Positions 1 through 64,000 of a stretch of DNA of 64,000 nt are shown here, in pieces. Each line of letters starts with the position of its first letter. The stretch's first letter is position 1. The translations under genes and the position numbers were made by a program. Source of the DNA: Tridacna crocea (lineage: Eukaryota > Mollusca > Bivalvia > Cardiida > Cardiidae); the NCBI GenBank assembly GCA_943736015.1, contig OX031065.1, positions 40,624,427 through 40,688,426 on the forward strand. The letters run 5' to 3'. Under the pieces are notes generated by a model. That model made no database searches. It saw nothing but the letters and a program-made list of their open reading frames with translations, and had not been told where the DNA came from.

Positions 1-815
1 AAACACTATGGGGATGTGGACTCTTTTTCCAGTGTTTCCGTGTGTTTGCACACCTGGTCCATTTTTGTCCATGTGCTCAGCTGCATTAAATTTTTGAGTT
101 GCCTTCGTCCAATGGCAAACACAACCATAAAAAATGTCCTACACAAGCATTTCCCCCAAACATAAACTTCTTTCTATTTCTCTTCCTTTTCTCTCCTTTT
201 GTTGGTTTTTCTATAACAAAATCCATCAAAGTTGGCATTACATACACGTCTTTATCATTTTTCTCCATTTCGCGCATATTTTATATGTGGTCGATCATGC
301 CTGTCTTTGTCAATTTTGACGGACAGTTCAAGTGCATTTACACCATCTCTCTTCAAACTCCTCATCTTCATTTAAAAATCTCCATCGTGACCCAGATTTA
401 AGATCTTTTGACTGTTGTTACTGGCAGTCGGATCACCTTTCTCTGAATCTCCATTTCTCCCATCTTCCTGGTCACTCATTGATTGATTGCAGTGTATTTA
501 ACGTCGTTTCCAAAATTATTTGAGACAGAAAGAAATTGGCCAAGCCGTTAGTCGAACTCACGACTCCCTGTCCTCAGGTCCTGTACTGACTGGGTTACCG
601 CTGCTCGGCTCCTGGTCACTCAGGTCCTCAATATTAGCCTCAGTACAATGACATTGACCTAGTTCTTGGATAAAGTGTAGAACCCGTCCATTGATCTTGA
701 TGTAGGGATCTTCGTCATCCTCCCCATCTGAAATATCAATAGCACACGATAATGAGCCATCTTAGGAACCAAACGGTGTGTTGATTGGTGTCCATCCAAA
801 GTACCTCTCTATGTC
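1..815 (-). pseudogene. Frameshifted remnant of a multi-copy invertebrate protein, split by a SINE
   Basis: Read on the minus strand, a coding-like frame starts near 815 (possibly open back to about 920, or beginning after the acceptor-like TTTCTTCCTTCAG) and gives YFGWTPINTPFGS, then ISDGEDDEDPYIKINGRV and HFIQELGQCHCTEANIEDLS. After the SINE at 478-609 is removed the same frame continues as DQEDGRNGDSEKGDPTAS. Further on, three frames each carry part of the signal: CPSKLTKTGMIDHI, KYARNGEK, then CRTFFMVVFAIGRRQLKNL, and finally AEHMDKNGPGVQTHGNTGK. The order (Cys-rich stretch, then C..FF...IG...LK.L, then a G...HGNTGK motif) resembles a large family of uncharacterised, probably transposon-related invertebrate proteins known to me only from memory. 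There are several in-frame stops (near 768 and after the DGDF stretch) and at least two frameshifts. I infer a decayed copy and assign no function. Confidence 0.5.
478..609 (-). mobile_element. tRNA-derived SINE with 12-bp target duplication
   Basis: On the minus strand the element begins GCCGAGCAGCGGTAACC (A-box-like), carries GTGAGTTCGACTAA (B-box-like), then a body ending GAAACGACGTTAAATACAC and a CAATCAATCAAT tail. It is flanked by identical 12-mers (GAGTGACCAGGA on the minus strand) at 610-621 and 466-477. Head, tail and target duplication together identify a retroposed SINE of 132 bp that landed in the coding-like sequence around it. Confidence 0.85.
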
Positions 816-957
816 CTGAAGGAAGAAATAAACATCAGGGTTGAAATAATGGGTTGGATCAGAATACCACAAACAAAATATTGTCGAGGGAAAAAAGTAA
901 ATAACATTTTTACATGGAAAAAAAAAAGAAGACCAGAAGAAGAAAATGTAACCAGTT

Positions 958-1052
958 ATGGATGCGCCTCGATCTTACAGTCCAATCTCATTACGTTAAA
1001 AAAATGAATTTGAGTAGGCAGCGTAACCGACTGCGCTACCCACGCTTCATCT
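958..1052 (-). mobile_element. Possible second tRNA-like SINE fragment
   Basis: The minus strand reads GTGGGTAGCGCAGTCGGTTA, which looks like a tRNA D-arm / A box, followed about 60 nt later by a weak B-box-like GATCGAGGCGC. No target duplication or tail could be fixed. It could be a degraded tRNA gene rather than a SINE. Confidence 0.35.
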
Positions 1053-1921
1053 AATGACGTAAAGTTTAAGGTACATGTAGTTTATTTTGATGATTCAGTT
1101 CTTAACATCGCCCTCGTTATATTAGACTCCCAAGAAAAACACAAATAGCAGGTACATCTTCCATATATTAGGGTTTAAACTACCTAACATTAACATTTGC
1201 GGGATTTGTTTTCGAGTAAAGTTCTACCTTTTTTTTCCCATTTCGTAGTGATCACTTGTTGATGCGGCCATAGACCTACGAGGCTGCATTTAAGGTTGAG
1301 AATAAAAAATAAACTGAAATGGAAACAAAGCTAGGTTTGCAACATTGTGTTTTGAAAACATCTTTGAAATCAGAAATGCAACTTAGGCTTTATATCGATA
1401 AGAGTAAACTTACCTCCATAACGATGTCTTTCTCGGAAGGTGGGGGTTTACATAAATTTCCTCTCCAGATTTATGGCTTCACATGCAAATGACTCGTATC
1501 AAAAAGAAATTTTATAACATTGGTCATTCAAACAAACGATAACTTCTTATAATAAATAAATTTTCAGTGGAAACAGATGTCTTTTTACATCAAAATTCAA
1601 GATTTTTCGCATACACTCTTATCGACTATTTTTAGATAAACATGTGACGATCACAAAATTGATGACGTAACTTTGAACCGCAATATCTCTACGTCACAAC
1701 TCGACGCCTTAAGGCACCTTTTCCCAGATCCGCGCTCATATGTATTCAATTGAAATCGGTATAATTGGACATGAAACATATGGGTATCATTTGCTTTAGA
1801 CCAAGATCAAACTATATGGAAATATAGGCTAATCCTGGTTTATTATCTTCGCGAAGGACAAAGAGGTTCGATAACCATTCAATACGAGACTGATCTCTTT
1901 GAAGAATTAACAAAATACTTT
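1053..1921. other. No recognised gene or repeat
   Basis: AT-rich sequence with no frame, splice pair or repeated unit that I can support. Confidence 0.5.
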
Positions 1922-2336
1922 TTAAACCATTAACACACAATCCCAATTTTTGACGACCCTGAGAAAGAAGCCTTCAGAAAATATTGTGGGAAAAGTAGAA
2001 AATGCTGGTAACCAGCATTTTCTCCTTTTCCCATAATGTTTTCTAGTCTTCACAAAACAAATTTTAAAATTTCAAATTCTAACATTTCACTTTTATTTTG
2101 TCGTCTGCAAATGCTTTCGATTTGGACTAGCCTTTTGAGGACCATGAGAAAGAAGCCTTTAGAAAATATTATGGGAAAGGGAGAAAATGCTGGTAACCAG
2201 CATTTTCTCCCTTTTCCACAATGTTTTCCACTCTGCACAAAACAAAATTCAGATTTTCAGTCACTTTTTATTTTGTCGTTTGCAAATGCTTTCAAGTTGA
2301 ACAAACCTAGAATATTGTCGTTTGGTAAAGAGTTAA
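1922..2336 (+). mobile_element. PBM1 head-to-tail dimer
   Basis: Definition of the family used below: PBM1 starts TTAACCC(T/A)TTACCACACAATCCC (end L) and finishes with ...GTCGTCTGCAAATGCTTTC...GTCGTTTGGTAAAGAGTTAA (end R), with a central hairpin around GGAGAAAATGCTGG. Plus strand means L to R. Here two units are fused: the first keeps L and its hairpin (about 1990-2040), then at about 2133 the sequence jumps back to GAGGACCATGAGAAAGAAGCC without a new TTAA end, giving a second hairpin at about 2168-2222 and one shared R end. Confidence 0.85.
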
Positions 2337-2657
2337 ACTTAATCTGAGGGTTACCTCTACCCGGTGTATTTATTTGGGTCATGCTATGGCACAAAGGGTT
2401 TTGATACATCTCTCTGTTCCATGTTACACCCGGTAAGTTATCACATAATCCCGGATCCATACAAACCATCGTGTTTAATAAGCTGCTGAATCTCGGGATA
2501 GTATAGTCAATAGACATGCATGAAATTTACCAAATGCTTTCGACTCAGGTCAGCTCGTGAAGACTTCGCAGAACCAGGCTTGATACTTTTTGAGCGTGCA
2601 TTAAACCTTCTTTTCAAAGAGCATTCCTCACATTACATAATGTTATAATTCGAAGTC

Positions 2658-2883
2658 TTAACCCTTTCCCAAACGACAAATTTTAGACTTCCAAACCTCA
2701 AAAAGTCTCCAGACGACAATTTCAAATTTGATAATAATGGCAGAAAGTTCTCCAAACGGGTAGAAAACACTGTGGGAAAAGGAGAAATTGCTCGTTACGA
2801 GCAATTTCTCCTTTTCCCACAGTGTTTTCAAAAGACTTGTACTGCAGACACGTAAAAACAAGGGCTTGTTTGGAAAGGGTTAA
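2658..2883 (-). mobile_element. PBM1b: full copy with variant hairpin core
   Basis: TTAA at both ends and CCCTTTCC(A)AAC terminal repeats. The hairpin core is GAAATTGCTCGT/ACGAGCAATTTC rather than GAAAATGCTGGT/ACCAGCATTTTC, so both arms carry the same substitutions. Confidence 0.85.
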
Positions 2884-3544
2884 GGTAGTAGACCCGTGAC
2901 GCTTCTAGTGCAGTATGGAATAAAATTCCTTGATAGTTGAGGAAATAGTAGCATTAGATTTCTAAATGATAATTCTTAGAAAGGTAAAAAGGAAAAAAAT
3001 ATATATATATACCAGTATATAGCTCAGTTCAAGTAGTAGATTTACAACAATACTACTTTTTAATCATAGAAAATTTTGTAGGATAACAGATCTACATGTG
3101 TTATAGTGGAAATAGCTGTTTTCTATTACAGGTCCGCGACCTTAAAACAAGCTACTAATTGGTTGACAATGAACATCTAGTCCGAACGACTAATTTCAAA
3201 ATTTAGAGCTAGATCAATACTTCTTAATTGTTATAATGTGGATCCTTCGGCCCCCTTGAAACCCTACTTTGTAACAAAGGCTGTAAACTTTGTGACCTGA
3301 AATTCATATCACGTGCATAGTGTATGTTATGTGAAAAAAAAGCACGCGCACGCGTGTCGAGGTTATTTTTTCGTTCGTCCGCCTCCTGTCTTTTAGATTT
3401 CATTCATTCGTATATTGTCTTTTTGCACGTCGAACTTTCTTATCTTAAAACATTGTACCGGGTAAACCCGATATCTACTACCTTGATATACTATTCTTTA
3501 ATCTCTACAACTATTAACCTTTACAACTTAATTCCGCGTTTATC
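2884..3544. other. No recognised gene; short TA repeat
   Basis: Contains a short (TA)n run near 2998-3012 and otherwise nothing I can place. The longest forward open stretch here (3324-3560) shows no domain and runs into the next MITE. Confidence 0.5.
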
Positions 3545-3748
3545 TTTTACCAAACGATAACATTTAAGAACAGTCCAAATTGATAGCATTTGCAGACCAC
3601 TAATGACATTCTACTCAAAAATTGATTCTTGTTATGGGAAGAATAGAAAACATCGTGAGAAAAGGAGAAACTGCTCGTTTTCCTACAATATTTTGAAAGA
3701 CTTTTCCTTGGAGCCGTTATAATTCGGGACTGGGGAGCAAAGGGTTAA
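3545..3748 (-). mobile_element. PBM1, degraded
   Basis: R end TTACCAAACGATAAC is present at the left and GGGTTAA at the right. Most of the right hairpin arm is lost. Confidence 0.65.
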
Positions 3749-3830
3749 ACGATTCTTAGGGCCGCGAGGACTTGCTTAAACATTGTGGGAAAGGAAGAAA
3801 ATGCAGGTTCCGTTATGTGTTTGTTTCCGT
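3749..3830 (+). mobile_element. PBM1 fragment
   Basis: Only an L-side piece ending ACATTGTGGGAAAGGAAG is recognisable. Confidence 0.4.
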
Positions 3831-3894
3831 TTTAAAGACAATTTCATTGGTTTAAGCAATGTTTTACATCTTACACTTTAAACTCGAACTGGTT

Positions 3895-4109
3895 CAATCC
3901 TTTACCAAGCGATCCCTAGGTTTACCGACCCAGAGGAGTAAGCCTTCTGAAAACATTATAGGAAAAGCAGAAAATGCTGGTAACCAACAATTTTTCCATT
4001 TCCCCACAATGTTTTCTACTTTTCTACGTCAAGTAACAATTTTTGAATCATATTTATTTAGTCGCCTGCAGATGCTTTTAATTTAGACAAGTGTATGTTG
4101 AAGAGTTAA
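3895..4109 (+). mobile_element. PBM1, diverged full copy
   Basis: L end CCTTTACCAAGCGATCCC, hairpin GAAAATGCTGGTAACCAACA, and R end with GTCGCCTGCAGATGC and GAGTTAA. Confidence 0.7.
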
Positions 4110-4224
4110 AGTTTTGTAGCCTTGTAAAGGGTTAAGTAAAAATAATTCACGACCTCCCTAATTTGACAAATGGGCGACAGGCGACAATTACAGAAAAGAG
4201 TAGGGTTTATCATGATCAATTGAT

Positions 4225-4382
4225 ATGTAAACGCATATGTAGACGAAAGCATTGTGGTAAAAGCATTGTGGTAAAAAAAAATTGCTAGTCTATAAGCATT
4301 TCCTTCTTTTTCCCCTCAATGTTTTCAACAGGCTTTTATCTCAGGGAAGTAAAAACCAGGGATTCTTTTGTTGAGGGTTAGG
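4225..4382 (-). mobile_element. PBM1, 5'-truncated
   Basis: Hairpin arms are degraded (ATTGCTAGTCTATAAGCA). The right side reads AAACCAGGGATTC...GGGTTA. The piece GCATTGTGGTAAAA is locally duplicated. Confidence 0.5.
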
Positions 4383-4467
4383 TGAGAAAATGAGCGAGTC
4401 CGTTTTAACTATCGGATTTGAACAAAATACTTAATTTGATAAGTTTAGCGGATTTGATACTTACTAC

Positions 4468-5434
4468 CAAGGGTAACAACCTACGTCACAGGAAGTGATA
4501 TCGGACCTGCGCATTTTCGTATTTTATGTCAGCCATATTGAAAAGTAAGTACGATATGAAGATAGAATGAGGCTAGCTTGGGTGGATACAAACGGACTAC
4601 AAAGACTCTCGTGTATTTATCAAAGACATTAGATGAATACATTCAATATTCTGATGTTTTCGACAGGAAGCAGATGGCTGTATGCACAAACACTTTGACC
4701 AAATATAAAAAAAGGTGATTGGATTTTAATAGTTGGTCTAAGTCTATTCCATTATAATAAGTAGTTAACAAAAGCTTTGACAAAAAACAAAGTCCCTAGG
4801 CATTGTATGCTTTGGAGGTCTAAAGACTTTTTCAGATCATTTAAAGGAATGATTACAAAAAAAATGAAAAGTCTTACCAAACACGCACACTGACTTTATA
4901 ACAAGGGTCCGATATCACTGCCTGCGACGTCACACTGACGGTACGTTGTGAGGGGTGACTACGGGTCCAGGTCAAATATACAACACTATTTTCAGTCTTG
5001 AAGATTAGTTTTTAGTAAATGTACGTACGTCTTGCAGTTTGGCCTACTTTCTAAACCAATGAAAACGCTGGATTTCGTTTAGAATTGCTTGATTTAATTC
5101 CATACAGACTCAATATGTTGCAATATGTGACCACTTATACATAGTGGCCACATAATGAAACATGTTTGTTATTTTTATTCGATCAAGCTGAGAACGAGTA
5201 TATACGTCACTTACTGTGACGTATTGATATGACATCACTGCCAGGTCACATTACTGCTATGTCAGTATTTCACAATTTTCAAGCGTTTCATGTTAACGCT
5301 GTGACATTGTTCTACACGTCTGCGAAATAAGAGGTATTTCAAGGGTGACAAGCTGAAAAAATTACCTTTTAAAACGAAAATGGCGGATTTAAAAAGTCCG
5401 ATGACGTATGCTATGACTTAGGTTGTTACCCCTG
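4468..5434. mobile_element. TIR element with AAGGGTAACAACCTACGTCA ends (long copy)
   Basis: The left end AAGGGTAACAACCTACGTCA and the right end TGACTTAGGTTGTTACCCCT are inverted repeats of each other. The last about 70 bp (AAAACGAAAATGGCGGATT) are shared with the shorter copy at 11510-11993. No coding frame was found, so it looks non-autonomous. Confidence 0.65.
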
Positions 5435-5711
5435 TATATGTTTAAATTTACGAGGACAGCCAAAATTTATCAAAGAATAGTCCTGAAACGTCTCTATTTT
5501 AAAGGCCTTTTATTTAACTCATGAAACTGTTTAGATTTCTTAAAAATCCTGACTTAGGCCCTGTAACGTTCTGAGAGTACATTGCTTTCGGAAACATTAG
5601 GAGAACATTTCGGAGACATTAATAGTTTTTTTTTTTTGAGATTTAAAGAAAATAAATGTCGACTTGAAAAGAGTAGATCTAAAACAAAATTGTGCATCTC
5701 TCGAGATGTTC

Positions 5712-5908
5712 TTGGCCCTTTGGCTACTTAGAGGAATTCAAAGACCTTCTCGTGACATTGTAGACTCTATATCAAAGTCAGACGGTACAAAATGTGCAGT
5801 CTGATCTTGGATCTATACTGTCCGATAATGATATATTTCTCCCTCAAAATGATATATGTCTCCTTCAAAAATAACGATAGTTTACTGTCGAACTGAAGGC
5901 ATTATTAA
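5712..5908 (+). mobile_element. PBM2, diverged
   Basis: Definition of the family: PBM2 plus strand reads CCCTTTGGCTGCTAAGC...GATCAGACTGCAC...GTGCAGTCTGATC...CTTAGCAGGATAAGGG between TTAA sites, about 210 bp, with terminal repeats starting CCCTT. This copy shows CCCTTTGGCTACTTAG and the right hairpin arm. Its right TTAA (5905-5908) is also the left TTAA of the next PBM1. Confidence 0.65.
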
Positions 5909-6131
5909 CCCTTTGCCAACAATGACGACTTTAACGACCCTGTGGAAGAGGCCTCTTTGAAAACTCTGTGGGTAAAGGAGAAAATGCCGGTTACCAGCAT
6001 TTTCTCCTTTTCTCACAATATTTTGTACCCTGATCAAAGAAAATTGCATTATTTTGGCCACTATGAAACTATATCTGCAAATGTTTTCGATTTGGATAGG
6101 TCTAAAATTCTGCCGTGTGGTAAAGGATTAA
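5905..6131 (+). mobile_element. PBM1, full copy
   Basis: Complete with TTAACCC left and GGATTAA right ends. The hairpin is slightly imperfect (GCCGGTTACCAGC). Confidence 0.85.
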
Positions 6132-6490
6132 CTTATTCTGCAGGATTACTTTGAGATTTCCTAGTCGAAGAGCAAAGGCATAAATAAATGAAATTCTGGT
6201 CTATCGACATTCAATAAACACACACAAAAAAAATAGACAATTTCTATTGGATGAACAATTTGTTTCACTAGTCATCCGAATCTTCGGTTTTAATTGGTGC
6301 GATAGAGTCAATGACAAACATAAATAATGAATTTCAGCACGTTTTTTATCTAAAAAAAAATTAACAGCTTGATTTGAAAGTCTTGTCATTTTTTTGGCAT
6401 TGTATTACGTATGTGATTTACAAAATAGAAACATGATTTAATATATTACTAGTGGTATATAACATAAAAAGCCATTTGTATAATAACAAC

Positions 6491-7735
6491 AAGAGGGCCA
6501 TGATGGCCCTGTATCGCTCCACTGGCTAATAAGTAAAAACACTACAAGCCAAATATTACAGTATTTGGCCAACTGGTTTCAAACTTGAGGACATACAATT
6601 TTTTTCTATAAAATTCAATGAGAAAGTTGTGAGCACCTCCCCCCCCCCTCCCTGTTAAACCCAATTTTGATCTCAAAGCTTTAGTTGCTTGAATCCTGGT
6701 GGAGGTCTACAAGATAAAGCCCCTTACCAAATATTACAGGTCTAGAATGTGTGATTATAATCAAGAAGATTTCAAAGATTTTTTTTCAAAAAAAAAGGCA
6801 CTGTAAAACATAAAACCCATGAGGAAGGGCTAAATATAGTGGTTATGAGCACATGTAAAACTTGTGACCCCCAGGCGGGGTCAAATTTAATCCCACGGCT
6901 ATAATATTTGGGCACTTTTGGTAGACAACCACTTGATAAAGCTAGATGCAAAATTGAGTAGCCCCAGGCGTTATGGCTTGGTACGAGAAGATTTTTTAAA
7001 GTTTTCCTCATATTAAAGTCCATGTAAAACTTGTGACCACCGGTGCTGGGCCAAATTTGACCCCTGGGCTATCATTTAGGCACTCTTAGTAGCGGTCCAC
7101 TAGATAAAGCTACAAGTCAAATTTGGTAACCAAGGCCTTATGGCTAGGTACCAGAAGGATTTTAAAGTCTTCCCCATATAAGCCCATATGAAACTTGTGA
7201 CCCCCAGGGCCGAGCCAAATTTGACCCCTGGATTATCATTTAGGCACTCTTAGTAGAGGTCTACTAGATAAAGCTACATGCCAAATTTGGTAACCCTAGG
7301 CCCTATGGCTAGTTACCAGAAGGACTTTAAAGTTTTCCCTATATAAGCCAATATAAGACTTGTGACCCCCGTGTCGAAGCTAATTTTGACCCCAGGGCTA
7401 TTATTTGAAGGAACTTGGTAGAAGTCTACTAGATAAAGCTACATGCCATATTTGATAGCTTTAGGCCTTATGGTTTCAGAGAAGAAGATTTTTAAAAAAT
7501 TTTCAGTTTTGTTGCCATGGCAACCAGAATTTTTGAAGGAATCAATTTTTTTCAAGGAATTCTAAAGAAGACTATGGCAGCATTATTTCTGTGAAGTTTC
7601 ATAAAAATTGGATTGGTAGTTTCAGAGGAGAAGATATCTGAAATAAAAGTTAACGCACGCACGGACGGACGGACGCACAATGGACACCGGGCCATGACAT
7701 AAGCTTGTTGGACTTCGGCCAGTGGAGCTAAAAAC
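6491..7735 (+). mobile_element. GGGCCATGATGGCCC / CTCACC-type mollusc repeat with 160-bp internal tandem units
   Basis: It begins with the small palindrome AGGGCCATGATGGCCCT plus TATCGCTC and ends GGACGGACGGACGCAC...CAGTGGAGCTAAAAA. The interior (about 6850-7490) repeats a unit of about 163 bp four times; each starts near AACTTGTGACCCCC and ends TTAAAGTTTTCC. No frame is conserved across units, and the whole appears non-coding. Related copies are at 13794-14610 and 53912-56216. Confidence 0.6.
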
Positions 7736-8010
7736 GAATTAACACTATACGACACTGCAATGACGACAAAAACAACTCAAAATATGAAACTTAAGGCCCC
7801 AATGGGGGCCAACTTAAAACCAAGCAGCTATTGAAAAACATTTGAATTTAATTATATCATCCTTATTCAAGTATGGACTTTCTTGTAAAGAAGACAATTT
7901 ATTATTGTACAGTCGGTCTAAGTGTTCGTGGTTGGTAAAAAAAAAAAGAATTTACGTGAAAAGTAAACAAAAGATAGAGCGACCTTGCAACTTTTGACCT
8001 ACTTTTCAAT

Positions 8011-9026
8011 TCATCGTTCTACCAGCAACTCGGACCGACCGTACAAAATTTATCATTCTACCAGCAACTCGTACCGACTGTACAAAATTCATCTTTCTAC
8101 CAGCAACTCGGGCAGACTGTACAAAATTCATCTTTCTACCAGCAACTCGGGCCGGCCGTACAAAATTCATCTTTCTACCAGCAACTCGTACCAACAGTAC
8201 AAAATTCATCTTTCTACCAGCAACTCGTACTTCCTGTATGAAATTTATCGTTCTACCAGCAACTCGTACCGACTGTAAAAAATTCATCTTTCTACCAGCA
8301 ACTCGGGCAGACTGTACAAAATTCATCTTTCTACCAGCAACTGGGGCCGACCATATACGAAATTTATCATTCTACCAGCAACTCAGGCCGACTGTACAAA
8401 ATTTATCATTCTACCAGCGACTTGGGCCGACCATATACGAAATTTATCATTCTACCAGCAACTCGGGCCGACTGTACAAAATTTATCATTCTACCAGCAA
8501 CTCAGGGCCGACTGTACAAAATTAATCATTCTACCAGCAACTCGTACGACCTTACAAAATTTATCTTTCTACCAGCAACTCGGACCGACCGTACGAAATT
8601 TATCTTTTTACCAGCAACTCGTACTAACCCTACTCATTTTATCTTTCTACCAGCAACTCGTACCGACCGTACAAAATTTATCATTCTACCAGCAACTGGT
8701 ACCGACCGTTTGAAATTTATCTTTCTACCAGCAACTCGGGCCGACTGTACGAAATTTATCTTTCTACCAGCAACTCGTACCGACCGTACAAAATTTATCA
8801 TTCTACCAGCAACTCCTACCGACCGTACAAAATTTATCATTCTACCAGCAACTCGGACGGACCCTACGAAATTTATCTTTCTACCAGCAACTCGTACAGA
8901 CCGTACAAAATTTATCATTCTACCAGCAACTCGTACCGACTGTACAAAATTTATCATTCTACCAGCAACTCGGACCAACCCTACAAAATTTATCTTTCTA
9001 CCAGTACATCGGACTGACCCTACAAA
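8011..9026. repeat. 39-bp minisatellite, 26 units
   Basis: Twenty-six units built on TTCTACCAGCAACTCG followed by TACCGACCGTACAAAATTTATC-like sequence, period about 39 bp. The GTACC / GGACC / GGGCC position after AACTCG varies between units. Because 39 is a multiple of three and the unit lacks stops in some frames, both strands stay open for long runs, e.g. 8422-9072 (+) and 8634-9044 (-). No start context, signal peptide or splice site supports a gene. Confidence 0.9.
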
Positions 9027-9059
9027 GCAGACTGGGAGCTTCACAATAACTTCAATATT

Positions 9060-9511
9060 TTGGTATAAGTAAGATTTAAAAACATTTTAACTTGTACATT
9101 ATTTACTTTTAGCTGGTATTTGGTCTTTAAAGTTATATCACAGAAGAAATCAATGCCTTCCTGACACAGTGACATAACAGTTTACCTTTTAAAAGTCCAA
9201 CGTCTTTGACTTGTTGAAAACTGAATAGATGTGATTTGAATCTAGTAACCTTGAAGGAAACATTGTAATCAATGAAAATACCCCAAGCAAGATTTTTCAC
9301 CAGGTATTCATATACGATAAACTATTAAAGCACTAAAGACAGTTGCCTGGCTCTCTATGAAAAGGGAGTAACATGTAACATCTTGGTGCGTTATGCCGAG
9401 CAAATCATTACAGTTATCGGTCCATAAAATCCATTCTGTCCAACAATAGATTGAATCACGAGAGAGAATGTTTCTCTGACATGTATAGAAAATGTGATTA
9501 AAGTCAAATGT
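9060..9511. other. No recognised gene or repeat
   Basis: Unique-looking AT-rich sequence between the minisatellite and the next MITE. Confidence 0.5.
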
Positions 9512-9729
9512 TTAACTCATTACCAAACGACAATATTTTAGACTGGTCCAAATTGAAAGCATTTACAGACGACAAAATAAAAGTGACTGAAAATTTGAAA
9601 TTTATTTTGGGAAGGGTAGAAAACATTGTGGGAAAAGGAGTAACCAGCATTTTCTCCTTTTCCCACAATGTTTTCTATAGGCTTTTTCCTCAACACGTCA
9701 AAAGTAGGGATTGTGTGGTAATGGGTTAA
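9512..9729 (-). mobile_element. PBM1 with asymmetric hairpin deletion
   Basis: Both TTAA ends are intact, but the left hairpin arm lost about 11 bp (GGAGTAACCAGC where GGAGAAAATGCTGGTAACCAGC is usual). The right arm is perfect. Confidence 0.85.
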
Positions 9730-9757
9730 CCTATGTCACTCTGCGCGGGCAGAGCAG

Positions 9758-9946
9758 GCCGGTGTAATACAGAGAAAAATCCCTCCCCTACAAAATGACC
9801 CATTGGTCATTTCACTATGCAGAATAAATGATCCTGGGATGATTTCTCTACGTAGAATAATGACCCAGGTCATTCCTCAACGTAGAAAAATGACCCATGG
9901 GTCATTTTGTAGGGGGGCGGGGGTCATTTCTCTGCATTACACCGGC
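9758..9946. mobile_element. GAC element, complete
   Basis: Inverted ends GCCGGTGTAATACAGAG and CTCTGCATTACACCGGC enclose repeated palindromes of the type AATGACCCATGGGTCATT, separated by short TACGTAGA-like joints. Other copies are at 13159-13348 and 25767-25936. Confidence 0.75.
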
Positions 9947-9996
9947 ATGAGTTGATACTTGCTGATGCATGAAACACCCTTTTCAAAGAGTATGAC

Positions 9997-10035
9997 ACAT
10001 ATCGTCGGTTAACTTCAAAAACCTCGTACCGACTA
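9997..10035. repeat. Half of a GTCGGTTTACTTC hairpin repeat
   Basis: ATATCGTCGGTTAACTTCAA and AACCTCGTAC match the left arm of the hairpins at 20791-20877 and 36043-36120. The right arm is missing. Confidence 0.45.
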
Positions 10036-10529
10036 TACGTATTATCATGATATCAGACATCGGCGTGATCTTACTGATTTGAATACGAAACCGTGCAATC
10101 CATGAATATTATTGTTATTAATGCTGGGTTATTCGCAGAAGATTTGTTGAAACTCTGTGACGCGAAATCTAAAAGCATCCAAGGAGGCCACGAAGCCCAT
10201 TTAGGTAGTGCCTTTGGTTTCTTTTTTTATTATTTTTGTTTTCTTCTTTACTGGCGTTTAATAGCTGTAAGCCTAACACTTAGCCATGAAGTATCCTGGA
10301 AGTCCGGCGTGATTTAAAGATCTGAATAGTCTAAGTCTCAAAAAAGTTCCATAAATGTCGCCCTGTGCAGTCCGCGCTCACCGAACATGACCAAATATTT
10401 TTGCTCTTCTTTAATTTTCCGTCCTACCTCATGATTGAATTAGTTCTTAGACAAGATGGATGTACATTATGTCATGGATCGCTTATGAATACCCATGGAA
10501 CGTTTTTCCCGGCAGTGATCAAATACATA

Positions 10530-10783
10530 ACTGGCTTGCAACAATCGAAAAGGGGTAGTGCTGTGAAGTGTCGTCTCGGACTAGCCTGTGCTGTCCGCGC
10601 GGGGTATTCAAAGACGACACTTTACTATTACATTAGATTTTCTTCTGTATTAGATTTGCACTATACAGAAAACTACATAAAAACGGAAAGTGTCATCTCG
10701 GTTTGGCCTGCGCGGACTGCGCATGCTGATCCAAGGCGACACTTCACGCAAATGTCCGAATGCCCTCTTTCGCGTGTTGCCAA
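10530..10783. mobile_element. TH (twin-hairpin) element, diverged
   Basis: Definition of the family: ends TTGGAGTGCAACACGCGAAA / inverse, with two successive hairpins built on GTCTCGGATCAGCCTGCGC...GCGCAGGCTAATCCGAGAC and a CATTAGATTTTGTGCTACAG-type spacer. In this copy both hairpins are present and the right end reads AAATGTCCGAATGCCC and CGCGTGTTGC. The forward open frame 10365-10832 is made largely of this repeat. Confidence 0.7.
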
Positions 10784-11249
10784 AAGTGAGCTGAAACTTT
10801 CTATAAGTCTCTTGAGAGCAATTCAAGTTTGAAGTCAAGGAATCTGAATATGCCAATTTTAGAGCTGGGAGAAAGGTCAAATTCTTTCACCATATTCGCC
10901 AACAATTATAAATTCAAATATTATTTAAATCCTGTGACATTTAAAGTCTTTCATTACCGACGTTAGTCTTACAGATATTTATTTTTATAAACTTCAAAGT
11001 ATAAAATGGACACCTTTCGCACTTTGTAGTCCTTTAATAACTCTCCGACTCATACTTTGGAATTCAGTATCTTGACATGTGCAGGGCAATAAATAATCCG
11101 TTCCAAAACTAAAATAGAATTAAAACATAAGGCCTATCTTACATTTTTTTCACCACTGGGACCTTTTTTCTCCCCTCCCCCTTTCTCCCTGCTTCTTCCC
11201 CCCCCCCCAACCCATTCTTAGTAGCATTTTTGTTTTTATACTACATTTA

Positions 11250-11405
11250 GAAGACAAAATAAATATGACTCTGAAATTGAAACTTGACTTCAGAAGAGTA
11301 TAAAACACTGTGGTAAATAGAGAAAATGCTTGTTACCAACATTTCTTCCATTTCCCACAATCTTTTCAGTAGGCTTCTTGTTAAACGTAAAAAACTATTT
11401 TACCC
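11250..11405 (-). mobile_element. PBM1, degraded
   Basis: R-side AGACAAAATAAATATGACTC and a damaged hairpin (GAGAAAATGCTTGTTACCAA) survive. The ends are unclear. Confidence 0.5.
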
Positions 11406-11509
11406 CTGAACGCAATTAAGCAATATTTAGGAGACATCAATCAGTAAAAAGCAGACATGGTTTTTTTTCTGCCTTCGAGAAACACACATGAAGAAAAGCA
11501 TCCTATTTC

Positions 11510-11993
11510 AAGGGTGACAACCTACGTCATAGCAGAGGTGTCGGAATAGCTGCCATTTTGTGCGCAAAGTGCAGATTAATTACTTTAAAAAGATAAATAT
11601 ATCTAAAATCTACTTAGAATACCTACTTCATCTGGTGACGGTAAACATATTTGTATTATTCGTGAAATCAAAATGCCATGAAACAATGTTGCAGCTCTAA
11701 ACACTTCAACACAATTATTCTTAACGGCATTGTATACGACACCTATTTTTAAATTGCACATGTGTCACCGTTTCGAAAATTGTGCGGAGTAATTGCAAAA
11801 TGAACGAAACTAATGAACAAAATATTAATGTATACTAACGAAGAAAGTTGTCAGGTACCATATGCACTGCTTTGTTTGGACAGATCCTCAATAACAATAA
11901 TGTACAAGCCGAAAAATTTACCTTTTAAAACGAAAATGGCGGATTCAAAATGTCTCCAATGACGTATGCTATATGATGTAGGTTGTTACCCCT
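11510..11993. mobile_element. TIR element with AAGGGTGACAACCTACGTCA ends (short copy)
   Basis: Shares its left end and its last about 70 bp (TTACCTTTTAAAACGAAAAT, TGGCGGATT, ending GGTTGTTACCCCT) with the 967-bp copy at 4468-5434, but is only 484 bp long. This suggests an internal deletion derivative. Confidence 0.65.
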
Positions 11994-11999
11994 GTATGT

Positions 12000-12321
12000 G
12001 GTAGTACAAATTCTTATTTAAAACTATGTTATGTGGCCTTGACCTTGGACTAAGGTGTCCTTTTCGTATATCATCAATTTATGCTCTATGTGACGTGCCT
12101 TTACATTGATTTGTGTGAAATATAATCTGTCTTTTGCAGTCTGTAAATTCCTAGTAGGTAGGTCTGTAGAGTAAAGTTGGACGTTGGCTTTCAAGGGCTG
12201 AAGTGTATTCTATCTATGTTCTGTGGTTTGTAAAAGTATAAAACAGGTGTCGATATCCTATGTCACAAGGCACTTGAGTTAGCTGATATGACCTTTTCGG
12301 CTTTTCAGGCGAGAAGAAGTG
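12000..12321. other. No recognised gene or repeat
   Basis: AT-rich spacer with nothing I can support. Confidence 0.45.
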
Positions 12322-12534
12322 TTAACCCCTTATCCTGCTAAGTAACTAAAATACAAATTTCAATTCGATGGCAAAAACCCAAAGATTGCTATTTCAAAGT
12401 TATGATTTTGGGAATAATATCTCCTTATCGGATAGTGTAAATCCTAGATCAGACTGCACGTTCTGTGCACTCTGATCTTAATATACGCTGTCCGCAAAAG
12501 GTCAATAAGACGTGCTTAGCAGCCAAAGGGTTAA
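12322..12534 (-). mobile_element. PBM2, full reference copy
   Basis: TTAA at both ends, left CCCCTTATCCTGCTAAGTAA, central hairpin GATCAGACTGCACGTTCTGT, and right CTTAGCAGCCAAAGGGTTAA. At 213 bp it is one of the two clearest copies for defining the family ends. Confidence 0.85.
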
Positions 12535-12835
12535 CGAATCTCAATTAAAATGAATCTAGAATAGTATAGATTTCATTTCTTAAATACAGATACCTCAAAA
12601 ATGGAAGACAACAAAAAACTGAACATGATTAATATAAGATCTCATTTCTTCATAAGTTGTTTATTAAATGTTTTATATACATTCATTAGATATTGGAAGC
12701 CATTCGCTCTTCTTTATAAACAGCTTTTGATGTCAGACAAAAAATTTTGATATGATAGAAAACTTTTGCATAACGTCTTTTTCCTGGTGTCATACAGAAT
12801 TAAAAATGATGTTTCCCCACCTAGATATACATCCT

Positions 12836-12990
12836 CAACCCTTTACCGAAAATACGAAAATAGTTTAGACATGTCTGTATTAAAAACTTACGATTGCGTA
12901 AGATATTTCAAATATGAATTCCATTTTGAAATCTGTCTGTGAAAGGGAGGAAAAATGTGGGAAAAGAAGAAAGTGTTGGTAGCGGGGGTG
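12836..12990 (-). mobile_element. PBM1, 3'-truncated
   Basis: R end CAACCCTTTACCGAAAATAC, then a degraded body stopping just after the first hairpin arm (TGTGGGAAAAGAAGAAAGTG). Confidence 0.45.
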
Positions 12991-13158
12991 TGGAGGCGTG
13001 GGGTTCCACCAATAAATATTCCACTTAAAAAGTGAAAAGAAAACACTAACCAAGTATTTACATCAGAATCTGAACTTTGACACAGTACTAAAATAAGAAG
13101 AGAAAATGTGCAAAAATCGGTACAAAAACAACTAAAATGTTAAGGAAATCGCAGAAAG

Positions 13159-13348
13159 CCGGTGTAATGCAGAAAAATGACCCCCATTACAAAATGACCC
13201 CAGGTCATTTCTCGCCGTAGAGGAATGACCCATGGGTCATTTTTCGACGTAGAAAAATGACCCGGGTCATTATTCTACGTCGAGAAATGACCCGGGGGTC
13301 ATTTCTCGACGTAGAGAAATGACCCATGGGTCATTATTCTACGTCGTC
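13159..13348. mobile_element. GAC element lacking its right end
   Basis: Left end GCCGGTGTAATGCAGA, then about six AATGACCC/GGGTCATT palindromes spaced by TCTACGTCGAGA-type joints. The GCATTACACCGGC terminus is absent, so it is truncated on the right. Confidence 0.7.
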
Positions 13349-13793
13349 AACCAACTCAAAGCATGCATCCATTGCTGAATCTAGGCTTAAAAGAGCATGA
13401 CCTCAGACAGTTGTCCTGAAACTACGTGTAGTTCAAGGACAAAATAATAGTGACGCATTACAACTCAAAACGCGCGTTCGTAAACCCGCCAATCTAAAAG
13501 GCGTTGCGAACAGAGCTTAGCTTTCTGTCGTTCTTGTATGGCTTTTTCTACCTATCCGTGTCTGTCAGTCAATTAGAGAGTAGGACAAACTGTAAGTTAG
13601 TTGTTGATCAATGTATTTCATTTGTATGAAATATAATTATGATCAATAACTTATAATGACCAAAATTTACGTAAGTTGATAGCCCGTGACCCTATCGATG
13701 TATTCAAACCAGTATGTTCTGAAGGATTACATAAGGCATTTACTCCTAGTTCTTGTGGCTTTTGTGTCGTTTGTGGCTTTGGATTTTTATTCA

Positions 13794-14610
13794 TTTTTAG
13801 CTCACCTGAGCAACAAGTGCTCATCCGTGTCTGTCGTCCAACATCTGTCGTCCAGGCGTCAATATTTACCTCGTTTGCACTATATGCCACAGTGTCAGGT
13901 ACTCATAACATTTGGTCGGATTGTTTGTCTTGATGATATTGCGGACAAGTTCAAAATTTTGGGTTAAATAGTTAAAGAAGCTTGTGTGGACTCTACAAAA
14001 CTCTTTCTTAGTCCGATACGCTTGATACTTGGTCAGGACGTTTATCTTGATAATATCTTGGAAAAGTTGGTCATGTCACTTTGTCAGTTACTCATAAGTT
14101 TTGGAGGGATTGTTTGTCATGATATCTCGAACAAGTTTAGAATTTGGTCACGCCGAGTCAAAAAATAGGTCATAGAACGAAATCCTAGAAATTTTGTGCA
14201 CTCTTTCCGAGGCCATAATATGGAGTGCAACACGCGAAAAGGGCCATTCGGACATTTGCGTAAAGTGTCATCTCGGATCAGCGTCTGCAGTCCGCACAGG
14301 CTAATCCTAAACGATACTTTCTGATTTTATGTGATTTTCTGTTTTACGCAAGTCTACTGTAGCACAAAATCTAATGTAGTCGTAAAGTGCCGTCTCGGAT
14401 TAGCCTGCGAGGACTGCGCAGGCTAATCCGGGACGACAGTTTACTCAAATTTCCGAATGCACCTTTTGGCGTGTTGCACTCCAATTATGAGGCCACATTT
14501 TCGGCCTGGGGCTGTTAAAGATATGTCAGAATATCTGTCTTGATGATAGTAAAGACAATCATGTAATCGAGTTTTGTGGGGTCAAAAATCTCGGGGCTAA
14601 ATCTTAGAAA
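13794..14610 (-). mobile_element. CTCACC-type mollusc repeat, interrupted by a TH element
   Basis: It starts TTTTTAGCTCACCTGAGCAA, followed by CGTCCAACATCTGTCGTCCA and the repeated phrase TTGTTTGTCTTGATGATAT...GACAAGTT. The TH element at 14217-14488 splits it at GAGGCCA. The open frames at 13676-14168 are parts of this repeat, not a gene. Confidence 0.65.
14217..14488. mobile_element. TH element inserted in the CTCACC repeat
   Basis: Inverted ends TGGAGTGCAACACGCGAAA / CGTGTTGCACTCCA enclose both hairpins. The 7-mer GAGGCCA occurs at 14210-14216 and 14489-14495 (8 bp if one mismatch is allowed), a likely target duplication in hAT-like size range. Confidence 0.8.
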
Positions 14611-15416
14611 AACCTTGTTGGTGGTCTTACTTCGTATTTGATCGTTAGTATTTAATTCATTCTTTGATAATTATCAAAACAGAACTGTTCTATTCCATTC
14701 ACTTTAATGTTAAACTCCCTGTTTTATTAGAGGAGGTATCAATATGTCCTTGAATATTTAGATTAATTACAGACCTATCATAACTTGACATAAAAAGTTT
14801 TGAGAGATATATTCGTCACGCCTTTATGTATAAAACCGCTTCGTGATTTATGAGTCAGTCAACTTTAAAGCACTTTAACTATTTCGTTTTCATCTAACTG
14901 ATATACAGAATTCCCAGACGGCCACTCCTTGCATGGTAGGTCACATATGTGCGGCATTCTGGGAGACATAGAGAATATTTGTTTTTTTCGGTGAAAGATC
15001 GAAATTTATTTCATCGAGTGGACACCATCGGTAATATATTCACGAGTGGCGCAGCCACGAGTGAAAATATTACCGATGGTGTTCACGAGATGAAATAAAT
15101 TTCGATCTTTCACCCAAACAAAACAAATATTCTATTTATTTCATGCTTTTAACCCTTTCTGGGAGGAGCTTTATCAAAATTCAGTACATTTCTTTTCCCT
15201 TATTCCCCGTGGCGTACCCCTCCCGCATAGCAACGTTACGTCAAGCGCGAGAAATGTAAGGTACGTGGGGTGATCAAAAAGATCGTGGACTACCTCGTTA
15301 TTTTGAAAACTACTACACGTAGAATTACAAGATTTTGCATAGATGAGCACCAATTATGTGGTAACTGGCTCAAGCTTTCAAATGTCGTTATATTCAGGTA
15401 GGTAAAGTATGACGTC

Positions 15417-15872
15417 TTATTTCATGCTTTCCGGTGGGATATCGAGAAATAGCAGTGAAAATATTTTTCGATCTTACACTGTTACCACCAGTGAAAATAC
15501 CGATTTTCACGTTCTTGTTGCCTAGGTAAATTGCGTGTGCCTAACAACCAGATGGGAAATATGACGTCATATACCTTACATTTCTCGCACTTGACGTAAC
15601 GTTGCTATGCGGGAGGGGTACGCCACGGGGAATGAGGGAAAAGAATTGTACTGAATTTTGATAAAGCTCCTCCCAGAAAGGGTTAAAAGCATAAAATAAA
15701 TAGAATATTTGTTTTTTTCGGTGAAAGATCGAAATTCATTTCATCTCGTGGACACCATCGGTAATATTTTCACTCGTGGCTGCGCCACTCGTGAAAATAT
15801 TACCGATGGTGTCCACTCGATGAAATAAATTTCGATCTTACACCGAAAAAAACAAATATCCTCTATATCTTA
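15417..15872 (-). mobile_element. NEST element copy 2, inserted inside the mariner
   Basis: A complete copy in the opposite orientation to copy 1, running TTATTTCATGCTTTCCGG to ACAAATATCCTCTATATCTT. It is flanked by ATGACGTC at 15409-15416 and 15873-15880, a probable 8-bp target duplication. The caveat is that ATGACGTC also occurs inside NEST elements. Confidence 0.75.
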
Positions 15873-15939
15873 ATGACGTCATATACCGCATTAGCGGATT
15901 AAAATATCGGACGACGTTTTATTTTAGCTGGGAGTAATC

Positions 15940-16970
15940 ATAAAGTTTTACGTCGAACTCGAAAAGTGTTTATCGGAAATCAAAAGGGATTTAGAACCAG
16001 TTAGAGGGGACTCTGTGCTCAAGAAATCTGATATTTGTACATCGATCGGACTTGTTTAGACAAGGGTGCGATACTGTAAAAGATGACCTTGAATCTGGCC
16101 GTCCATCAACATCAGTCAGAGACAAAACCATAACGGCTGTAGAGCACCATGTAAAACAAGATCGCCGAGATGCTGTCAGGAAAATAGCTTATATATTTGA
16201 CCTTTCATATAGAAATGTCCACCGGATTTTGACAGGGAATCTTGGAGTGTAGCGTAATTGCACAATGCGAGTACCTCGGCAACTGACGCCCGAGAAAATT
16301 GCGGTTAGAATCGAAATCTTTGAAGAAATTTCTGAATGCATTAGGGTAGAGGGGTCAAACTTTACTGATCGTATGATTATATGCTATGAAAGATAGGCAC
16401 ACCGTAACGAGACTGAATATAAACAACAAAGCAGCGTTTTGAAACATTCAACATCGCCTTCCGCTGGTAAAGCTAACCTTTCTAAGTCACTTGGCAAAGT
16501 TATCTTTATCAAGTATCTCTGTTCCCCTCTTTTTCTTATATATCATGTTGTATCTATACATACTACAGTCAATAGTGAGTTTTATGCTCACACTATTCAG
16601 ATGAATTTCAAATACATGGTACGAAAAACTTAGCCAGAAGTCCTGCAGGGTGACGTCACTTTCACCAGAATAACGCCCTAGCTCACAGAGCCACACTTGT
16701 ACTGGAAACTTTGCAAGAACTAAACATGGAAAAACTTAGCAATGATCCGTATAATTTAGTCCTTACTCAATGTGTCCTCTGACTAATACCTGTTTTGAAA
16801 GATTCTCTATGTGGCACGCACTACTAGAGCAGAGAGGAGCTAGCCCTCGTTAAATCCGGGTCCATGATGGTAAGGTCACGTGACGCCTTCCTGCACGTGC
16901 TTCGCTCATGGAAATCAAGAATGAATAAGTGCATAGAACTAAGAGGTGGTTATTTTAAAAAATAGTGAAC
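15940..16970 (+). pseudogene. mariner transposase, degenerate
   Basis: The N-terminal helix-turn-helix part reads KDDLESGRPSTSVRDKTI then RRDAVRKIAYIFDLSYRNVH (stop at 16250), typical of mariner / GVQW3-like proteins. It resumes in another frame as VPRQLTPEKIAVRIEIFEEI, then LKHSTSPSAGKANLSKSLGK, and ends with CIELRGGYFKK, the usual mariner C-terminal motif. The central DDE/D catalytic block (HDNARPH-type) is not readable and several stops and frameshifts intervene, so it is inactive. Confidence 0.85.
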
Positions 16971-17262
16971 ACTCCAAGTCGCTATTTATAACAATATTCC
17001 GATACCAGCACTGGTCCACGTTCTTTCTGATCACCCCTCGTATATGACGTCATATTTCCCATCTGGTTGTTAGGCACGCGCAATTTACCTAGGCAACAAG
17101 AACGTGAAAATCGGTATTTTCACTGGTGGTAACAGTGTAAGATCGAAGAATATTTTCACTGCTATTTCTCGATATCCTACCGGAAAGCATGAAATAAAGA
17201 GGTTTATTCTATCCTCGTCACGCATTATCTCAAGCTAGTCATCCCATAAAAAAAGATATAAT

Positions 17263-17528
17263 TGGCCTGCAACACGCAAAAAGGGGCATTCGGAATTTTC
17301 CGTAAAATCATCGGACGTCTCGGATCAGCCTGAGTAATCCGCGTAGGCTAATCCGAGACGACACTTTTCGTTTATATGCAATTTTCTGTTTTGCGCATGT
17401 CTACTGAAGGACAAAATCTAGTGTAATTGTAAACTGCAGTCTCGGATTAGCCTGCGCGGCCTGCGCAGGTCTGATCCGAGACGACGCTTTACGCAAATGT
17501 CCGAATGCTCCTTTGGCATATTGCAGGT
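17263..17528. mobile_element. TH element
   Basis: Left CCTGCAACACGCAAAAAGGG, both hairpins present (second one with GCGCGGCCTGCGC), right AAATGTCCGAATGCTCC and TATTGCAGG. Confidence 0.75.
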
Positions 17529-18154
17529 ACATGTATATAGTATTAGGTCTAAATATCAATGGAATCACATGGAATCATTAAGAAAAATTGTTTTTTGACA
17601 GGTAGAAAGTTTACCAATAGCATGAAAGTTTTGACCCATGTCAGCCAGCGTCAATTTTTGGAAATGTGTTAAAGCCCCTATTGACAGAGCATATTTCATT
17701 TACTTTTATACCTTATATTTCGCCATAATCATTAATTAAACAACAAAATGCGACACAATTCTCATAATCTCTCTCTCTCTCTCTCAACGTGAAACAGAGT
17801 CCTTTGTCAGGTTAAATTAATGATGTCAATCACTGTCTGTGATCAAGCAGCAATATCTACAAGAGTTATTTCCCTTGATTCATGGAGCGACGAGCTATCG
17901 CAAACAAGTGTTTCGTCCCGTTCGTTGCGGACCCGTGGGTGCTCTTTTCTGGTTTTGAGTGGAAGTGTTTTTAAATGCATTTATGCTTTATGCCATTATT
18001 ATTTCTTTCAATGTCAAAATTTGAAAATATTGACCTAGATTATACAACTATGGGCCTGACTCTCACTACTTTGAAAATAACATGGAAACTGTTGTATTTG
18101 ATTCCCCGCTACTCTTGCGCCTTAAAAGGGTATGAGCTTTGTTAAATGCATCTA
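17529..18154. other. No gene recognised; (CT)n at 17769-17785
   Basis: Contains a 17-bp CT microsatellite. The forward open stretch at 17820-18038 shows no domain or splice evidence. Confidence 0.5.
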
Positions 18155-18366
18155 ATAACCCGTATAACCCGCTGAATCACTAAAACGAAATTTTCAATTC
18201 GACAGTAAAAAAAACAAATATTGCTGTTTCAAAGTTATGTTTTCGGAAATGATATCTCCTTATCGGACTGTGTAGATCAATGATCAGAATGCACGTTCTG
18301 TGCAGTCTGATCTTAATCTACACTTTCCGCAAACGATCGGTGAATCTTGCTAAGCAGCTTAAGGGT
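18155..18366 (-). mobile_element. PBM2, full copy with degraded ends
   Basis: Internal ATCTCCTTATCGGACTGTGT, hairpin CACGTTCTGTGCAGTCTGAT and right CTTGCTAAGCAGCTTAAGGG. Confidence 0.75.
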
Positions 18367-18881
18367 AAATTTTATTTTCAATTCGCTCCACAAATGTCTT
18401 TTTTTAAAGGGGGCGAAATACATCTACCCTTTAAAATAAACACTTGTACCTGAATGCTTTCGCTGTAAAACATTTGGTCTACAGTACCAAATAGTTCTTC
18501 GATAAATATCAAAAGTGCTTTGAATTTCTGAAGACAGCATTAGCATAATAAAACCAAACTAGACAGCTACGAGCGACTCCTCCTTTTACAATAATGTTTT
18601 TCAAACAATCGTTTTATTCAGGACGAGAAAAAATTCGTCTGTTGGAGGAAATGAACGAAACATGCATATCTGTTACAAAATGAAGGTTGGCTCATTTTTC
18701 ATGTGAAATTTGACACTATTTAAAATCACCCGCTGCAGATAGTTAAACATGTTTGGATTTTTTATTCTATTTGTCATCGAAGTTTTAAACGCCATCCCAG
18801 ACAGTTTTGTTGTTGTTGTTTTAGTTGGTTTTTCGCCCCTCCGCCTTTAAGTAAGAAATGAACCTTCCCTATTACGTGTAT

Positions 18882-19108
18882 CTCTTTACCAAACGATAAA
18901 ATTTAAGAATGTTCCAAATTGAAAGCACTTGTAGACGACAAATTAATTAAACGTAACTCAGATTTTGAAATTTGTTTCCAGCAGGGTAGAAAACATTGTG
19001 GGAAAAGAAGAAAATGCTGGCTTCCAGCATTTTATCCTTTTCCCACAATGTTTTCAAACGTTTTCTATCTCAGGGTCGTGAAAACCAGGGATTCTTTGGT
19101 AAAGTGTT
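18882..19108 (-). mobile_element. PBM1, full copy
   Basis: R end TCTTTACCAAACGATAAA, hairpin GAAAATGCTGGCTTCCAGCA (3-base centre), right end TTTGGTAAAGTGTTA. Confidence 0.8.
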
Positions 19109-19330
19109 ACCTGTTACAAGATGACAATATTTCAGACATGTCCAAACTAAAAGCACTTTCTAGCCACACGTTTAACAAGATTCGGTTAATGAAATCTGCC
19201 TTTAAAACAGTAGAAAACATAGGAAATTGAGAATTCGCCATACCAATAATTCCTCCTTATTCCACAATGTTTTTAGCCATTTTTCCTGGGATGGTTAAAA
19301 AATAATGTTGTTTGTGAAAGGCTTTGTTAA
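19107..19330 (-). mobile_element. PBM1, diverged, abutting the previous copy
   Basis: Starts TTACCTGTTACAAGATGACA directly at the end of the preceding copy. The hairpin is decayed (GAATTCGCCATACCAATAAT). Confidence 0.6.
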
Positions 19331-19344
19331 CCGGAGTAATATCT

Positions 19345-19530
19345 TAATTTTTAGGCTGCTTAGCTCGACTTTGCGGGCTTTTTTGTGACAGCGTAGATCA
19401 AGATTAGACTGTACAGAACGTGGTGTATGACCTTGGATCTGCACTGTCCGATATGAGACTTCTCTGATGATGAGAATCATTAAAACTATGGTGTTTCTGT
19501 TTGTAGCGTTATTACAGCTTAACGCCATTT
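19345..19530 (+). mobile_element. PBM2, diverged
   Basis: GGCTGCTTAGCTCGAC at the left, GTAGATCAAGATTAGACTGT hairpin arm and GATCTGCACTGTCCGATATG. Confidence 0.55.
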
Positions 19531-19715
19531 TTAAATAGCTTAGGTCATATCATAGCGGTCAGTCCCACACCCGTGTTTCCTGGCTTCCTAAAACCAGTAC
19601 TGACACAGCTTTCTTTCCAAAGCCACTGACTTTTTTTCTCACATGCCTCAGAGATGAGAGGCGGAAGAAAAGTCAGTCATAACCAGGCCCTGAACGAACC
19701 CGCAACCTCCAGGGC
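19512..19715 (-). mobile_element. Mollusc SINE
   Basis: The minus strand has B-box-like GGTTGCGGGTTCGTTC, then GACTTTTCTTCCGCCTCTCA, ACTGACCGCTATGATATGAC and AAAAATGGCGTTAA. The GGCGTTAA tail matches that of the SINE at 478-609. The overlap with PBM2 at its right edge is not resolved. Confidence 0.6.
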
Positions 19716-19734
19716 CTGTATTTACTGTATTTTT

Positions 19735-19815
19735 AAGAACTTTCTTAGTCTTATTCTCCAGAATTTTCCACATTTGTAAGTAACACAACTTCTGATTGGC
19801 TAAACCATTTTTCTG
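19735..19815. repeat. Fragment of the GATTGGCTAAACC hairpin repeat
   Basis: TAGTCTTATTCTCCAGA...GTAACACAACTTCTGATTGG and CTAAACC match one arm of the elements at 48503-48640 and 60228-60370. Confidence 0.5.
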
Positions 19816-19984
19816 TACATTTTTCCGTACTTTGATATTATCTCTAAGCGTAATGATGGGGTAAAACTATTTTTGAACAGATTTAAATCTTATGTAGAGT
19901 AAACTGATCAAACCAGGAACAAAAAGCCAGTGACTTCACAATCTGTATACGATGACAACCAAGTGGTCTGAACAAACCTATTGC

Positions 19985-20125
19985 GTTTTCTCGAAATAGC
20001 ATTTCGTTTTAACGATTTAGTATTTCGTTTTCTCGAAATAGTATTTCGTTAAAGCGATTTAGCATTTCGTTTTCTCGAAATAGTATTTTGTTTAAACGAT
20101 TTAGGATTTCGTTATTTCGAAATAA
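19985..20125. repeat. 44-bp tandem repeat of TTTCGTTTTCTCGAAAT
   Basis: Three units of TTTCGTTTTCTCGAAATAGT plus ATTTCGTTTTAACGATTTAG. Each unit contains the self-complementary TTTCG...CGAAA. The minus-strand frame across it (20009-20218) just translates the repeat. Confidence 0.75.
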
Positions 20126-20221
20126 AAAATGTGTATAGAGCATGACACCTACCGGGCTCCGTAAAATTCGAATTTGTGGACGACAAATGAATTTTGCTCC
20201 GACTATGGCACGTGTCAAAGT

Positions 20222-20652
20222 ATATAGGGGATATTTCTTGTTTTTCTTTAGGTGAAAGATCGAAATTTATTTCGCCGAGTGAACACCATCGGTAATATTC
20301 TAAAATTTTAAAATGTTACCGATGGTGTTCACGGGATGAAATGAATTCCGATCTTTCACTGAAAAAAAAAATATTCTAATTATTTCATGCTTTTAACCCT
20401 TTCTGGGAGGAGCTTTATCAAAGTCCAGTCCAGTTCTTTTCCGTTATTCACCTCCCGCATAGCAATTCATTACAATATTACGTCAAGCGCGAGAAATGCA
20501 AGGTAAATGACGTCATATTTCCATCTGGTTGTGGGGCATTTAGGCAACAAGAAGTTGAAAATCGATATTTTCACTAGTCGTACCCGTTTAATATCAAAAA
20601 ATATTTTCACTGCTATTTTTCGATATCCTCCCTGAAAGCACGAAATAAGTAG
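20222..20652 (+). mobile_element. NEST element copy 3
   Basis: Uninterrupted: hairpin GGTGAAAGATCGAAATTTAT ... GATCTTTCACT, then the GGGAGGAGCTTTATCAAA block, ATGACGTCATATTTCC and a terminal GAAAGCACGAAATAA. It is more diverged than copies 1 and 2. Confidence 0.75.
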
Positions 20653-20655
20653 ATA

Positions 20656-20745
20656 TATGGAAAACATTGAAGGAAAAGGAGCAGATGCATTTGCATATTA
20701 AACCAATGGAAAAGATGACTCATTTTTTTCACAATACAAGCCTGT
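20656..20745. mobile_element. PBM1 fragment
   Basis: Only GGAAAACATTGAAGGAAAAG plus GAGCAGATGC is similar to the hairpin arm. Confidence 0.3.
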
Positions 20746-20790
20746 GCTTTGATAACCCTGAGGAAGAATGACTTACATTTTGCTTTTTGT

Positions 20791-20877
20791 CATATCGTTG
20801 GTTTACTTCGAAAACCTGGTAACCACAGCTTGTTACAAGCTGCAGTTACGATGTTTTAGAAGTAAACAGACGATATG
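20791..20877. repeat. GTCGGTTTACTTC hairpin repeat
   Basis: CATATCGTTGGTTTACTTCG pairs with AGAAGTAAACAGACGATATG across about 45 bp containing AACCTGGTAACC...GTTACGATGTTTT. The same hairpin occurs at 36043-36120. Confidence 0.65.
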
Positions 20878-20879
20878 AT

Positions 20880-21294
20880 GTTTTGTAACTTCAAGACAAC
20901 AAAAATTCCCAAAGCCAGGATCAGGCCAGTATTGATTCGTGTACCGCAAATAATTTTCAGTCTGAACTCTAACATTTTTCATCTAGTAAAGAGTCAAACT
21001 AAACAAAAGAAGTTGCAGAGCAATTTGTGTTTGAATAAAAAAATGTTTATGCACGACGCTAAATGTTTTAAGTTATCTCCGAAAAGAATCTTCGATGTCA
21101 GTCGATATCATTGCGTCAGTTTACAAAAAGGATATTAAGTGTCAATGAAGTGCAATGAAACGGATTTGTTTACCCATTTAGGGACACGCACGAATATCTT
21201 CTACATCCCTCTGTACTACATCACACCATATTCGGGAAAATGAAAAAAAAAAGCGCTTGAAACATCAATTTTATCTTTATCAAATTCTCTCCTT
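20880..21294. other. No gene recognised; ends in a C/CA run
   Basis: The open stretch 20875-21138 (+) has no domain or splice support. Confidence 0.4.
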
Positions 21295-21320
21295 CCCCCC
21301 CCCCCCCCCCACACACACAC
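21295..21320. repeat. C16 followed by (CA)5 microsatellite
   Basis: Sixteen consecutive C then ACACACACAC. Confidence 0.9.
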
Positions 21321-21366
21321 CCCTTCCAACATACAAGTAAGTCCTTTTGGCGTTTCCTTTTTTCCC

Positions 21367-21768
21367 ATCTTCGCAAGCCAAGTTTACGATCACTACGTGG
21401 ATCTTACCTTGGCTGATTGAGCCCGATTTCGAGATTCCGGCGATGTGCCCTCTATTGGATGCTGGTTATTACTGCCCTTTACATCATGTTTCTAAAAGCA
21501 AATGAAAGATCGTTTTACAAACCGCTTACGAATACACATGAAGCGATAAGCAGACATCCACGTGTGTTTCCATGTTTTACCTATTATTCGAAAGGTAGAG
21601 ACCGTGTTCTATTTTTATCAAAGGTGAAATGCTACGAGCGATTTTATTCGATGCAGCTAGAACTGGCTGCATCCAATGAAAAGGCGTATCGGGGGGTTGT
21701 AAAAATCAAGCTCAATCCGCCAAGGTAAGATCCACGTATAGTGGTCGTAAACTTGGCTGGCGAAGATG
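21367..21768. mobile_element. Fold-back element with about 100-bp imperfect arms
   Basis: CATCTTCGCAAGCCAAGTTT...GATCTTACCTTGG at the left is mirrored by CCAAGGTAAGATCCACGTAT...AACTTGGCTGGCGAAGATG at the right. The pairing continues inward through GATTGAGC and ATTGGATGC, giving arms of about 70-115 bp around a spacer of about 170 bp. An open frame (ATG near 21468, to 21728) starts in the left arm, encodes one hydrophobic stretch (MLVITALYIMFLKANE) and ends in the right arm at a GTAAGA-like donor. I favour an element with a chance frame over a gene. Confidence 0.6.
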
Positions 21769-22682
21769 CTTTTTTCCATGCAAGTGGCAAAGTATGTACC
21801 TGGTTGTGGTATTCGTCGAAAAGAATACCACTGTAAGTTCAATATTGAATTTTGAAGACCGAGTATGGTATTTTGTTCAAAGCCGAAGGAAATCAACACA
21901 ATTATTCTAATTTTTTCTCAGGCAAATGAGTTTTTCGCTAGGACTCAGATTTGTAGTTGGAAATCACATGCAATACGATTGGTGAGGCAATCGATCGTGG
22001 ATATACTTATTTTTGTTTGAAAATAGCTTCACTGGCTCATAGCCCTCTAGTATTGCAATGATACAAAAATGTGCCTACCGATCACTTGGACCTGCGCTTT
22101 TTCGTTCCAAATTCAGTTCGACCCATGCCTTATAATTGATTGTAATTTTGGGAATTAAATGTTCACGTCCAAAGATATTTCAAAATTAAAGTTTTCAAAC
22201 TTAATTTTAGTCAGTGTAGTCGCATATTTTCTCTTTATCCATCATGTATCCTACTGTAAAGGGACTTTACTCCTGACTCATCATATAATGATCAAAGGGA
22301 GACCACCAATACACAAATAAGACCTATCTATATAATGAGTACTCTCCCTTTGACCAAATAAAAAAAGAATATTCATATGCTTAGTAGGTTGTATTTCAAG
22401 CCAATATTTGAATAATATTTCTCTATTTCTTTCAAATTACTAATTCCACACAATGGTTTCATAGACAGGTACCACTTCAGCTTTCCCAACGCTTTGATTT
22501 TTGCAATAAACGATGAAGTAACTTATTGGGCGGATATTTCTGTTTGTTTACAGGTTGAAGATACATATTTCCTCGTGTTGATCCAGGCTTTTTAAACCAA
22601 TTTCACTTTTATTTCATGAAACTATAATCCATACAATATGAAGGTTTAACATCGTTTTTCTGTCTGGCTGTAAATGTATATC
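21769..22682. other. No gene recognised; one 12-bp hairpin
   Basis: ATCAAAGGGAGA (about 22291) pairs with TCTCCCTTTGAC (about 22344). Otherwise nothing supportable. Confidence 0.5.
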
Positions 22683-22914
22683 TTTAAACCCTTTCCCAAA
22701 CAATCCCTGGTTTTTACGTGTCAGGAATAGAAGCCTTTTGAAAACATTGTGGAAAAAGGAGAAAATGCTGGTAACCAGCATTTTCTCCTTTTCCAACAAT
22801 GTTTTCTATCCTATCATAGTAGAAAAATCATCTTTTTAGCTACTATTAATTTGTCATCTGCAAAATGCTTTCAATTTGGTCTGGTCCAAAATTTGACGTT
22901 TGGGAAAGGGTTAA
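22683..22914 (+). mobile_element. PBM1, full copy
   Basis: TTAAACCCTTTCCCAAAC left and TTTGGGAAAGGGTTAA right. Belongs to a subgroup with TTTTTACGTGTCAGGAATAG on the L side and ATCATCTTTTTAGCTACT on the R side, shared with 43119-43347 and 46514-46742. Confidence 0.9.
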
Positions 22915-22920
22915 ATTTAA

Positions 22921-23153
22921 CTGAGCCCTTTACCACACGGCAAAATTTAGACCTATCCAAATTGAAAGCACTTGCAGATAAAAATTTTATAGTGGCCCAA
23001 ATGACACAATATTTCTTTGATAGGATAGAAAACTTTGTGGGAAACGGCGAAAATGCTGGTTACCAGCATTTTCTCCTTTTCCCTCAACGTTTTCAAAAGG
23101 CATCTTCCTCATGGTCGTTAATTTAAGTCGCCATTGTGTGGTAAAAGGTTGAT
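22921..23153 (-). mobile_element. PBM1, near-full copy
   Basis: R end CCTTTACCACACGGCAAA. Hairpin with one mismatch (GGGAAACGGCGAAAATG). Right end TGTGTGGTAAAAGGTTGA lacks a perfect TTAA. Confidence 0.8.
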
Positions 23154-23285
23154 TACAAGTAATACCAAAAAACACAACCCCAACTGCAATACCGTAACCC
23201 ATTGCACAAAATTTGTGCATTGTCTTTGTTTTTCTTGTTAATATCGCTCAAAATTGTAATTTTACAGTGACATGTAGGCGCTATG

Positions 23286-23543
23286 CATCCTCGGATACCC
23301 CGGGGTCTCCCTATTTGCTACACTACATCGACCCCTGGGACAATTGATTATAAAACTTTGAATCAGCCGCCGAAAATCGATACGAAATGTCATAGCGTAC
23401 AGTACACTCGCCCATCACAAAATGATGATGGAACCAATGAAAAGCCAGCATTCGGCCAGCGGTAAAGCGAGGGAAATTCAATTAATTGTCCCAGGGGTTG
23501 ATGTAGCGTAGCAAATAGGGAGACCCCGGGGTATCCGAGGATG
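23286..23543. mobile_element. MULE-like MITE with perfect 9-bp target duplication
   Basis: Terminal inverted repeats of about 64 bp begin CATCCTCGGATACCCCGGGG and differ at only three positions between the two ends. The element is flanked on both sides by GGCGCTATG (23277-23285 and 23544-23552). A 9-bp duplication is the hallmark of Mutator-like elements. The 258-bp length and lack of a reading frame mark it as non-autonomous, and the near-identical arms suggest recent insertion. Confidence 0.9.
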
Positions 23544-23679
23544 GGCGCTATGAGGCCAGGTGTAAAACAAAATTTACCTGCAAACATAGCAATATCGTTG
23601 ATTAATGTCTACACATATCATTCTAATAAAACTGGCTTACTAACTTGTTTTCCTGTGCAGCAAGGCCAAGCTGCAAAAG

Positions 23680-23850
23680 ATCGAAAAATCGCACCGTTGG
23701 CGATTGCCATTTCAAAGATATTTTAGCAGGAATACTTAAAAAAATAGAGAACAGTTTGTATCAAGTATCACACTACATCTTCTGTGAAGTCTGATCTTGA
23801 TCTATAGTGTTTGCAAAATCAGTGTGGTTTACTTTAACCTTGTTTACAGA
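23680..23850. mobile_element. Possible PBM2 remnant
   Basis: GAAGTCTGATCTTGATCTAT and AGTGTTTGCAAAATCAG match the right half of the PBM2 hairpin. The ends are lost. Confidence 0.4.
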
Positions 23851-24227
23851 AACAGAAAATTGTGCCTAGTGCTCCATGGTGCCAAGGTGTAAAAAACGTT
23901 TTGACCAAAGTGTTTCAAAAATATTCGAAGAGTAGTCATCAAAAGCACGAACTCCTTCCTGTACTTTGTACACTGACCTTGATCTACACTTTTGGCCGAA
24001 ACCACAAAAAAAAAAACCCAACATTGGATTGAAGCCAAACAACTCCCTACTCAAACCCCGCCCATACTTTTAGCCCATTACCAAAATAATTAGACATTGA
24101 ATCAATTAGGATTTTTTGTAAGTATCCATTGAACCCACCCCGGGTGGAAAACATTAGTCAAACATGCTCGAAGGCTGTTGAACAAAATAGTATTTTCCGA
24201 TTATGATCTGCACGCAAAACTACTCTT

Positions 24228-24461
24228 TTAACTCTTTACCAAACAACAAAAATTTGGATTTAACCAACTTGAAAGCATTTGTAGACGACAATATAAATGT
24301 AACTCAAATTTCGACTTCTTTCTTTGATAAACGGAAGAAAACATTGTGGAAAAAGGAGAAAATGCTGCCTACAAGCATTTTCTCCTTTTTCCCACTATGT
24401 TTTCAGAATTTGTCCTCTTTAACGATCTTTACAACTCAGGGTTGTTGTGGTACAGGGTTAA
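24228..24461 (-). mobile_element. PBM1, full copy
   Basis: TTAACTCTTTACCAAAC left and GGGTTAA right. The hairpin centre is changed to GCTGCCTACAAGC. Confidence 0.85.
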
Positions 24462-24486
24462 ATGTTTTGCCGCACTGCAAAAAGGT

Positions 24487-24689
24487 TTAACTTATCTCAG
24501 TTAAAAGTGTTTGCATGCAACAAATTAAAAATTGTCTTAAACTATTTGATTTGTGTTTTAAAGTTTATAACAAATTGTTAGAAAAGGAGAAAATGCCGGT
24601 TACTAGCATTGTCCTTTTTCTCACAACGTCCACGAAAGCTTTCTTCCTCAGGAACGTAAACTAACGGAATCAGTCTGGTAAAAATTTAA
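24487..24689 (-). mobile_element. PBM1, degraded
   Basis: TTAA at both ends and a damaged hairpin (GAAAATGCCGGTTACTAGCA). Confidence 0.65.
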
Positions 24690-24780
24690 ACAAGGTCATA
24701 TTTGATTTGACCCTTCGACTATATGACGAATGTAGTAAGACAGAATTAATTAACTGAGGTAGATTGGAACTCATTACCTG

Positions 24781-24975
24781 AGTTTATCCTTAGACTGCCA
24801 AGCGTGACTCACTGACCTTTTGCGGACAGTGTAGATCAAGATCAGACTGCACAGAACATGTAAACTGACCTTGGATCTATATTGGATCTATATTGTATAA
24901 GTAGATATTATTCCCCAAAACATTTTTTTCGATCGAACTGAAAATTTCACTTCAATTATTTAGCAGGATAAGGTT
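24781..24975 (+). mobile_element. PBM2
   Basis: GACTGCCAAGCGTGACTCAC, hairpin GATCAAGATCAGACTGCACA, right TTAGCAGGATAAGGTTTAA. GGATCTATATT is duplicated near 24875-24900. Confidence 0.75.
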
Positions 24976-25277
24976 TAATATGTAAAAGTTTGGCTATAGA
25001 TAAGATTATATGTGATCAAATAGGTGGAGGTATGCATAAATTACATGCCATAAATGTATTCATGATTTTTACGAAACTTTCCACCGAGTAAACAGACAAC
25101 ATAGTTTAGTTAAGACATTTACATATGATAAAAAAGAGAAAGGAATGTGAAACGGGTTTCCCCACCATCTTTCCTATTTCCGAAATGTTTCCAATCCGTC
25201 TTCCATAAGAATCGTTCGTTAAAGGGTTTAGACACAACAATAAGGAAGCAAACAATGAAAATAGACTTGTTTTAGAA

Positions 25278-25611
25278 CATTATCTCCCGCTAGATGGCAT
25301 TCTACAAATACTCATCTGTCTAATATAGGCATTCTGGGTACATAAGCGGACTGTTTTTTTTTTCAAAACGATAATAGTTGCTTTGAATTTCAAAATAAAT
25401 AAACGCTTTCTCAATAAAACGTTACTTGGTGCGATTTACTCAGTTGTGATCAGCTAGCAGGTAACCCATGCACAGGCCATTTATTAAAACAGTCCCTACA
25501 GCTTGTTTTTAGCTTTGGTGTAAGCCCTTCTTTTCCCAAGTATCGGGGAATGGGTGATGCGTCATCTCAGATAGGTCGAATCTTCGAAGAATATGACATG
25601 CGCAAACAACG
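25278..25611 (+). repeat. CTCCCGCTAGATGGCAT repeat, copy 1
   Basis: Runs CATTATCTCCCGCTAGATGG to CTTCGAAGAATATGACATGC then GCAAACAAC, about 335 bp. It shares the internal block CAATAAAACGTTACTTGGTG with the copies at 49261-49577 and 50791-51139. The element class is unknown to me. Confidence 0.7.
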
Positions 25612-25616
25612 TGTTT

Positions 25617-25715
25617 TAGAAAATAATAGGAAATTGATATTAATTGCTTTTGCCACAATGTTTTCAAAAGACTTCTGTCTCAAGGTCGTAAAAACCAGGC
25701 ATTTTTGGTAAATGA
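25617..25715 (-). mobile_element. PBM1 right-half fragment
   Basis: GCCACAATGTTTTCAAAAGA through AAAACCAGGCATTTTTGGTA. Confidence 0.5.
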
Positions 25716-26067
25716 CCTAAAAAAAAGACTTTTGAAAACAAAAAGGAGAAAGGAGAAAATGCTTGTAGCCTGTGTAATGCAGAGAAATGACCCTCCCCTA
25801 CAAAATGACCCATGGGTTATTTCTCTACGTAGAGGAATGACCCGGATCGTTATTTTACGTAGAGAAATAAACCCAGGGTCATTATTCTACGTAAAGAAAT
25901 TACCCAAGATGGTTATTTCTATATCCGTAGAACAGGTATCTTTCTCCTTTTCCCACTTTTTTTTATCTTTTCAAAAACGAATTTCAATATTTGTGTCACA
26001 GTTATTTTTGTCGTCTTCAAATTTATTCAGTCTCAGGGATATGTCTAGGATTTTGTCGCGTGGTTAA
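25716..26067 (+). mobile_element. PBM1 interrupted by a GAC element
   Basis: Left part GACTTTTGAAAACAAAAAGG...GAAAATGCTTGTA, right part TTTCTCCTTTTCCCAC...GTCGTCTTCAAATTTATTC...GTGGTTAA. The GAC element occupies the hairpin centre. Confidence 0.65.
25767..25936. mobile_element. GAC element nested in PBM1
   Basis: Left end GCCTGTGTAATGCAGAG, then AATGACCCATGGGTTATT and further decayed palindromes with CTACGTAGA joints. The right end is lost. Confidence 0.65.
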
Positions 26068-26284
26068 CCCTTTACCAAATGACAAAATTTTAGAAAGGTC
26101 CAAATTGTAAGCACTTGAAGACTAGAAAATAAACGGAACTCAAAAATTGAAATTTGTTACGGCAGGGTCAAAAACATTGTGGGAATAGGAGAAAATGCTG
26201 GTTACCAGCATTTTCTCATTTTCCCACAAAAAAGACTATTATCTCAGGGCCGTAAAAAGCAAGGATTGTTTGGTAAAGGGTTAA
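26064..26284 (-). mobile_element. PBM1, full copy sharing a TTAA with the previous one
   Basis: Left TTAA (26064-26067) doubles as the right end of the interrupted copy. Hairpin GAAAATGCTGGTTACCAGC. The right arm is followed by a small deletion (CCCACAAAAAAGAC). Confidence 0.85.
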
Positions 26285-26731
26285 GAGATAGAAATGACTA
26301 ACCCTTATTGTAACACACACGATTGTGAGACTATAGTTGAGAGACTATTGACCGAGACCAACCTCCTTATACAGCCCTTCTGATTTGAGTCTACACTTTC
26401 TGCTTCTTCAGCTTGTTTTGTTATTGGTAGCATTTATCATGTCTTCAATCTAATTCACGAAATTAATTTTTGTGATAATGCGAACTCGCTATATGATTCC
26501 GTTTTAGATTTACTCTAAAATATGAAGTAATTAGTTACTTAAAAGATCATTATCTATAGGGCGCTTTATAAGCCTGTGTTTCACACGTGAAAGAAATCAA
26601 AGCACTCGAGTTACTTCTATAAAATGTGGTGTGACAGAGTGGAATGGAAAAAGCGACATGGTATGTGAAAATAAACCATTTTCTTACTTTTAAATGCTTT
26701 ATTAATTTCCCTAGCTTGTTTTTACGTTTTT

Positions 26732-26753
26732 GTCATCATCATCATCATCATCA
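26732..26753. repeat. (CAT)7 microsatellite
   Basis: TCATCATCATCATCATCATC. The poly-His seen in a forward open frame here is only the repeat. Confidence 0.85.
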
Positions 26754-26934
26754 TAATCGTCATCATTATTGTCATAAACATCACCATATTTCTTCGTCTC
26801 CGTCTTCTCATATTTTCTTACTGAGTATGGATTTGATTGAACACCGAAGTTTATCGGATTGCATAACCTTCGACTTCAAATTTAAAACTCTTTCAGACGA
26901 GATTTAAATGTCATTTCACTTATATGATGGCATT

Positions 26935-27040
26935 TTTCTCTGGAAGGGTAGAAAACGGTGAGGCAAAAAGAGAAAATGATAGTTATTAGGAGGGTGTCTT
27001 TGTCAGTTTTGTTCAAAGTCGTGATTGTTTGGTAAACTGT
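26935..27040 (-). mobile_element. PBM1 fragment
   Basis: GGAAGGGTAGAAAACGG then a decayed hairpin and GTGATTGTTTGGTAAACT. Confidence 0.45.
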
Positions 27041-27061
27041 GGAGCTGTCCGCAAGATAAAC

Positions 27062-27276
27062 TTAACCCATTACCACACAATCCCTACTTTTGACGCCCCT
27101 GAGAAAAGAGCCTTTTGAAAACATTGTGGGAAAAGGAGAAAATGCTTTTACTTTTCCCACAATGTTTTCTACCCTTCACAAAACAAATTTCAACTTTTCA
27201 GTGACTTTTATGTTGTCATCTGCAAATGCTTTCAATTTGGACCAGTCTAAAATATTGTCGTTTGGTAATGAGTTAA
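27062..27276 (+). mobile_element. PBM1 with shortened hairpin
   Basis: Both ends are perfect. The hairpin centre has lost about 14 bp (GAGAAAATGCTTTTACTTTTCC), leaving an otherwise intact copy. Confidence 0.9.
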
Positions 27277-27319
27277 TATGCAGTCAGAATATGAGTCTTC
27301 ATTGAATTTCACTTGTTCT

Positions 27320-27430
27320 GAGTTAAGCAACTTGACGCTGCTGAATACGCTTTTTCGGACGATGTTGATTAAGATCAGACAGCACCGAGTATACAATCTG
27401 TTTTTGGATTAAGACTGTCAAGTATCACAA
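27320..27430 (+). mobile_element. PBM2 remnant
   Basis: GCTGCTGAATACGC...GATTAAGATCAGACAGCACC and TTGGATTAAGACTGTCAAGT. Confidence 0.45.
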
Positions 27431-27732
27431 GATTTTTCAAACAAAAAAAAATCGGTGTATCTTTGGGGTTTTTTTTACTTTTGGGCTATATTTTTTTTCT
27501 TTAACCCTTTGAGTGGCATAGGGGAAAATTGAAGTTTTTACGGCTGGCACAGGTCAAGAAATGCCTGTATAGAAAATGTAGAGTGATCTTGGATAGATGA
27601 GTTCTGCTGGCGAAGCCAAGCTAAAATGAATACATTTTTTTTAGTACCATGCGGTGGATTATACTTTTAGCCGTCGAAAGAGCTTGAGATTATAAATTTG
27701 GTGCAAAAATAGTTCACTACAGTAGTTTAGCT

Positions 27733-27880
27733 ACACAATCCACCATTTTAACTGCCCCGAGAAAAAGAAAAGCGATTTTGAAAACATTATGGGGAAAAAA
27801 GAAAATGCTGGCAATAAGCATTTTCTTCTTTTAACATAATGTTTTCAACTCCTTGAAAACCTTTTGATCTAAATCCACTT
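27733..27880 (+). mobile_element. PBM1, degraded
   Basis: ACACAATCCACCATTTTAAC, GATTTTGAAAACATTATGGG and hairpin GAAAATGCTGGCAATAAGCA. The R half is lost. Confidence 0.55.
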
Positions 27881-27892
27881 TTTGAGCAAGAC

Positions 27893-28121
27893 TTAACCCA
27901 TTACCACACAGTATCAACTTTTGACGACCCTCAGAAAGAAGCCCTGAGAAAACATTGTGGGAAAAGGAGAAAATGCTGGTAACCAGCATTTTCTCCTTTT
28001 CTCACAATATTTCCTACCCTTCACAAAATAAATTTCAAATTTTCAGTCACTTTTATTTTGTCTTATGCAAATGCTTTCGATTTGGATAAGCCTGAAATTT
28101 TGTTGTGTGGTAATGAGTTAA
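27893..28121 (+). mobile_element. PBM1, full reference copy
   Basis: TTAACCCATTACCACACAG...GTGTGGTAATGAGTTAA shows the best-matched terminal repeats of the L/R type. The hairpin is nearly perfect. A broken R-end piece follows to about 28190. Confidence 0.9.
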
Positions 28122-28461
28122 ATCATCGTCAGCATAAGGTTTCCATTTGGACAATTCGCAGAACTATGTCCTTTGGCAAAGAGTTAAGGTTATGGTACAG
28201 TTTCTTTCAAATGTTCGAGATAAAAAGAGCGACTAAAACTTTTCAACAAAAAACAAATTATCACTCTGAGTGAACGAGCATGCACATATAGGTGGAAATT
28301 GAAAATTGAATTTTAAAATCTCCGATTTGAAGTTACTTCCGTAGACCGAACCAAAATTTTCTTTCCTTACAAAATTTATTATGCCATTGTTGTATATATG
28401 CTTTTTTGTCGTTTGTATATAACGATGGACTGCTATGTAGTTCAAGTTGAAACAATAAAGC

Positions 28462-28482
28462 TCTGTTCTGTTCTGTTCTGTT
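28462..28482. repeat. (TTCTG)4 microsatellite
   Basis: TCTGTTCTGTTCTGTTCTGT next to the following MITE. Confidence 0.8.
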
Positions 28483-28690
28483 AAATGTGTCCAAATTAAA
28501 AGCATTTGCATATGACGTGTCAAATTGTACTGAAATACTAGTAATTGTGTTTTTCATTATAAGTGTAGAAACTCTTGTGGGGGATAAAAGAAGAAAATGC
28601 TGATTTGTTTCTCCTTCTCTTCTCCTGCAATGTTTTCTAAAGCGTGTTTTTCAAGGTCGTGAACTTGAGATCGTGTGGCAAAAGGGTAAA
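28481..28690 (-). mobile_element. PBM1, degraded
   Basis: TTAA, TCCAAATTAAAAGCATTTGC, then a decayed hairpin and AAGGTCGTGAACTTGAGATC plus GTGTGGCAAAAGGG. Confidence 0.65.
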
Positions 28691-29092
28691 AAAATTGATT
28701 TACTTTTTTACAGTTTTCATAGGGTATACACATACATTTTTTCAAAGTTAATGTGCTCTGTATTTCCGGTATAGCAGCGTAAAAATAGTTTGCTGTTAAA
28801 ATAGTAAAAGACGCTAACATGCAGATTTGGGATATGTTCTCTTTGAAAGGCATTTGAGTGTAATGAAAGCGATTTACATAGCAGTTTGACGCCATATTAA
28901 TCGAAATTTATGACTGTACGGTTATCATAAACGGTACAGGTGACGCAATACTCCTCTGCCCACAATCTCAGGGTCGTTAAAACTCAAGGTTGTGTTGTAA
29001 AGGGGGCCATTACAAAACGAGAACTTTACTTTGGCTTATCATATTTAAATAGTTATAACTGGTGTGCTTTGCTTACTATACAGTAAAGGTGT

Positions 29093-29454
29093 GTTAAGGA
29101 TAGGAGACCCTGATGGGATTCGTGAACAATAGCCATTTATCGCCATAATGGTACAAACTCGGCTCAAGACTCGGGTTATCCGCAATCGATACGAAGAATC
29201 AGCGTATATCGGAGAACCAGCGTACATCGGAGAATCAGCGTATATCGGAGAACCAGCGTACATCGGAGAATCAGCGTATATCGGAACCAGCATATATCGG
29301 AGAATCAGCGTATATCGGAGAATCCGCGTATATCGGAGAACCAGCGTATATCGGCCGATCTATTACGGATTACCCGAGTCTTAGCCGAACCTATACAATG
29401 TTTCGGCGAGGAAAGGTGATGTTACAAGAATTCCATAACGGTCCCTATCCTTTA
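29093..29454. mobile_element. TIR element carrying an 18-bp satellite
   Basis: Left arm TTAAGGATAGGAGACCCTGA...CTCGGCTCAAGACTCGGGTT is matched, about 70% identical over some 110 bp, by the inverse of 29355-29454 (AACCCGAGTCTTAGCCGA ... CCCTATCCTTTATAA). The loop holds the 18-bp array at 29195-29354. Confidence 0.7.
29195..29354. repeat. 18-bp minisatellite, nine units
   Basis: Units alternate AGAATCAGCGTATATCGG and AGAACCAGCGTACATCGG, a 36-bp higher-order repeat at the left. One unit is 2 bp shorter. In one frame it would read as a six-residue repeat (ESAYIG), but no gene context exists. Confidence 0.9.
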
Positions 29455-29461
29455 TAAGTTG

Positions 29462-29567
29462 AACGGTCAGCTGGCAGGGGACTTGGACAGAGGCGAAGGC
29501 CAGGTGGCGACATGATTCGACACAGCCGTGAACAAGTTTCCAAGTCCCCTGCCACCTGACCGTACAA
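29462..29567. mobile_element. Short fold-back element
   Basis: ACGGTCAGCTGGCAGGGGAC and its inverse GTCCCCTGCCACCTGACCGT (one mismatch) enclose about 55 bp. Confidence 0.6.
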
Positions 29568-29574
29568 TGAATTC

Positions 29575-29943
29575 ATTATACTGCAAAGTTTTACCCTGTT
29601 AAAGCGCGGTAGCGAAATTTTCCTGTATTAAAATCTCACGAATCGAGTATGATGACGAAATAGAAATTCCCTCTCGAGTGAACCAATTCACTGAAAACTG
29701 ACGTCACTGGAAACTGACGTCACTTAAACGTGCAGTTTGGTGCATAAAATTTTAAAATGTGCAGTCTGGTGATCGATCGACGCCGCCCATTTGGGTGTTG
29801 TGTTGCCTGTGAAGTGATGTTTACGGGGCATTTAAAAGGAAAACTTGCTTTACGTGGTTTTTGCCAGGGAACATGATATATACTCGTATGTTCCCGACAT
29901 GTTAACCAATCAGATCACGAGAAATTTCTTTGCAGTATAATAA
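29575..29943. mobile_element. Candidate small TIR element
   Basis: ATTATACTGCAAAG at the left and CTTTGCAGTATAAT at the right, about 365 bp apart. The interior contains a repeated GAAACTGACGTCACT. Nothing else supports mobility. Confidence 0.4.
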
Positions 29944-30032
29944 AACTATACTTGTTCTTCTCAGGACTGATTCACCTATTGTCCGACTGTAAACTTTGAC
30001 TCTATTTTGTATTTTCGTATCTTTTCTTTTTA

Positions 30033-30168
30033 AACCATTTCTGCGTCATAGGCGAAAACAGAGAGTTTTGCAGACGGCATAAAACCAAGATCAGACTGCA
30101 CAAAACGTGCATAAAACGTGCACAAAACGTGCAATCTGATCTTGGATCTATTACGTCTGCTTGTTTTT
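30033..30168 (+). mobile_element. PBM2 with expanded hairpin loop
   Basis: GATCAGACTGCACAAAACGTGC then two further ATAAAACGTGC/ACAAAACGTGC units before AATCTGATCTTGGATC, so the loop motif is tripled. The outer ends are degraded. Confidence 0.6.
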
Positions 30169-30606
30169 AAGTCAAGTCTATGAGATAAAAACCCTCCTGA
30201 GTCCCAATATATTCTGTTTTCAGGCATCGAAAAGGAATGAGTTTCTATATTTTGCGCTGAAAGAGAACAGCCCTATAATTCTTATTGGTAACCTTTATTT
30301 TTACAGAGCTGTTTTCAAAGTGGTATTCAGTAAAGTTTGTTATAGGGTGTGCCGAGTTTAGCATATAAACGAACAGGGGGTTTGATGATGTAATCGTAAT
30401 TAATATGCATGTAGTAATTTGTCATATGATTTACACAAGGAATTCCTTTTGTTGACTTCAAACCCTTTCTTCCAAATATTTGAATCATTTAAAGGGCCAA
30501 ATTGGACTTATAGCTCAACCCATTTGTCGCTTTTCTTAGTTGTATATGAACTGTACGTATGGCAATAAACATATGTTTAAAAGACCGAATGCATCATCTG
30601 AGCATT

Positions 30607-30677
30607 ATTGAATTTGCCGTTTGCAAATGCTTTCAATTTAGACAGGTCTGTAATACTGTCAACAAGTAAAGAGGTGA
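30607..30677 (+). mobile_element. PBM1 R-end fragment
   Basis: GCCGTTTGCAAATGCTTTCA then TTTAGACAGGTCTGTAATAC. Confidence 0.5.
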
Positions 30678-31015
30678 CTAACTCCCACGTAGGCGGCGAC
30701 TTCCAGCAGATGGAAAAAAAATAAGGCAAATGGATAGACTGCTTATAACCAGCATCTTCTCTCTGTCTCTCTCTCTACCGCCGTATCCATCGATCACGCA
30801 TTCAGTCATCCTCACAATGATATTCAAAAAAGGTGTCTGCTGCAAATTTGTTTTAGAGGGTAACGAGATGATTCACTTCATAAACATTTTGGGGCTAAAC
30901 AAGTGAAAAAAAAAACGTACAAGAAAATTAGGTCTCCTCATTTGCAATTGTAAATATGTGTTTGTCGATTTTTATGTTTTATCATAAGATGACGTGGGAT
31001 GGTAAACATTTACAC

Positions 31016-32139
31016 TACGGTCACAATGTGAAACTGCCGCCCGATTTTTAGACATCGGCGGATTCTAAAAGTTACATGCCGTCGGCCGATTTTTCACAAA
31101 TCGGTGCGAGTGGTCTTAAATAACTGCCAGTTAAATGTCGCCTGACGGGTTCCGGGCGGCACCAGCCAGTATTTCAAGTTCGAGGGGTGAGTGACGTTAT
31201 CAGGATACCGGTCGGTGGCAGTTAGGCCACAGGCCGGCAGCCGTCAGATTTTACCTGCCACCGCCCGGCGACCTGGCGGACACCGGCCATTTACACCTAA
31301 CACCAGCCGGCGATTGGGCGTTCGAACTGCCACCGGCCGACACCCACCCGATATTCTGACGGCGACAGGACGGTTTACGGGGATATTTTAAGCTAAATTG
31401 CTCTCGTATCACTACAAAGTGTTCATCGTTATTATCAACCACAAGATAAATAGACCTGATTTTTAGGATTTTTTTCCTTCCAACAAGATGGCCAATGAAG
31501 GCAGCGACAAGGGGAAAGACAAGGCGCTAGCAGCGATGCACAAGAGACCAGAGCCCCATTCCCAGCGATATGCCGCTCTAGTGCTATTAGAATCGCCATG
31601 ACGACTATTTAATATAGTAAATGGCCTCGGATTTTGTATTTAGGGGCAAAGGAATCTGCACTCGGCAGGTCGCCGTCCTGCCACATACCAACACCAACTG
31701 CCGCCTCCTAGATGCTTTTCAGTCTCCGCCCTGCCGCCGGCAGATATTTTGAAATCATACGGTGGCATGTCGGTAGCATAACGGCAGCAGGTCGGATGCT
31801 GGAGTGTTGCAATTAGTTCCTACCGATCGCCGGCCGAAGTTTGAAGGCCCTCGAACCCCACGACCGGGTAAAAATCGTGCTGCATCCCGCCTGCCGCTTG
31901 ATAGTCACCGCGCGACTACAAAATGCGCCCGGCCGGCGCCCTGACGACAAGCACTATTGGAAAAAATCGGCCGGTGGCAGTCAGAATTTTAACTTTTTCT
32001 TTAAACTTCAGCAGCGTCCTAGCGGCGTCTAAAATGCCGCCTGCCGATTGTGCATGCCACCGAGCTGCCACCGGCCGAATTTTAGTGAAAACTAGCAGTT
32101 ACCACGTCAGCAGGCGGCATTTATTGATTTGTGACCGTA
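31016..32139. mobile_element. GC-rich TIR element with ACGGTCACAA ends
   Basis: TACGGTCACAA (31016-31026) and TTGTGACCGTA (32129-32139) bound a block packed with CCGGC, GCCGCC and GGCGGC motifs, in strong contrast to AT-rich flanks. No long coding frame runs through it. A short frame with a good start context (AACAAGATGG, 31488-31601, 37 residues, beginning MANEGSDKGKDKALAAMHK) sits in the middle and may be a leftover first exon. The family is not recognised. Confidence 0.55.
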
Positions 32140-32159
32140 CTATTATCAATAACTTCCTG

Positions 32160-33340
32160 AGATAGCAGGCTTTCGGAAACATTTTGGTTGCTGATTACTA
32201 GCGGTTATATTTTTTCCTTTTTCGTTTTTTTTTTTTCCCAACCCTTATGCAGACCCTACCGTTTGATGTACTTTGATATACACTAAATGTGTCGTCTGTA
32301 AAATTTTAATGTAGTCAGTTCAGATAGTCCTTTAATTTTGTTGTCAGGAAAAAGAAGTAGCATGGCTTTTGGTCTGCCACCATCACAATACCTCATTTGA
32401 CTTATGGAACCATTCCTTTGAAAAAGTACACCAATGCACCATGCAAACTCTAATCTGTTGGTTCATCTAAAGACGATCGCTACAGTTTCACCATTTTTTC
32501 ATAACTCAAAATTTCATGAAACTTTGTTTGGTGATAGTTTATTATCTGATCTACAAATATAAAAGATAAAAATAGGGGGGTCACCAGCTTTGGGAAAATT
32601 CTATGAATATTTCTTTCAGTACACCCTGCATTGCGGCAGATCTGGATGAAATTTCACCTATGAAAACTAAGTTCATGGATTTTTTTTTTTTCAAATGACA
32701 ACAGTATAAGCAAATTTTATCTCATTGTACTGGTGAAATATCAAATTTAATGAAAAAATAATAATTCAGAGTAGTCTATATTGTGTATGAATATTTGAAG
32801 TAAAAAAAAAAACTTAACTTATGGCTAAAACACATTTATTTTTTTGGGGGGGAAAAAAGAGTATCTTTTAAAGTTTTTTTTTTTTTCTAATGTTCTAACA
32901 TTCATATTTTTCTTCTTATTTTTTTTTCTATAAATAATATTCAGGTACTAAACTAAAAAATAAATAAAATAAATAGGTCACCAGCCTTATTTTTTAAGAA
33001 AATGTATTTTAAATCTGTGGGCGGCGCACTAACTAATGAGTAAATGTAGGGCTTGTCAAAGACAAAGGCAATAATATACAAATAAATTATCTCAATCTTT
33101 TTTAGTAATACAAGGATATTTATATCTATAAGAATCAAGTTTGTTGGTCATAATTCTAAATTTGACGCGTTTGCAGACGCTAAGCCAAAACCTGGCATTC
33201 ATGTATCACAGTTTTTTGAGGGGTCAGAAATCATTGTGCTAAAAAGAGGAATTAATCATTAGGTGCACTTTCTCCTTTCGATATCAATGTAATCTAATGT
33301 TGTCTGCTGCAGACTCATAAAGGCTAAGGGTAACCTACTA
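32160..33340. other. AT-rich, no recognised gene
   Basis: Many T and A runs. A possible decayed PBM1 at about 33160-33333 (GCGTTTGCAGACGC, ATTGTGCTAAAAAGAGG) is too weak to call separately. Confidence 0.4.
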
Positions 33341-33369
33341 AAGGAAAAAGAGTGCAGGCCCTCGCTTTC

Positions 33370-33425
33370 TGCAAGTGTTTACCAAGTGACATAATTTTGG
33401 ACTAGACCAAACTGAAAGCATGGAT
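33370..33425 (-). mobile_element. PBM1 R-end stub
   Basis: GTTTACCAAGTGACATAATT...CAAACTGAAAGCATGGAT, cut off exactly where the FLYWCH-bearing element starts. Confidence 0.6.
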
Positions 33426-33958
33426 GCAGGACATTTGAGCGAAATTGAAAATTTTTGTAGTTGACATTTGGACATTTGAGCGACAGCTTTGGTGGTCATT
33501 TGAGCGACGGATTTTAACGTCCACCTGTATTTCCAGGTGGACATTTGAGCGAACGATTTATGGTTACCGCTACCGAGTTGATGTAGAATTGAAGTCTGGG
33601 GAAATAGCTTGGAGATGTACTTCAAAGGGATGTAAAGTAATTTGAATACACACTGATTCCTCTGCAAGTATGATCTTACAACTAAAGAGTTCACATGATC
33701 ATGAAAGAAGAATCTTGCCCCCTCCCCGTGGTGAGCAGGGGGCAACAGACTTTGGCTGGCTGACGGAAGAGGTACAAATCCAATAAATTTGTCTAAGAAT
33801 CTCTTAAAGAAATAGCTCAAATGGGGTAAATACCTGTCGCTCAAATGTCCACTACGAATTTGAAATGTCGCTCAAATGGGTTAAAAATTTGTCGCTCAAA
33901 TGTCCACTATTTTGTCACTCAAACGTACTATATTTTTTTTTTCGCTCTTTTGTCCTGC
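33426..33958. mobile_element. Element flanked by inverted GACATTTGAGCGAC arrays, carrying a FLYWCH remnant
   Basis: The ends GCAGGACATTTGAGCGAA and its near-inverse TTCGCTCTTTTGTCCTGC match in 15 of 18 positions. The left side has four copies of (GG)ACATTTGAGCGA(C) and the right side three or four of GTCGCTCAAATGTCC. FLYWCH fingers often sit in or near Mutator-like transposases, so a MULE-derived origin is my inference. No target duplication was found. Confidence 0.6.
33556..33786 (+). pseudogene. FLYWCH zinc-finger remnant
   Basis: The frame gives YGYRYRVDVELKSGEIAWRC then TSKGCKVI, an in-frame TGA, then IHTDSSASMILQLKSSHDHE and a further open run to TAA at 33784. This fits the FLYWCH pattern: GYRY...W-x-C-x4-C, a TD turn, and a final HxH. 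The metal ligands C, C, H, H are all present. The single stop after CKVI makes it a pseudogene unless spliced or read through. Upstream, the frame is made of translated ACATTTGAGCGA repeats, so no natural start is visible. Confidence 0.6.
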
Positions 33959-33999
33959 GGGTTCGCTCGAATGTCTAACGCCGCTAAGCCGGAAAGCAT

Positions 34000-34814
34000 C
34001 TTCATCTAAAAGGATGTTTCAGCTCGACGATACGTCTGCCAGATAGAGCACTGGTAGTAGCATCTGTGTCCAAATTCCCTTGTTAGGTGAGGTAGTTAGG
34101 TGATTCACTTTGATTTTCAGTCCTATCTTTTGAAAGTATGATTTTGGATTTTTGCCTCGCATATAATCATTTGACTTGATTTAATACTTTGTTCTTCATT
34201 TTGCTGACATAAAACAACACATTTTAGTTCTTAGTTTATCGATTCTGCAGACATTGACAGATGTGGCAGGATTAATTGTATTAGGTGTCACACCTGTGGT
34301 TTTGGGTCATATTGAAAATAGAGTGAAATTTGCCATCTTTGAAGCCTCACACATCGCTTAATGGCAAAACTTTTGCTTTCCCGTCTCTTGCTGTCTAAAG
34401 TACGTCCATAGTCCTTCGAATAAATGCATTAAAAGCAACACGTCAACCGATTGAGTTTTTTGCTAAATCTCAAAAACAACGGGAACCCTAGAATTTTCCC
34501 TCTCAAAAACACCTGTTCACCACCATGACCCCAATTTTTTGTTCCTCTAGTGACACAAAATACTCCACTCAATATACAATAAAAACACATCTTAGTGGTC
34601 CCCCAATGCCTATATTTGAAGCAAATCTAAATTATATACCACCAAGCCCTCTTAGCTCCATACAACAATGCAACAAAAGTGCTACGGCAAATTTTCACTT
34701 GGGACTACTTTTGACTACTACGACCCGGAAGCAGTCTCGCAGTTGTGCGACACCATTAGGTGCTCACTGTTTTTCTAGCAAAAGGTGAGCGTGATAATTA
34801 CACGAAGCGTGAAA
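34000..34814. other. No recognised repeat; promoter-like end
   Basis: The last 120 bp hold ACCCGGAAGC (ETS-type site, near 34728) about 85 bp before an ATG at 34815. Confidence 0.3.
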
Positions 34815-34841
34815 ATGGAAACTGTAGCCAACGTCGTTAAG
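34815..34841 (+). CDS. Possible short first coding exon (METVANVVK)
   Basis: GAAAATGG is a good start context, the frame reads nine codons and stops at an AAG|GTATGA donor-like site. There is an ETS-type site upstream and no repeat match over it. Without a second exon in reach this is only a candidate; chance is a serious alternative. Confidence 0.2.
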
Positions 34842-34844
34842 GTA

Positions 34845-35012
34845 TGATCTTCTTTCTATCGTGGTTTATCGTTAAATAAACCACGATTGTGATTTATGAT
34901 GTACAATAAATAGACCACTCGGATATCGCCCTCGTGGCTTATTCATTGCGCCTTATAACTCTCATAACACACTGTGGTTTATTGACGAACAACCACGATA
35001 GAAAGATTATTT
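34845..35012. mobile_element. MITE with about 35-bp inverted repeats
   Basis: CTTTCTATCGTGGTTTATCG...AATAAACCACG at the left mirrors GTGGTTTATTGACGAACAAC...CACGATAGAAAG at the right. Total about 165 bp. Confidence 0.75.
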
Positions 35013-36042
35013 TGATTTAAAGATGGCCAACTCTTGATCTAAGGAAAGTAAGTTCGAACTCTGTAGTATACAAAGCGGATGCAGATAATTCCATTGAATA
35101 AACCATAGTTGTACCAGTTACTTACGAAAACGAAACCCCACTGGCAAGTCCGTAAACAAAAGAAATCAAAATTTCAATAAAGCCTGCATTGTTTTACTAT
35201 TTTGGGCAAAGTAAAAAGAAAATCGCCATGCATAAGAATCGCAGTCGCTTCAAATACTGAATATTATCTCACCCACTCCCAATTCCATTTCCAATGCAAC
35301 ACTTACCAATTTGGGTGTAAAATCTTTAACGTGAAAGGACACTTAATTGAAACATATTTACTGGAAACAATTAAGTGAATCCGTTGTTGTCAATTTTTAT
35401 CAAAAACAGTAAGTATTGGTAAATCCCTGAGTTTTTCAAGGCCGTTATGCGCACGATTTGTTTACGTCAAGTATATTTCGTTGATAAAATAACCAAAGGC
35501 GGAACCGACACGAGCGACTTTATTAATGTACATAATTTATATAGAATGACATCGATTCTACCTCGCTCGCCGAATTCACATGCTTTGTTGGAATAATTCT
35601 TATTCAAATGGTAGAAACAAGCATAAAAAAACCTACAATTCATTATTTTAATAAACGATGATATATCTCTTATTAATTTGCACGACTTTGTAACTTTGTT
35701 TTCAAAAGTCGGGCTAGGCAAAATTTGGAAATATATGATTTAATCCTTCCACAATATTGGGCACCCTCTTCTTACGACATCTTTAAAATCTTCAAGCTGC
35801 TTCAATAGCTTCGAATAATTAATTTCACTCACATACCAAATGAGTTAGTTATGCACTGTGAAAAGAAGGCTAAATATATTTGTGCAAAGTATCGACCCAT
35901 GTCACCCTGGACTTTCCGCGCAGAATGTCATGGCTCAAAACTTTTTGCTATTTGCATATTCTTTGCGTTTAAAAGGATCATTTTCCCTCTTGACTGGGTC
36001 ATTTGTTGTGAGACAAAACGTATTTTATGGACCCATAATTAA
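35013..36042. other. No recognised gene or repeat
   Basis: AT-rich. The forward open stretches at 35851-36103 have no domain and end in the hairpin below. Confidence 0.45.
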
Positions 36043-36120
36043 TCATATCGTCGGTTTACTTAAAAAACCTCGTAACTACAGCCTGTTACTGTTTTTGAAG
36101 TAAACCGACGATAAAATGAT
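36043..36120. repeat. GTCGGTTTACTTC hairpin repeat
   Basis: ATCATATCGTCGGTTTACTT pairs with AAGTAAACCGACGATAAAAT. The interior reads AACCTCGTAACTACAGCC, like the copy at 20791-20877. Confidence 0.7.
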
Positions 36121-36267
36121 TTGCTTGGTACAATGCAAAACTACGATGAGAAAAACAGTAACAAACAATATAAATGACAGCTGTCTGTGATTATTTCGAA
36201 AAAAAAAAACAGAGATGAAAGTCAATGTGAACGTTAATGTTTTCAAGGGAAAAAAAACTAGGATAAA

Positions 36268-36350
36268 AGCTCAGCACACATTGGGTAAAGGAGAAATTGC
36301 TCAATAGGAACGTTTTTTTTTTCCGTTTCCCACATTGATTTTCACAGTGA
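36268..36350. mobile_element. PBM1b fragment
   Basis: CACATTGGGTAAAGGAGAAA then TTGCTC, and CCGTTTCCCACATTGATTTT. Confidence 0.4.
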
Positions 36351-36415
36351 AAACAGCTGTACTTCCACAGCTGTATATTTTCTGCTTTTGTTTGCTTGTT
36401 TGGTGTGTCACACTA

Positions 36416-37033
36416 CGTAAGTAAGTTGGTAGGTAGGTAAGTAGGTAGGTAGGTAAGAAAGTAGGTAGGTAGGTAAGTAGGTAGGTAAGAAAGTAGGTAG
36501 GTAGGTAGGTAGGTAGGTAGGGAGGTAAGAAAGTAAGTAAGTAGGCATGTAGGTAGGTAGGTAGGTAGGTGGGTAGGTAAGAAAGTAGGTAAGTAGGTAG
36601 GTAAGTAAGAAAGTAAGTAAGTAGGTCGGTATTTAGGGAGGTAGGTCGGTAGGTAAGTAAGTAAGTAAGTAGGTTGGTAGGTAGATCGGTAGGTAAGTAG
36701 GTAAGTAGGTAGGTAGGGAGGTAAGAAAGAAAGTAAGTAAGTAGGTAGGTAGGTAGGTAGGGAGGTAAGAAAGTAAGTAAGTAGGCAGGTAGGTAGGTAG
36801 GGAGGTAAGAAAGTAAGTAAGTTGGTAGGTAGGTAGGTAAGAAAGTAAGTAGGTAGGTAGGTAGTAGGTAGGGTAGGTAAGTAAGTAATAAGGTAGGTAG
36901 GTAGGTAGGTAGGTAGGTAGGAAGGTAAGAAAGTAAGTAAGTAGGTAGGTAAGAAAGTAAGTAAGTAAGTAGGTAGGTAGGTAGGTAGGTAGGTAGGTAG
37001 CTTATTAGGTAGGTAATTAGGTAGGTAGGTACG
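36416..37033. repeat. (GTAG)n microsatellite, about 615 bp
   Basis: Imperfect tetranucleotide array with GGTA, AGTA and AAGA variants that recur as a longer-period motif (GGTAAGAAAGTAAGTAAGTA). The long minus-strand frame (Thr-Tyr-Leu-Pro rich) is its translation. Confidence 0.95.
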
Positions 37034-37230
37034 AACATAGGTGTTTTATTACGGTGACACGTGTTTTACAATTACAAGAAAGTTCTATATGAATATAACA
37101 TATCTACATGATGTATGAAATTTCAACACCCGGCCCCATGGGCCAATATGTCAACTAAATGATAAAATTGAACATAAGTAGAAAATGAATGATGGTTTAC
37201 TGAGAAATACTAAAATTAGAACGCAGCATG

Positions 37231-37257
37231 TATGAATGAATGAATGAATGAATGAAA
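37231..37257. repeat. (TGAA)6 microsatellite
   Basis: TATGAATGAATGAATGAATG. Confidence 0.85.
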
Positions 37258-37536
37258 AGATTAACAGTTTAGTACCACAGAGCTACATGTATATGTAAAC
37301 CCCGAACCGGAGACACCGATAAGAGATGATTTATGACATTATTAGTGCCCTTACTAAGGCCAAGCGCACAAGAAGATTTGCATAACAGTACAATTTCAAT
37401 CTACAAGTGGTTTTCTCAGCAAACCCCATAGACTACTGCAAATGACTTACTCAGCAGTAAGTGACGTTGACGAATACGGTTCTATTAACTGACATGAGAA
37501 GATTTGTTATGGTTTTTGTCTTTATATGATTTATAA

Positions 37537-37765
37537 TTAACCGTTTACCAAACAATCCCTGGTTTTTACGACCCTGAGATGGAACCCTTTTGAAAACATT
37601 GTTGGAAAAGGAGAAAATGCTGGTAACCAGCATTTCCTCCTTGTCTGGCTATGTTTTCCACCCTGCTGAAAACAAATTTCAATTTTTGAGTTATGTTTAT
37701 TTTGTCGTCTGCAGGTGCTTTCAATTTTTACCAGTCTAAAACTTTGTCGTTTGGTAAAGACTTAA
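37537..37765 (+). mobile_element. PBM1, full copy
   Basis: TTAACCGTTTACCAAACAAT left, TTTGGTAAAGACTTAA right. Right hairpin arm mutated (TTCCTCCTTGTCTGGC). Confidence 0.85.
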
Positions 37766-37844
37766 AGTATTGTCGAATACATTGCATTGAAATGTTCTTA
37801 TTGCATTGAAGTGTCTTATAATATATGTTTGATGGATAGTGTTC

Positions 37845-37940
37845 AGACAGATCCTTGCTTAGCAAGTTAGCAAGTTAGCCGAAGGCGGAAAAAGGTGCTT
37901 TTACGGACGGCAAACATCGAGATCAGACTGCTTAAAGAGG
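37845..37940 (+). mobile_element. PBM2 fragment
   Basis: GACGGCAAACATCGAGATCA then GACTGCTTAAAG. AAGTTAGC is tandemly duplicated at its left. Confidence 0.45.
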
Positions 37941-38777
37941 CCTTTATACTCATTTTGAGCCAGTTTTAACTCATTTTGTATTTATTTTATCAAAATATAG
38001 TCATTCTTATATCTCTGTGCCAAATATTGCGCCTGACGGTTGCAAGGTTGCCTAGATTACGGTCGATAGAATATGCATTTCGCTGAGTTGCGGCCTTCAA
38101 TGTAAACAGACTCGTCGTTTCCGGTTTTTGAATTGAAGATTTTCGATATCCGTTATACACTCGAGTAGATTCGTATCATGATCATGCATTCTGTAGCGTG
38201 ACTATATTTGACCTTCGCCGTGCGTATAATGTGGTAAACAAAGGAAAATGTAGGCTTCTCGGCTGCCCCCTCGATTTTCAAACGGAGGTCGAGGCCTATA
38301 TATGCAAGTTATACCGTATCCGACTTTAGGCGGAAACCAACGATAAATTTCCTTGACGCACTGCCATTGTTTACAGCTTCGATCGTCAGCCACGTTTCAT
38401 CTGGCAAACTTTCGGTTCCTAACACAGACATTCGTGTTTCTTTTTTTAATTACACCATATATGTCAGTAATTTGTCTTAGTGTACTCAAAGTACAGATTT
38501 TTGTACCATTCTATTTTTTTTTTTAATTTAACAGCGTTCTTGCTCACCGGCTGTAGACGGGCATCTTTAAGTGCTGTCTGATTTTGCATTTATACCTGAC
38601 GCATATCTACCTAAGCCTACACAAAATAATATTTCTGATAATGAAAGTCAAGCGATCAATCTTCGATTTGAAATCGGAACCGATAATAGTTAATGAGGCC
38701 TTTGGTGGCCTCAAGAAACTAGAGAATGTATTTTCTTTCCGTCATAATCTGTGCAACATTGCAATCATCAAGGACTA
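37941..38777. other. No recognised gene
   Basis: Moderate-GC sequence from about 38030 to 38400 without a supported exon. The minus frame at 38202-38393 opens at GTG, not ATG. Confidence 0.4.
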
Positions 38778-39413
38778 CTATAGAAACCCATGGCTGTCTT
38801 GTAATATAATGTCTAAATGAAAGCATATCATGGTTCTTTGGTTCAATGTAAGGATAAGTGAATTAATACAAATACGATTTGGCTCAGTAATTTTATGAAT
38901 CCAAACCATATCATGCTTCTTGGGTTCAATAAATGGACAAATGCATTAAAATAAACACGGTTTGATAATTTGAGGAATCCAAACAATACCGTACTTATGT
39001 GGTCCAATATATGGACAAATGGATTAATATAAACACAGTTTGGTTCACAATTTGACTAACCCTTTACCCCATAAGGCATTTCTATGGTATCTCTAATTGA
39101 TCCTAAATAACAGCAAGGATGAAGCTGTTTCTTATGTGTATATGGCACCTTTTGATAGCAAAGAAAACATTGTGACAAAAGGTGAAATTGCTCGTCACGA
39201 GCAATTTCACCTTTTGCCAAAATGTTTTGCCAAAATGTTTTCCAAAGGCCCCTACAAGCAATGCGTAGAAATGAGTATCTATGGAGTAAAGGGTTAATCC
39301 AAACAATACCATGCATCTTTGGTTCAATAGATAGACAAATGCATTAATATAAACCAAGTTAGTGCAATGAACTGTAATAGAACGATATAAGACAGCCATG
39401 GCTTTCCATAGAC
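38778..39413. repeat. About 79-bp tandem repeat bounded by inverted repeats, with a PBM1b insertion
   Basis: Four units of CCAAACAATACCRTGCTTCT...ATGGACAAATGCATTAATAT (38820-39056 and 39299-39375) lie between CCATGGCTGTCTTGTAATAT and its near-inverse ATATAAGACAGCCATGG. The MITE at 39055-39297 separates units three and four. Confidence 0.7.
39055..39297 (-). mobile_element. PBM1b, inverted twin of 39662-39889
   Basis: CTAACCCTTTACCCC left and GTAAAGGGTTAA right. Hairpin AAAAGGTGAAATTGCTCGTC with its inverse. The right arm contains a duplicated CAAAATGTTTTGC. The flanks inside the element (ACAGCAAGGATGAAGCTG) are unlike ordinary PBM1. Confidence 0.85.
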
Positions 39414-39460
39414 TACATTGGTATGGCGATATAAGAATGGCTGCAGTTTCATAGATAAAA

Positions 39461-39612
39461 GATTTACCCTTTCGCCGCTAGGTGAGACTCAAAGACTTTT
39501 TGCAGATAGTGTAGATCAATATCAGACTGCACAGAATGTGCAGTCCGATCTTTGTTCTACACTATTCGATATGACTATATTTCCCCTTAAAACTTCCCTT
39601 TGAAATAGCAAA
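39461..39612 (+). mobile_element. PBM2, 3'-truncated
   Basis: CCCTTTCGCCGCTAGGTGAG, hairpin ATCAGACTGCACAGAATGTG then CAGTCCGATC, ending in TTTGAAATAGCAAAATTTG. Confidence 0.7.
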
Positions 39613-39661
39613 ATTTGTTGTTGTTGTTTTTTTTTCTATCGTCTTAACAGTTTCATTCCAC

Positions 39662-39889
39662 TTAACCTTTTACTCCACAGATACTCATTTCTACGCACTG
39701 CTTGTAGGAGCCTTTGGAAAACATTGTGGCAAAAGGTGAAATTGCTCGTGACGAGCAATTTCACCTTTTGTCACAATGTTTTCTTTGCTATCAAAAGGTG
39801 CCATATACACATAAGAAACAGCTTCATCCTTGCTGTTATTTAGGGTCAATTAGAGATACCATAGGAATGCCTTATGGGTAAAGGGTTAA
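39662..39889 (+). mobile_element. PBM1b, inverted twin of 39055-39297
   Basis: TTAACCTTTTACTCCACAGA left and GTAAAGGGTTAA right. Hairpin GGTGAAATTGCTCGTGACGA. The body (CATCCTTGCTGTTATTTAGG) is the reverse of the other twin. Confidence 0.85.
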
Positions 39890-39904
39890 ATAGTAGAATA
39901 AGGG

Positions 39905-40079
39905 TTAACCCTTTACCAAACAATCCCTTGTTTTTGCGACCCTGAATTAATTGCCTTTTGAAAACATTGTTGGAAAAGGTTTTCTTCCCTGTTGGAAACA
40001 AATTTCAATTTTTGAATTACGTTTATTTTGTCTTCTGCAAGTGCTTGCAGTTTTTTTTTTTCGTTTGGTAACGAGTTAA
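39905..40079 (+). mobile_element. PBM1 lacking the hairpin
   Basis: TTAACCCTTTACCAAACAAT left and GTTTGGTAACGAGTTAA right are intact, but the sequence jumps from TTGTTGGAAAAGG to TTTTCTTCCCTG, removing about 45 bp of palindrome. Confidence 0.9.
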
Positions 40080-40446
40080 GTGTGCTTTAAAAATGGCTGA
40101 AAAACCAGTGTAGATGTACTTTTTGATAGGTTTTTCATAGGAAACTCCACGAGGTTTGGAAGGGTAAGAGAACAAAAAGTTCAATAGTGAATTCATTACC
40201 TTTTGCATAAACTGTGAAATGAATAAAAGATTAGGACAGTGAACAGCCGCATCTACTCATACTAAACAAAACAAAGACCCCAGCAAAGAAATAAAAAAAA
40301 CAAATGTGAAGTCAGAAGTTCTGATGCATGGTGTTAATCATTTACAAGCCCCCCACAACTGTTGGTCCCTTAGTTCACTGTAAAATTACTAGTGATAAAA
40401 GTATACCTTCTTCCTTTCGTTTCTTTTTTGTTTCTTCCCTCTTGTT

Positions 40447-40452
40447 TCCTTC

Positions 40453-40486
<34 letters not shown>

Positions 40487-40502
40487 GTCTTTCTTTCTTT
40501 AT
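40447..40502. repeat. (CTTT)n microsatellite
   Basis: About 13 CTTT units with one CTGT interruption. Confidence 0.95.
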
Positions 40503-40613
40503 CATTATACGTAGACGAATTTGAAATCGTTTATTATATATCTACGCTCGAGCCCACGTGCTGCTTCGTAATTTCTATTTCATTGGGGTTTTTTTTTCAC
40601 TCTTTATTTCAGG

Positions 40614-40811
40614 CTTACAAATCGAAAGCATTTGCAGACAACAAATAAAAATGACTGAAAATTTGCTCTTTTTTTTCTTGCTAAGAGTAGAGACAATTGT
40701 GGGAAAAGGAGAAAATGCTGGAAACCAAAGTGTTCTCCTTTCCTCACAATGTTCTCAAAAGGCTATTTTCTCAGGGTAGTCAAAAGTAGGGATTGTGTGG
40801 TAATGGGTTAA
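40614..40811 (-). mobile_element. PBM1, 5'-truncated
   Basis: Starts inside the R side at ACAAATCGAAAGCATTTGC. Hairpin GAAAATGCTGGAAACCAAAG; right GTGTGGTAATGGGTTAA. Confidence 0.75.
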
Positions 40812-40983
40812 TTTTATAGTCCAAGAATAAGTAGATTTATCTATACGTATATTCGATGGCTAAAAAAGCGATTCTACCTAAACAGATGTTCAATCTCAAA
40901 GATGATGTACTGTACTCTTCAAAAGAAAGAAAAACTTCTTCCTCTTCAAAATGGTTGTTACCACTTAGGCTTGTAAGTGCTTC

Positions 40984-41098
40984 TTAACCCTTTACCACAA
41001 CCCTGAGTTTTAAGGTCCCTGTGGGAGACAGATTTTGAAAATACTTGCACTGGAAAAGGAGAAATATGCTGGATGCTGGATAACCAACATTAAAACTC
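40984..41098 (+). mobile_element. PBM1, 3'-truncated, next to PBM2
   Basis: TTAACCCTTTACCACAACCC, then a hairpin with a duplicated ATGCTGG. It stops before the R half. Confidence 0.65.
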
Positions 41099-41103
41099 CC
41101 CGT

Positions 41104-41316
41104 TTAACCCTTATCCTGCTAAGTAACTAAAATGAAATTTTCAATTCGATAGTAAAACCCCCAATCATTGTTATTTCAAAGGGATCTTTCAGAGAAAATA
41201 ATTTCCAGGTCGGACAGCGTAGATACAAGATCAGACTGCACGTTCTGTGCAGTCTGATCTTGATCTACGCTGTCCGCAAAACGTCTTAGAGACAAGATAA
41301 GCAACCAAAGGGTTAA
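41104..41316 (-). mobile_element. PBM2, full reference copy
   Basis: TTAACCCTTATCCTGCTAAG left; perfect hairpin of GATCAGACTGCACGTTC with its inverse; GCAACCAAAGGGTTAA right. Confidence 0.9.
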
Positions 41317-41461
41317 TACAAATTTTATGATTTTAGTCACACTTAATTTGTTGTATACACATGCTTTTAATTTAGACAAATCTATGACTGTCGTGTGATT
41401 AAGAGTTGTTCCCTTTTATAGACATTGTGGGTTAAGATCCGACTGCACAAAACTTAATTTA

Positions 41462-41692
41462 TTAACTCTTTACCACACAATCACGACTTTTAACACCCCT
41501 GTATAAGAAGCCTATTGAAAACGTTGTTGGAAAAGGAGAAAATGCTGGTAACCAGCATTTTCTCCTTTTCCCACAATGTCTTTATTTTCTCCATCCGAAA
41601 CAAAAACCATTACTTCAGTTACATTTAATTTGTCGTCTGCAAATCCTTTCAATTTCGATCAGTGTAATTTCTTGTCGTTTGGAAAAGATTCA
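41462..41692 (+). mobile_element. PBM1, full copy
   Basis: TTAACTCTTTACCACACAAT, hairpin GAAAATGCTGGTAACCAGCA, R end GTCGTTTGGAAAAG. Confidence 0.85.
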
Positions 41693-41839
41693 GATCTATA
41701 CAGATATTTTATTGACAAGCACAAAGTACATAGTCATACCAACATTATAAATATGATAACGGAAATATTACAAAAAAGTCAAGGTCTATAATAATTTATG
41801 GAAAAAAGAAAACAGAAATAGGAAAACAGAAATTTATCC

Positions 41840-41890
41840 TCACACACACACATCCAAACACACACACGAACGCGCACCCCCACACACACA
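41840..41890. repeat. (CA)n-rich microsatellite
   Basis: CACACACACACATCC repeats with GCGC interruptions. Confidence 0.85.
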
Positions 41891-41954
41891 ATCTGAATTA
41901 TGCTTCTCTAAAGAAAATCCAGTTTTCTTTGTTTTTTGATAGGAAGTTTTCTCT

Positions 41955-42185
41955 TTAACTCATTACCAAATAAAAAAATATAAGGTTTGTCCAAATCGAA
42001 AGCATTTGCAGACGACAAAATAAAAGTGACTGAAAATTTGATTTTTTTTTTGTGAAGAATAGAAAACATTGTGGAATAAAGGAGAAAATACTGGTTACCA
42101 CCTTTTTTTCCTTTTCCCACAATGTTTTCTAAAGTTTTTTTTTCAAAGGGTCGTCAAAAGTAGGGATTGTGTGCAAATGGGTTAA
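41955..42185 (-). mobile_element. PBM1, full copy
   Basis: TTAACTCATTACCAAATAAA left, GTGCAAATGGGTTAA right. Hairpin mutated at its right arm (CCACCTTTTTTTCC). Confidence 0.85.
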
Positions 42186-42493
42186 CAGATAATGATATTC
42201 CTTCATTTGCTCGGTATACCCTAACATTAGTCAGTACTTTAGATTTATCTCGTGTAAAATTGTCTTAATGCCAAAAAAGGAAGAGAAAAAGGCCAGCTCA
42301 TGTAGGAAATAAATGGAGGGTAAAACCCGGGGGATCTAATATCTTATGCATGTTTCATTCTTTGTTTTAATCATTTTTTTTATTGTATGGTTAAGTCAGA
42401 CTCGGTAATGTTTTATTTATAGAGTTCTTCTACATCCGGCCTGTTGTACTGAATGACTTTTTGAAAAAAGGGAAACTTTTTTTTTTCAATTTA

Positions 42494-42680
42494 TAATCCA
42501 TAGGCTACCAAGCGCGACTCGGGCGCTATTGGGAACAGTGCAGATCCAAGATCAGACTGCACAAAATCTACAGTCTGATCTTGGATCTACACTGTCTAAT
42601 ATGGCATTTTAGTCCGATGAAATCATCTCTGAAATCGCCATATTTGGGTTTAAACTACTCATTTAATAGCTTAGGGGTTG
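42494..42680 (+). mobile_element. PBM2
   Basis: GGCTACCAAGCGCGACTCGG, hairpin GATCCAAGATCAGACTGCAC with inverse CAGTCTGATCTTGGATC, then TTTAATAGCTTAGGGGTTG. Confidence 0.8.
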
Positions 42681-42697
42681 ATTACCAAAGCTGTTGA

Positions 42698-42836
42698 CGC
42701 TTTACCAGGCGACAACATTTTAGCTTTGTCAAAACTGAAAGCATTTACAGACGACAATTTCAGTGTGCCTCAAATGGTCCAATTTTTCTTTGATAGGATA
42801 GAAAACATGGTGGAAAATTGATAAAATGCTGGTTTG
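42698..42836 (-). mobile_element. PBM1, 3'-truncated
   Basis: R side GCTTTACCAGGCGACAAC...GCATTTACAGACGACAAT, ending after GATAAAATGCTGG. A GACGGACGGATG microsatellite (42856-42885) follows. Confidence 0.65.
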
Positions 42837-43118
42837 ATAGAGAGATAGTGAGAATGACAGACGGACGGATGGACGGACGGATGGAGACCGAGATAGATTT
42901 TCATTGCAGTCACTCAAAACCAAACAACCAATCGAAACATTTTTGTCAACAATCAACATTTCGCTCGCATATGAGCCAAGATGATGCAAGAGAAGGTTGG
43001 ATACATCTCGGCGTTGTGTTTTACCAGTCAGGTCGTCACAGGGTTATGGATTCATAAAATCCATTTTAACTCACTGAATTCTCAGGTAGAAAGATCCTTG
43101 GACATGCGGAAAATATAC

Positions 43119-43347
43119 TTAACCCTTTTCCAAACAATCCCTGGTTCTTACGGGTCAGGAATAGAAGCCTTTTGAAAACATTGAGGGAAAAGGAGAAAAT
43201 GCTGGTAACCAGCATTTTCTCCTTTTCCCACAATGTTTTCTACCCTACCATATAGAAATATCATCTTTTTAGCAACTGTTAATTTGTCATTTGCAAAATG
43301 TTTTCAATTTCATCTGGTCCAAAATTTGCTGTTTGGGAAAGGGTTCA
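43119..43347 (+). mobile_element. PBM1, full copy
   Basis: Same subgroup as 22683-22914 and 46514-46742. Near-perfect hairpin. Confidence 0.9.
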
Positions 43348-43399
43348 AGCAAAAATGTCGACTCAAGTCAGCCTGGGCAGGCTCACCCGAGTCGATCCT

Positions 43400-43973
43400 C
43401 ACGAACAAAGTCCGTTACAAAGTGTCTCGATCGTATAGTGGATTTTAGTCCGTCAAATATAAGATAAACACGAATCTGCTATTCTACGTGTTTATTAATT
43501 ACGACAGAAGCAATCTACTCAAACATGATATTCAAACATGAATCAGTTACTCAGTAAAACTCTTCTTAGTTGTTAAAGCCAATTGTTCTCTCATTCCAGA
43601 TCTTATCACTTCATTTAGATGGTAACACATTCTGTCCTGATCTTAACCTTCTCTCTACAGAGATCTTAATTCACTCTCTGTCCTCACATCTCTCCCCCTG
43701 ATCAAGCATCCTACATCACATATATAGGAAGTCAAGACACTCCCACTATCAATATCAATATTCATATTGCCAACCGGGCAAATAAGGCAAAAACAGCCAA
43801 AATCTGAGAAAATTAGATTCTCTAAAACCACGCCTCCTCAGTCAGTGTAGAGTTCTTGGTATCTGAGTTTTAGCTCATAAAGTTACAAAAGAAACGAATG
43901 AACAACTGCATGGCAGAAATAAAGGACCGGGCAGAATACGAACTGTAGAACGCCCGGACGAAAGGCCAATACC
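43400..43973. other. No recognised gene; possible repeat edge
   Basis: A TATATAGGAAG box near 43718 and many pyrimidine-rich stretches suggested a solo LTR, but no matched TG...CA ends or target duplication were found. Confidence 0.3.
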
Positions 43974-44202
43974 CTAACCCATTACCACACGAGAAAAAAT
44001 TGGACTGGTGCAAATTGAAAGCATTTGCAGACGACAAAATAAAGGTGACTGAAAAATTGAAATTTGTTTTGGGAAGGGTAGAAAACACGGTGGGAAAAGG
44101 AGAAAATGCTGGTTACCAGCATTTTCTCCTTTTCCCACAGTGTTTTCAAAAGGCTTCTTTCTTGGGGGCGTGAAAAGTAGGGATTGTGTGGTAATGGGTT
44201 AA
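43974..44202 (-). mobile_element. PBM1, full copy
   Basis: CTAACCCATTACCACACGAG left and GTGTGGTAATGGGTTAA right. Perfect hairpin core, with the symmetric outer change ACACGGTGGG / CCCACAGTGT only partly paired. Confidence 0.9.
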
Positions 44203-44641
44203 ACAATGAGCCAAAGAAATATCTCTTCAACGCAGAAGTTAGATATTGTATTTAAATCCGGACAAAGCCAAACATGAAGGGATGGTCTCCCGTAACAGGA
44301 TGCTTTTTGCAGATACTTTAAACCCCCATTTCACAGAGCATGGTTCTGTGATTACTATCGTTATTTCCGGGTTCAGTTTCGAAAATGCCACTCTACACTT
44401 ACAACAAGTACTGTTATCTTTCTGAGTAAATGAAACAAGTTTTCTGTTACGTGACTTACTGCACGTAACTATAGCTTGTAGTGAAATAACGGCTTTCAAC
44501 ATGTGTCCTGCCTCGCCTTCGCATTCTACCCTATTACCAGCCTCGCTTTCACATTCTCTCCAATTTCCAGCATCTTATCTCATTGAAGATAGGACCTCTT
44601 TAATAGGAGTACTTTGATCCCATTGGAGGTTCCATTCTTTC

Positions 44642-44866
44642 TTAATCCTTTACCAAAGAATCCGTTTTTTTAAACCCTGAGAGAAAAACATTGCGGGAAT
44701 AGGAGAAGATGCTGGTAACCAGCATTAATTATTTCTTCTTATTTTCCCACAATGTTTTCTACCCTGCTGGAAGCAAATTTCAATTTTTGGCTTACTTTTA
44801 TTTTGTCGTCTGCAAGTGCTTACAAATTGAACCAGTCAAGAAGTTTGTCGTTTGGTATAGAGGTAA
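44642..44866 (+). mobile_element. PBM1 with insertion in the right hairpin arm
   Basis: CCAGCATTAATTATTTCTTC replaces CCAGCATTTTCTCC. The ends are CTTAATCCTTTACCAAAG and TTTGGTATAGAGGTAA. Confidence 0.8.
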
Positions 44867-45011
44867 TTTCAAGTTTTCATTTCCTTGTAACTTCTATTCA
44901 CAATCTTTACTTTTTTCATTTCAAACTTTTTTTTTTTCGTAAATATGGACAGCTATGTCACTCGAGAATGTCTTTTATGTATATCCAGATGAAACATAAT
45001 CTTTTTAGCAT

Positions 45012-45230
45012 TTAACCCTTTACAAGATGACAAAATTTCAGCCCTGTCCAAATTGAAAACATTTGCACACGACAATTTCCGTGTAACTCAAATGGCGTAA
45101 TTTTTCTTTGATAGGGTAGAAAACATTGTAAGAAAATGCTGGTTACCAGCATTTCCTTCTTTTCCCACAATTTTCAAAAAGCTTTTTCCCAATGACCGTT
45201 AAAAGTCGGCATGGTGTGGTAAAAGGTTAA
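45012..45230 (-). mobile_element. PBM1 with short left arm
   Basis: TTAACCCTTTACAAGATGAC left, GTGTGGTAAAAGGTTAA right. The left hairpin arm lost GGGAAAAGGA. Confidence 0.85.
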
Positions 45231-45423
45231 AATTTTACTATATGCATTAGTTTCAAATCTTTTTTAAAACCAGATGTTACACCTTTATGAGAATAAGGAT
45301 TACCCTAACACCCAATAGTGTCTTTTGTATGCACTTCAAGACGAGTACAAGACAAATCTGTGATGCAATGCATCACAGAAGCCGCAATGTTTTGGGCTAC
45401 AGTTTCAAAGTCCTTTTGTTACA

Positions 45424-45513
45424 TTAACTCTTTACCAAACGACAAAATTTAAGATTGATCCAAATTGAAAGCACGTGCAGACGACAAAATAAACTCATTT
45501 TTGAAACATTAAG
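45424..45513 (-). mobile_element. PBM1 R-end fragment
   Basis: TTAACTCTTTACCAAACGAC then AAAGCACGTGCAGACGAC, truncated at CATTTTTGAAAC. Confidence 0.7.
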
Positions 45514-46513
45514 TCATTTTTCATATTATTGCGGTCCTTTATTATTGCCAAATGGAACTATAGAACTTGTACAATACACCTGAATATGAAAAAGATTATC
45601 TGTTTTATTTCATTTCTTTCGCGTTGAATTTTGGCTATACTCAACAAAGAACTCAATCTATAACGTGAATATAACATGAATTGATTTTTTATCCGAAATT
45701 CTAGTACACTGCGAATAGAAACCAAACAGTTCTTACATTACTTGTCAATGCTTCCTCGTCACATTCCAACGATCTTGATCGAGCTATATCGTAAGATCGA
45801 TCGCTTTAGCCAAATTTATCATCATCGACAAGTACCGATTTCTCGAATCACTTCTAGCCACAAGAAGTCGTCGGGAAATACCCATATTTTCACAAAGATA
45901 AACACAAACTACAGTAGAATCTAATTTCTTACATAGGCCTACAATAAATCAAAGCTTAAATTTAACTTTTATGTTTCGTATTCTTTAAGAAATATGTCAG
46001 AATATCTCGCTCGTCAGTGAATCAGTAGACCAACATTTACGGCGGAGCGAAAATTGTTTTTTTTTTTGTAATTCTTATTTCTTCTTTTGATTCTTATTAT
46101 GTGTGTGTGATTTTTTTTAAATATCTATTTTTTTTTTCAATGTTCTAGATTATCAAGACACATTCAGACCGGCTATAAAGTAAACTTGAAAAAAAAAAAA
46201 AGTGAAATTAGGACGTAGGATCGCTATGTTCTCTACTGTAAACTTTACAGATTTATTACTAACGAAAACACATGTTTGTTAAATCATTTAAATCAGCAAG
46301 TCAAAAGCGTTCATTGAATAGATTTTTTTTTTAATTACATTTAAAATTATTACTGTTTTTTTTTTTTTCAAAACCCTGTACATTATGTTTCCAAAGTCTT
46401 TTTTTTTTTTTCCTTTTATGGCTTTGTATCTTTTTAGAAAATGAAAACAATCAAATAATTGCTGATCATCTGCATGGTAAACAGTTTAGGTGCATTCCTA
46501 CTGGAAGCTGCTT
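45514..46513. other. AT-rich, poly-T/A runs, no recognised gene
   Basis: Several T8-T13 and A12 tracts. The forward open stretch at 45742-45924 has no domain. Confidence 0.45.
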
Positions 46514-46742
46514 TTAACCCTTTCCCAAACAATCCCTGGTTTTTACGGGTCTGGAATAGTAGCATTTTGAAAACATTGTGGGAAAAGGAGAAAATGCTGG
46601 TAACCAGCATTTTCTCCTTTTCCCACAATGTTTTCTAGACTATCATAGACAGAAATCATCTTTTCAGCAAGAGTTGAATTGTCGTCTGCAAATGCTTTCA
46701 ATTTAGTCTAGCCCAAAAGTTTGTTGTTTGGGAAAGGGTTAA
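46514..46742 (+). mobile_element. PBM1 with the cleanest hairpin
   Basis: 46570-46601 and 46603-46634 are exact inverses (32 bp each) around a single A at 46602. TTAA ends at 46514 and 46739 are intact. This is the best copy for defining the structure of the family. Confidence 0.95.
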
Positions 46743-46879
46743 GTGGCTTCCAATTACGCTATTTAACCCTTTATTATTTTCATTACATTTAAATTGTTTT
46801 AAGTACAAAAATACACTTTATTATCTTTTACTACCTACATGTGCGATAACTGACCAGAGCTGTCTATGCGCCATAAACT

Positions 46880-46908
46880 TTCATTCATTCATTCATTCAT
46901 TCATTCAT
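46880..46908. repeat. (TTCA)n microsatellite
   Basis: TTCATTCATTCATTCATTCA. Confidence 0.9.
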
Positions 46909-46945
46909 GTTTCTAGACTCCAGTTTCCAGTCCTTCCTGACTGTC

Positions 46946-47175
46946 TTAACCCTTTACCACACGAAAATATTTTGGGCTTGTCCAAGTCGAAAGCATTTGC
47001 AGACGACAAAGTAAAAGTGGCTGAAAATTTTATTTACTGTACTTGTGACGGGTAGAAAACATTGATGGAAAAGGGAAAAAATGTTGATTACAGCATTTTC
47101 TCTTTTTCTCATAATGTTTTCTACAGAACTTTTCTTAGGGTCGACAAAAAGTAGGGATTGTGTGGTAACGGGTAA
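46946..47175 (-). mobile_element. PBM1, full length, diverged
   Basis: TTAACCCTTTACCACACGAA left and GTGTGGTAACGGGTAA right. Hairpin decayed (AAATGTTGATTACAGCATTT). Confidence 0.8.
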
Positions 47176-47285
47176 ATTCGTTAATGAATTCAAAGTACAT
47201 TAATTATATGTTTAAAAAAAGAAATTCCTGTCCGATACAGATCGTAAAAAATAGTTAAAGTTTGTTCTCATTTTAATTTTATACA

Positions 47286-47485
47286 TTAACCACACAATTC
47301 AGGGTTTTAACGATCACTTGAAAGAAAGCATTTGAAATTATTGTGGAAAAAGAAGAAACTGTTGTTTAACAGCATTTTCCTTCGTCTCCCACAATGTTTT
47401 CTACTCTCACTAAAACATACCTCAACCGCCGAGTCCCATTTATCTTGTCGTCAGCAAGTGCCCTGTCGTGTGGTAAAGAGTTTAC
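47286..47485 (+). mobile_element. PBM1, diverged
   Basis: TTAACCACACAATTCAGGG left, GTGTGGTAAAGAGTTTA right. Hairpin GAAACTGTTGTTTAACAGCA. Confidence 0.7.
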
Positions 47486-47568
47486 CCTTTCCTCCATGTC
47501 AGCTGCCTTTTTGAGGCACTTTCAAGATATTGTAGGAAAGGCCTTGAACAGAACTCGAAACAAGCAAC

Positions 47569-47890
47569 TTAACTCTTCACCAAACGATAATATTTTAGGC
47601 CACTCTAAATCGAAAGCATTTGCAGACGACAAATTAAAATTGACTGAAAATTTGAAATTTGTTTTGAGAAGGATAGAAAACATTGTGAGAAAAGGAGAAA
47701 ATGCTGGTTACCAACATTTTCTCCTTTTCCCACAATGTTTTCTAACAGGCTTCTTTCTCAGGGTCGTCAAAAGTAGGTTTTGTGTAGAAACTGTAACTGG
47801 TTACCATCATTTTCTCCTTACCTCACAATGTTTTCTAAAAGCTTCTTTTTCTGGGTCGTCATAAGTAGGTATTGTTTGGTAATGGGTCAA
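47569..47890 (-). mobile_element. PBM1 with duplicated L half
   Basis: A full R half and hairpin are followed by an L side ending TTTTGTGTAG at 47785, then a second hairpin right arm and L side (TGGTTACCATCATTTTCTCC...TTTGGTAATGGGTCAA). Confidence 0.85.
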
Positions 47891-48200
47891 CCATTTGTAA
47901 AAATTTTCCTCTTGATGATGTTAGTATCCAAGTTTAAAACTATTGAACTGGCTTGTCTGCAGGGAGGATTGAGTCATGACGATATAAAAGTTTACAAATG
48001 GAGTAATGTTGTAATTGATAATAAAGCCTTGCAGTCAAGGTAACCAAGTGCAACGTTATTTATTTGAACAGACGTAATCGACATTTGTTTTTACCGTAAA
48101 TCGTGAGTTTGTAAAATCATTAGTGAGTGGATATATGAAATGGCAAGTCAATTTTTAATTCATATTTTTTTCTTCAAAATAGTATTCAACGTAAACATAC
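47891..48200. other. No recognised gene or repeat
   Basis: Short AT-rich spacer. Confidence 0.4.
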
Positions 48201-48204
48201 AGAA

Positions 48205-48235
<31 letters not shown>

Positions 48236-48365
48236 TAGACAGACAGACGACAGAGAGACAGAAAGACAGATACAGAAAGAAGAACAGTTACAACAAATGA
48301 CAGTGATATTAAGATAGAGAAAGAACCAGAGACACAGACATTTATTAGCAGACAGAGAGATTGTA

Positions 48366-48399
<34 letters not shown>
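48201..48399. repeat. AGAC/GA-rich microsatellite region
   Basis: (GA)n and (ACAG)n at 48201-48270 and (ACAG)8 at 48366-48399, with degenerate repeats between. Minus-strand frames rich in Ser/Cys/Val/Leu are translations of it. Confidence 0.9.
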
Positions 48400-48400
<1 letters not shown>

Positions 48401-48502
48401 CTGGCATGGGGAGGAGAGACGTGCGGGATTTATGTGGTTGTTGTCACTCATTGTAGATGGATGTTTCGCCGTACAACACGTACAAGGTCCATATTTATCA
48501 AC

Positions 48503-48640
48503 CATTTATAAGACCATTTTTTTCCAAATTTGAAAGCAACACATTTTTGGATTGGCTAAACCAAGCATTGGTTTAGCTAATCAGAAAGTGCGTTACTTTC
48601 AAACTTGAAAAATCTGGAGAATAAGGCTAAAGATATTCTC
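48503..48640. mobile_element. GATTGGCTAAACC hairpin element
   Basis: TTGGATTGGCTAAACCAAGC and TTGGTTTAGCTAATCAGAAA form the stem. The outer arms TCCAAATTTGAAAGCAACAC and GCGTTACTTTCAAACTTGAA also pair. Confidence 0.7.
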
Positions 48641-48824
48641 AAGAAGGGTCGGGGAATACGGACACTGAATTGGGAAACTTGCGTTTCTAACAGACAGAAA
48701 CATTAGACCACAAACAGCGTTGTAGTGTTGAATTTAGCTCGTTATGTACAAATGGGCAATGGTATGGGGAAAAAAAGAGGTAAAAAGCAGCTCCGTGATA
48801 TATGGTCTGCAAAATGAGAAAAAG

Positions 48825-49032
48825 GTTTTTTTTTGACATTTGCGTAAAGTTCCGTCCGGGATCAGCCTGCACAGTCAGCGCAGGCTAATCCGAAACGACA
48901 CTTTCCGTTTTTATGTAAATTTCCGTTTTACGCAAGTCGTCTGTGCCAAAACATCTAATGTAGTCGTAATGTGCTGTCTCGGATAAGCCTGCGCGAACTG
49001 TGTAGGTTGATCCTGGACGACATTTTATCACA
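48825..49032. mobile_element. TH element, ends lost
   Basis: Two hairpins around GGGATCAGCCTGCACAG and GGATAAGCCTGCGCG with the CATCTAATGTAGTCGTAATG spacer. The right end is replaced by T9. Confidence 0.7.
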
Positions 49033-49260
49033 CATTTTTTTTTTTTTAAATATTTTGGGAAAAAAAGAACATCCGAAAAAAATGGTTATATTAGGAAAAG
49101 GCGAACATGCATATGACCCAAAATAATTTTACTTTTTGGGTGTCTTCAATAGATTCCGGATTTAGGAATTGGATTATTAGTTAAAAAAGATTCGGGTTCA
49201 ATCACTGTACTGAGTGTTGGAGTGCGAAGGGGTTTCCATTGGATTGTGCAGTGCAGAACC

Positions 49261-49577
49261 CATTATCTCCCGCTAGATGGCATTCCACAAATTACACACA
49301 TCTATCTAATTTGGGCATTCCGGGTACAGAAACTACTTTTCTTAGCGACAACCGTTTCTGAAAATTTCAAACTCAAACGTTTATTCAATAAAACGTTACC
49401 TCGTGCGATTCATTCAGCTATGACCAGCTAGTATGTAACCTATGCACCGGCCATGTATTGAAACGGCCCCTACAGGTACTAGGTTCGATATAAGCCCTAA
49501 TTTTCCCTAGTGTATGGGGTCGGCGATGCGTCATAGCAGACAGGTCAAATCTTCGAAGATATGACATGCGCAGACAA
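49261..49577 (+). repeat. CTCCCGCTAGATGGCAT repeat, copy 2
   Basis: Same layout as 25278-25611. It contains AGGTTCGATATAAGCCC, a weak B-box-like motif, which leaves a SINE origin open. Confidence 0.7.
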
Positions 49578-49712
49578 CGGTGCGGATCCCCTTCTTTGCA
49601 CTGGTAAAAAACCCTGACACCGCATAAATTGGTGAACTGTCGTTAAATGTAGATCGAATAGCGTATTGTTAAAATATGCGGTAACCACCATTCAAACAAA
49701 CGAAAATGCAGT

Positions 49713-50135
49713 TTAACTTTTATCAAACAGTCCCTTGTGTTATACTATAATGACCCTCAGAAGGAAGGCTTTCGGAAACATGTTGGAGAAAGGAGTAAAA
49801 TGCTGGGAAACAAAACTTTTTTTCCTTTTCCCACAATGTTTTCTATACACTCTCCATGACAATGTCATTATTTGAGTCACGAGTGAAATCTAGTTGTCTG
49901 CTATTGCTTTGAAATTAAACCAAAAATACCTGGTTTTTAATACCCTGAGATAAAAGCCTTCGGAAACATTGTAGGAAAATGAGAAAATGCTGGTAACCAG
50001 CATTTTCTCCTTTTCCCACAATGTTTTCTACCTACTGGGAACAAATTTCAAATTTTGACTTTCGTTTATTTTGCCGTCTGTAAGTGTTTTGAATTTGGAC
50101 CAGTCTAAAATTTTGTCGTTTGGTAAAGGGATAAA
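49713..50135 (+). mobile_element. PBM1 head-to-tail dimer
   Basis: The first unit (hairpin GTAAAATGCTGGGAAACAAA) lacks a TTAA R end and runs at about 49923 into a second L side (ACCTGGTTTTTAATACCC) with a perfect hairpin and R end GTTTGGTAAAGGGATAA. Same architecture as 1922-2336. Confidence 0.85.
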
Positions 50136-50790
50136 GGAGTGTATTTTTTATGTCTAGTAAAGAGATACGAGGGATGGTAGGTTTTTCAGATTTATATAAA
50201 ATGATTTATAGTAAAAACAATATTGCTCAAACATCTTCTTGAAGCAATAAGCACTTTTTTATCCGGTCTTACGTTAGTGCTTAGCTATTTATCTTTTATC
50301 GTTATTCTATCTTCTTTGTTATAAAAGTATTTGAGGGGAAAATAATTGTCTGTGGTGAAAAGGAATTAATAATATAGACAATGAGCATGACCTGCGCAGT
50401 CGAGGTCGGTATGTTCGATTTCCTACGAAAGGTTAACTGAGTACAAAAGTCAAGCCCTATTCGAACTTACTTTCGCTTTACTCGAGTCACCCGGTGCATT
50501 TATTAGTCGCCACGCAGAAGCGCGTGACTATATTTTTAATAGTTTTTCGAGTTAGGACATGGACAATGGGAATTTTTTTTTTTTATATACGGGTGTTGAG
50601 GTTAACACGGAAGCTTTCTACTTCGCCTTAAACTGGCTTTTTAATTCATTCTTTAACTACAAAGTATTCACAACACGATACTATTTTTGTTTTTTACCAC
50701 TTAAAACGTCAAAAACTCCGCCCAATTATTACTTTTATTTTCGCTATTCGTGTGAAATGGACTCATCCAAATCAATGCCTTGTTTCCATC
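50136..50790. other. No recognised gene
   Basis: The forward frame 50559-50849 is low-complexity aromatic sequence running into the next repeat. No domain. Confidence 0.4.
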
Positions 50791-51139
50791 GTTGTCTGCG
50801 CATGTCATATTCTTCGAAGATTCGACTGTCTTATATGACACATCACTAGCCCCGAAAGCGGGCTGACTGTAATATTACGCTCTATAAAGTAGCAATATAG
50901 AAATAACTTTTATCAATACGTTTGAGGAGAAATGAGACCTGCTTTAGCTCCACATTTCTCTAAACTGCTTATCATAGCTGAGTGATTTACACGAGGTAGC
51001 GTTTTATTGGATAAAGTTTAATTTTAGTTTGAAATTCAAAGTAACGGTTGTCGCGTAGGAAAGTGGTTCGGCTCTGTACCCAGGATGCCCAAATTAGATA
51101 GATGAGTATTTATAGAATGCCATCTAGCGGGAGATAATG
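50791..51139 (-). repeat. CTCCCGCTAGATGGCAT repeat, copy 3 (reverse)
   Basis: GTTGTCTGCGCATGTCATAT to GAATGCCATCTAGCGGGAGA, about 350 bp, inverted relative to the copy 1.2 kb upstream. Confidence 0.75.
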
Positions 51140-51164
51140 TTGTTTCCATTGGTCAAGGCTGTCA

Positions 51165-51335
51165 TTTCGTACCTAGTTAATTTCGTACCTAGGTCATTTC
51201 GTACGATTTTGGTCATTTCGTTCCTACCTATCCTTTTAATTTGGTCATTTCGTACTCAGTTGGTCATTTCCTACCAACTTTGATCATTTCGCACACAGGT
51301 TTAATTATCATTTTGGTTATTTAGTACCAAGTTTT
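51165..51335. repeat. Degenerate GGTCATTTCGTACC array
   Basis: About eight copies of (T)TGGTCATTTCGTACC at irregular 15-30 bp spacing, decaying to the right (GGTTATTTAGTACC). Confidence 0.75.
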
Positions 51336-51741
51336 TCCTACTATTTGTGTATTTTTTGTTGAATGACCAATGCTAAAATTGTACACTGCTGAAATTATGT
51401 TAAATTCCGCCGAAGAACGAGTATGATGGTTATGATTGTATCTGACCATTATTGGTTATTTCTTTCTAAGTTTATTTTTAAAACAAAGATAGTTTAGAAC
51501 TCCTTTGTTTATTTCTCAACGAGCTCTGCATAAATTTAATTTGTGGAAAAAAATCTGAAGAGAGGCCACTTTTTCGCCGTGTTGTTCATAAAGCGCGATG
51601 CAAAACCATGATTCTTTATTAACACTGTTCAACAAACAGTATAGTTTTAGACTTGTTTAAATTGAAAGTATGCCTTGCAAACTTACGTCCTCTTGAATCA
51701 TACTTTACAGCAACATTTTAGTAACTTAGCCCTGTTTTCAA

Positions 51742-51959
51742 CACTTTCCCAAACAAATACAGATTATCACATGTGTGCTGTCAAATTCTTTTAGAAAAAC
51801 ATGTTGGATAAGGAGAAATTGCTCGTAATTTCTCATTTATTAAATACTTTTCCCCCACTACTTGCGAATTTCCCACCATTTTTGCAGCTTTTTAAATTGT
51901 CGTCTGCCAACTCTTTGAATTTGGAAGAGTCTGATATTTGTCGTTTGGAAAAGAGCTAA
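51742..51959 (+). mobile_element. PBM1b-like, diverged
   Basis: ACACTTTCCCAAACAAATAC left, hairpin AGGAGAAATTGCTCGTAATT, R end GTCGTCTGCCAACTC...GTCGTTTGGAAAAGAGCTAA. Confidence 0.7.
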
Positions 51960-52242
51960 GAGAGCGCTGTGCGAGGGTATTAGATACTGTAACAGAAGGC
52001 AAGTTTTGATGTAGCTTCACAGTCACATCAATTTCATAAAGTGTTAAAAAATCTGCAGATGAAAACTGACAATTACTTACTTGTCCTGGCTTTCTTGAAG
52101 CGTTAAACAGTTTTTTTTTTTTGTGGCAACTTTGATGCTTTGCATCAACTTTTTCTTGTTCTTTTGTTTTAAAACCACCACTTCCTTTTATGACAGTGGC
52201 CAGATTAATGTAAAAATACAGTAGCGTATCAATGCACAAGGT

Positions 52243-52483
52243 GTGCAACACGTGGAAAGGGCTTTCGGACATTTGCGTAAACTGTCTTCCCAGATCAGCC
52301 TGTGCAGTCCGAGCAGGTAAGACCTTAGTCCGAAACGGCACTTTTCGTTTTTTATGTAATTTTATGTTTTGTTCAAGTCTATACTGTAGCACAAAATCTT
52401 AAGTAGGCGCATGCTTCACAGGCTAATCCGAGACGACACTTAATGCAAATGTCCGAAAGCCCCTTTTCGCATGTTGCAAGCCA
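52243..52483. mobile_element. TH element
   Basis: GTGTGCAACACGTGGAAAGG left, one good and one shortened hairpin, right AAATGTCCGAAAGCCCCTTT and TCGCATGTTGCA. Confidence 0.75.
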
Positions 52484-52489
52484 TATTGT

Positions 52490-52976
52490 AGTGCCAGAGG
52501 AACATTTGCTCGTAATGGGTTTATTAAAACTGGTTATAGTGTAAAGTTCTAAAGTTCTAGCTATCGCTGGCTTTTAGTGTAAACTATTATTACTAATTGA
52601 ATGGCGTTCGTCAAATGTAAAATGCACATCGATACAAGTGTACTTTTCCAAAAGAAAAATTGTGGCTAATTTCACAGTGAAAATGAACAGAACGACAGTG
52701 CAGATCTGACTGTACAAGCGTTGTTGTTTGATTTTTAATACACTGAAGTTATGTTATCGCATCAAGCTATAAGGAACAGGGTTTGTATATATATCCTAAG
52801 GGGAGACATTGATTTGATGGTGTATCTAATATGCTGTCTGTTACAATCATGATTTTTGTGCAAAAAAAAAAAGTGAAATGCCTTTCCTATCAGATTTGAG
52901 ATATCATCATCATCTTCATCTTTTTCTATGAGCAAGTAGAAATGACAATTCACTGTTACATTAAACTCTGCTTTTT
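52490..52976. other. No recognised gene or repeat
   Basis: AT-rich spacer. Confidence 0.4.
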
Positions 52977-53146
52977 AAAACATTACCAAACGACAAAATT
53001 TTAAAGTTTGTCCAAATCGAAAGCATTTGCAGACGACAGAATAAAAGTGACTGCAAATTTGAAATTTGTTTTTTGAAGGGTAGAAAACATTGATTACCAG
53101 CAGTTTCTCCTTTTCCCACAATAGGGACTATGTGGTGATGGGTTAA
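52977..53146 (-). mobile_element. PBM1 with deletions in the hairpin and L side
   Basis: R end ACATTACCAAACGACAAA is well preserved. GAAAACATTGATTACCAGCA shows loss of the left arm, and the L side is shortened to AATAGGGACTATGTGGTGA. Confidence 0.85.
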
Positions 53147-53177
53147 GATAAAATTTAAAATTAGGTGGTTAATATTC

Positions 53178-53330
53178 TAACTCATTACAGGTGAGATGAC
53201 AAAATGTAATGCTTTTCCAGGTTCAACGCAATTGCTGACTACAAATTTAGTTTTTCTGTGAGAGTGTTTGAAACGTTGTGGGAAAAGGAAAAAAAAAACA
53301 TGCTGGTAGCCAGGTTATGTGGAAAAAAAT
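53178..53330 (-). mobile_element. PBM1, degraded
   Basis: CTAACTCATTACAGGTGAGA, then GAAACGTTGTGGGAAAAGGA and an A-rich expansion before CATGCTGGTAGCC. Confidence 0.55.
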
Positions 53331-53562
53331 GTTTGAAGCGGGTTATGTGTCTGTCAACATTTAATCGAGTTTTCGAGGAATCGAATATATGTATCTGCCA
53401 ACATATACTCGAGTTTTCGAAAAATTGACTTTTAGAATAAACTTACAAGACTGGTAAACCTCTGGATAGACTGAATTCTTTCGTGAACCATGGAAAACCA
53501 TATGAACTATAGTATAGTTTAAACGAATTTTATTGCTATAGTTCACACAGATATACTACACA

Positions 53563-53819
53563 TATGGCTTGGAACACGCGAAAAGGGTCATTCGAACATT
53601 TGTGTAAAGTGCCGTCTCGGATCAGCCTGCGCAGTACGCACAGGCTAATCCGAGACAACACTTTACAACTACATTAGATTTTGTGTTACAGTAGATTTGT
53701 TCAAAACAGAAAATTACATTAAAACGGAAAGTGGCATCTCGGATTAGCCTGCGAAGCCTAAATCCGGGACGACAGTTTAAAAAAATGTCCGAATGCCCTT
53801 TTTCGCGTGTTGCAAGCCA
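53563..53819. mobile_element. TH element
   Basis: TATGGCTTGGAACACGCGAA left and CGCGTGTTGCAAGCCAT right are inverted ends. First hairpin intact, second shortened (GCCTGCGAAGCC). Confidence 0.8.
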
Positions 53820-53911
53820 TCATGAAATATCTTCATAAGAACACTTTACAACAACAACAAATTTTACTTTTTTTTTTAAATTTCGAACATTTCAACAGCA
53901 ACAAAAAAAAT

Positions 53912-56216
53912 CAAGAGGACCATGATGGTCCTATATCGCTCACCCGAGTACCAAACAAAAAGGTCTACGATGAAGATAAATTTCAAAAGGCCAAATGATA
54001 ATGAAACAAGAGCGGCAAATTGTCGCAAGATATGCCCATCCCATCACCAGTTGTCAAGGAGGTATGATAATTACAAAGGCCAGATAAACGAACATGTTGA
54101 TCAAGTCTCTAATCAGTTTGACTTGAGACTTCAAAGCTCCATTCCGGACCAGCAAAAAATACAATAAAAATGAAGATCGAATGGGAATTGCTCAAAAACC
54201 GCTCTAGGTACTGTTCTTGCGCATAGTACCGGGAAATATAGCAACAAACATGCGTAGCAAGTTTGAAGTCCTTCTGACCCAAGATGACAAAGTTATATTC
54301 CAGACAAGCACTAAACACCGTAAAACTGACGATCGAAGGGAAATAATTCAAAACAGCATGAGGTAGAGTTAAAATGCTTGTGCACAACACTTCCAAATAT
54401 TGCAACAAACAAGCATACCGTATTTCAAGTCATTCCTACTTAAGATGACAAAGTTTTGCTCCGGACAAGCAAGAAATGCTATAAAAATGAAGGTCAAAGG
54501 GGGAATAACTCAAAATTCACGTTAGGAAGAGTTATCGTTCTTGTGCCTAGCACTTCGTAATTTTTAAATCATGCATACAAAATTTGAAGATGTTCAGGCT
54601 TGAGATGACAAGGTTATATTCCGGACAAGCAGAAAATGCTAAAGAAATGATGGTCAAAGGGAAATAACTCATAGACATTATGAAGTAGAGTTATGGTTCT
54701 TTCACAATGCATTCTGTATTATTGCAACAAACACAAAATGCCAAGTTTTAAGTCAATTGGACTGTAAATTATCCTCTGGACAAGAAGTTTTTCTACAGAA
54801 CTTTCTCATTCACGGGCAAATAACTCTTGTCGTTCTGGTCTGATTAGAACCATCAGCGAAGTCAGATATTCTAAATACATGTATTATAATCTTATATATT
54901 TTGACCAAGTTTGGTGCTGATTGGTTGATATTTAAAGATGCTAGAGTGTAAACAATGTCTAATATAGTAATTTTTATAATTCAAGGGCAAATAACTCCAC
55001 TCGTTCTGATTATACCCATTATTAAAGTCATCCTAGATCTTATAGTTATACATATTCTGACCAAGTTTGGTGCTGATTGGTTGATACTTATAGACCCTAG
55101 AGTGTAAACAAATATAGCAGTTTTTCTCATTTATGGGCAAAATCTCCACGTGAAATCCGAGACCAACAATATAGGGCTAATTTTCACACAAGGGCCATAA
55201 TTTGAAGTATTTAAGTAGAGGGCCACTATATGATACTACATCCCAACTATGTAAGCAATAGCCCTACGGTTTGCTACAAGAAGATTTTTAAAGACTTCCT
55301 TCTTTATCTCTATGTGAAATCCGAGAACCCACAACATAGGGCCATCTTCAACACAAGGGCCATAATTTGAAGTATTTTGGTAGAGGCTCACTAGATGATG
55401 CTACATGCCAAATATGAAAGCTCTAGCCCTTACGGTTTGGGACAAGAAGATTTTAATAGATTTCCTTCCTTATCTCTATGTGAAATCCGAGAACCCACAA
55501 CATGGGGCCATTTTCAACACTAGGGCCATAATTTGAAGTATTTAAGTAGAGGGCCACTATATGATACTACATCCCAACTATGTAAGCAATAGCCCTACGG
55601 TTTGCTACAAGAAGATTTTTAAAGACTTCCTTCTTTATCTCTATGTGAAATCCGAGAACCCACAACATAGGGCCATCTTCAACACAAGGGCCATAATTTG
55701 AAGTATTTTGGTAGAGGCCCACTAGATGATGCTACATGCCAAATATGAAAGCTCTAGCCCTTACGGTTTGGGACAAGAAGATTTTAATAGATTTCCTTCC
55801 TTATCTCTATGTGAAATCCGAGAACCCACAACATGGGGCCATTTTCAACACTAAGGGCCATAATTTGAAGTATTTTGGTAGAGGGCCACTAGATGATGCT
55901 ACATGCTAAATATAAAAGCTCTAGCCCTTACGATTTGGGACGAGGAGAATTTTAAAGTTTTTTCTTTCGGTTGCCATGGCAACCAGAGTTCTTCAAGGAA
56001 TTCAAATTTTTGAAGTATGCAGAAAGTGCATTACCTAAGGATTATTTCTGTGAAGTTTCATTGAAATCTGACCGGCAGCTTCAGAAGAGAAGATTTTTTT
56101 AGTAATTGTTTACGGATGGACAGACAGACGGACAGACAGACGGTGGACAACGACCGATCACTATAGCTCACCCTGAGCACTTTTTGAGCACTATGTGCTC
56201 AGGTGAGCTAAAAAAA
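53912..56216 (+). mobile_element. CTCACC-type mollusc repeat, long copy
   Basis: Begins AAGAGGACCATGATGGTCCT then TATCGCTCACCCGAG and ends GAGCACTATGTGCTCAGGTG then AGCTAAAAA. From 54000 to 54780 it repeats a phrase of about 150 bp (GATGACAAAGTTATATTCCG, GGACAAGCA). From 55150 to 55930 it repeats units of about 165 bp (CTCTATGTGAAATCCGAGA). No conserved frame. The class is unknown to me, though the ends are widespread in mollusc genomes. Confidence 0.65.
55203..55864. repeat. 331-bp direct duplication inside the CTCACC element
   Basis: 55203-55533 and 55534-55864 agree at all but about two positions, while each half (about 165 bp) is only moderately similar to the other. This is a recent unit duplication. 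Confidence 0.85.
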
Positions 56217-56635
56217 TAATAATTACAACGACAACAAAATTTTCTCTTATTTTTTTTACATTCGAACATTACAACAACAACAACAACAACCATAAATCAA
56301 AGTACTGAAAGTACTGTTGGAAGGCGAGTCTAGAATATACATGTATGTATTTAGAACATATTGAAATACATTTTCCTGTACTTAAATCGCCTCTCCTGAT
56401 ACAGCAAAGTCTACAGAGTTGTGCAATGTTCCTGTGCAATGAAGACCAGTTTACCATCCTGAGTTTTAACAAATTTTTGAAGAAGGCTTGTGAAAATATG
56501 TTGAAAAAAATTAAAACGAATGGACTTTTCTGAAACTCTTTTCCATTTCATTTGAAGGAAAAGTTTTATGTGATAGCAAAGAGTTTTAATTTGCTGTTAC
56601 CCGTATATGTTTTTACGTTGTATAGAAACTTAGAT
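56217..56635. other. No recognised gene
   Basis: CAACAA-rich spacer. The open frames at 56269-56533 show no domain. Confidence 0.4.
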
Positions 56636-56860
56636 CTAACCCTCTATTACCCCAATAATGAGTTTAAAAGGTCTAGGAAGAAGGCTTGAGAACTTTTGGT
56701 CTGAAATTGAGAATACGGTGCTAATTGACATTTTTTCCTTTTCCTAAAATGTCTTCCATCCTATTTCATACAGGTTCCATCAATGGTGCCAGATCAAAAA
56801 GTTGCTACCTGAAAATGCATTCAATTTTGGAAAGTCTGAATTCTTTTCTTCGTGTAAAGA
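56636..56860 (+). mobile_element. PBM1-like, strongly diverged
   Basis: CCTCTATTACCCCAATAATG left and TTTTTCCTTTTCCTAAAATG as the right hairpin arm only. Confidence 0.35.
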
Positions 56861-57116
56861 GTCAAGAAAGTTTCTCCTTGTTTTTAAATGGCCTCTTTCT
56901 CAGGATTGTTAAAACTGTACATGATAGGGTATAGTAAATGATTAAAGAATAGTTTGTGCTTGAAAATGCAATCAGTTTTGATAGATCTAAAACTGTAACT
57001 CTGTAATGAGATGGTTAATTTCTTGAAAGTCTTTACCATTTTATTCCATGGATAATTTTATTGAGAGAGCAAAGAGTTTTAGAAAGGTACATTTTAGAGT
57101 ATAGAAACTGAGATTC

Positions 57117-57248
57117 AGCCTTTTACATCACAATACTGACTTTCAACAATGTTGAAGAAGAGGCCTTTCAAAGCATTGTAGGAAAAGTGGCAAATAATGA
57201 TAATCAACCTTTTGTTTGACTTTCCTACAATGTTTTCCATCTTAGTAA
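57117..57248 (+). mobile_element. PBM1-like, diverged, truncated
   Basis: GCATTGTAGGAAAAGTGG...CTTTCCTACAATGTTTTCC retains paired outer arms with a lost core. Confidence 0.5.
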
Positions 57249-57475
57249 CCCTTTACAAAACCCTTCAGAAAATAACAAAAAATTAGGGCCGTCTACATTA
57301 AAGCAATTAGCAGATAATAAGTTAAGAGCAGCTGAAAATGGGCCGTTTTGCTGGGAAAAAGTACAAAACATAGTGGTAAAAAGAGAAAATACTCGTGACT
57401 AGCGTTTTTTTCCTTTTCCAAAAGTATTTTGAAACTTTTTTTCCCTTGAGGTTGTCAAAATTTCAGTGTCGTTCA
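57247..57475 (-). mobile_element. PBM1, diverged full length
   Basis: AACCCTTTACAAAACCCTTC, GAAAATACTCGTGACTAGCG hairpin, CCCTTGAGGTTGTCAAAAT right side. Confidence 0.6.
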
Positions 57476-57594
57476 GTTAAAAGGCCTTTTTTTTTATCTG
57501 TTTACCATTTTATTTGAAATATACTTTATCAAGACTGAAAAAGACTTTCAAAACAAACGACTTTCAATGTTCTAAACGGAGATTTAACATTTAG

Positions 57595-57745
57595 ATTACA
57601 ATACATGTGCTGGATTTTAATGACCTTAAAGAATGGGGCTTTTTAGAAAGGGAGGGGTATTTTGAAAGCATGCAGGAACATGAGAAAATACTGGCAACGA
57701 ATATTTTCTCCGTTTTGCGCAATGTTTACCATCCTATTAAGAATA
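57595..57745 (+). mobile_element. PBM1-like, diverged
   Basis: GAGAAAATACTGGCAACGAA and TATTTTCTCCGTTTTGCGCA keep the hairpin. The ends are gone. Confidence 0.45.
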
Positions 57746-57759
57746 ACCAACCAACATCA

Positions 57760-58439
57760 ATTGACGGTTGACTTCTTAGGTCCTATGAGGAACGTCAGAA
57801 GGTGTTCTTCGTTTATACGATTCTTGTAATCTATGACTCTGTCAACTCTTATACTAGAGTGTTGGATTGATGAAAATGGCATTTTACATCTCGGGAAAAA
57901 ATGCTTAATTATTGCAACCTCACTCTGGGCTGTTTTGGTCGGGTTATTACAATACAGCTAATCCGACATAAGATTGCATATTCTGTGCAGACTATAGAAT
58001 CGTCTGCCTTGTCTTCAAAAGAGACAGGCGTAATAAACGATTTAAGGGTTGACATTAACGCTTGTCTTTCATTAATCCCGCGTAACCGGAATGTACGTTC
58101 AGCTTGTCGGCAAACATGAAAACAAAATGATTGCCAACTCGTCAATATTGAGATACACCCTTTTCCTTTTTTCGTCAAAAATATATCGTGCACAGTTAAC
58201 AGATACAGGCCCTTGGTCCGTGTTCTTAGAAAATCATGAACACGTCCGATGCACTCTAGGACAGTGGGATTCTCCCTGTCAAGTTAATTTTATCATTGTG
58301 TTATTCAGTTTTGGAAAAAAAGTGTTTAGTTGAAGGAAATTCTTTCGAGGAAAATAAATGGGAATATATAAGGTAAAGATTTCAGTTCTAATAATGACGG
58401 AGGTAAGTGATTATGATAACAATTAATTGCGATAAGCGT
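57760..58439. other. No recognised gene
   Basis: Open frames on both strands at 57901-58333 overlap and show no domain or splice pairs. Confidence 0.4.
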
Positions 58440-58687
58440 TTATTCTTTACCTGACAAAGAAATTTCAGACTAAGTTGAAATTGAAAGCACTGATTCATAC
58501 AGATGACAAATTCAGGGTGGCCCAAATTAGCGACGAAATTTGTTCTTGATAGGGTAGAAACATTGTGGTAAAATGAAAAAGAAAAAAAAAAAAAAATGCC
58601 GGTTTCCGATTGTAATTTCCCCTCTCCTCTCTATGTTTTTAAAAGTTTGATTTTCAGAGTCGTTTCAAGTGAGCGGTAAAGGGTTAA
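58440..58687 (-). mobile_element. PBM1 with A-rich expansion
   Basis: TTCTTTACCTGACAAAGAAA left, GAGCGGTAAAGGGTTAA right. A poly-A tract (15 A) sits where the left hairpin arm should be. Confidence 0.7.
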
Positions 58688-58689
58688 AT

Positions 58690-60227
58690 ATTTATTAATA
58701 ATTACTGAACGTTAAGCAACGTGACGACCAAAAGAAGAAGTTAAAATTCTTTGCATGTCAAAACGTTTATAGATCATGTTATTGTCATTTTTGATAAAGT
58801 AAAATCCGATCATACTCGTATATAAGGAAAGACGCGATCAGACTGGAACCCAGGCTATACATCGGTACCTTATACTGACCAGAACTACTTCGAAATGACA
58901 CATATTGTGATTTCAACTGATAAACCCTTTTCTTTTCACGGGTCTCCGGAATCAAAACTCGGCCACGCCGATGCATAACAATAACCTAGTCATTGATCAT
59001 AAAGTCAAGCACAACTTTGATAAAAGAAAAATATCTCTTTGAAAGAGAAAATTTTGTTTAAACACTTGATGATTCAAAGGAATTTATTTCATTGAAATTT
59101 TATTTCTCACAAAGACAGAATAAGGTTGCTAACAGAGGAAAGGGGTCTATCAGCGATACGTCATTCAAAGAAGCTATCCGATTGGTTAGTTCTGTGATCG
59201 TAAATTTACATGTACGATCCCACTGGTTAGTTGTTTATGCGTTGTGAAGTGGAAGTAGGTCCGAATGACGTCATGTTAGTAGCTTTCGATTGGCTTATAA
59301 TAGCTATGGTTTATTTGTTGCTGTAGCAGCATGATTGTATCAATGAACTCATCCAAAGTATTTTGCATTTGCCAAAAACGATTCTTTTTACAAATTCGAT
59401 TTCATTCCTTCTAGAAACTTGAAGTTTTTTCTTGCTGTTCTGATTAAATTTACAATGGTCTCGACATTATTTTCTTCTAATGTACTCGAGAAGTATCGCA
59501 CTATTTGAAAGGCGTTTTGATAATGCTGTTCAGAGGCATTTTCAGCAAGCTGCCGAGCGTTGACATATGAAGGCGAGAATGAAAATCTCGCCTTCCAAAA
59601 ACAACAATTTTACCTTTTCAAAGTGTTTTAATTTGACCTAGAATATCTGAAATACTGTTTTTTGATCTGCAGCTTAATTTCTAAAATAAGACATACCATT
59701 TGGAAGTGCTTCCGGGTCGTAGTTGTCAAGATAGCTTCTTTAAAAAGTTGACACCAAAACCGTCTGTCGAATTCTTTTTTTCAGAACTAAATTGAAGGAC
59801 GAGTCTTAAATATGTTTCAAGTGTTGATTTCATATGATTGTTCCATGGGAACTGAGTGCAGGTTCGTTATTTCCTTGAAAATTATTTTGTGACCATGGGC
59901 ACATGAAAAAAACATTGTCTATAACAGAAAGAGCTCTTTTGTCACTGTGGTTCAAGGCCGGTCGAGTGTCTTTCGATTAGAAACGCGAAAGATTCAAATG
60001 TTGCGGTGCCATTTATTTAACTTAAGTGACACTAGACACATGTTGGCAAAAAAGGGGGGGACAGACCTGAATTTGCCAGAGGGCCAGAGATATAATGTTC
60101 ATTCTATTTAAATTGTAGCAAAAAAGCAAGGACGTGACACTATAAATATCTAAATGAATTATCGGAAAGCGTATCCAAGGTCAAATTCAAACGCATATGG
60201 AAACTGGGTGCATATTAACCAACCATT
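58690..60227. other. Mostly unique sequence; one perfect hairpin
   Basis: GAAGGCGAGA and TCTCGCCTTC (59568-59598) form a 10-bp stem. No exon recognised. Confidence 0.4.
59175..59305 (+). promoter_or_regulatory. Possible promoter region
   Basis: GATTGG (inverted CCAAT) at 59180 and 59288, a perfect CRE TGACGTCA at 59266-59273, and TATAA at 59296. It lies about 2 kb upstream of the CRAL-TRIO exon on the same strand. Motif co-occurrence only; such motifs also occur in MITEs of this window. Confidence 0.25.
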
Positions 60228-60370
60228 TTTAGACTGTTCTTTGTTTTACTCTCAATAGTTTTCTAAATTTGAAAGTGACACAACGTCTGATTGGCTAAAC
60301 CAATCAGAGTTTAGCATATCAGAAGGTGTGTTTACTTTCGAAATCTATACTTAGACTAATGATCAGTATA
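60228..60370. mobile_element. GATTGGCTAAACC hairpin element
   Basis: CTGATTGGCTAAACCAATCA is self-complementary, with outer arms CTAAATTTGAAAGTGACACA and GTGTGTTTACTTTCGAAATC. Confidence 0.7.
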
Positions 60371-60602
60371 TACTCAAATATCAACTGCTCACTCACTGGA
60401 CTTGTATTGAGCTAAGGTTTGTGCAGATTGTGTAAAATGAAAAATAAATCAAGTGTTGCCAAAACAGCAATGGTTTAAAGACGGCGACACAAATTGAGAT
60501 TTATAACCGCGGTGCTCATTTTTAGACTTTCATGTGGGAGAGTAGACTCGGGAATCCATTATACAACACACGAGAGTACCTTGACTCTTTCAGTGCAAAA
60601 CA

Positions 60603-60790
60603 TTTAACCCTTTACCACACAATCCCGAGTTAAAACGACCAGGAGGAAACAGTCCTTAGAAAACCTCGTGGAAAAAATGAGAAAATAACAAGCATTTTCT
60701 CATTTTACCACAAGATTTTCTACATTTTCACACATAATAAAAATCAGTTCAGCCACATTTCAGCTGCAACATGATAAAAGCTTGAAGCAT
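60603..60790 (+). mobile_element. PBM1, 3'-truncated
   Basis: TTAACCCTTTACCACACAAT left. Shortened hairpin GAGAAAATAACAAGCATTTT. R side lost after TTCAGCTGCAACATG. Confidence 0.75.
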
Positions 60791-60795
60791 TAAAG

Positions 60796-60991
60796 TCTAC
60801 CTCCAAGTTGACCATGTCTGCCATGTTATTATTTTTAATGATCACCGTGTCATACAAACATTACAGTCAACCTCCAAGTTGACCATGTCTGCCATTTTCT
60901 AATGATCACCGTGTCATACAAACATTACAGTCAACCTCCAAGTTGACCATGTCTGCCATTTTCTAATGATCACCGTGTCATACAAACATTA
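60796..60991. repeat. 64-bp tandem triplication
   Basis: Three copies of CAACCTCCAAGTTGACCATG...GTGTCATACAAACATTAC. The last two are identical over about 62 bp; the first has a 7-bp insertion. Confidence 0.9.
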
Positions 60992-61107
60992 CGAAAGGAG
61001 ACGTATTCAATTTGAGCACTTGCGTTAAATGATTAAAATTCATGGGAAATTTTAACACAGCAATGTCGGTCATTTTTAATGTGCGTTACTGTATAAGTTC
61101 ATATCAG

Positions 61108-61233
61108 ACTTTTGCGTAAACTGTTGTCCCGGATCAGCCTGCGCGGACTGCGTAGGCTTATCCGAGACGGCACTTTAAGTAAACATTAGATTTTCAGTCC
61201 TGAAGCAGACTTGTGTGAAACAGAAAATCACAC
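61108..61233. mobile_element. TH element, left half
   Basis: TTGCGTAAACTGTTGTCCCG, hairpin GATCAGCCTGCGCGGACTGC, then the ACATTAGATTTTCAG spacer. The second hairpin is absent. Confidence 0.7.
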
Positions 61234-61247
61234 CGTCACAATCTTGT

Positions 61248-61304
61248 AATCAGCATTTTCTTCTCTTCCCACAATGTTCTTACTCTTCCAAAAAGTAATT
61301 TCAG
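61248..61304 (+). mobile_element. PBM1 fragment next to the CRAL-TRIO exon
   Basis: ATCAGCATTTTCTTCTCTTC then CCACAATGTTCTTACTCTTC resembles the right hairpin arm and start of the R side. It ends in AATTTCAG, about 20 bp before the exon. Confidence 0.55.
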
Positions 61305-61325
61305 GTTCTATATCTTTTCACAGTA

Positions 61326-61479
61326 ATGGCAGACGAAAAGACATACACCTGTTCGCTCGACCAATGCAGTTTACAAAAAGCCAAAAAGGAACTACACGAG
61401 GACCCAAAAGAAACACTTGGTGTGTTGAAGACATTCCGAGATTGGATACACCAACAGAACTGGTTAAAAACACCGACAG
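61326..61479 (+). CDS. First coding exon of a CRAL-TRIO (alpha-tocopherol transfer protein / clavesin-like) protein
   Basis: The exon encodes 51 residues beginning MADEKTYTCSLDQCSLQKAK and continuing KELHEDPKETLGVLKTFRDW then IHQQNWLKTPT. The spacing L..AK.EL.EDP......L..FR.WI..Q..L...TD is the start of the CRAL-TRIO N-terminal domain, found in cytosolic carriers of hydrophobic ligands (tocopherol, retinal, phosphoinositides). A good acceptor (ATCTTTTCACAG, AG at 61322-61323) lies two bases before the ATG and the exon ends at G|GTAAGT (phase 1; the split codon begins with G, fitting the expected Asp). The ATG is the only in-frame start after the acceptor. The lipid-binding domain (FLLRFLRAR-type and later) must be in downstream exons, which I do not see before 64000. 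The ligand cannot be told from this exon. Confidence 0.75.
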
Positions 61480-61532
61480 GTAAGTGGGTTTGTTTTCTTA
61501 TAAGTTATTATATTTGATGGTCGGTTGATCGG

Positions 61533-61720
61533 GTGTTTGGTTGGTTGGCTGGTTGGCTGGCTGACTGGTTGGTTGGTTAGTTGGTTGGTTGTTAGGTTCA
61601 TTGGTTAGTTGTTTGTTTGATTGGTTGGTTGATTCGTTTGATGGAAGGATGGATGGATGGATGGATGGATGGGCTGGTGGGTGGGTGTGTGAGTGGGTGG
61701 ATGGAAAGACGGACAGATGG
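61533..61720. repeat. (GGTT)n to (GGAT)n compound microsatellite
   Basis: GGTTGGTTGGCTGGTTGGCT at the left grades into GGATGGATGGATGGATGG and GTGGGTGGGTGTGTGAGTGG. Confidence 0.9.
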
Positions 61721-61910
61721 GTAGTAACTGTGTACATTCCTCTGTACAGGGAATAAACGTTGTAATAGAAATCGTAATAGGGAAATACTGATCAAGGACT
61801 GATAACGAATTTTGCCAATCTGATCTTTATTTTCTCCTCCAATACGAGGGTATGGAGTCTACCTGTTTTTTTGTTTGTTTGTTTATTATATACGAGATGT
61901 GAAAATATTT

Positions 61911-61967
61911 CGCCGGTTTACATCCAAAACAACTACAGCATGAAACAAGCTGTAATTACGAAGATTT
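61911..61967. repeat. GTCGGTTTACTTC hairpin repeat, half copy
   Basis: TTTCGCCGGTTTACATCCAA then AACTACAGCATGAAACAAGC. It is cut by the adjacent PBM1. Confidence 0.45.
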
Positions 61968-61972
61968 GTTTA

Positions 61973-62199
61973 TTTTTTACCAAACATCAAAATTTTACAC
62001 TTGTCCAAATTGAAAGCCTTTGCAGACGATAAGATAAAAGTAACTCATAAATTATTGTTTTTTTTCCCAGCAGGTTAGAAAGCACTGTGGGAAAAGGAGA
62101 AAATACCGCTTACCAGCATTTTCTCCTTTTCCCACAATGTTTTCAAAGGGCTTCTATTTCAGGGTCGTTAAAGCCAGGGATTGCTTGGTAAAGGGTTAA
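61973..62199 (-). mobile_element. PBM1, full copy
   Basis: TTTTTTACCAAACATCAAAA left, TTGGTAAAGGGTTAA right. Left hairpin arm GAAAATACCGCTTACCAGC has two unpaired changes. Confidence 0.85.
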
Positions 62200-62420
62200 T
62201 TGTTAAAAAATACTTAAAAATGAAAATTAGAAAGAACATGTGCTGTAACACTGGTTCGAGTCATGTTTCTTTTTTTTCTTACCAGACAGTTAACTTTACT
62301 GAATAATGCGACGTTAACTTTACTGAATAATGCGACATGACGACATTTTTCTCAGTAATGACAAAGCACAAAATAGACGATTTTTTTTCTTTACTGCAGA
62401 CATGCTGTCAAAACAAAAAC

Positions 62421-62862
62421 TAAACCTTTGGCTGCTGAGCGCAAATAGCTGACCTCTTGAGGACAGTATAGATCAAGATCAGACTGCACAGAAACTGTCT
62501 GATCCTGGATCTATTCGATAATTGGAGTGCAACACGCGAAAAGGGTCATTCGGACATTTGCGTAAAGTGTCGTCTCTGATCAGCGTCTGCAGTCCGCACA
62601 GGCTAATCCTAAACGACACTTTCCGATTTTATGTGATTTTCTGTTTTACGAAAGTCTACTGTAGCACAAAATCTAATGTAGTCGTAAAGTGCCGTCTCGG
62701 ATTAGCCTGCGCGGACTGCACAGGCTAATCCGAGACGACACTTTACGCAAATGTCCGAATGCACCTTTTCGCGTGTTGCACTCCAAGACATAACTTTGAA
62801 ACAACAATATTTGGGTTATTAATATCGAACTGATAAGTTTATTTTGGTATTTAGAAGGATAA
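62421..62862 (+). mobile_element. PBM2 interrupted by a TH element
   Basis: Left part AACCTTTGGCTGCTGAGC...TCTGATCCTGGATCTATTCG; right part ACATAACTTTGAAACAACAA...TTAGAAGGATAAGG. The order matches the intact copy at 12322-12534 read in reverse. Confidence 0.75.
62519..62787. mobile_element. TH element nested in PBM2
   Basis: Ends ATTGGAGTGCAACACGCGAA and CGCGTGTTGCACTCCAA; both hairpins well formed. It is the closest relative of the copy at 14217-14488. Confidence 0.85.
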
Positions 62863-62879
62863 GGAAAAGACGAAAATAA

Positions 62880-63081
62880 TTAACCTTTGAGCAGCAGACT
62901 CAAAATTGTTGCTTATGCAAAATCTGAAACTACAAAACATACAGTCAGATCTTTAATCATAAACTGTTCGACATACCCGGAGTTCTTGCAAGTCAAAATT
63001 AGCTTCGCTATCGCAATCTCCAAGCTATATTTACTGACTATAAAAAGGTTCATTTTATCTTTTAATAGCTCTAAGGGTTAA
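62880..63081 (+). mobile_element. PBM2, diverged, chained
   Basis: TTAACCTTTGAGCAGCAGAC left; AATCTGAAACTACAAAACAT hairpin remnant; right end CTCTAAGGGTTAA. Confidence 0.6.
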
Positions 63082-63292
63082 CCCATTTCCTGTTAGAAAA
63101 CTTACTATGTAACTTTTAAGCCAACGGTAAGAAAAAGAAAAATGCTATTTCTAACTAATTTTTTTAAAGAAATAGTATCTCCTAATCGCACAGTGTAGAT
63201 CCAAGATCAGACTTCACGTTCTGTGCAGTCTGATCTTAATCTACACTGTCTGCAAAAGGTCAGCGAGTCGCGCTTAAAAGACTAAAGATTAA
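63078..63292 (-). mobile_element. PBM2, chained
   Basis: Left TTAA is shared with the preceding PBM2. Hairpin GATCAGACTTCACGTTCTGT with its inverse; right AGACTAAAGATTAA shared with the next PBM1. Confidence 0.8.
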
Positions 63293-63519
63293 CCTTTTAC
63301 CAAACGACAAAATTTTAGACCGGTCCAAATTGAAAGTACTTGCAGACGACAAAATAAACGTAACTTAGAAATAAAATTTGTTTCCAGCATGATAAAAACA
63401 TTGTCGGAAAAGGACAAAAAAAATGCTGGTAACCAGCATTTTCTCTTTTCCCACAATGTTTTCAAAAGGTTTCTATCCTAGGGTCTTAAAAACCCAGGGA
63501 TTATCTAGTAAGGGTTTAG
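63289..63519 (-). mobile_element. PBM1, chained
   Basis: TTAACCTTTTACCAAACGAC left; hairpin AAAAATGCTGGTAACCAGCA with left-arm A-rich change; right end decayed (AGTAAGGGTTTAG). Confidence 0.85.
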
Positions 63520-63633
63520 ACAACCCTGATAAATCTTCATAATTGCAATAAACCTTACCATCCGCATTGATGAAATAAGTATCCTTTGCGAATGGTGTAC
63601 ACAAGATCAGACTGTATGTAACGACTATAATGT

Positions 63634-63860
63634 AACGGTTTATAAAACGACAATATTTTAGAATGGTCCCAATTGAATGCATTTGCAGACGACAAAATAG
63701 AAGTGACTGAAAAATTGAAATTTGTTCTGGGAAGGGTAGAAAATACTTTGGGAAAAGGAGAAAATGCTGGTTACCAGCATTTTCTCCTTTTCCCACAGTG
63801 TTTTCAAAAGGCTTTTCTCTCAGGGGCGTCAAAAGTAGGGATTGTGTGGTAATGGGTTAA
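63634..63860 (-). mobile_element. PBM1, full copy
   Basis: AACGGTTTATAAAACGACAA left (R end mutated), perfect hairpin core, GTGTGGTAATGGGTTAA right. Confidence 0.85.
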
Positions 63861-63892
63861 GAGCCCATATTGGTGAGTGATTAATTTTGTGC

Positions 63893-63940
63893 AGGCGGCC
63901 CGGTAGCTCGGCCGGTAGAGCACTTGCTCTGTATAACAAG
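63893..63940 (+). mobile_element. tRNA-like SINE head
   Basis: GGCCCGGTAGCTCGGCCGGT then AGAGCACTTGCTC resembles a tRNA D-arm and anticodon stem. The T-arm is missing and a PBM2-like piece follows at once, so it is not a functional tRNA. Confidence 0.5.
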
Positions 63941-63944
63941 CTGT

Positions 63945-64000
63945 TACATGTACATTCTGTGCAGTCTGATCTTGAATCTACGACATCCACGTCGTGATTC
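63945..64000. mobile_element. PBM2 fragment at window end
   Basis: CATTCTGTGCAGTCTGATCT then TGAATCTACGACATCC, cut by the window edge. Confidence 0.5.

What the first reader, a model, noticed from the sequence alone, without database searches (positions are those of the whole stretch)
46514..46742. PBM1: a very dense piggyBac-like MITE family with a 65-bp near-perfect hairpin
About 55-60 full or broken copies occur in 64 kb, i.e. a large share of the window. Ends are TTAA plus CCC(T/A)TTACCA on both sides, as in piggyBac elements, and the centre is a hairpin with 32-bp arms and a 1-nt spacer that is far better conserved than the flanks. Such a hairpin, if transcribed, would be a natural Dicer-type substrate or a fork-stalling structure.
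Basis: partly seen in the sequence, partly recalled or inferred. Interest (0 to 1): 0.7.

Follow-up and report, generated by a model that had tools for sequence, protein, structure and literature searches.

The report
Hairpin piggyBac MITE filling a genome
A 229-base non-coding piece of jumping DNA with a built-in hairpin, probably moved by a piggyBac-type enzyme encoded elsewhere in the same animal genome, appears to have copied itself until it fills roughly a fifth to a quarter of that genome.

Summary
The window carries 69 non-overlapping pieces of one 229-bp family (18.7% of its bases). Its centre is a hairpin with 33-bp arms and a 1-nt spacer, better conserved than the flanks. The piggyBac reading is supported too. 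Twenty genome copies fetched, plus the 46514 copy, are exactly 229 bp with TTAA at both ends. A copy nested in another copy leaves its target continuous when removed with one TTAA. The same genome holds 6.4-7.2 kb piggyBac transposons with open PF13843 transposase frames. One shares its first 38 bp with the family at 97-100%; 20 of 20 such places fetched are family copies.

The larger surprise is scale. In 32 hand-placed 3-kb samples of the 1.05-Gb genome the family covers 25.9% (95% CI 19.7-32.1), or 20.7% at E<=1e-20: about 1.5 million pieces by extrapolation.

The hairpin was not found in the partners' terminal 330 bp. A second MITE family with unrelated flanks shares it, and it shows excess mirrored changes. 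Selection for the hairpin in source copies is my preferred, unproven reading. Small-RNA roles are untested.

The parts
46514..46742 (+). PBM1 reference copy, 229 bp including both TTAA
   Evidence: 39 other genome copies at 97-98% identity among the 40 candidates scored
46514..46532 (+). 5' TTAA plus terminal inverted repeat (TTAACCCTTTCCCAAACAA)
   Evidence: inverted repeat I2, 19 nt 100%
46724..46742 (-). 3' terminal inverted repeat plus TTAA
46569..46601 (+). left arm of central hairpin, 33 nt
   Evidence: inverted repeat I1
46603..46635 (+). right arm of central hairpin, 33 nt, fully complementary
43119..43347 (+). PBM1 copy of a second young subfamily (39 siblings at 95-98% among 40 scored); about 88% identical overall to 46514, with 1 difference to the consensus in 66 arm positions
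22685..22914 (+). PBM1 copy
27893..28121 (+). PBM1 copy inserted in the internal TTAA of another PBM1 copy (target's left part from 27731, right part after 28121)
   Evidence: joined flanks match PBM1 profile 78-226 continuously, E 4.4e-17
27731..27892 (+). left part of the PBM1 copy that served as target
9512..9729 (-). PBM1 copy with 10 hairpin columns deleted; 37 of 39 other best matches are of full length
27062..27276 (+). PBM1 copy with 14 hairpin columns deleted; 37 of 39 other best matches are of full length
39905..40079 (+). PBM1 copy lacking 42 of 67 hairpin columns
39662..39889 (+). PBM2: second MITE family with related TIRs, unrelated flanks, homologous hairpin
39056..39297 (-). PBM2 copy (outer end approximate)

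Best explanation
PBM1 is a non-autonomous piggyBac-superfamily MITE. Shown: 229-bp units with piggyBac-type ends and TTAA duplications, young near-identical subfamilies on many chromosomes, and 6.4-7.2 kb piggyBac transposons (here called E and F) with open transposase frames in the same genome with matching ends, one of them sharing its first 38 bp with PBM1. Inferred: the E/F-clade transposase moves PBM1 by cut and paste, and PBM1 arose from an E/F-type end plus foreign internal sequence. The central hairpin was not found in the terminal 330 bp of E and F. My preferred view is that it is a cis-acting DNA module kept intact in the copies that serve as sources, because an intact hairpin helps amplification, for example by bringing the two ends together or by protecting the element; copies with a broken hairpin do not seem to found subfamilies. 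I put the classification at about 0.97, the great abundance at about 0.9, and selection on the hairpin at about 0.5.
For: TTAA at both ends and exactly 229 bp in 21 of 21 young copies: 46514 and 20 fetched, the first 20 of the 39 other matches listed. Nested insertion leaving its target continuous. CCC(T/A)TT ends match the piggyBac end motifs CCCTT/CCCAT (PMC10813416, passages) and not Kolobok's 5'-RR (PMC9587614, passages). PF13843: 118 matches in the genome; 26 of the 30 best have no stop inside. E: 7,203 bp, two copies 99.9% identical over nearly the full length, 492-codon open frame; TTAA at both ends in 4 of 6 E copies whose ends were read, at one end in the other 2. F: 6,376 bp, TTAA at both ends, open frame 508 codons. 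The E transposase matches piggyBat 9c0f at E 9e-40 and piggyBac 6x67 at 4e-36. 28 of 40 listed matches to F's first 329 bp cover only its first 38-39 bp at 97-100%; 20 of those 28 were fetched and 20 of 20 are PBM1. Abundance. Hairpin: conserved above flanks in window and genome samples; mirrored double changes 53 against 32.3 +- 4.6 expected in genome samples alone, 0 of 500 shuffles; shared with PBM2, 57 of 67 identical, while the flanks are at shuffled level; 11 of 101 full-length copies lack 8 or more hairpin columns and by eye the 11 footprints differ; for two such copies 37 of 39 other best matches are of full length.
Against: No mobilisation was shown, and no empty allele was found in another individual. 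PBM1's 3' end resembles F's 3' end only over about 20 bp. Two of six E copies lack TTAA at one end: L052 at its 3' end, and the C10 copy at a truncated 5' end. In full-length PBM1 copies pooled from the window and sample 1, only 25 of 52 still have exact TTAA near both ends, 18 at one and 9 at neither, as expected of old copies but not proof. On the hairpin: mirrored change types seen in a single copy are also above the null (23 against 15.1 +- 3.0), and young-copy singletons are fewer in the hairpin than expected (5 of 36, p 0.044). Selection on sources alone does not predict either result, so repair or copy-correction may contribute. The shuffling null does not model relatedness. Hairpin deletions can be assembly artefacts. 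The four shorter relatives were not fetched.
Confidence: 0.85

Rival explanations
1. The hairpin's conservation and mirrored changes come from mutation and repair, not selection: template switching between the two arms, or gene conversion between the very many copies centred on hairpins, keeps arms alike and sequence uniform.
For: Mirrored double changes exceed the null, including types seen once (23 against 15.1 +- 3.0); hairpin singletons in 21 young copies are fewer than expected (5 of 36, p 0.044); hairpins suffer extra deletions (gap fraction 0.037 against 0.019), as hairpin-prone replication would give.
Against: Most of the excess is in change types shared by several copies, which I read as inherited subfamily states (63 against 34.1 +- 5.7). 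Of the five hairpin singletons in the young subfamily none is mirrored: four lie on one arm each and one in the spacer. Many diverged copies have clearly different arms. The hairpin is conserved between PBM1 and PBM2, whose flanks align no better than shuffled sequence.
Confidence: 0.3
2. The hairpin is kept because its transcript is processed into small RNAs (Dicer-type), giving the family or the host a regulatory product.
For: Very stable RNA fold, MFE -106.9 kcal/mol for the element, z -13.5.
Against: No expression evidence; no Rfam family at gathering score in the window. The DNA fold is similarly extreme (z -12.9), so the fold does not favour RNA.
Confidence: 0.12
3. PBM1 belongs to another TTAA-targeting superfamily (Kolobok) or to an unrelated TA-targeting one.
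For: Kolobok also makes TTAA duplications and occurs in molluscs (PMC9587614, passages).
Against: Kolobok termini are 5'-RR (same passage); PBM1 begins CCC. Shared 38-bp end with a PF13843 element.
Confidence: 0.02
4. The high density is local or a sampling or profile artefact.
For: Samples vary from 0 to 59% per 3 kb, and their places were chosen by hand at round coordinates.
Against: 32 samples on 18 chromosomes, 28 of 32 with hits; 20.7% at E<=1e-20; shuffled-window control 0 hits.
Confidence: 0.05

Closest known systems
CMITE families of Acropora corals (PMC2872659; abstract, part 1 of 2 of Results, and Discussion read)
   Same: piggyBac-type MITEs with TTAA duplications and mostly CCCTTT ends; an internal region conserved between families more than the TIRs; tandem arrays; an autonomous piggyBac that shares the ends of one family but not its internal region
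   Different: CMITEs are about 100 bp and estimated at about 1,600 copies; the words hairpin, palindrom and secondary structure do not occur in that paper's main text. PBM1 is 229 bp with a 67-nt palindrome and about 1.5 million pieces by extrapolation
Autonomous piggyBac elements of animals (PMC10813416, passages)
   Same: TTAA target, CCCTT/CCCAT end motifs, transposase of the same superfamily
   Different: PBM1 has no transposase; its partners E and F are 6.4-7.2 kb and E carries nested PBM1 pieces
MITEs of bivalves in general (PMC10294476, passages)
   Same: paper reports non-autonomous DNA elements as a considerable share of bivalve genomes
   Different: MITEs there were not classified further; the passages seen describe no single family of this size
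Kolobok / KolobokP (PMC9587614, passages)
   Same: TTAA duplications, present in molluscs
   Different: termini 5'-RR and YY-3'; not met by PBM1

Membership tests
piggyBac superfamily, MITE | TTAA target site duplication | tested here: met
   21 of 21 young copies; nested insertion leaves target continuous; decayed in many old copies (25 of 52 with both)
piggyBac superfamily, MITE | termini beginning CCC(T/A)T | tested here: met
   motif list in PMC10813416. Many 3' ends, and some 5' ends, read CTC instead
piggyBac superfamily, MITE | autonomous partner with DDE_Tnp_1_7 transposase and same ends in the genome | tested here: met
piggyBac superfamily, MITE | partner transposase with the DDD catalytic residues | tested here: met
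   the aspartate-bearing segments VDE, FDNFF and GGVD of E align with piggyBat; that these hold the catalytic residues is recalled, not from a call
piggyBac superfamily, MITE | short, homogeneous length, no transposase | tested here: met
   229 bp in 21 of 21 young copies; none of the 118 listed PF13843 matches lies in the window
piggyBac superfamily, MITE | mobilised by that transposase | not testable with these tools
   needs a transposition assay
Kolobok | termini 5'-RR | tested here: not met
   PBM1 starts CCC; Kolobok definition from PMC9587614
CMITE-like group (conserved internal region across families) | internal region more alike between families than the rest | tested here: inconclusive
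   PBM1 and PBM2: hairpin 57/67 identical, left 26/44 and right 53/103 at shuffled level, but the TIRs are about as alike as the hairpin (12/14, 13/16)
miRNA/siRNA hairpin locus | processed small RNAs from the arms | not testable with these tools
   no reads available

The most novel reading that the evidence does not exclude
The 67-bp hairpin is a transferable amplification module: a cis-acting DNA hairpin, acquired by piggyBac MITEs and shared between families with otherwise unrelated bodies, kept palindromic by selection in source copies, and responsible for one MITE family reaching about a quarter of a gigabase-size animal genome, which would be among the largest shares for one DNA-transposon family (that ranking is my recollection, from no call).
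Probability: 0.3. Interest if true: 0.75.

Novelty: new member of a known kind. Interest (0 to 1): 0.55.

Why it matters
If the genome-wide estimate holds, one 229-bp non-coding element occupies about 200-340 Mb (the confidence interval) of a 1.05-Gb animal genome, with possible transposase sources still carrying open frames. That gives a natural system for asking what limits MITE amplification. The hairpin, not found in the partners' ends yet shared by two MITE families, is a concrete candidate for an internal sequence that promotes amplification, the question that the coral CMITE paper left open.

Tried and rejected
Kolobok or other TTAA families: rejected on the ends and the partner. Other piggyBac families of the genome as partners: A (2,765 bp, ends TTAACCCTTTATATAC), B (TTAACCCT(A/T)GTCATGC), C (TTAACCCTTTCAG), L023 (TTAACCCATTTATGCC) and L050 (TTAACCCTCTAGA) share only the outermost bases with PBM1, so E/F were preferred. 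Hairpin arm as a transposase site copied from the partner's ends: the best match in the terminal 330 bp of E and F has 14-16 mismatches of 33, as in shuffled sequence. Hairpin-only pieces as further families: 10 of 249 pieces in the window and L051-L086, none with TTAA-type ends within 140 bp, so no third family was found there. Other hairpins are common: 20 of 55 palindromes in the window plus sample 1 belong to other repeats. Exact hairpin 20-23-mers in public collections: 0 in viral contigs; 9 contigs of bacterial records with a single match each, taken as chance because an intact PBM1 copy would match on both arms; not followed further. Species: not identified; molluscan by recalled resemblance of tandem repeats only; chromosome lengths and gastropod genome notes (listing with abstract starts) gave no match. 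Literature: the lists shown held no report of this family that I could see from titles and abstract starts; only that PMC library was searched.

Full report
Observation. The element at 46514-46742 is 229 bp long, with TTAA at both ends, 19-bp perfect terminal inverted repeats and a perfect 33-bp-arm, 1-nt-spacer palindrome in the middle. A profile built from full copies finds 69 non-overlapping pieces at E<=1e-3, covering 11,938 of 64,000 bp, 18.7%; ten shuffled windows give none. The family consensus begins TTAACCC(T/A)TTACCA, and read from the other side it begins TTAACTC(T/A)TTACCA or TTAACCC; the 46514 copy belongs to a CCCTTTCCCAAACAA subfamily.

Where it lies. The window is G000:C10:40624427-40688426 of a 1,048.8-Mb assembly with 31 contigs; the 18 largest contig lengths seen add up to about 1,048.4 Mb. 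Tandem repeats in the window look molluscan to me, which is recalled and comes from no call.

It is mobile and young in part. The 46514 copy has 39 other matches at 97-98% identity among the 40 candidates scored, and the 43119 copy has 39 at 95-98%; both are lower bounds because only 40 candidates are scored. I fetched 20 of the 39 relatives of 46514 with flanks: all 20, and 46514 itself, are 229 bp with TTAA on both sides. Similarities between their flanks exist, but they run through other repeats, many of them further copies of the same family; one pair (L017 and L020) has similar right flanks starting at the element's edge, which I did not explain. In older copies from the window and the first genome sample, 25 of 52 full-length copies keep TTAA near both ends, 18 at one and 9 at neither; TTAA within 4 bp of a random place occurs in 6.8% of trials. 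The copy at 27893-28121 sits inside another copy of the family: when its flanks are joined with one TTAA, they match the family profile continuously from 78 to 226 (E 4.4e-17). That is a direct picture of a TTAA insertion.

The partner. PF13843 (DDE_Tnp_1_7, the piggyBac transposase domain) has 118 matches in the genome, 116 of 196 candidates having been scored; 26 of the 30 best have no stop inside, and none of the 118 lies in the window. Several piggyBac families with TTAACCC-type ends were delimited. Family E is 7,203 bp; two copies on different chromosomes are 99.9% identical over nearly their whole length, and five copies are 99.5-99.98% identical over the 4.1 kb first fetched. I read both ends of six E copies: four have TTAA at both ends with different flanks (C5, C15, C3, C18); the C9 copy (L052) has TTAA at its 5' end only, and the C10 copy, truncated at its 5' end, at its 3' end only. 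E has a 492-codon open frame that matches piggyBat (9c0f) and piggyBac (6x67) structures at E 9e-40 and 4e-36, with the aspartate-bearing segments aligned to piggyBat. Element F is 6,376 bp with TTAA at both ends and a 508-codon open frame. E ends TTAACCCATTACCG / TTAACTCATTACCAC, and F ends TTAACTCTTTCCCACACAATCCCGACTTTTTACGACCC / TTAACTCTTTCCCACACAGACA. F's 5' end therefore continues like PBM1 well beyond the inverted repeat. A genome search with F's first 329 bp listed 40 matches: F itself, 11 longer ones, and 28 that cover only the first 38-39 bp at 97-100%. The 11 longer ones each have a PF13843 match within 10 kb downstream on the fitting strand (comparing; two of them about 9 kb away). 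Of the 28 short ones I fetched 20, and 20 of 20 are PBM1 copies that match the profile from its first column. This ties PBM1 to the E/F clade. E elements also carry several nested PBM1 pieces at the same places in both copies read in full, so the MITE has been riding inside its own probable source.

Abundance. I fetched 32 stretches of 3 kb at round coordinates chosen by hand on 18 chromosomes, in two sets of 16. The first set is 21.3% PBM1 (56 pieces, 29 full) and the second 30.5% (88 pieces, 40 full). Pooled, this is 25.9% with a bootstrap 95% interval of 19.7-32.1%. At E<=1e-10 it is 23.9%, at 1e-20 20.7%, at 1e-40 13.4%; 4 of 32 stretches have none at 1e-3. Extrapolated, this is about 270 Mb and 1.5 million pieces. 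In the 32 samples 23 neighbouring pairs lie within 8 bp, several sharing a single TTAA, as if an insertion creates targets for the next.

The hairpin. It is spanned by 110 of 144 pieces from the samples. Consensus-base frequency per column is 0.880 in the hairpin against 0.754 and 0.756 in the two flanks over 157 copies; the terminal repeats are about as conserved as the hairpin, 0.869 and 0.847. Pairwise, hairpin divergence is 0.45-0.77 of flank divergence, the ratio being lowest at intermediate distances. Complementary double changes number 86 over 138 copies against 49.2 +- 5.4 in shuffles within divergence classes, and 53 against 32.3 +- 4.6 in genome samples without the window; 0 of 500 shuffles reach either. 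Leaving out the five PBM2-like copies it is still 66 against 42.1 +- 5.2. The shuffles do not model relatedness, so part of the excess is shared descent; I read it as source lineages having changed both arms together.

A second family, PBM2 (39662-39889 and about 39056-39297 in the window, with copies in L056, L068, L072, L082 and L033), has related TIRs (12 of 14 and 13 of 16 identical to PBM1). Its left and right flanks align with PBM1 no better than shuffled sequence (26 of 44 and 53 of 103), yet its hairpin is 57 of 67 identical, and by my reading 8 of the 10 differences form four mirrored pairs. In the terminal 330 bp of E and F the arm is not found.

Broken hairpins are frequent but not seen to be propagated. 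Of 101 full-length copies 11 lack 8 or more hairpin columns, and by eye the 11 footprints differ. For two of them (9512-9729 and 27062-27276) 37 of 39 other best matches are 225 bp or longer, so do not share the loss. The exceptions are 219 and 209 bp for the first and 209 and 221 bp for the second; I did not fetch them, so shared deletions there are not excluded. The query for a third copy (39905-40079) did not complete.

Results that cut the other way. In 21 young copies singletons are fewer in the hairpin than by length (5 of 36; p 0.044), and shared polymorphic sites are 0 of 67 columns against 9 in 162 (p 0.06). The first suggests slower change even after insertion, which selection on sources does not predict and repair would. 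Mirrored types seen once are also above the null, 23 against 15.1 +- 3.0. I therefore give selection about 0.5 and copy-correction about 0.3.

Known or new. PBM1 is a member of a known kind, a piggyBac MITE. The nearest published case I found is the coral CMITE group, which also has a conserved internal region across families and no source for it in the partner (PMC2872659; abstract, part 1 of 2 of Results, and Discussion read). What is unusual here is the scale and the palindromic, mirrored nature of the conserved module.

Noticed in passing
L027, L028, L029, L031 (about 868-3632 in the oriented locus): A separate autonomous piggyBac family A, about 2,765 bp, ends TTAACCCTTTATATAC; these four copies on four chromosomes are 99.86-99.93% identical with no stop in the domain: apparently very recent activity.
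   Followed up: partly
L051 and L052: The 7.2-kb element E carries several nested PBM1 pieces at the same places in both copies, so MITE insertions were amplified inside the autonomous element.
   Followed up: partly
L052:7366-7376 and L122: Two of six E copies lack TTAA at one end: L052 has AATC after its otherwise intact 3' end, and the C10 copy is cut short at its 5' end.
   Followed up: partly
window 15051, 15780, 20305: Another palindromic repeat, sharing ACACCATCGGTAATATT arms, recurs three times.
   Followed up: no
window 14412, 53632, 62712: Another palindromic repeat with GTGCCGTCTCGGAT arms, three copies.
   Followed up: no
window 8008-9026: 26 tandem copies of a 39-bp unit that keeps several reading frames open on both strands.
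   Followed up: no
window 6844-7473 and 55142-55957: Two 165-bp-period tandem arrays of GGGCC-containing repeats, which I recall as typical of molluscs.
   Followed up: no
window 9792, 13192, 25803: Short arrays of a 30-32-bp unit with AATGACCC / GGTCATT motifs at three places.
   Followed up: no
L017 and L020, right flanks: Two young PBM1 copies on different chromosomes have right flanks 86% alike over about 123 bp from the element's edge, while no such match was listed for their left flanks.
   Followed up: no
G000:C8:56.71-56.76 Mb and C13:4.48-4.61 Mb: Clusters of mostly broken piggyBac transposase fragments.
   Followed up: no
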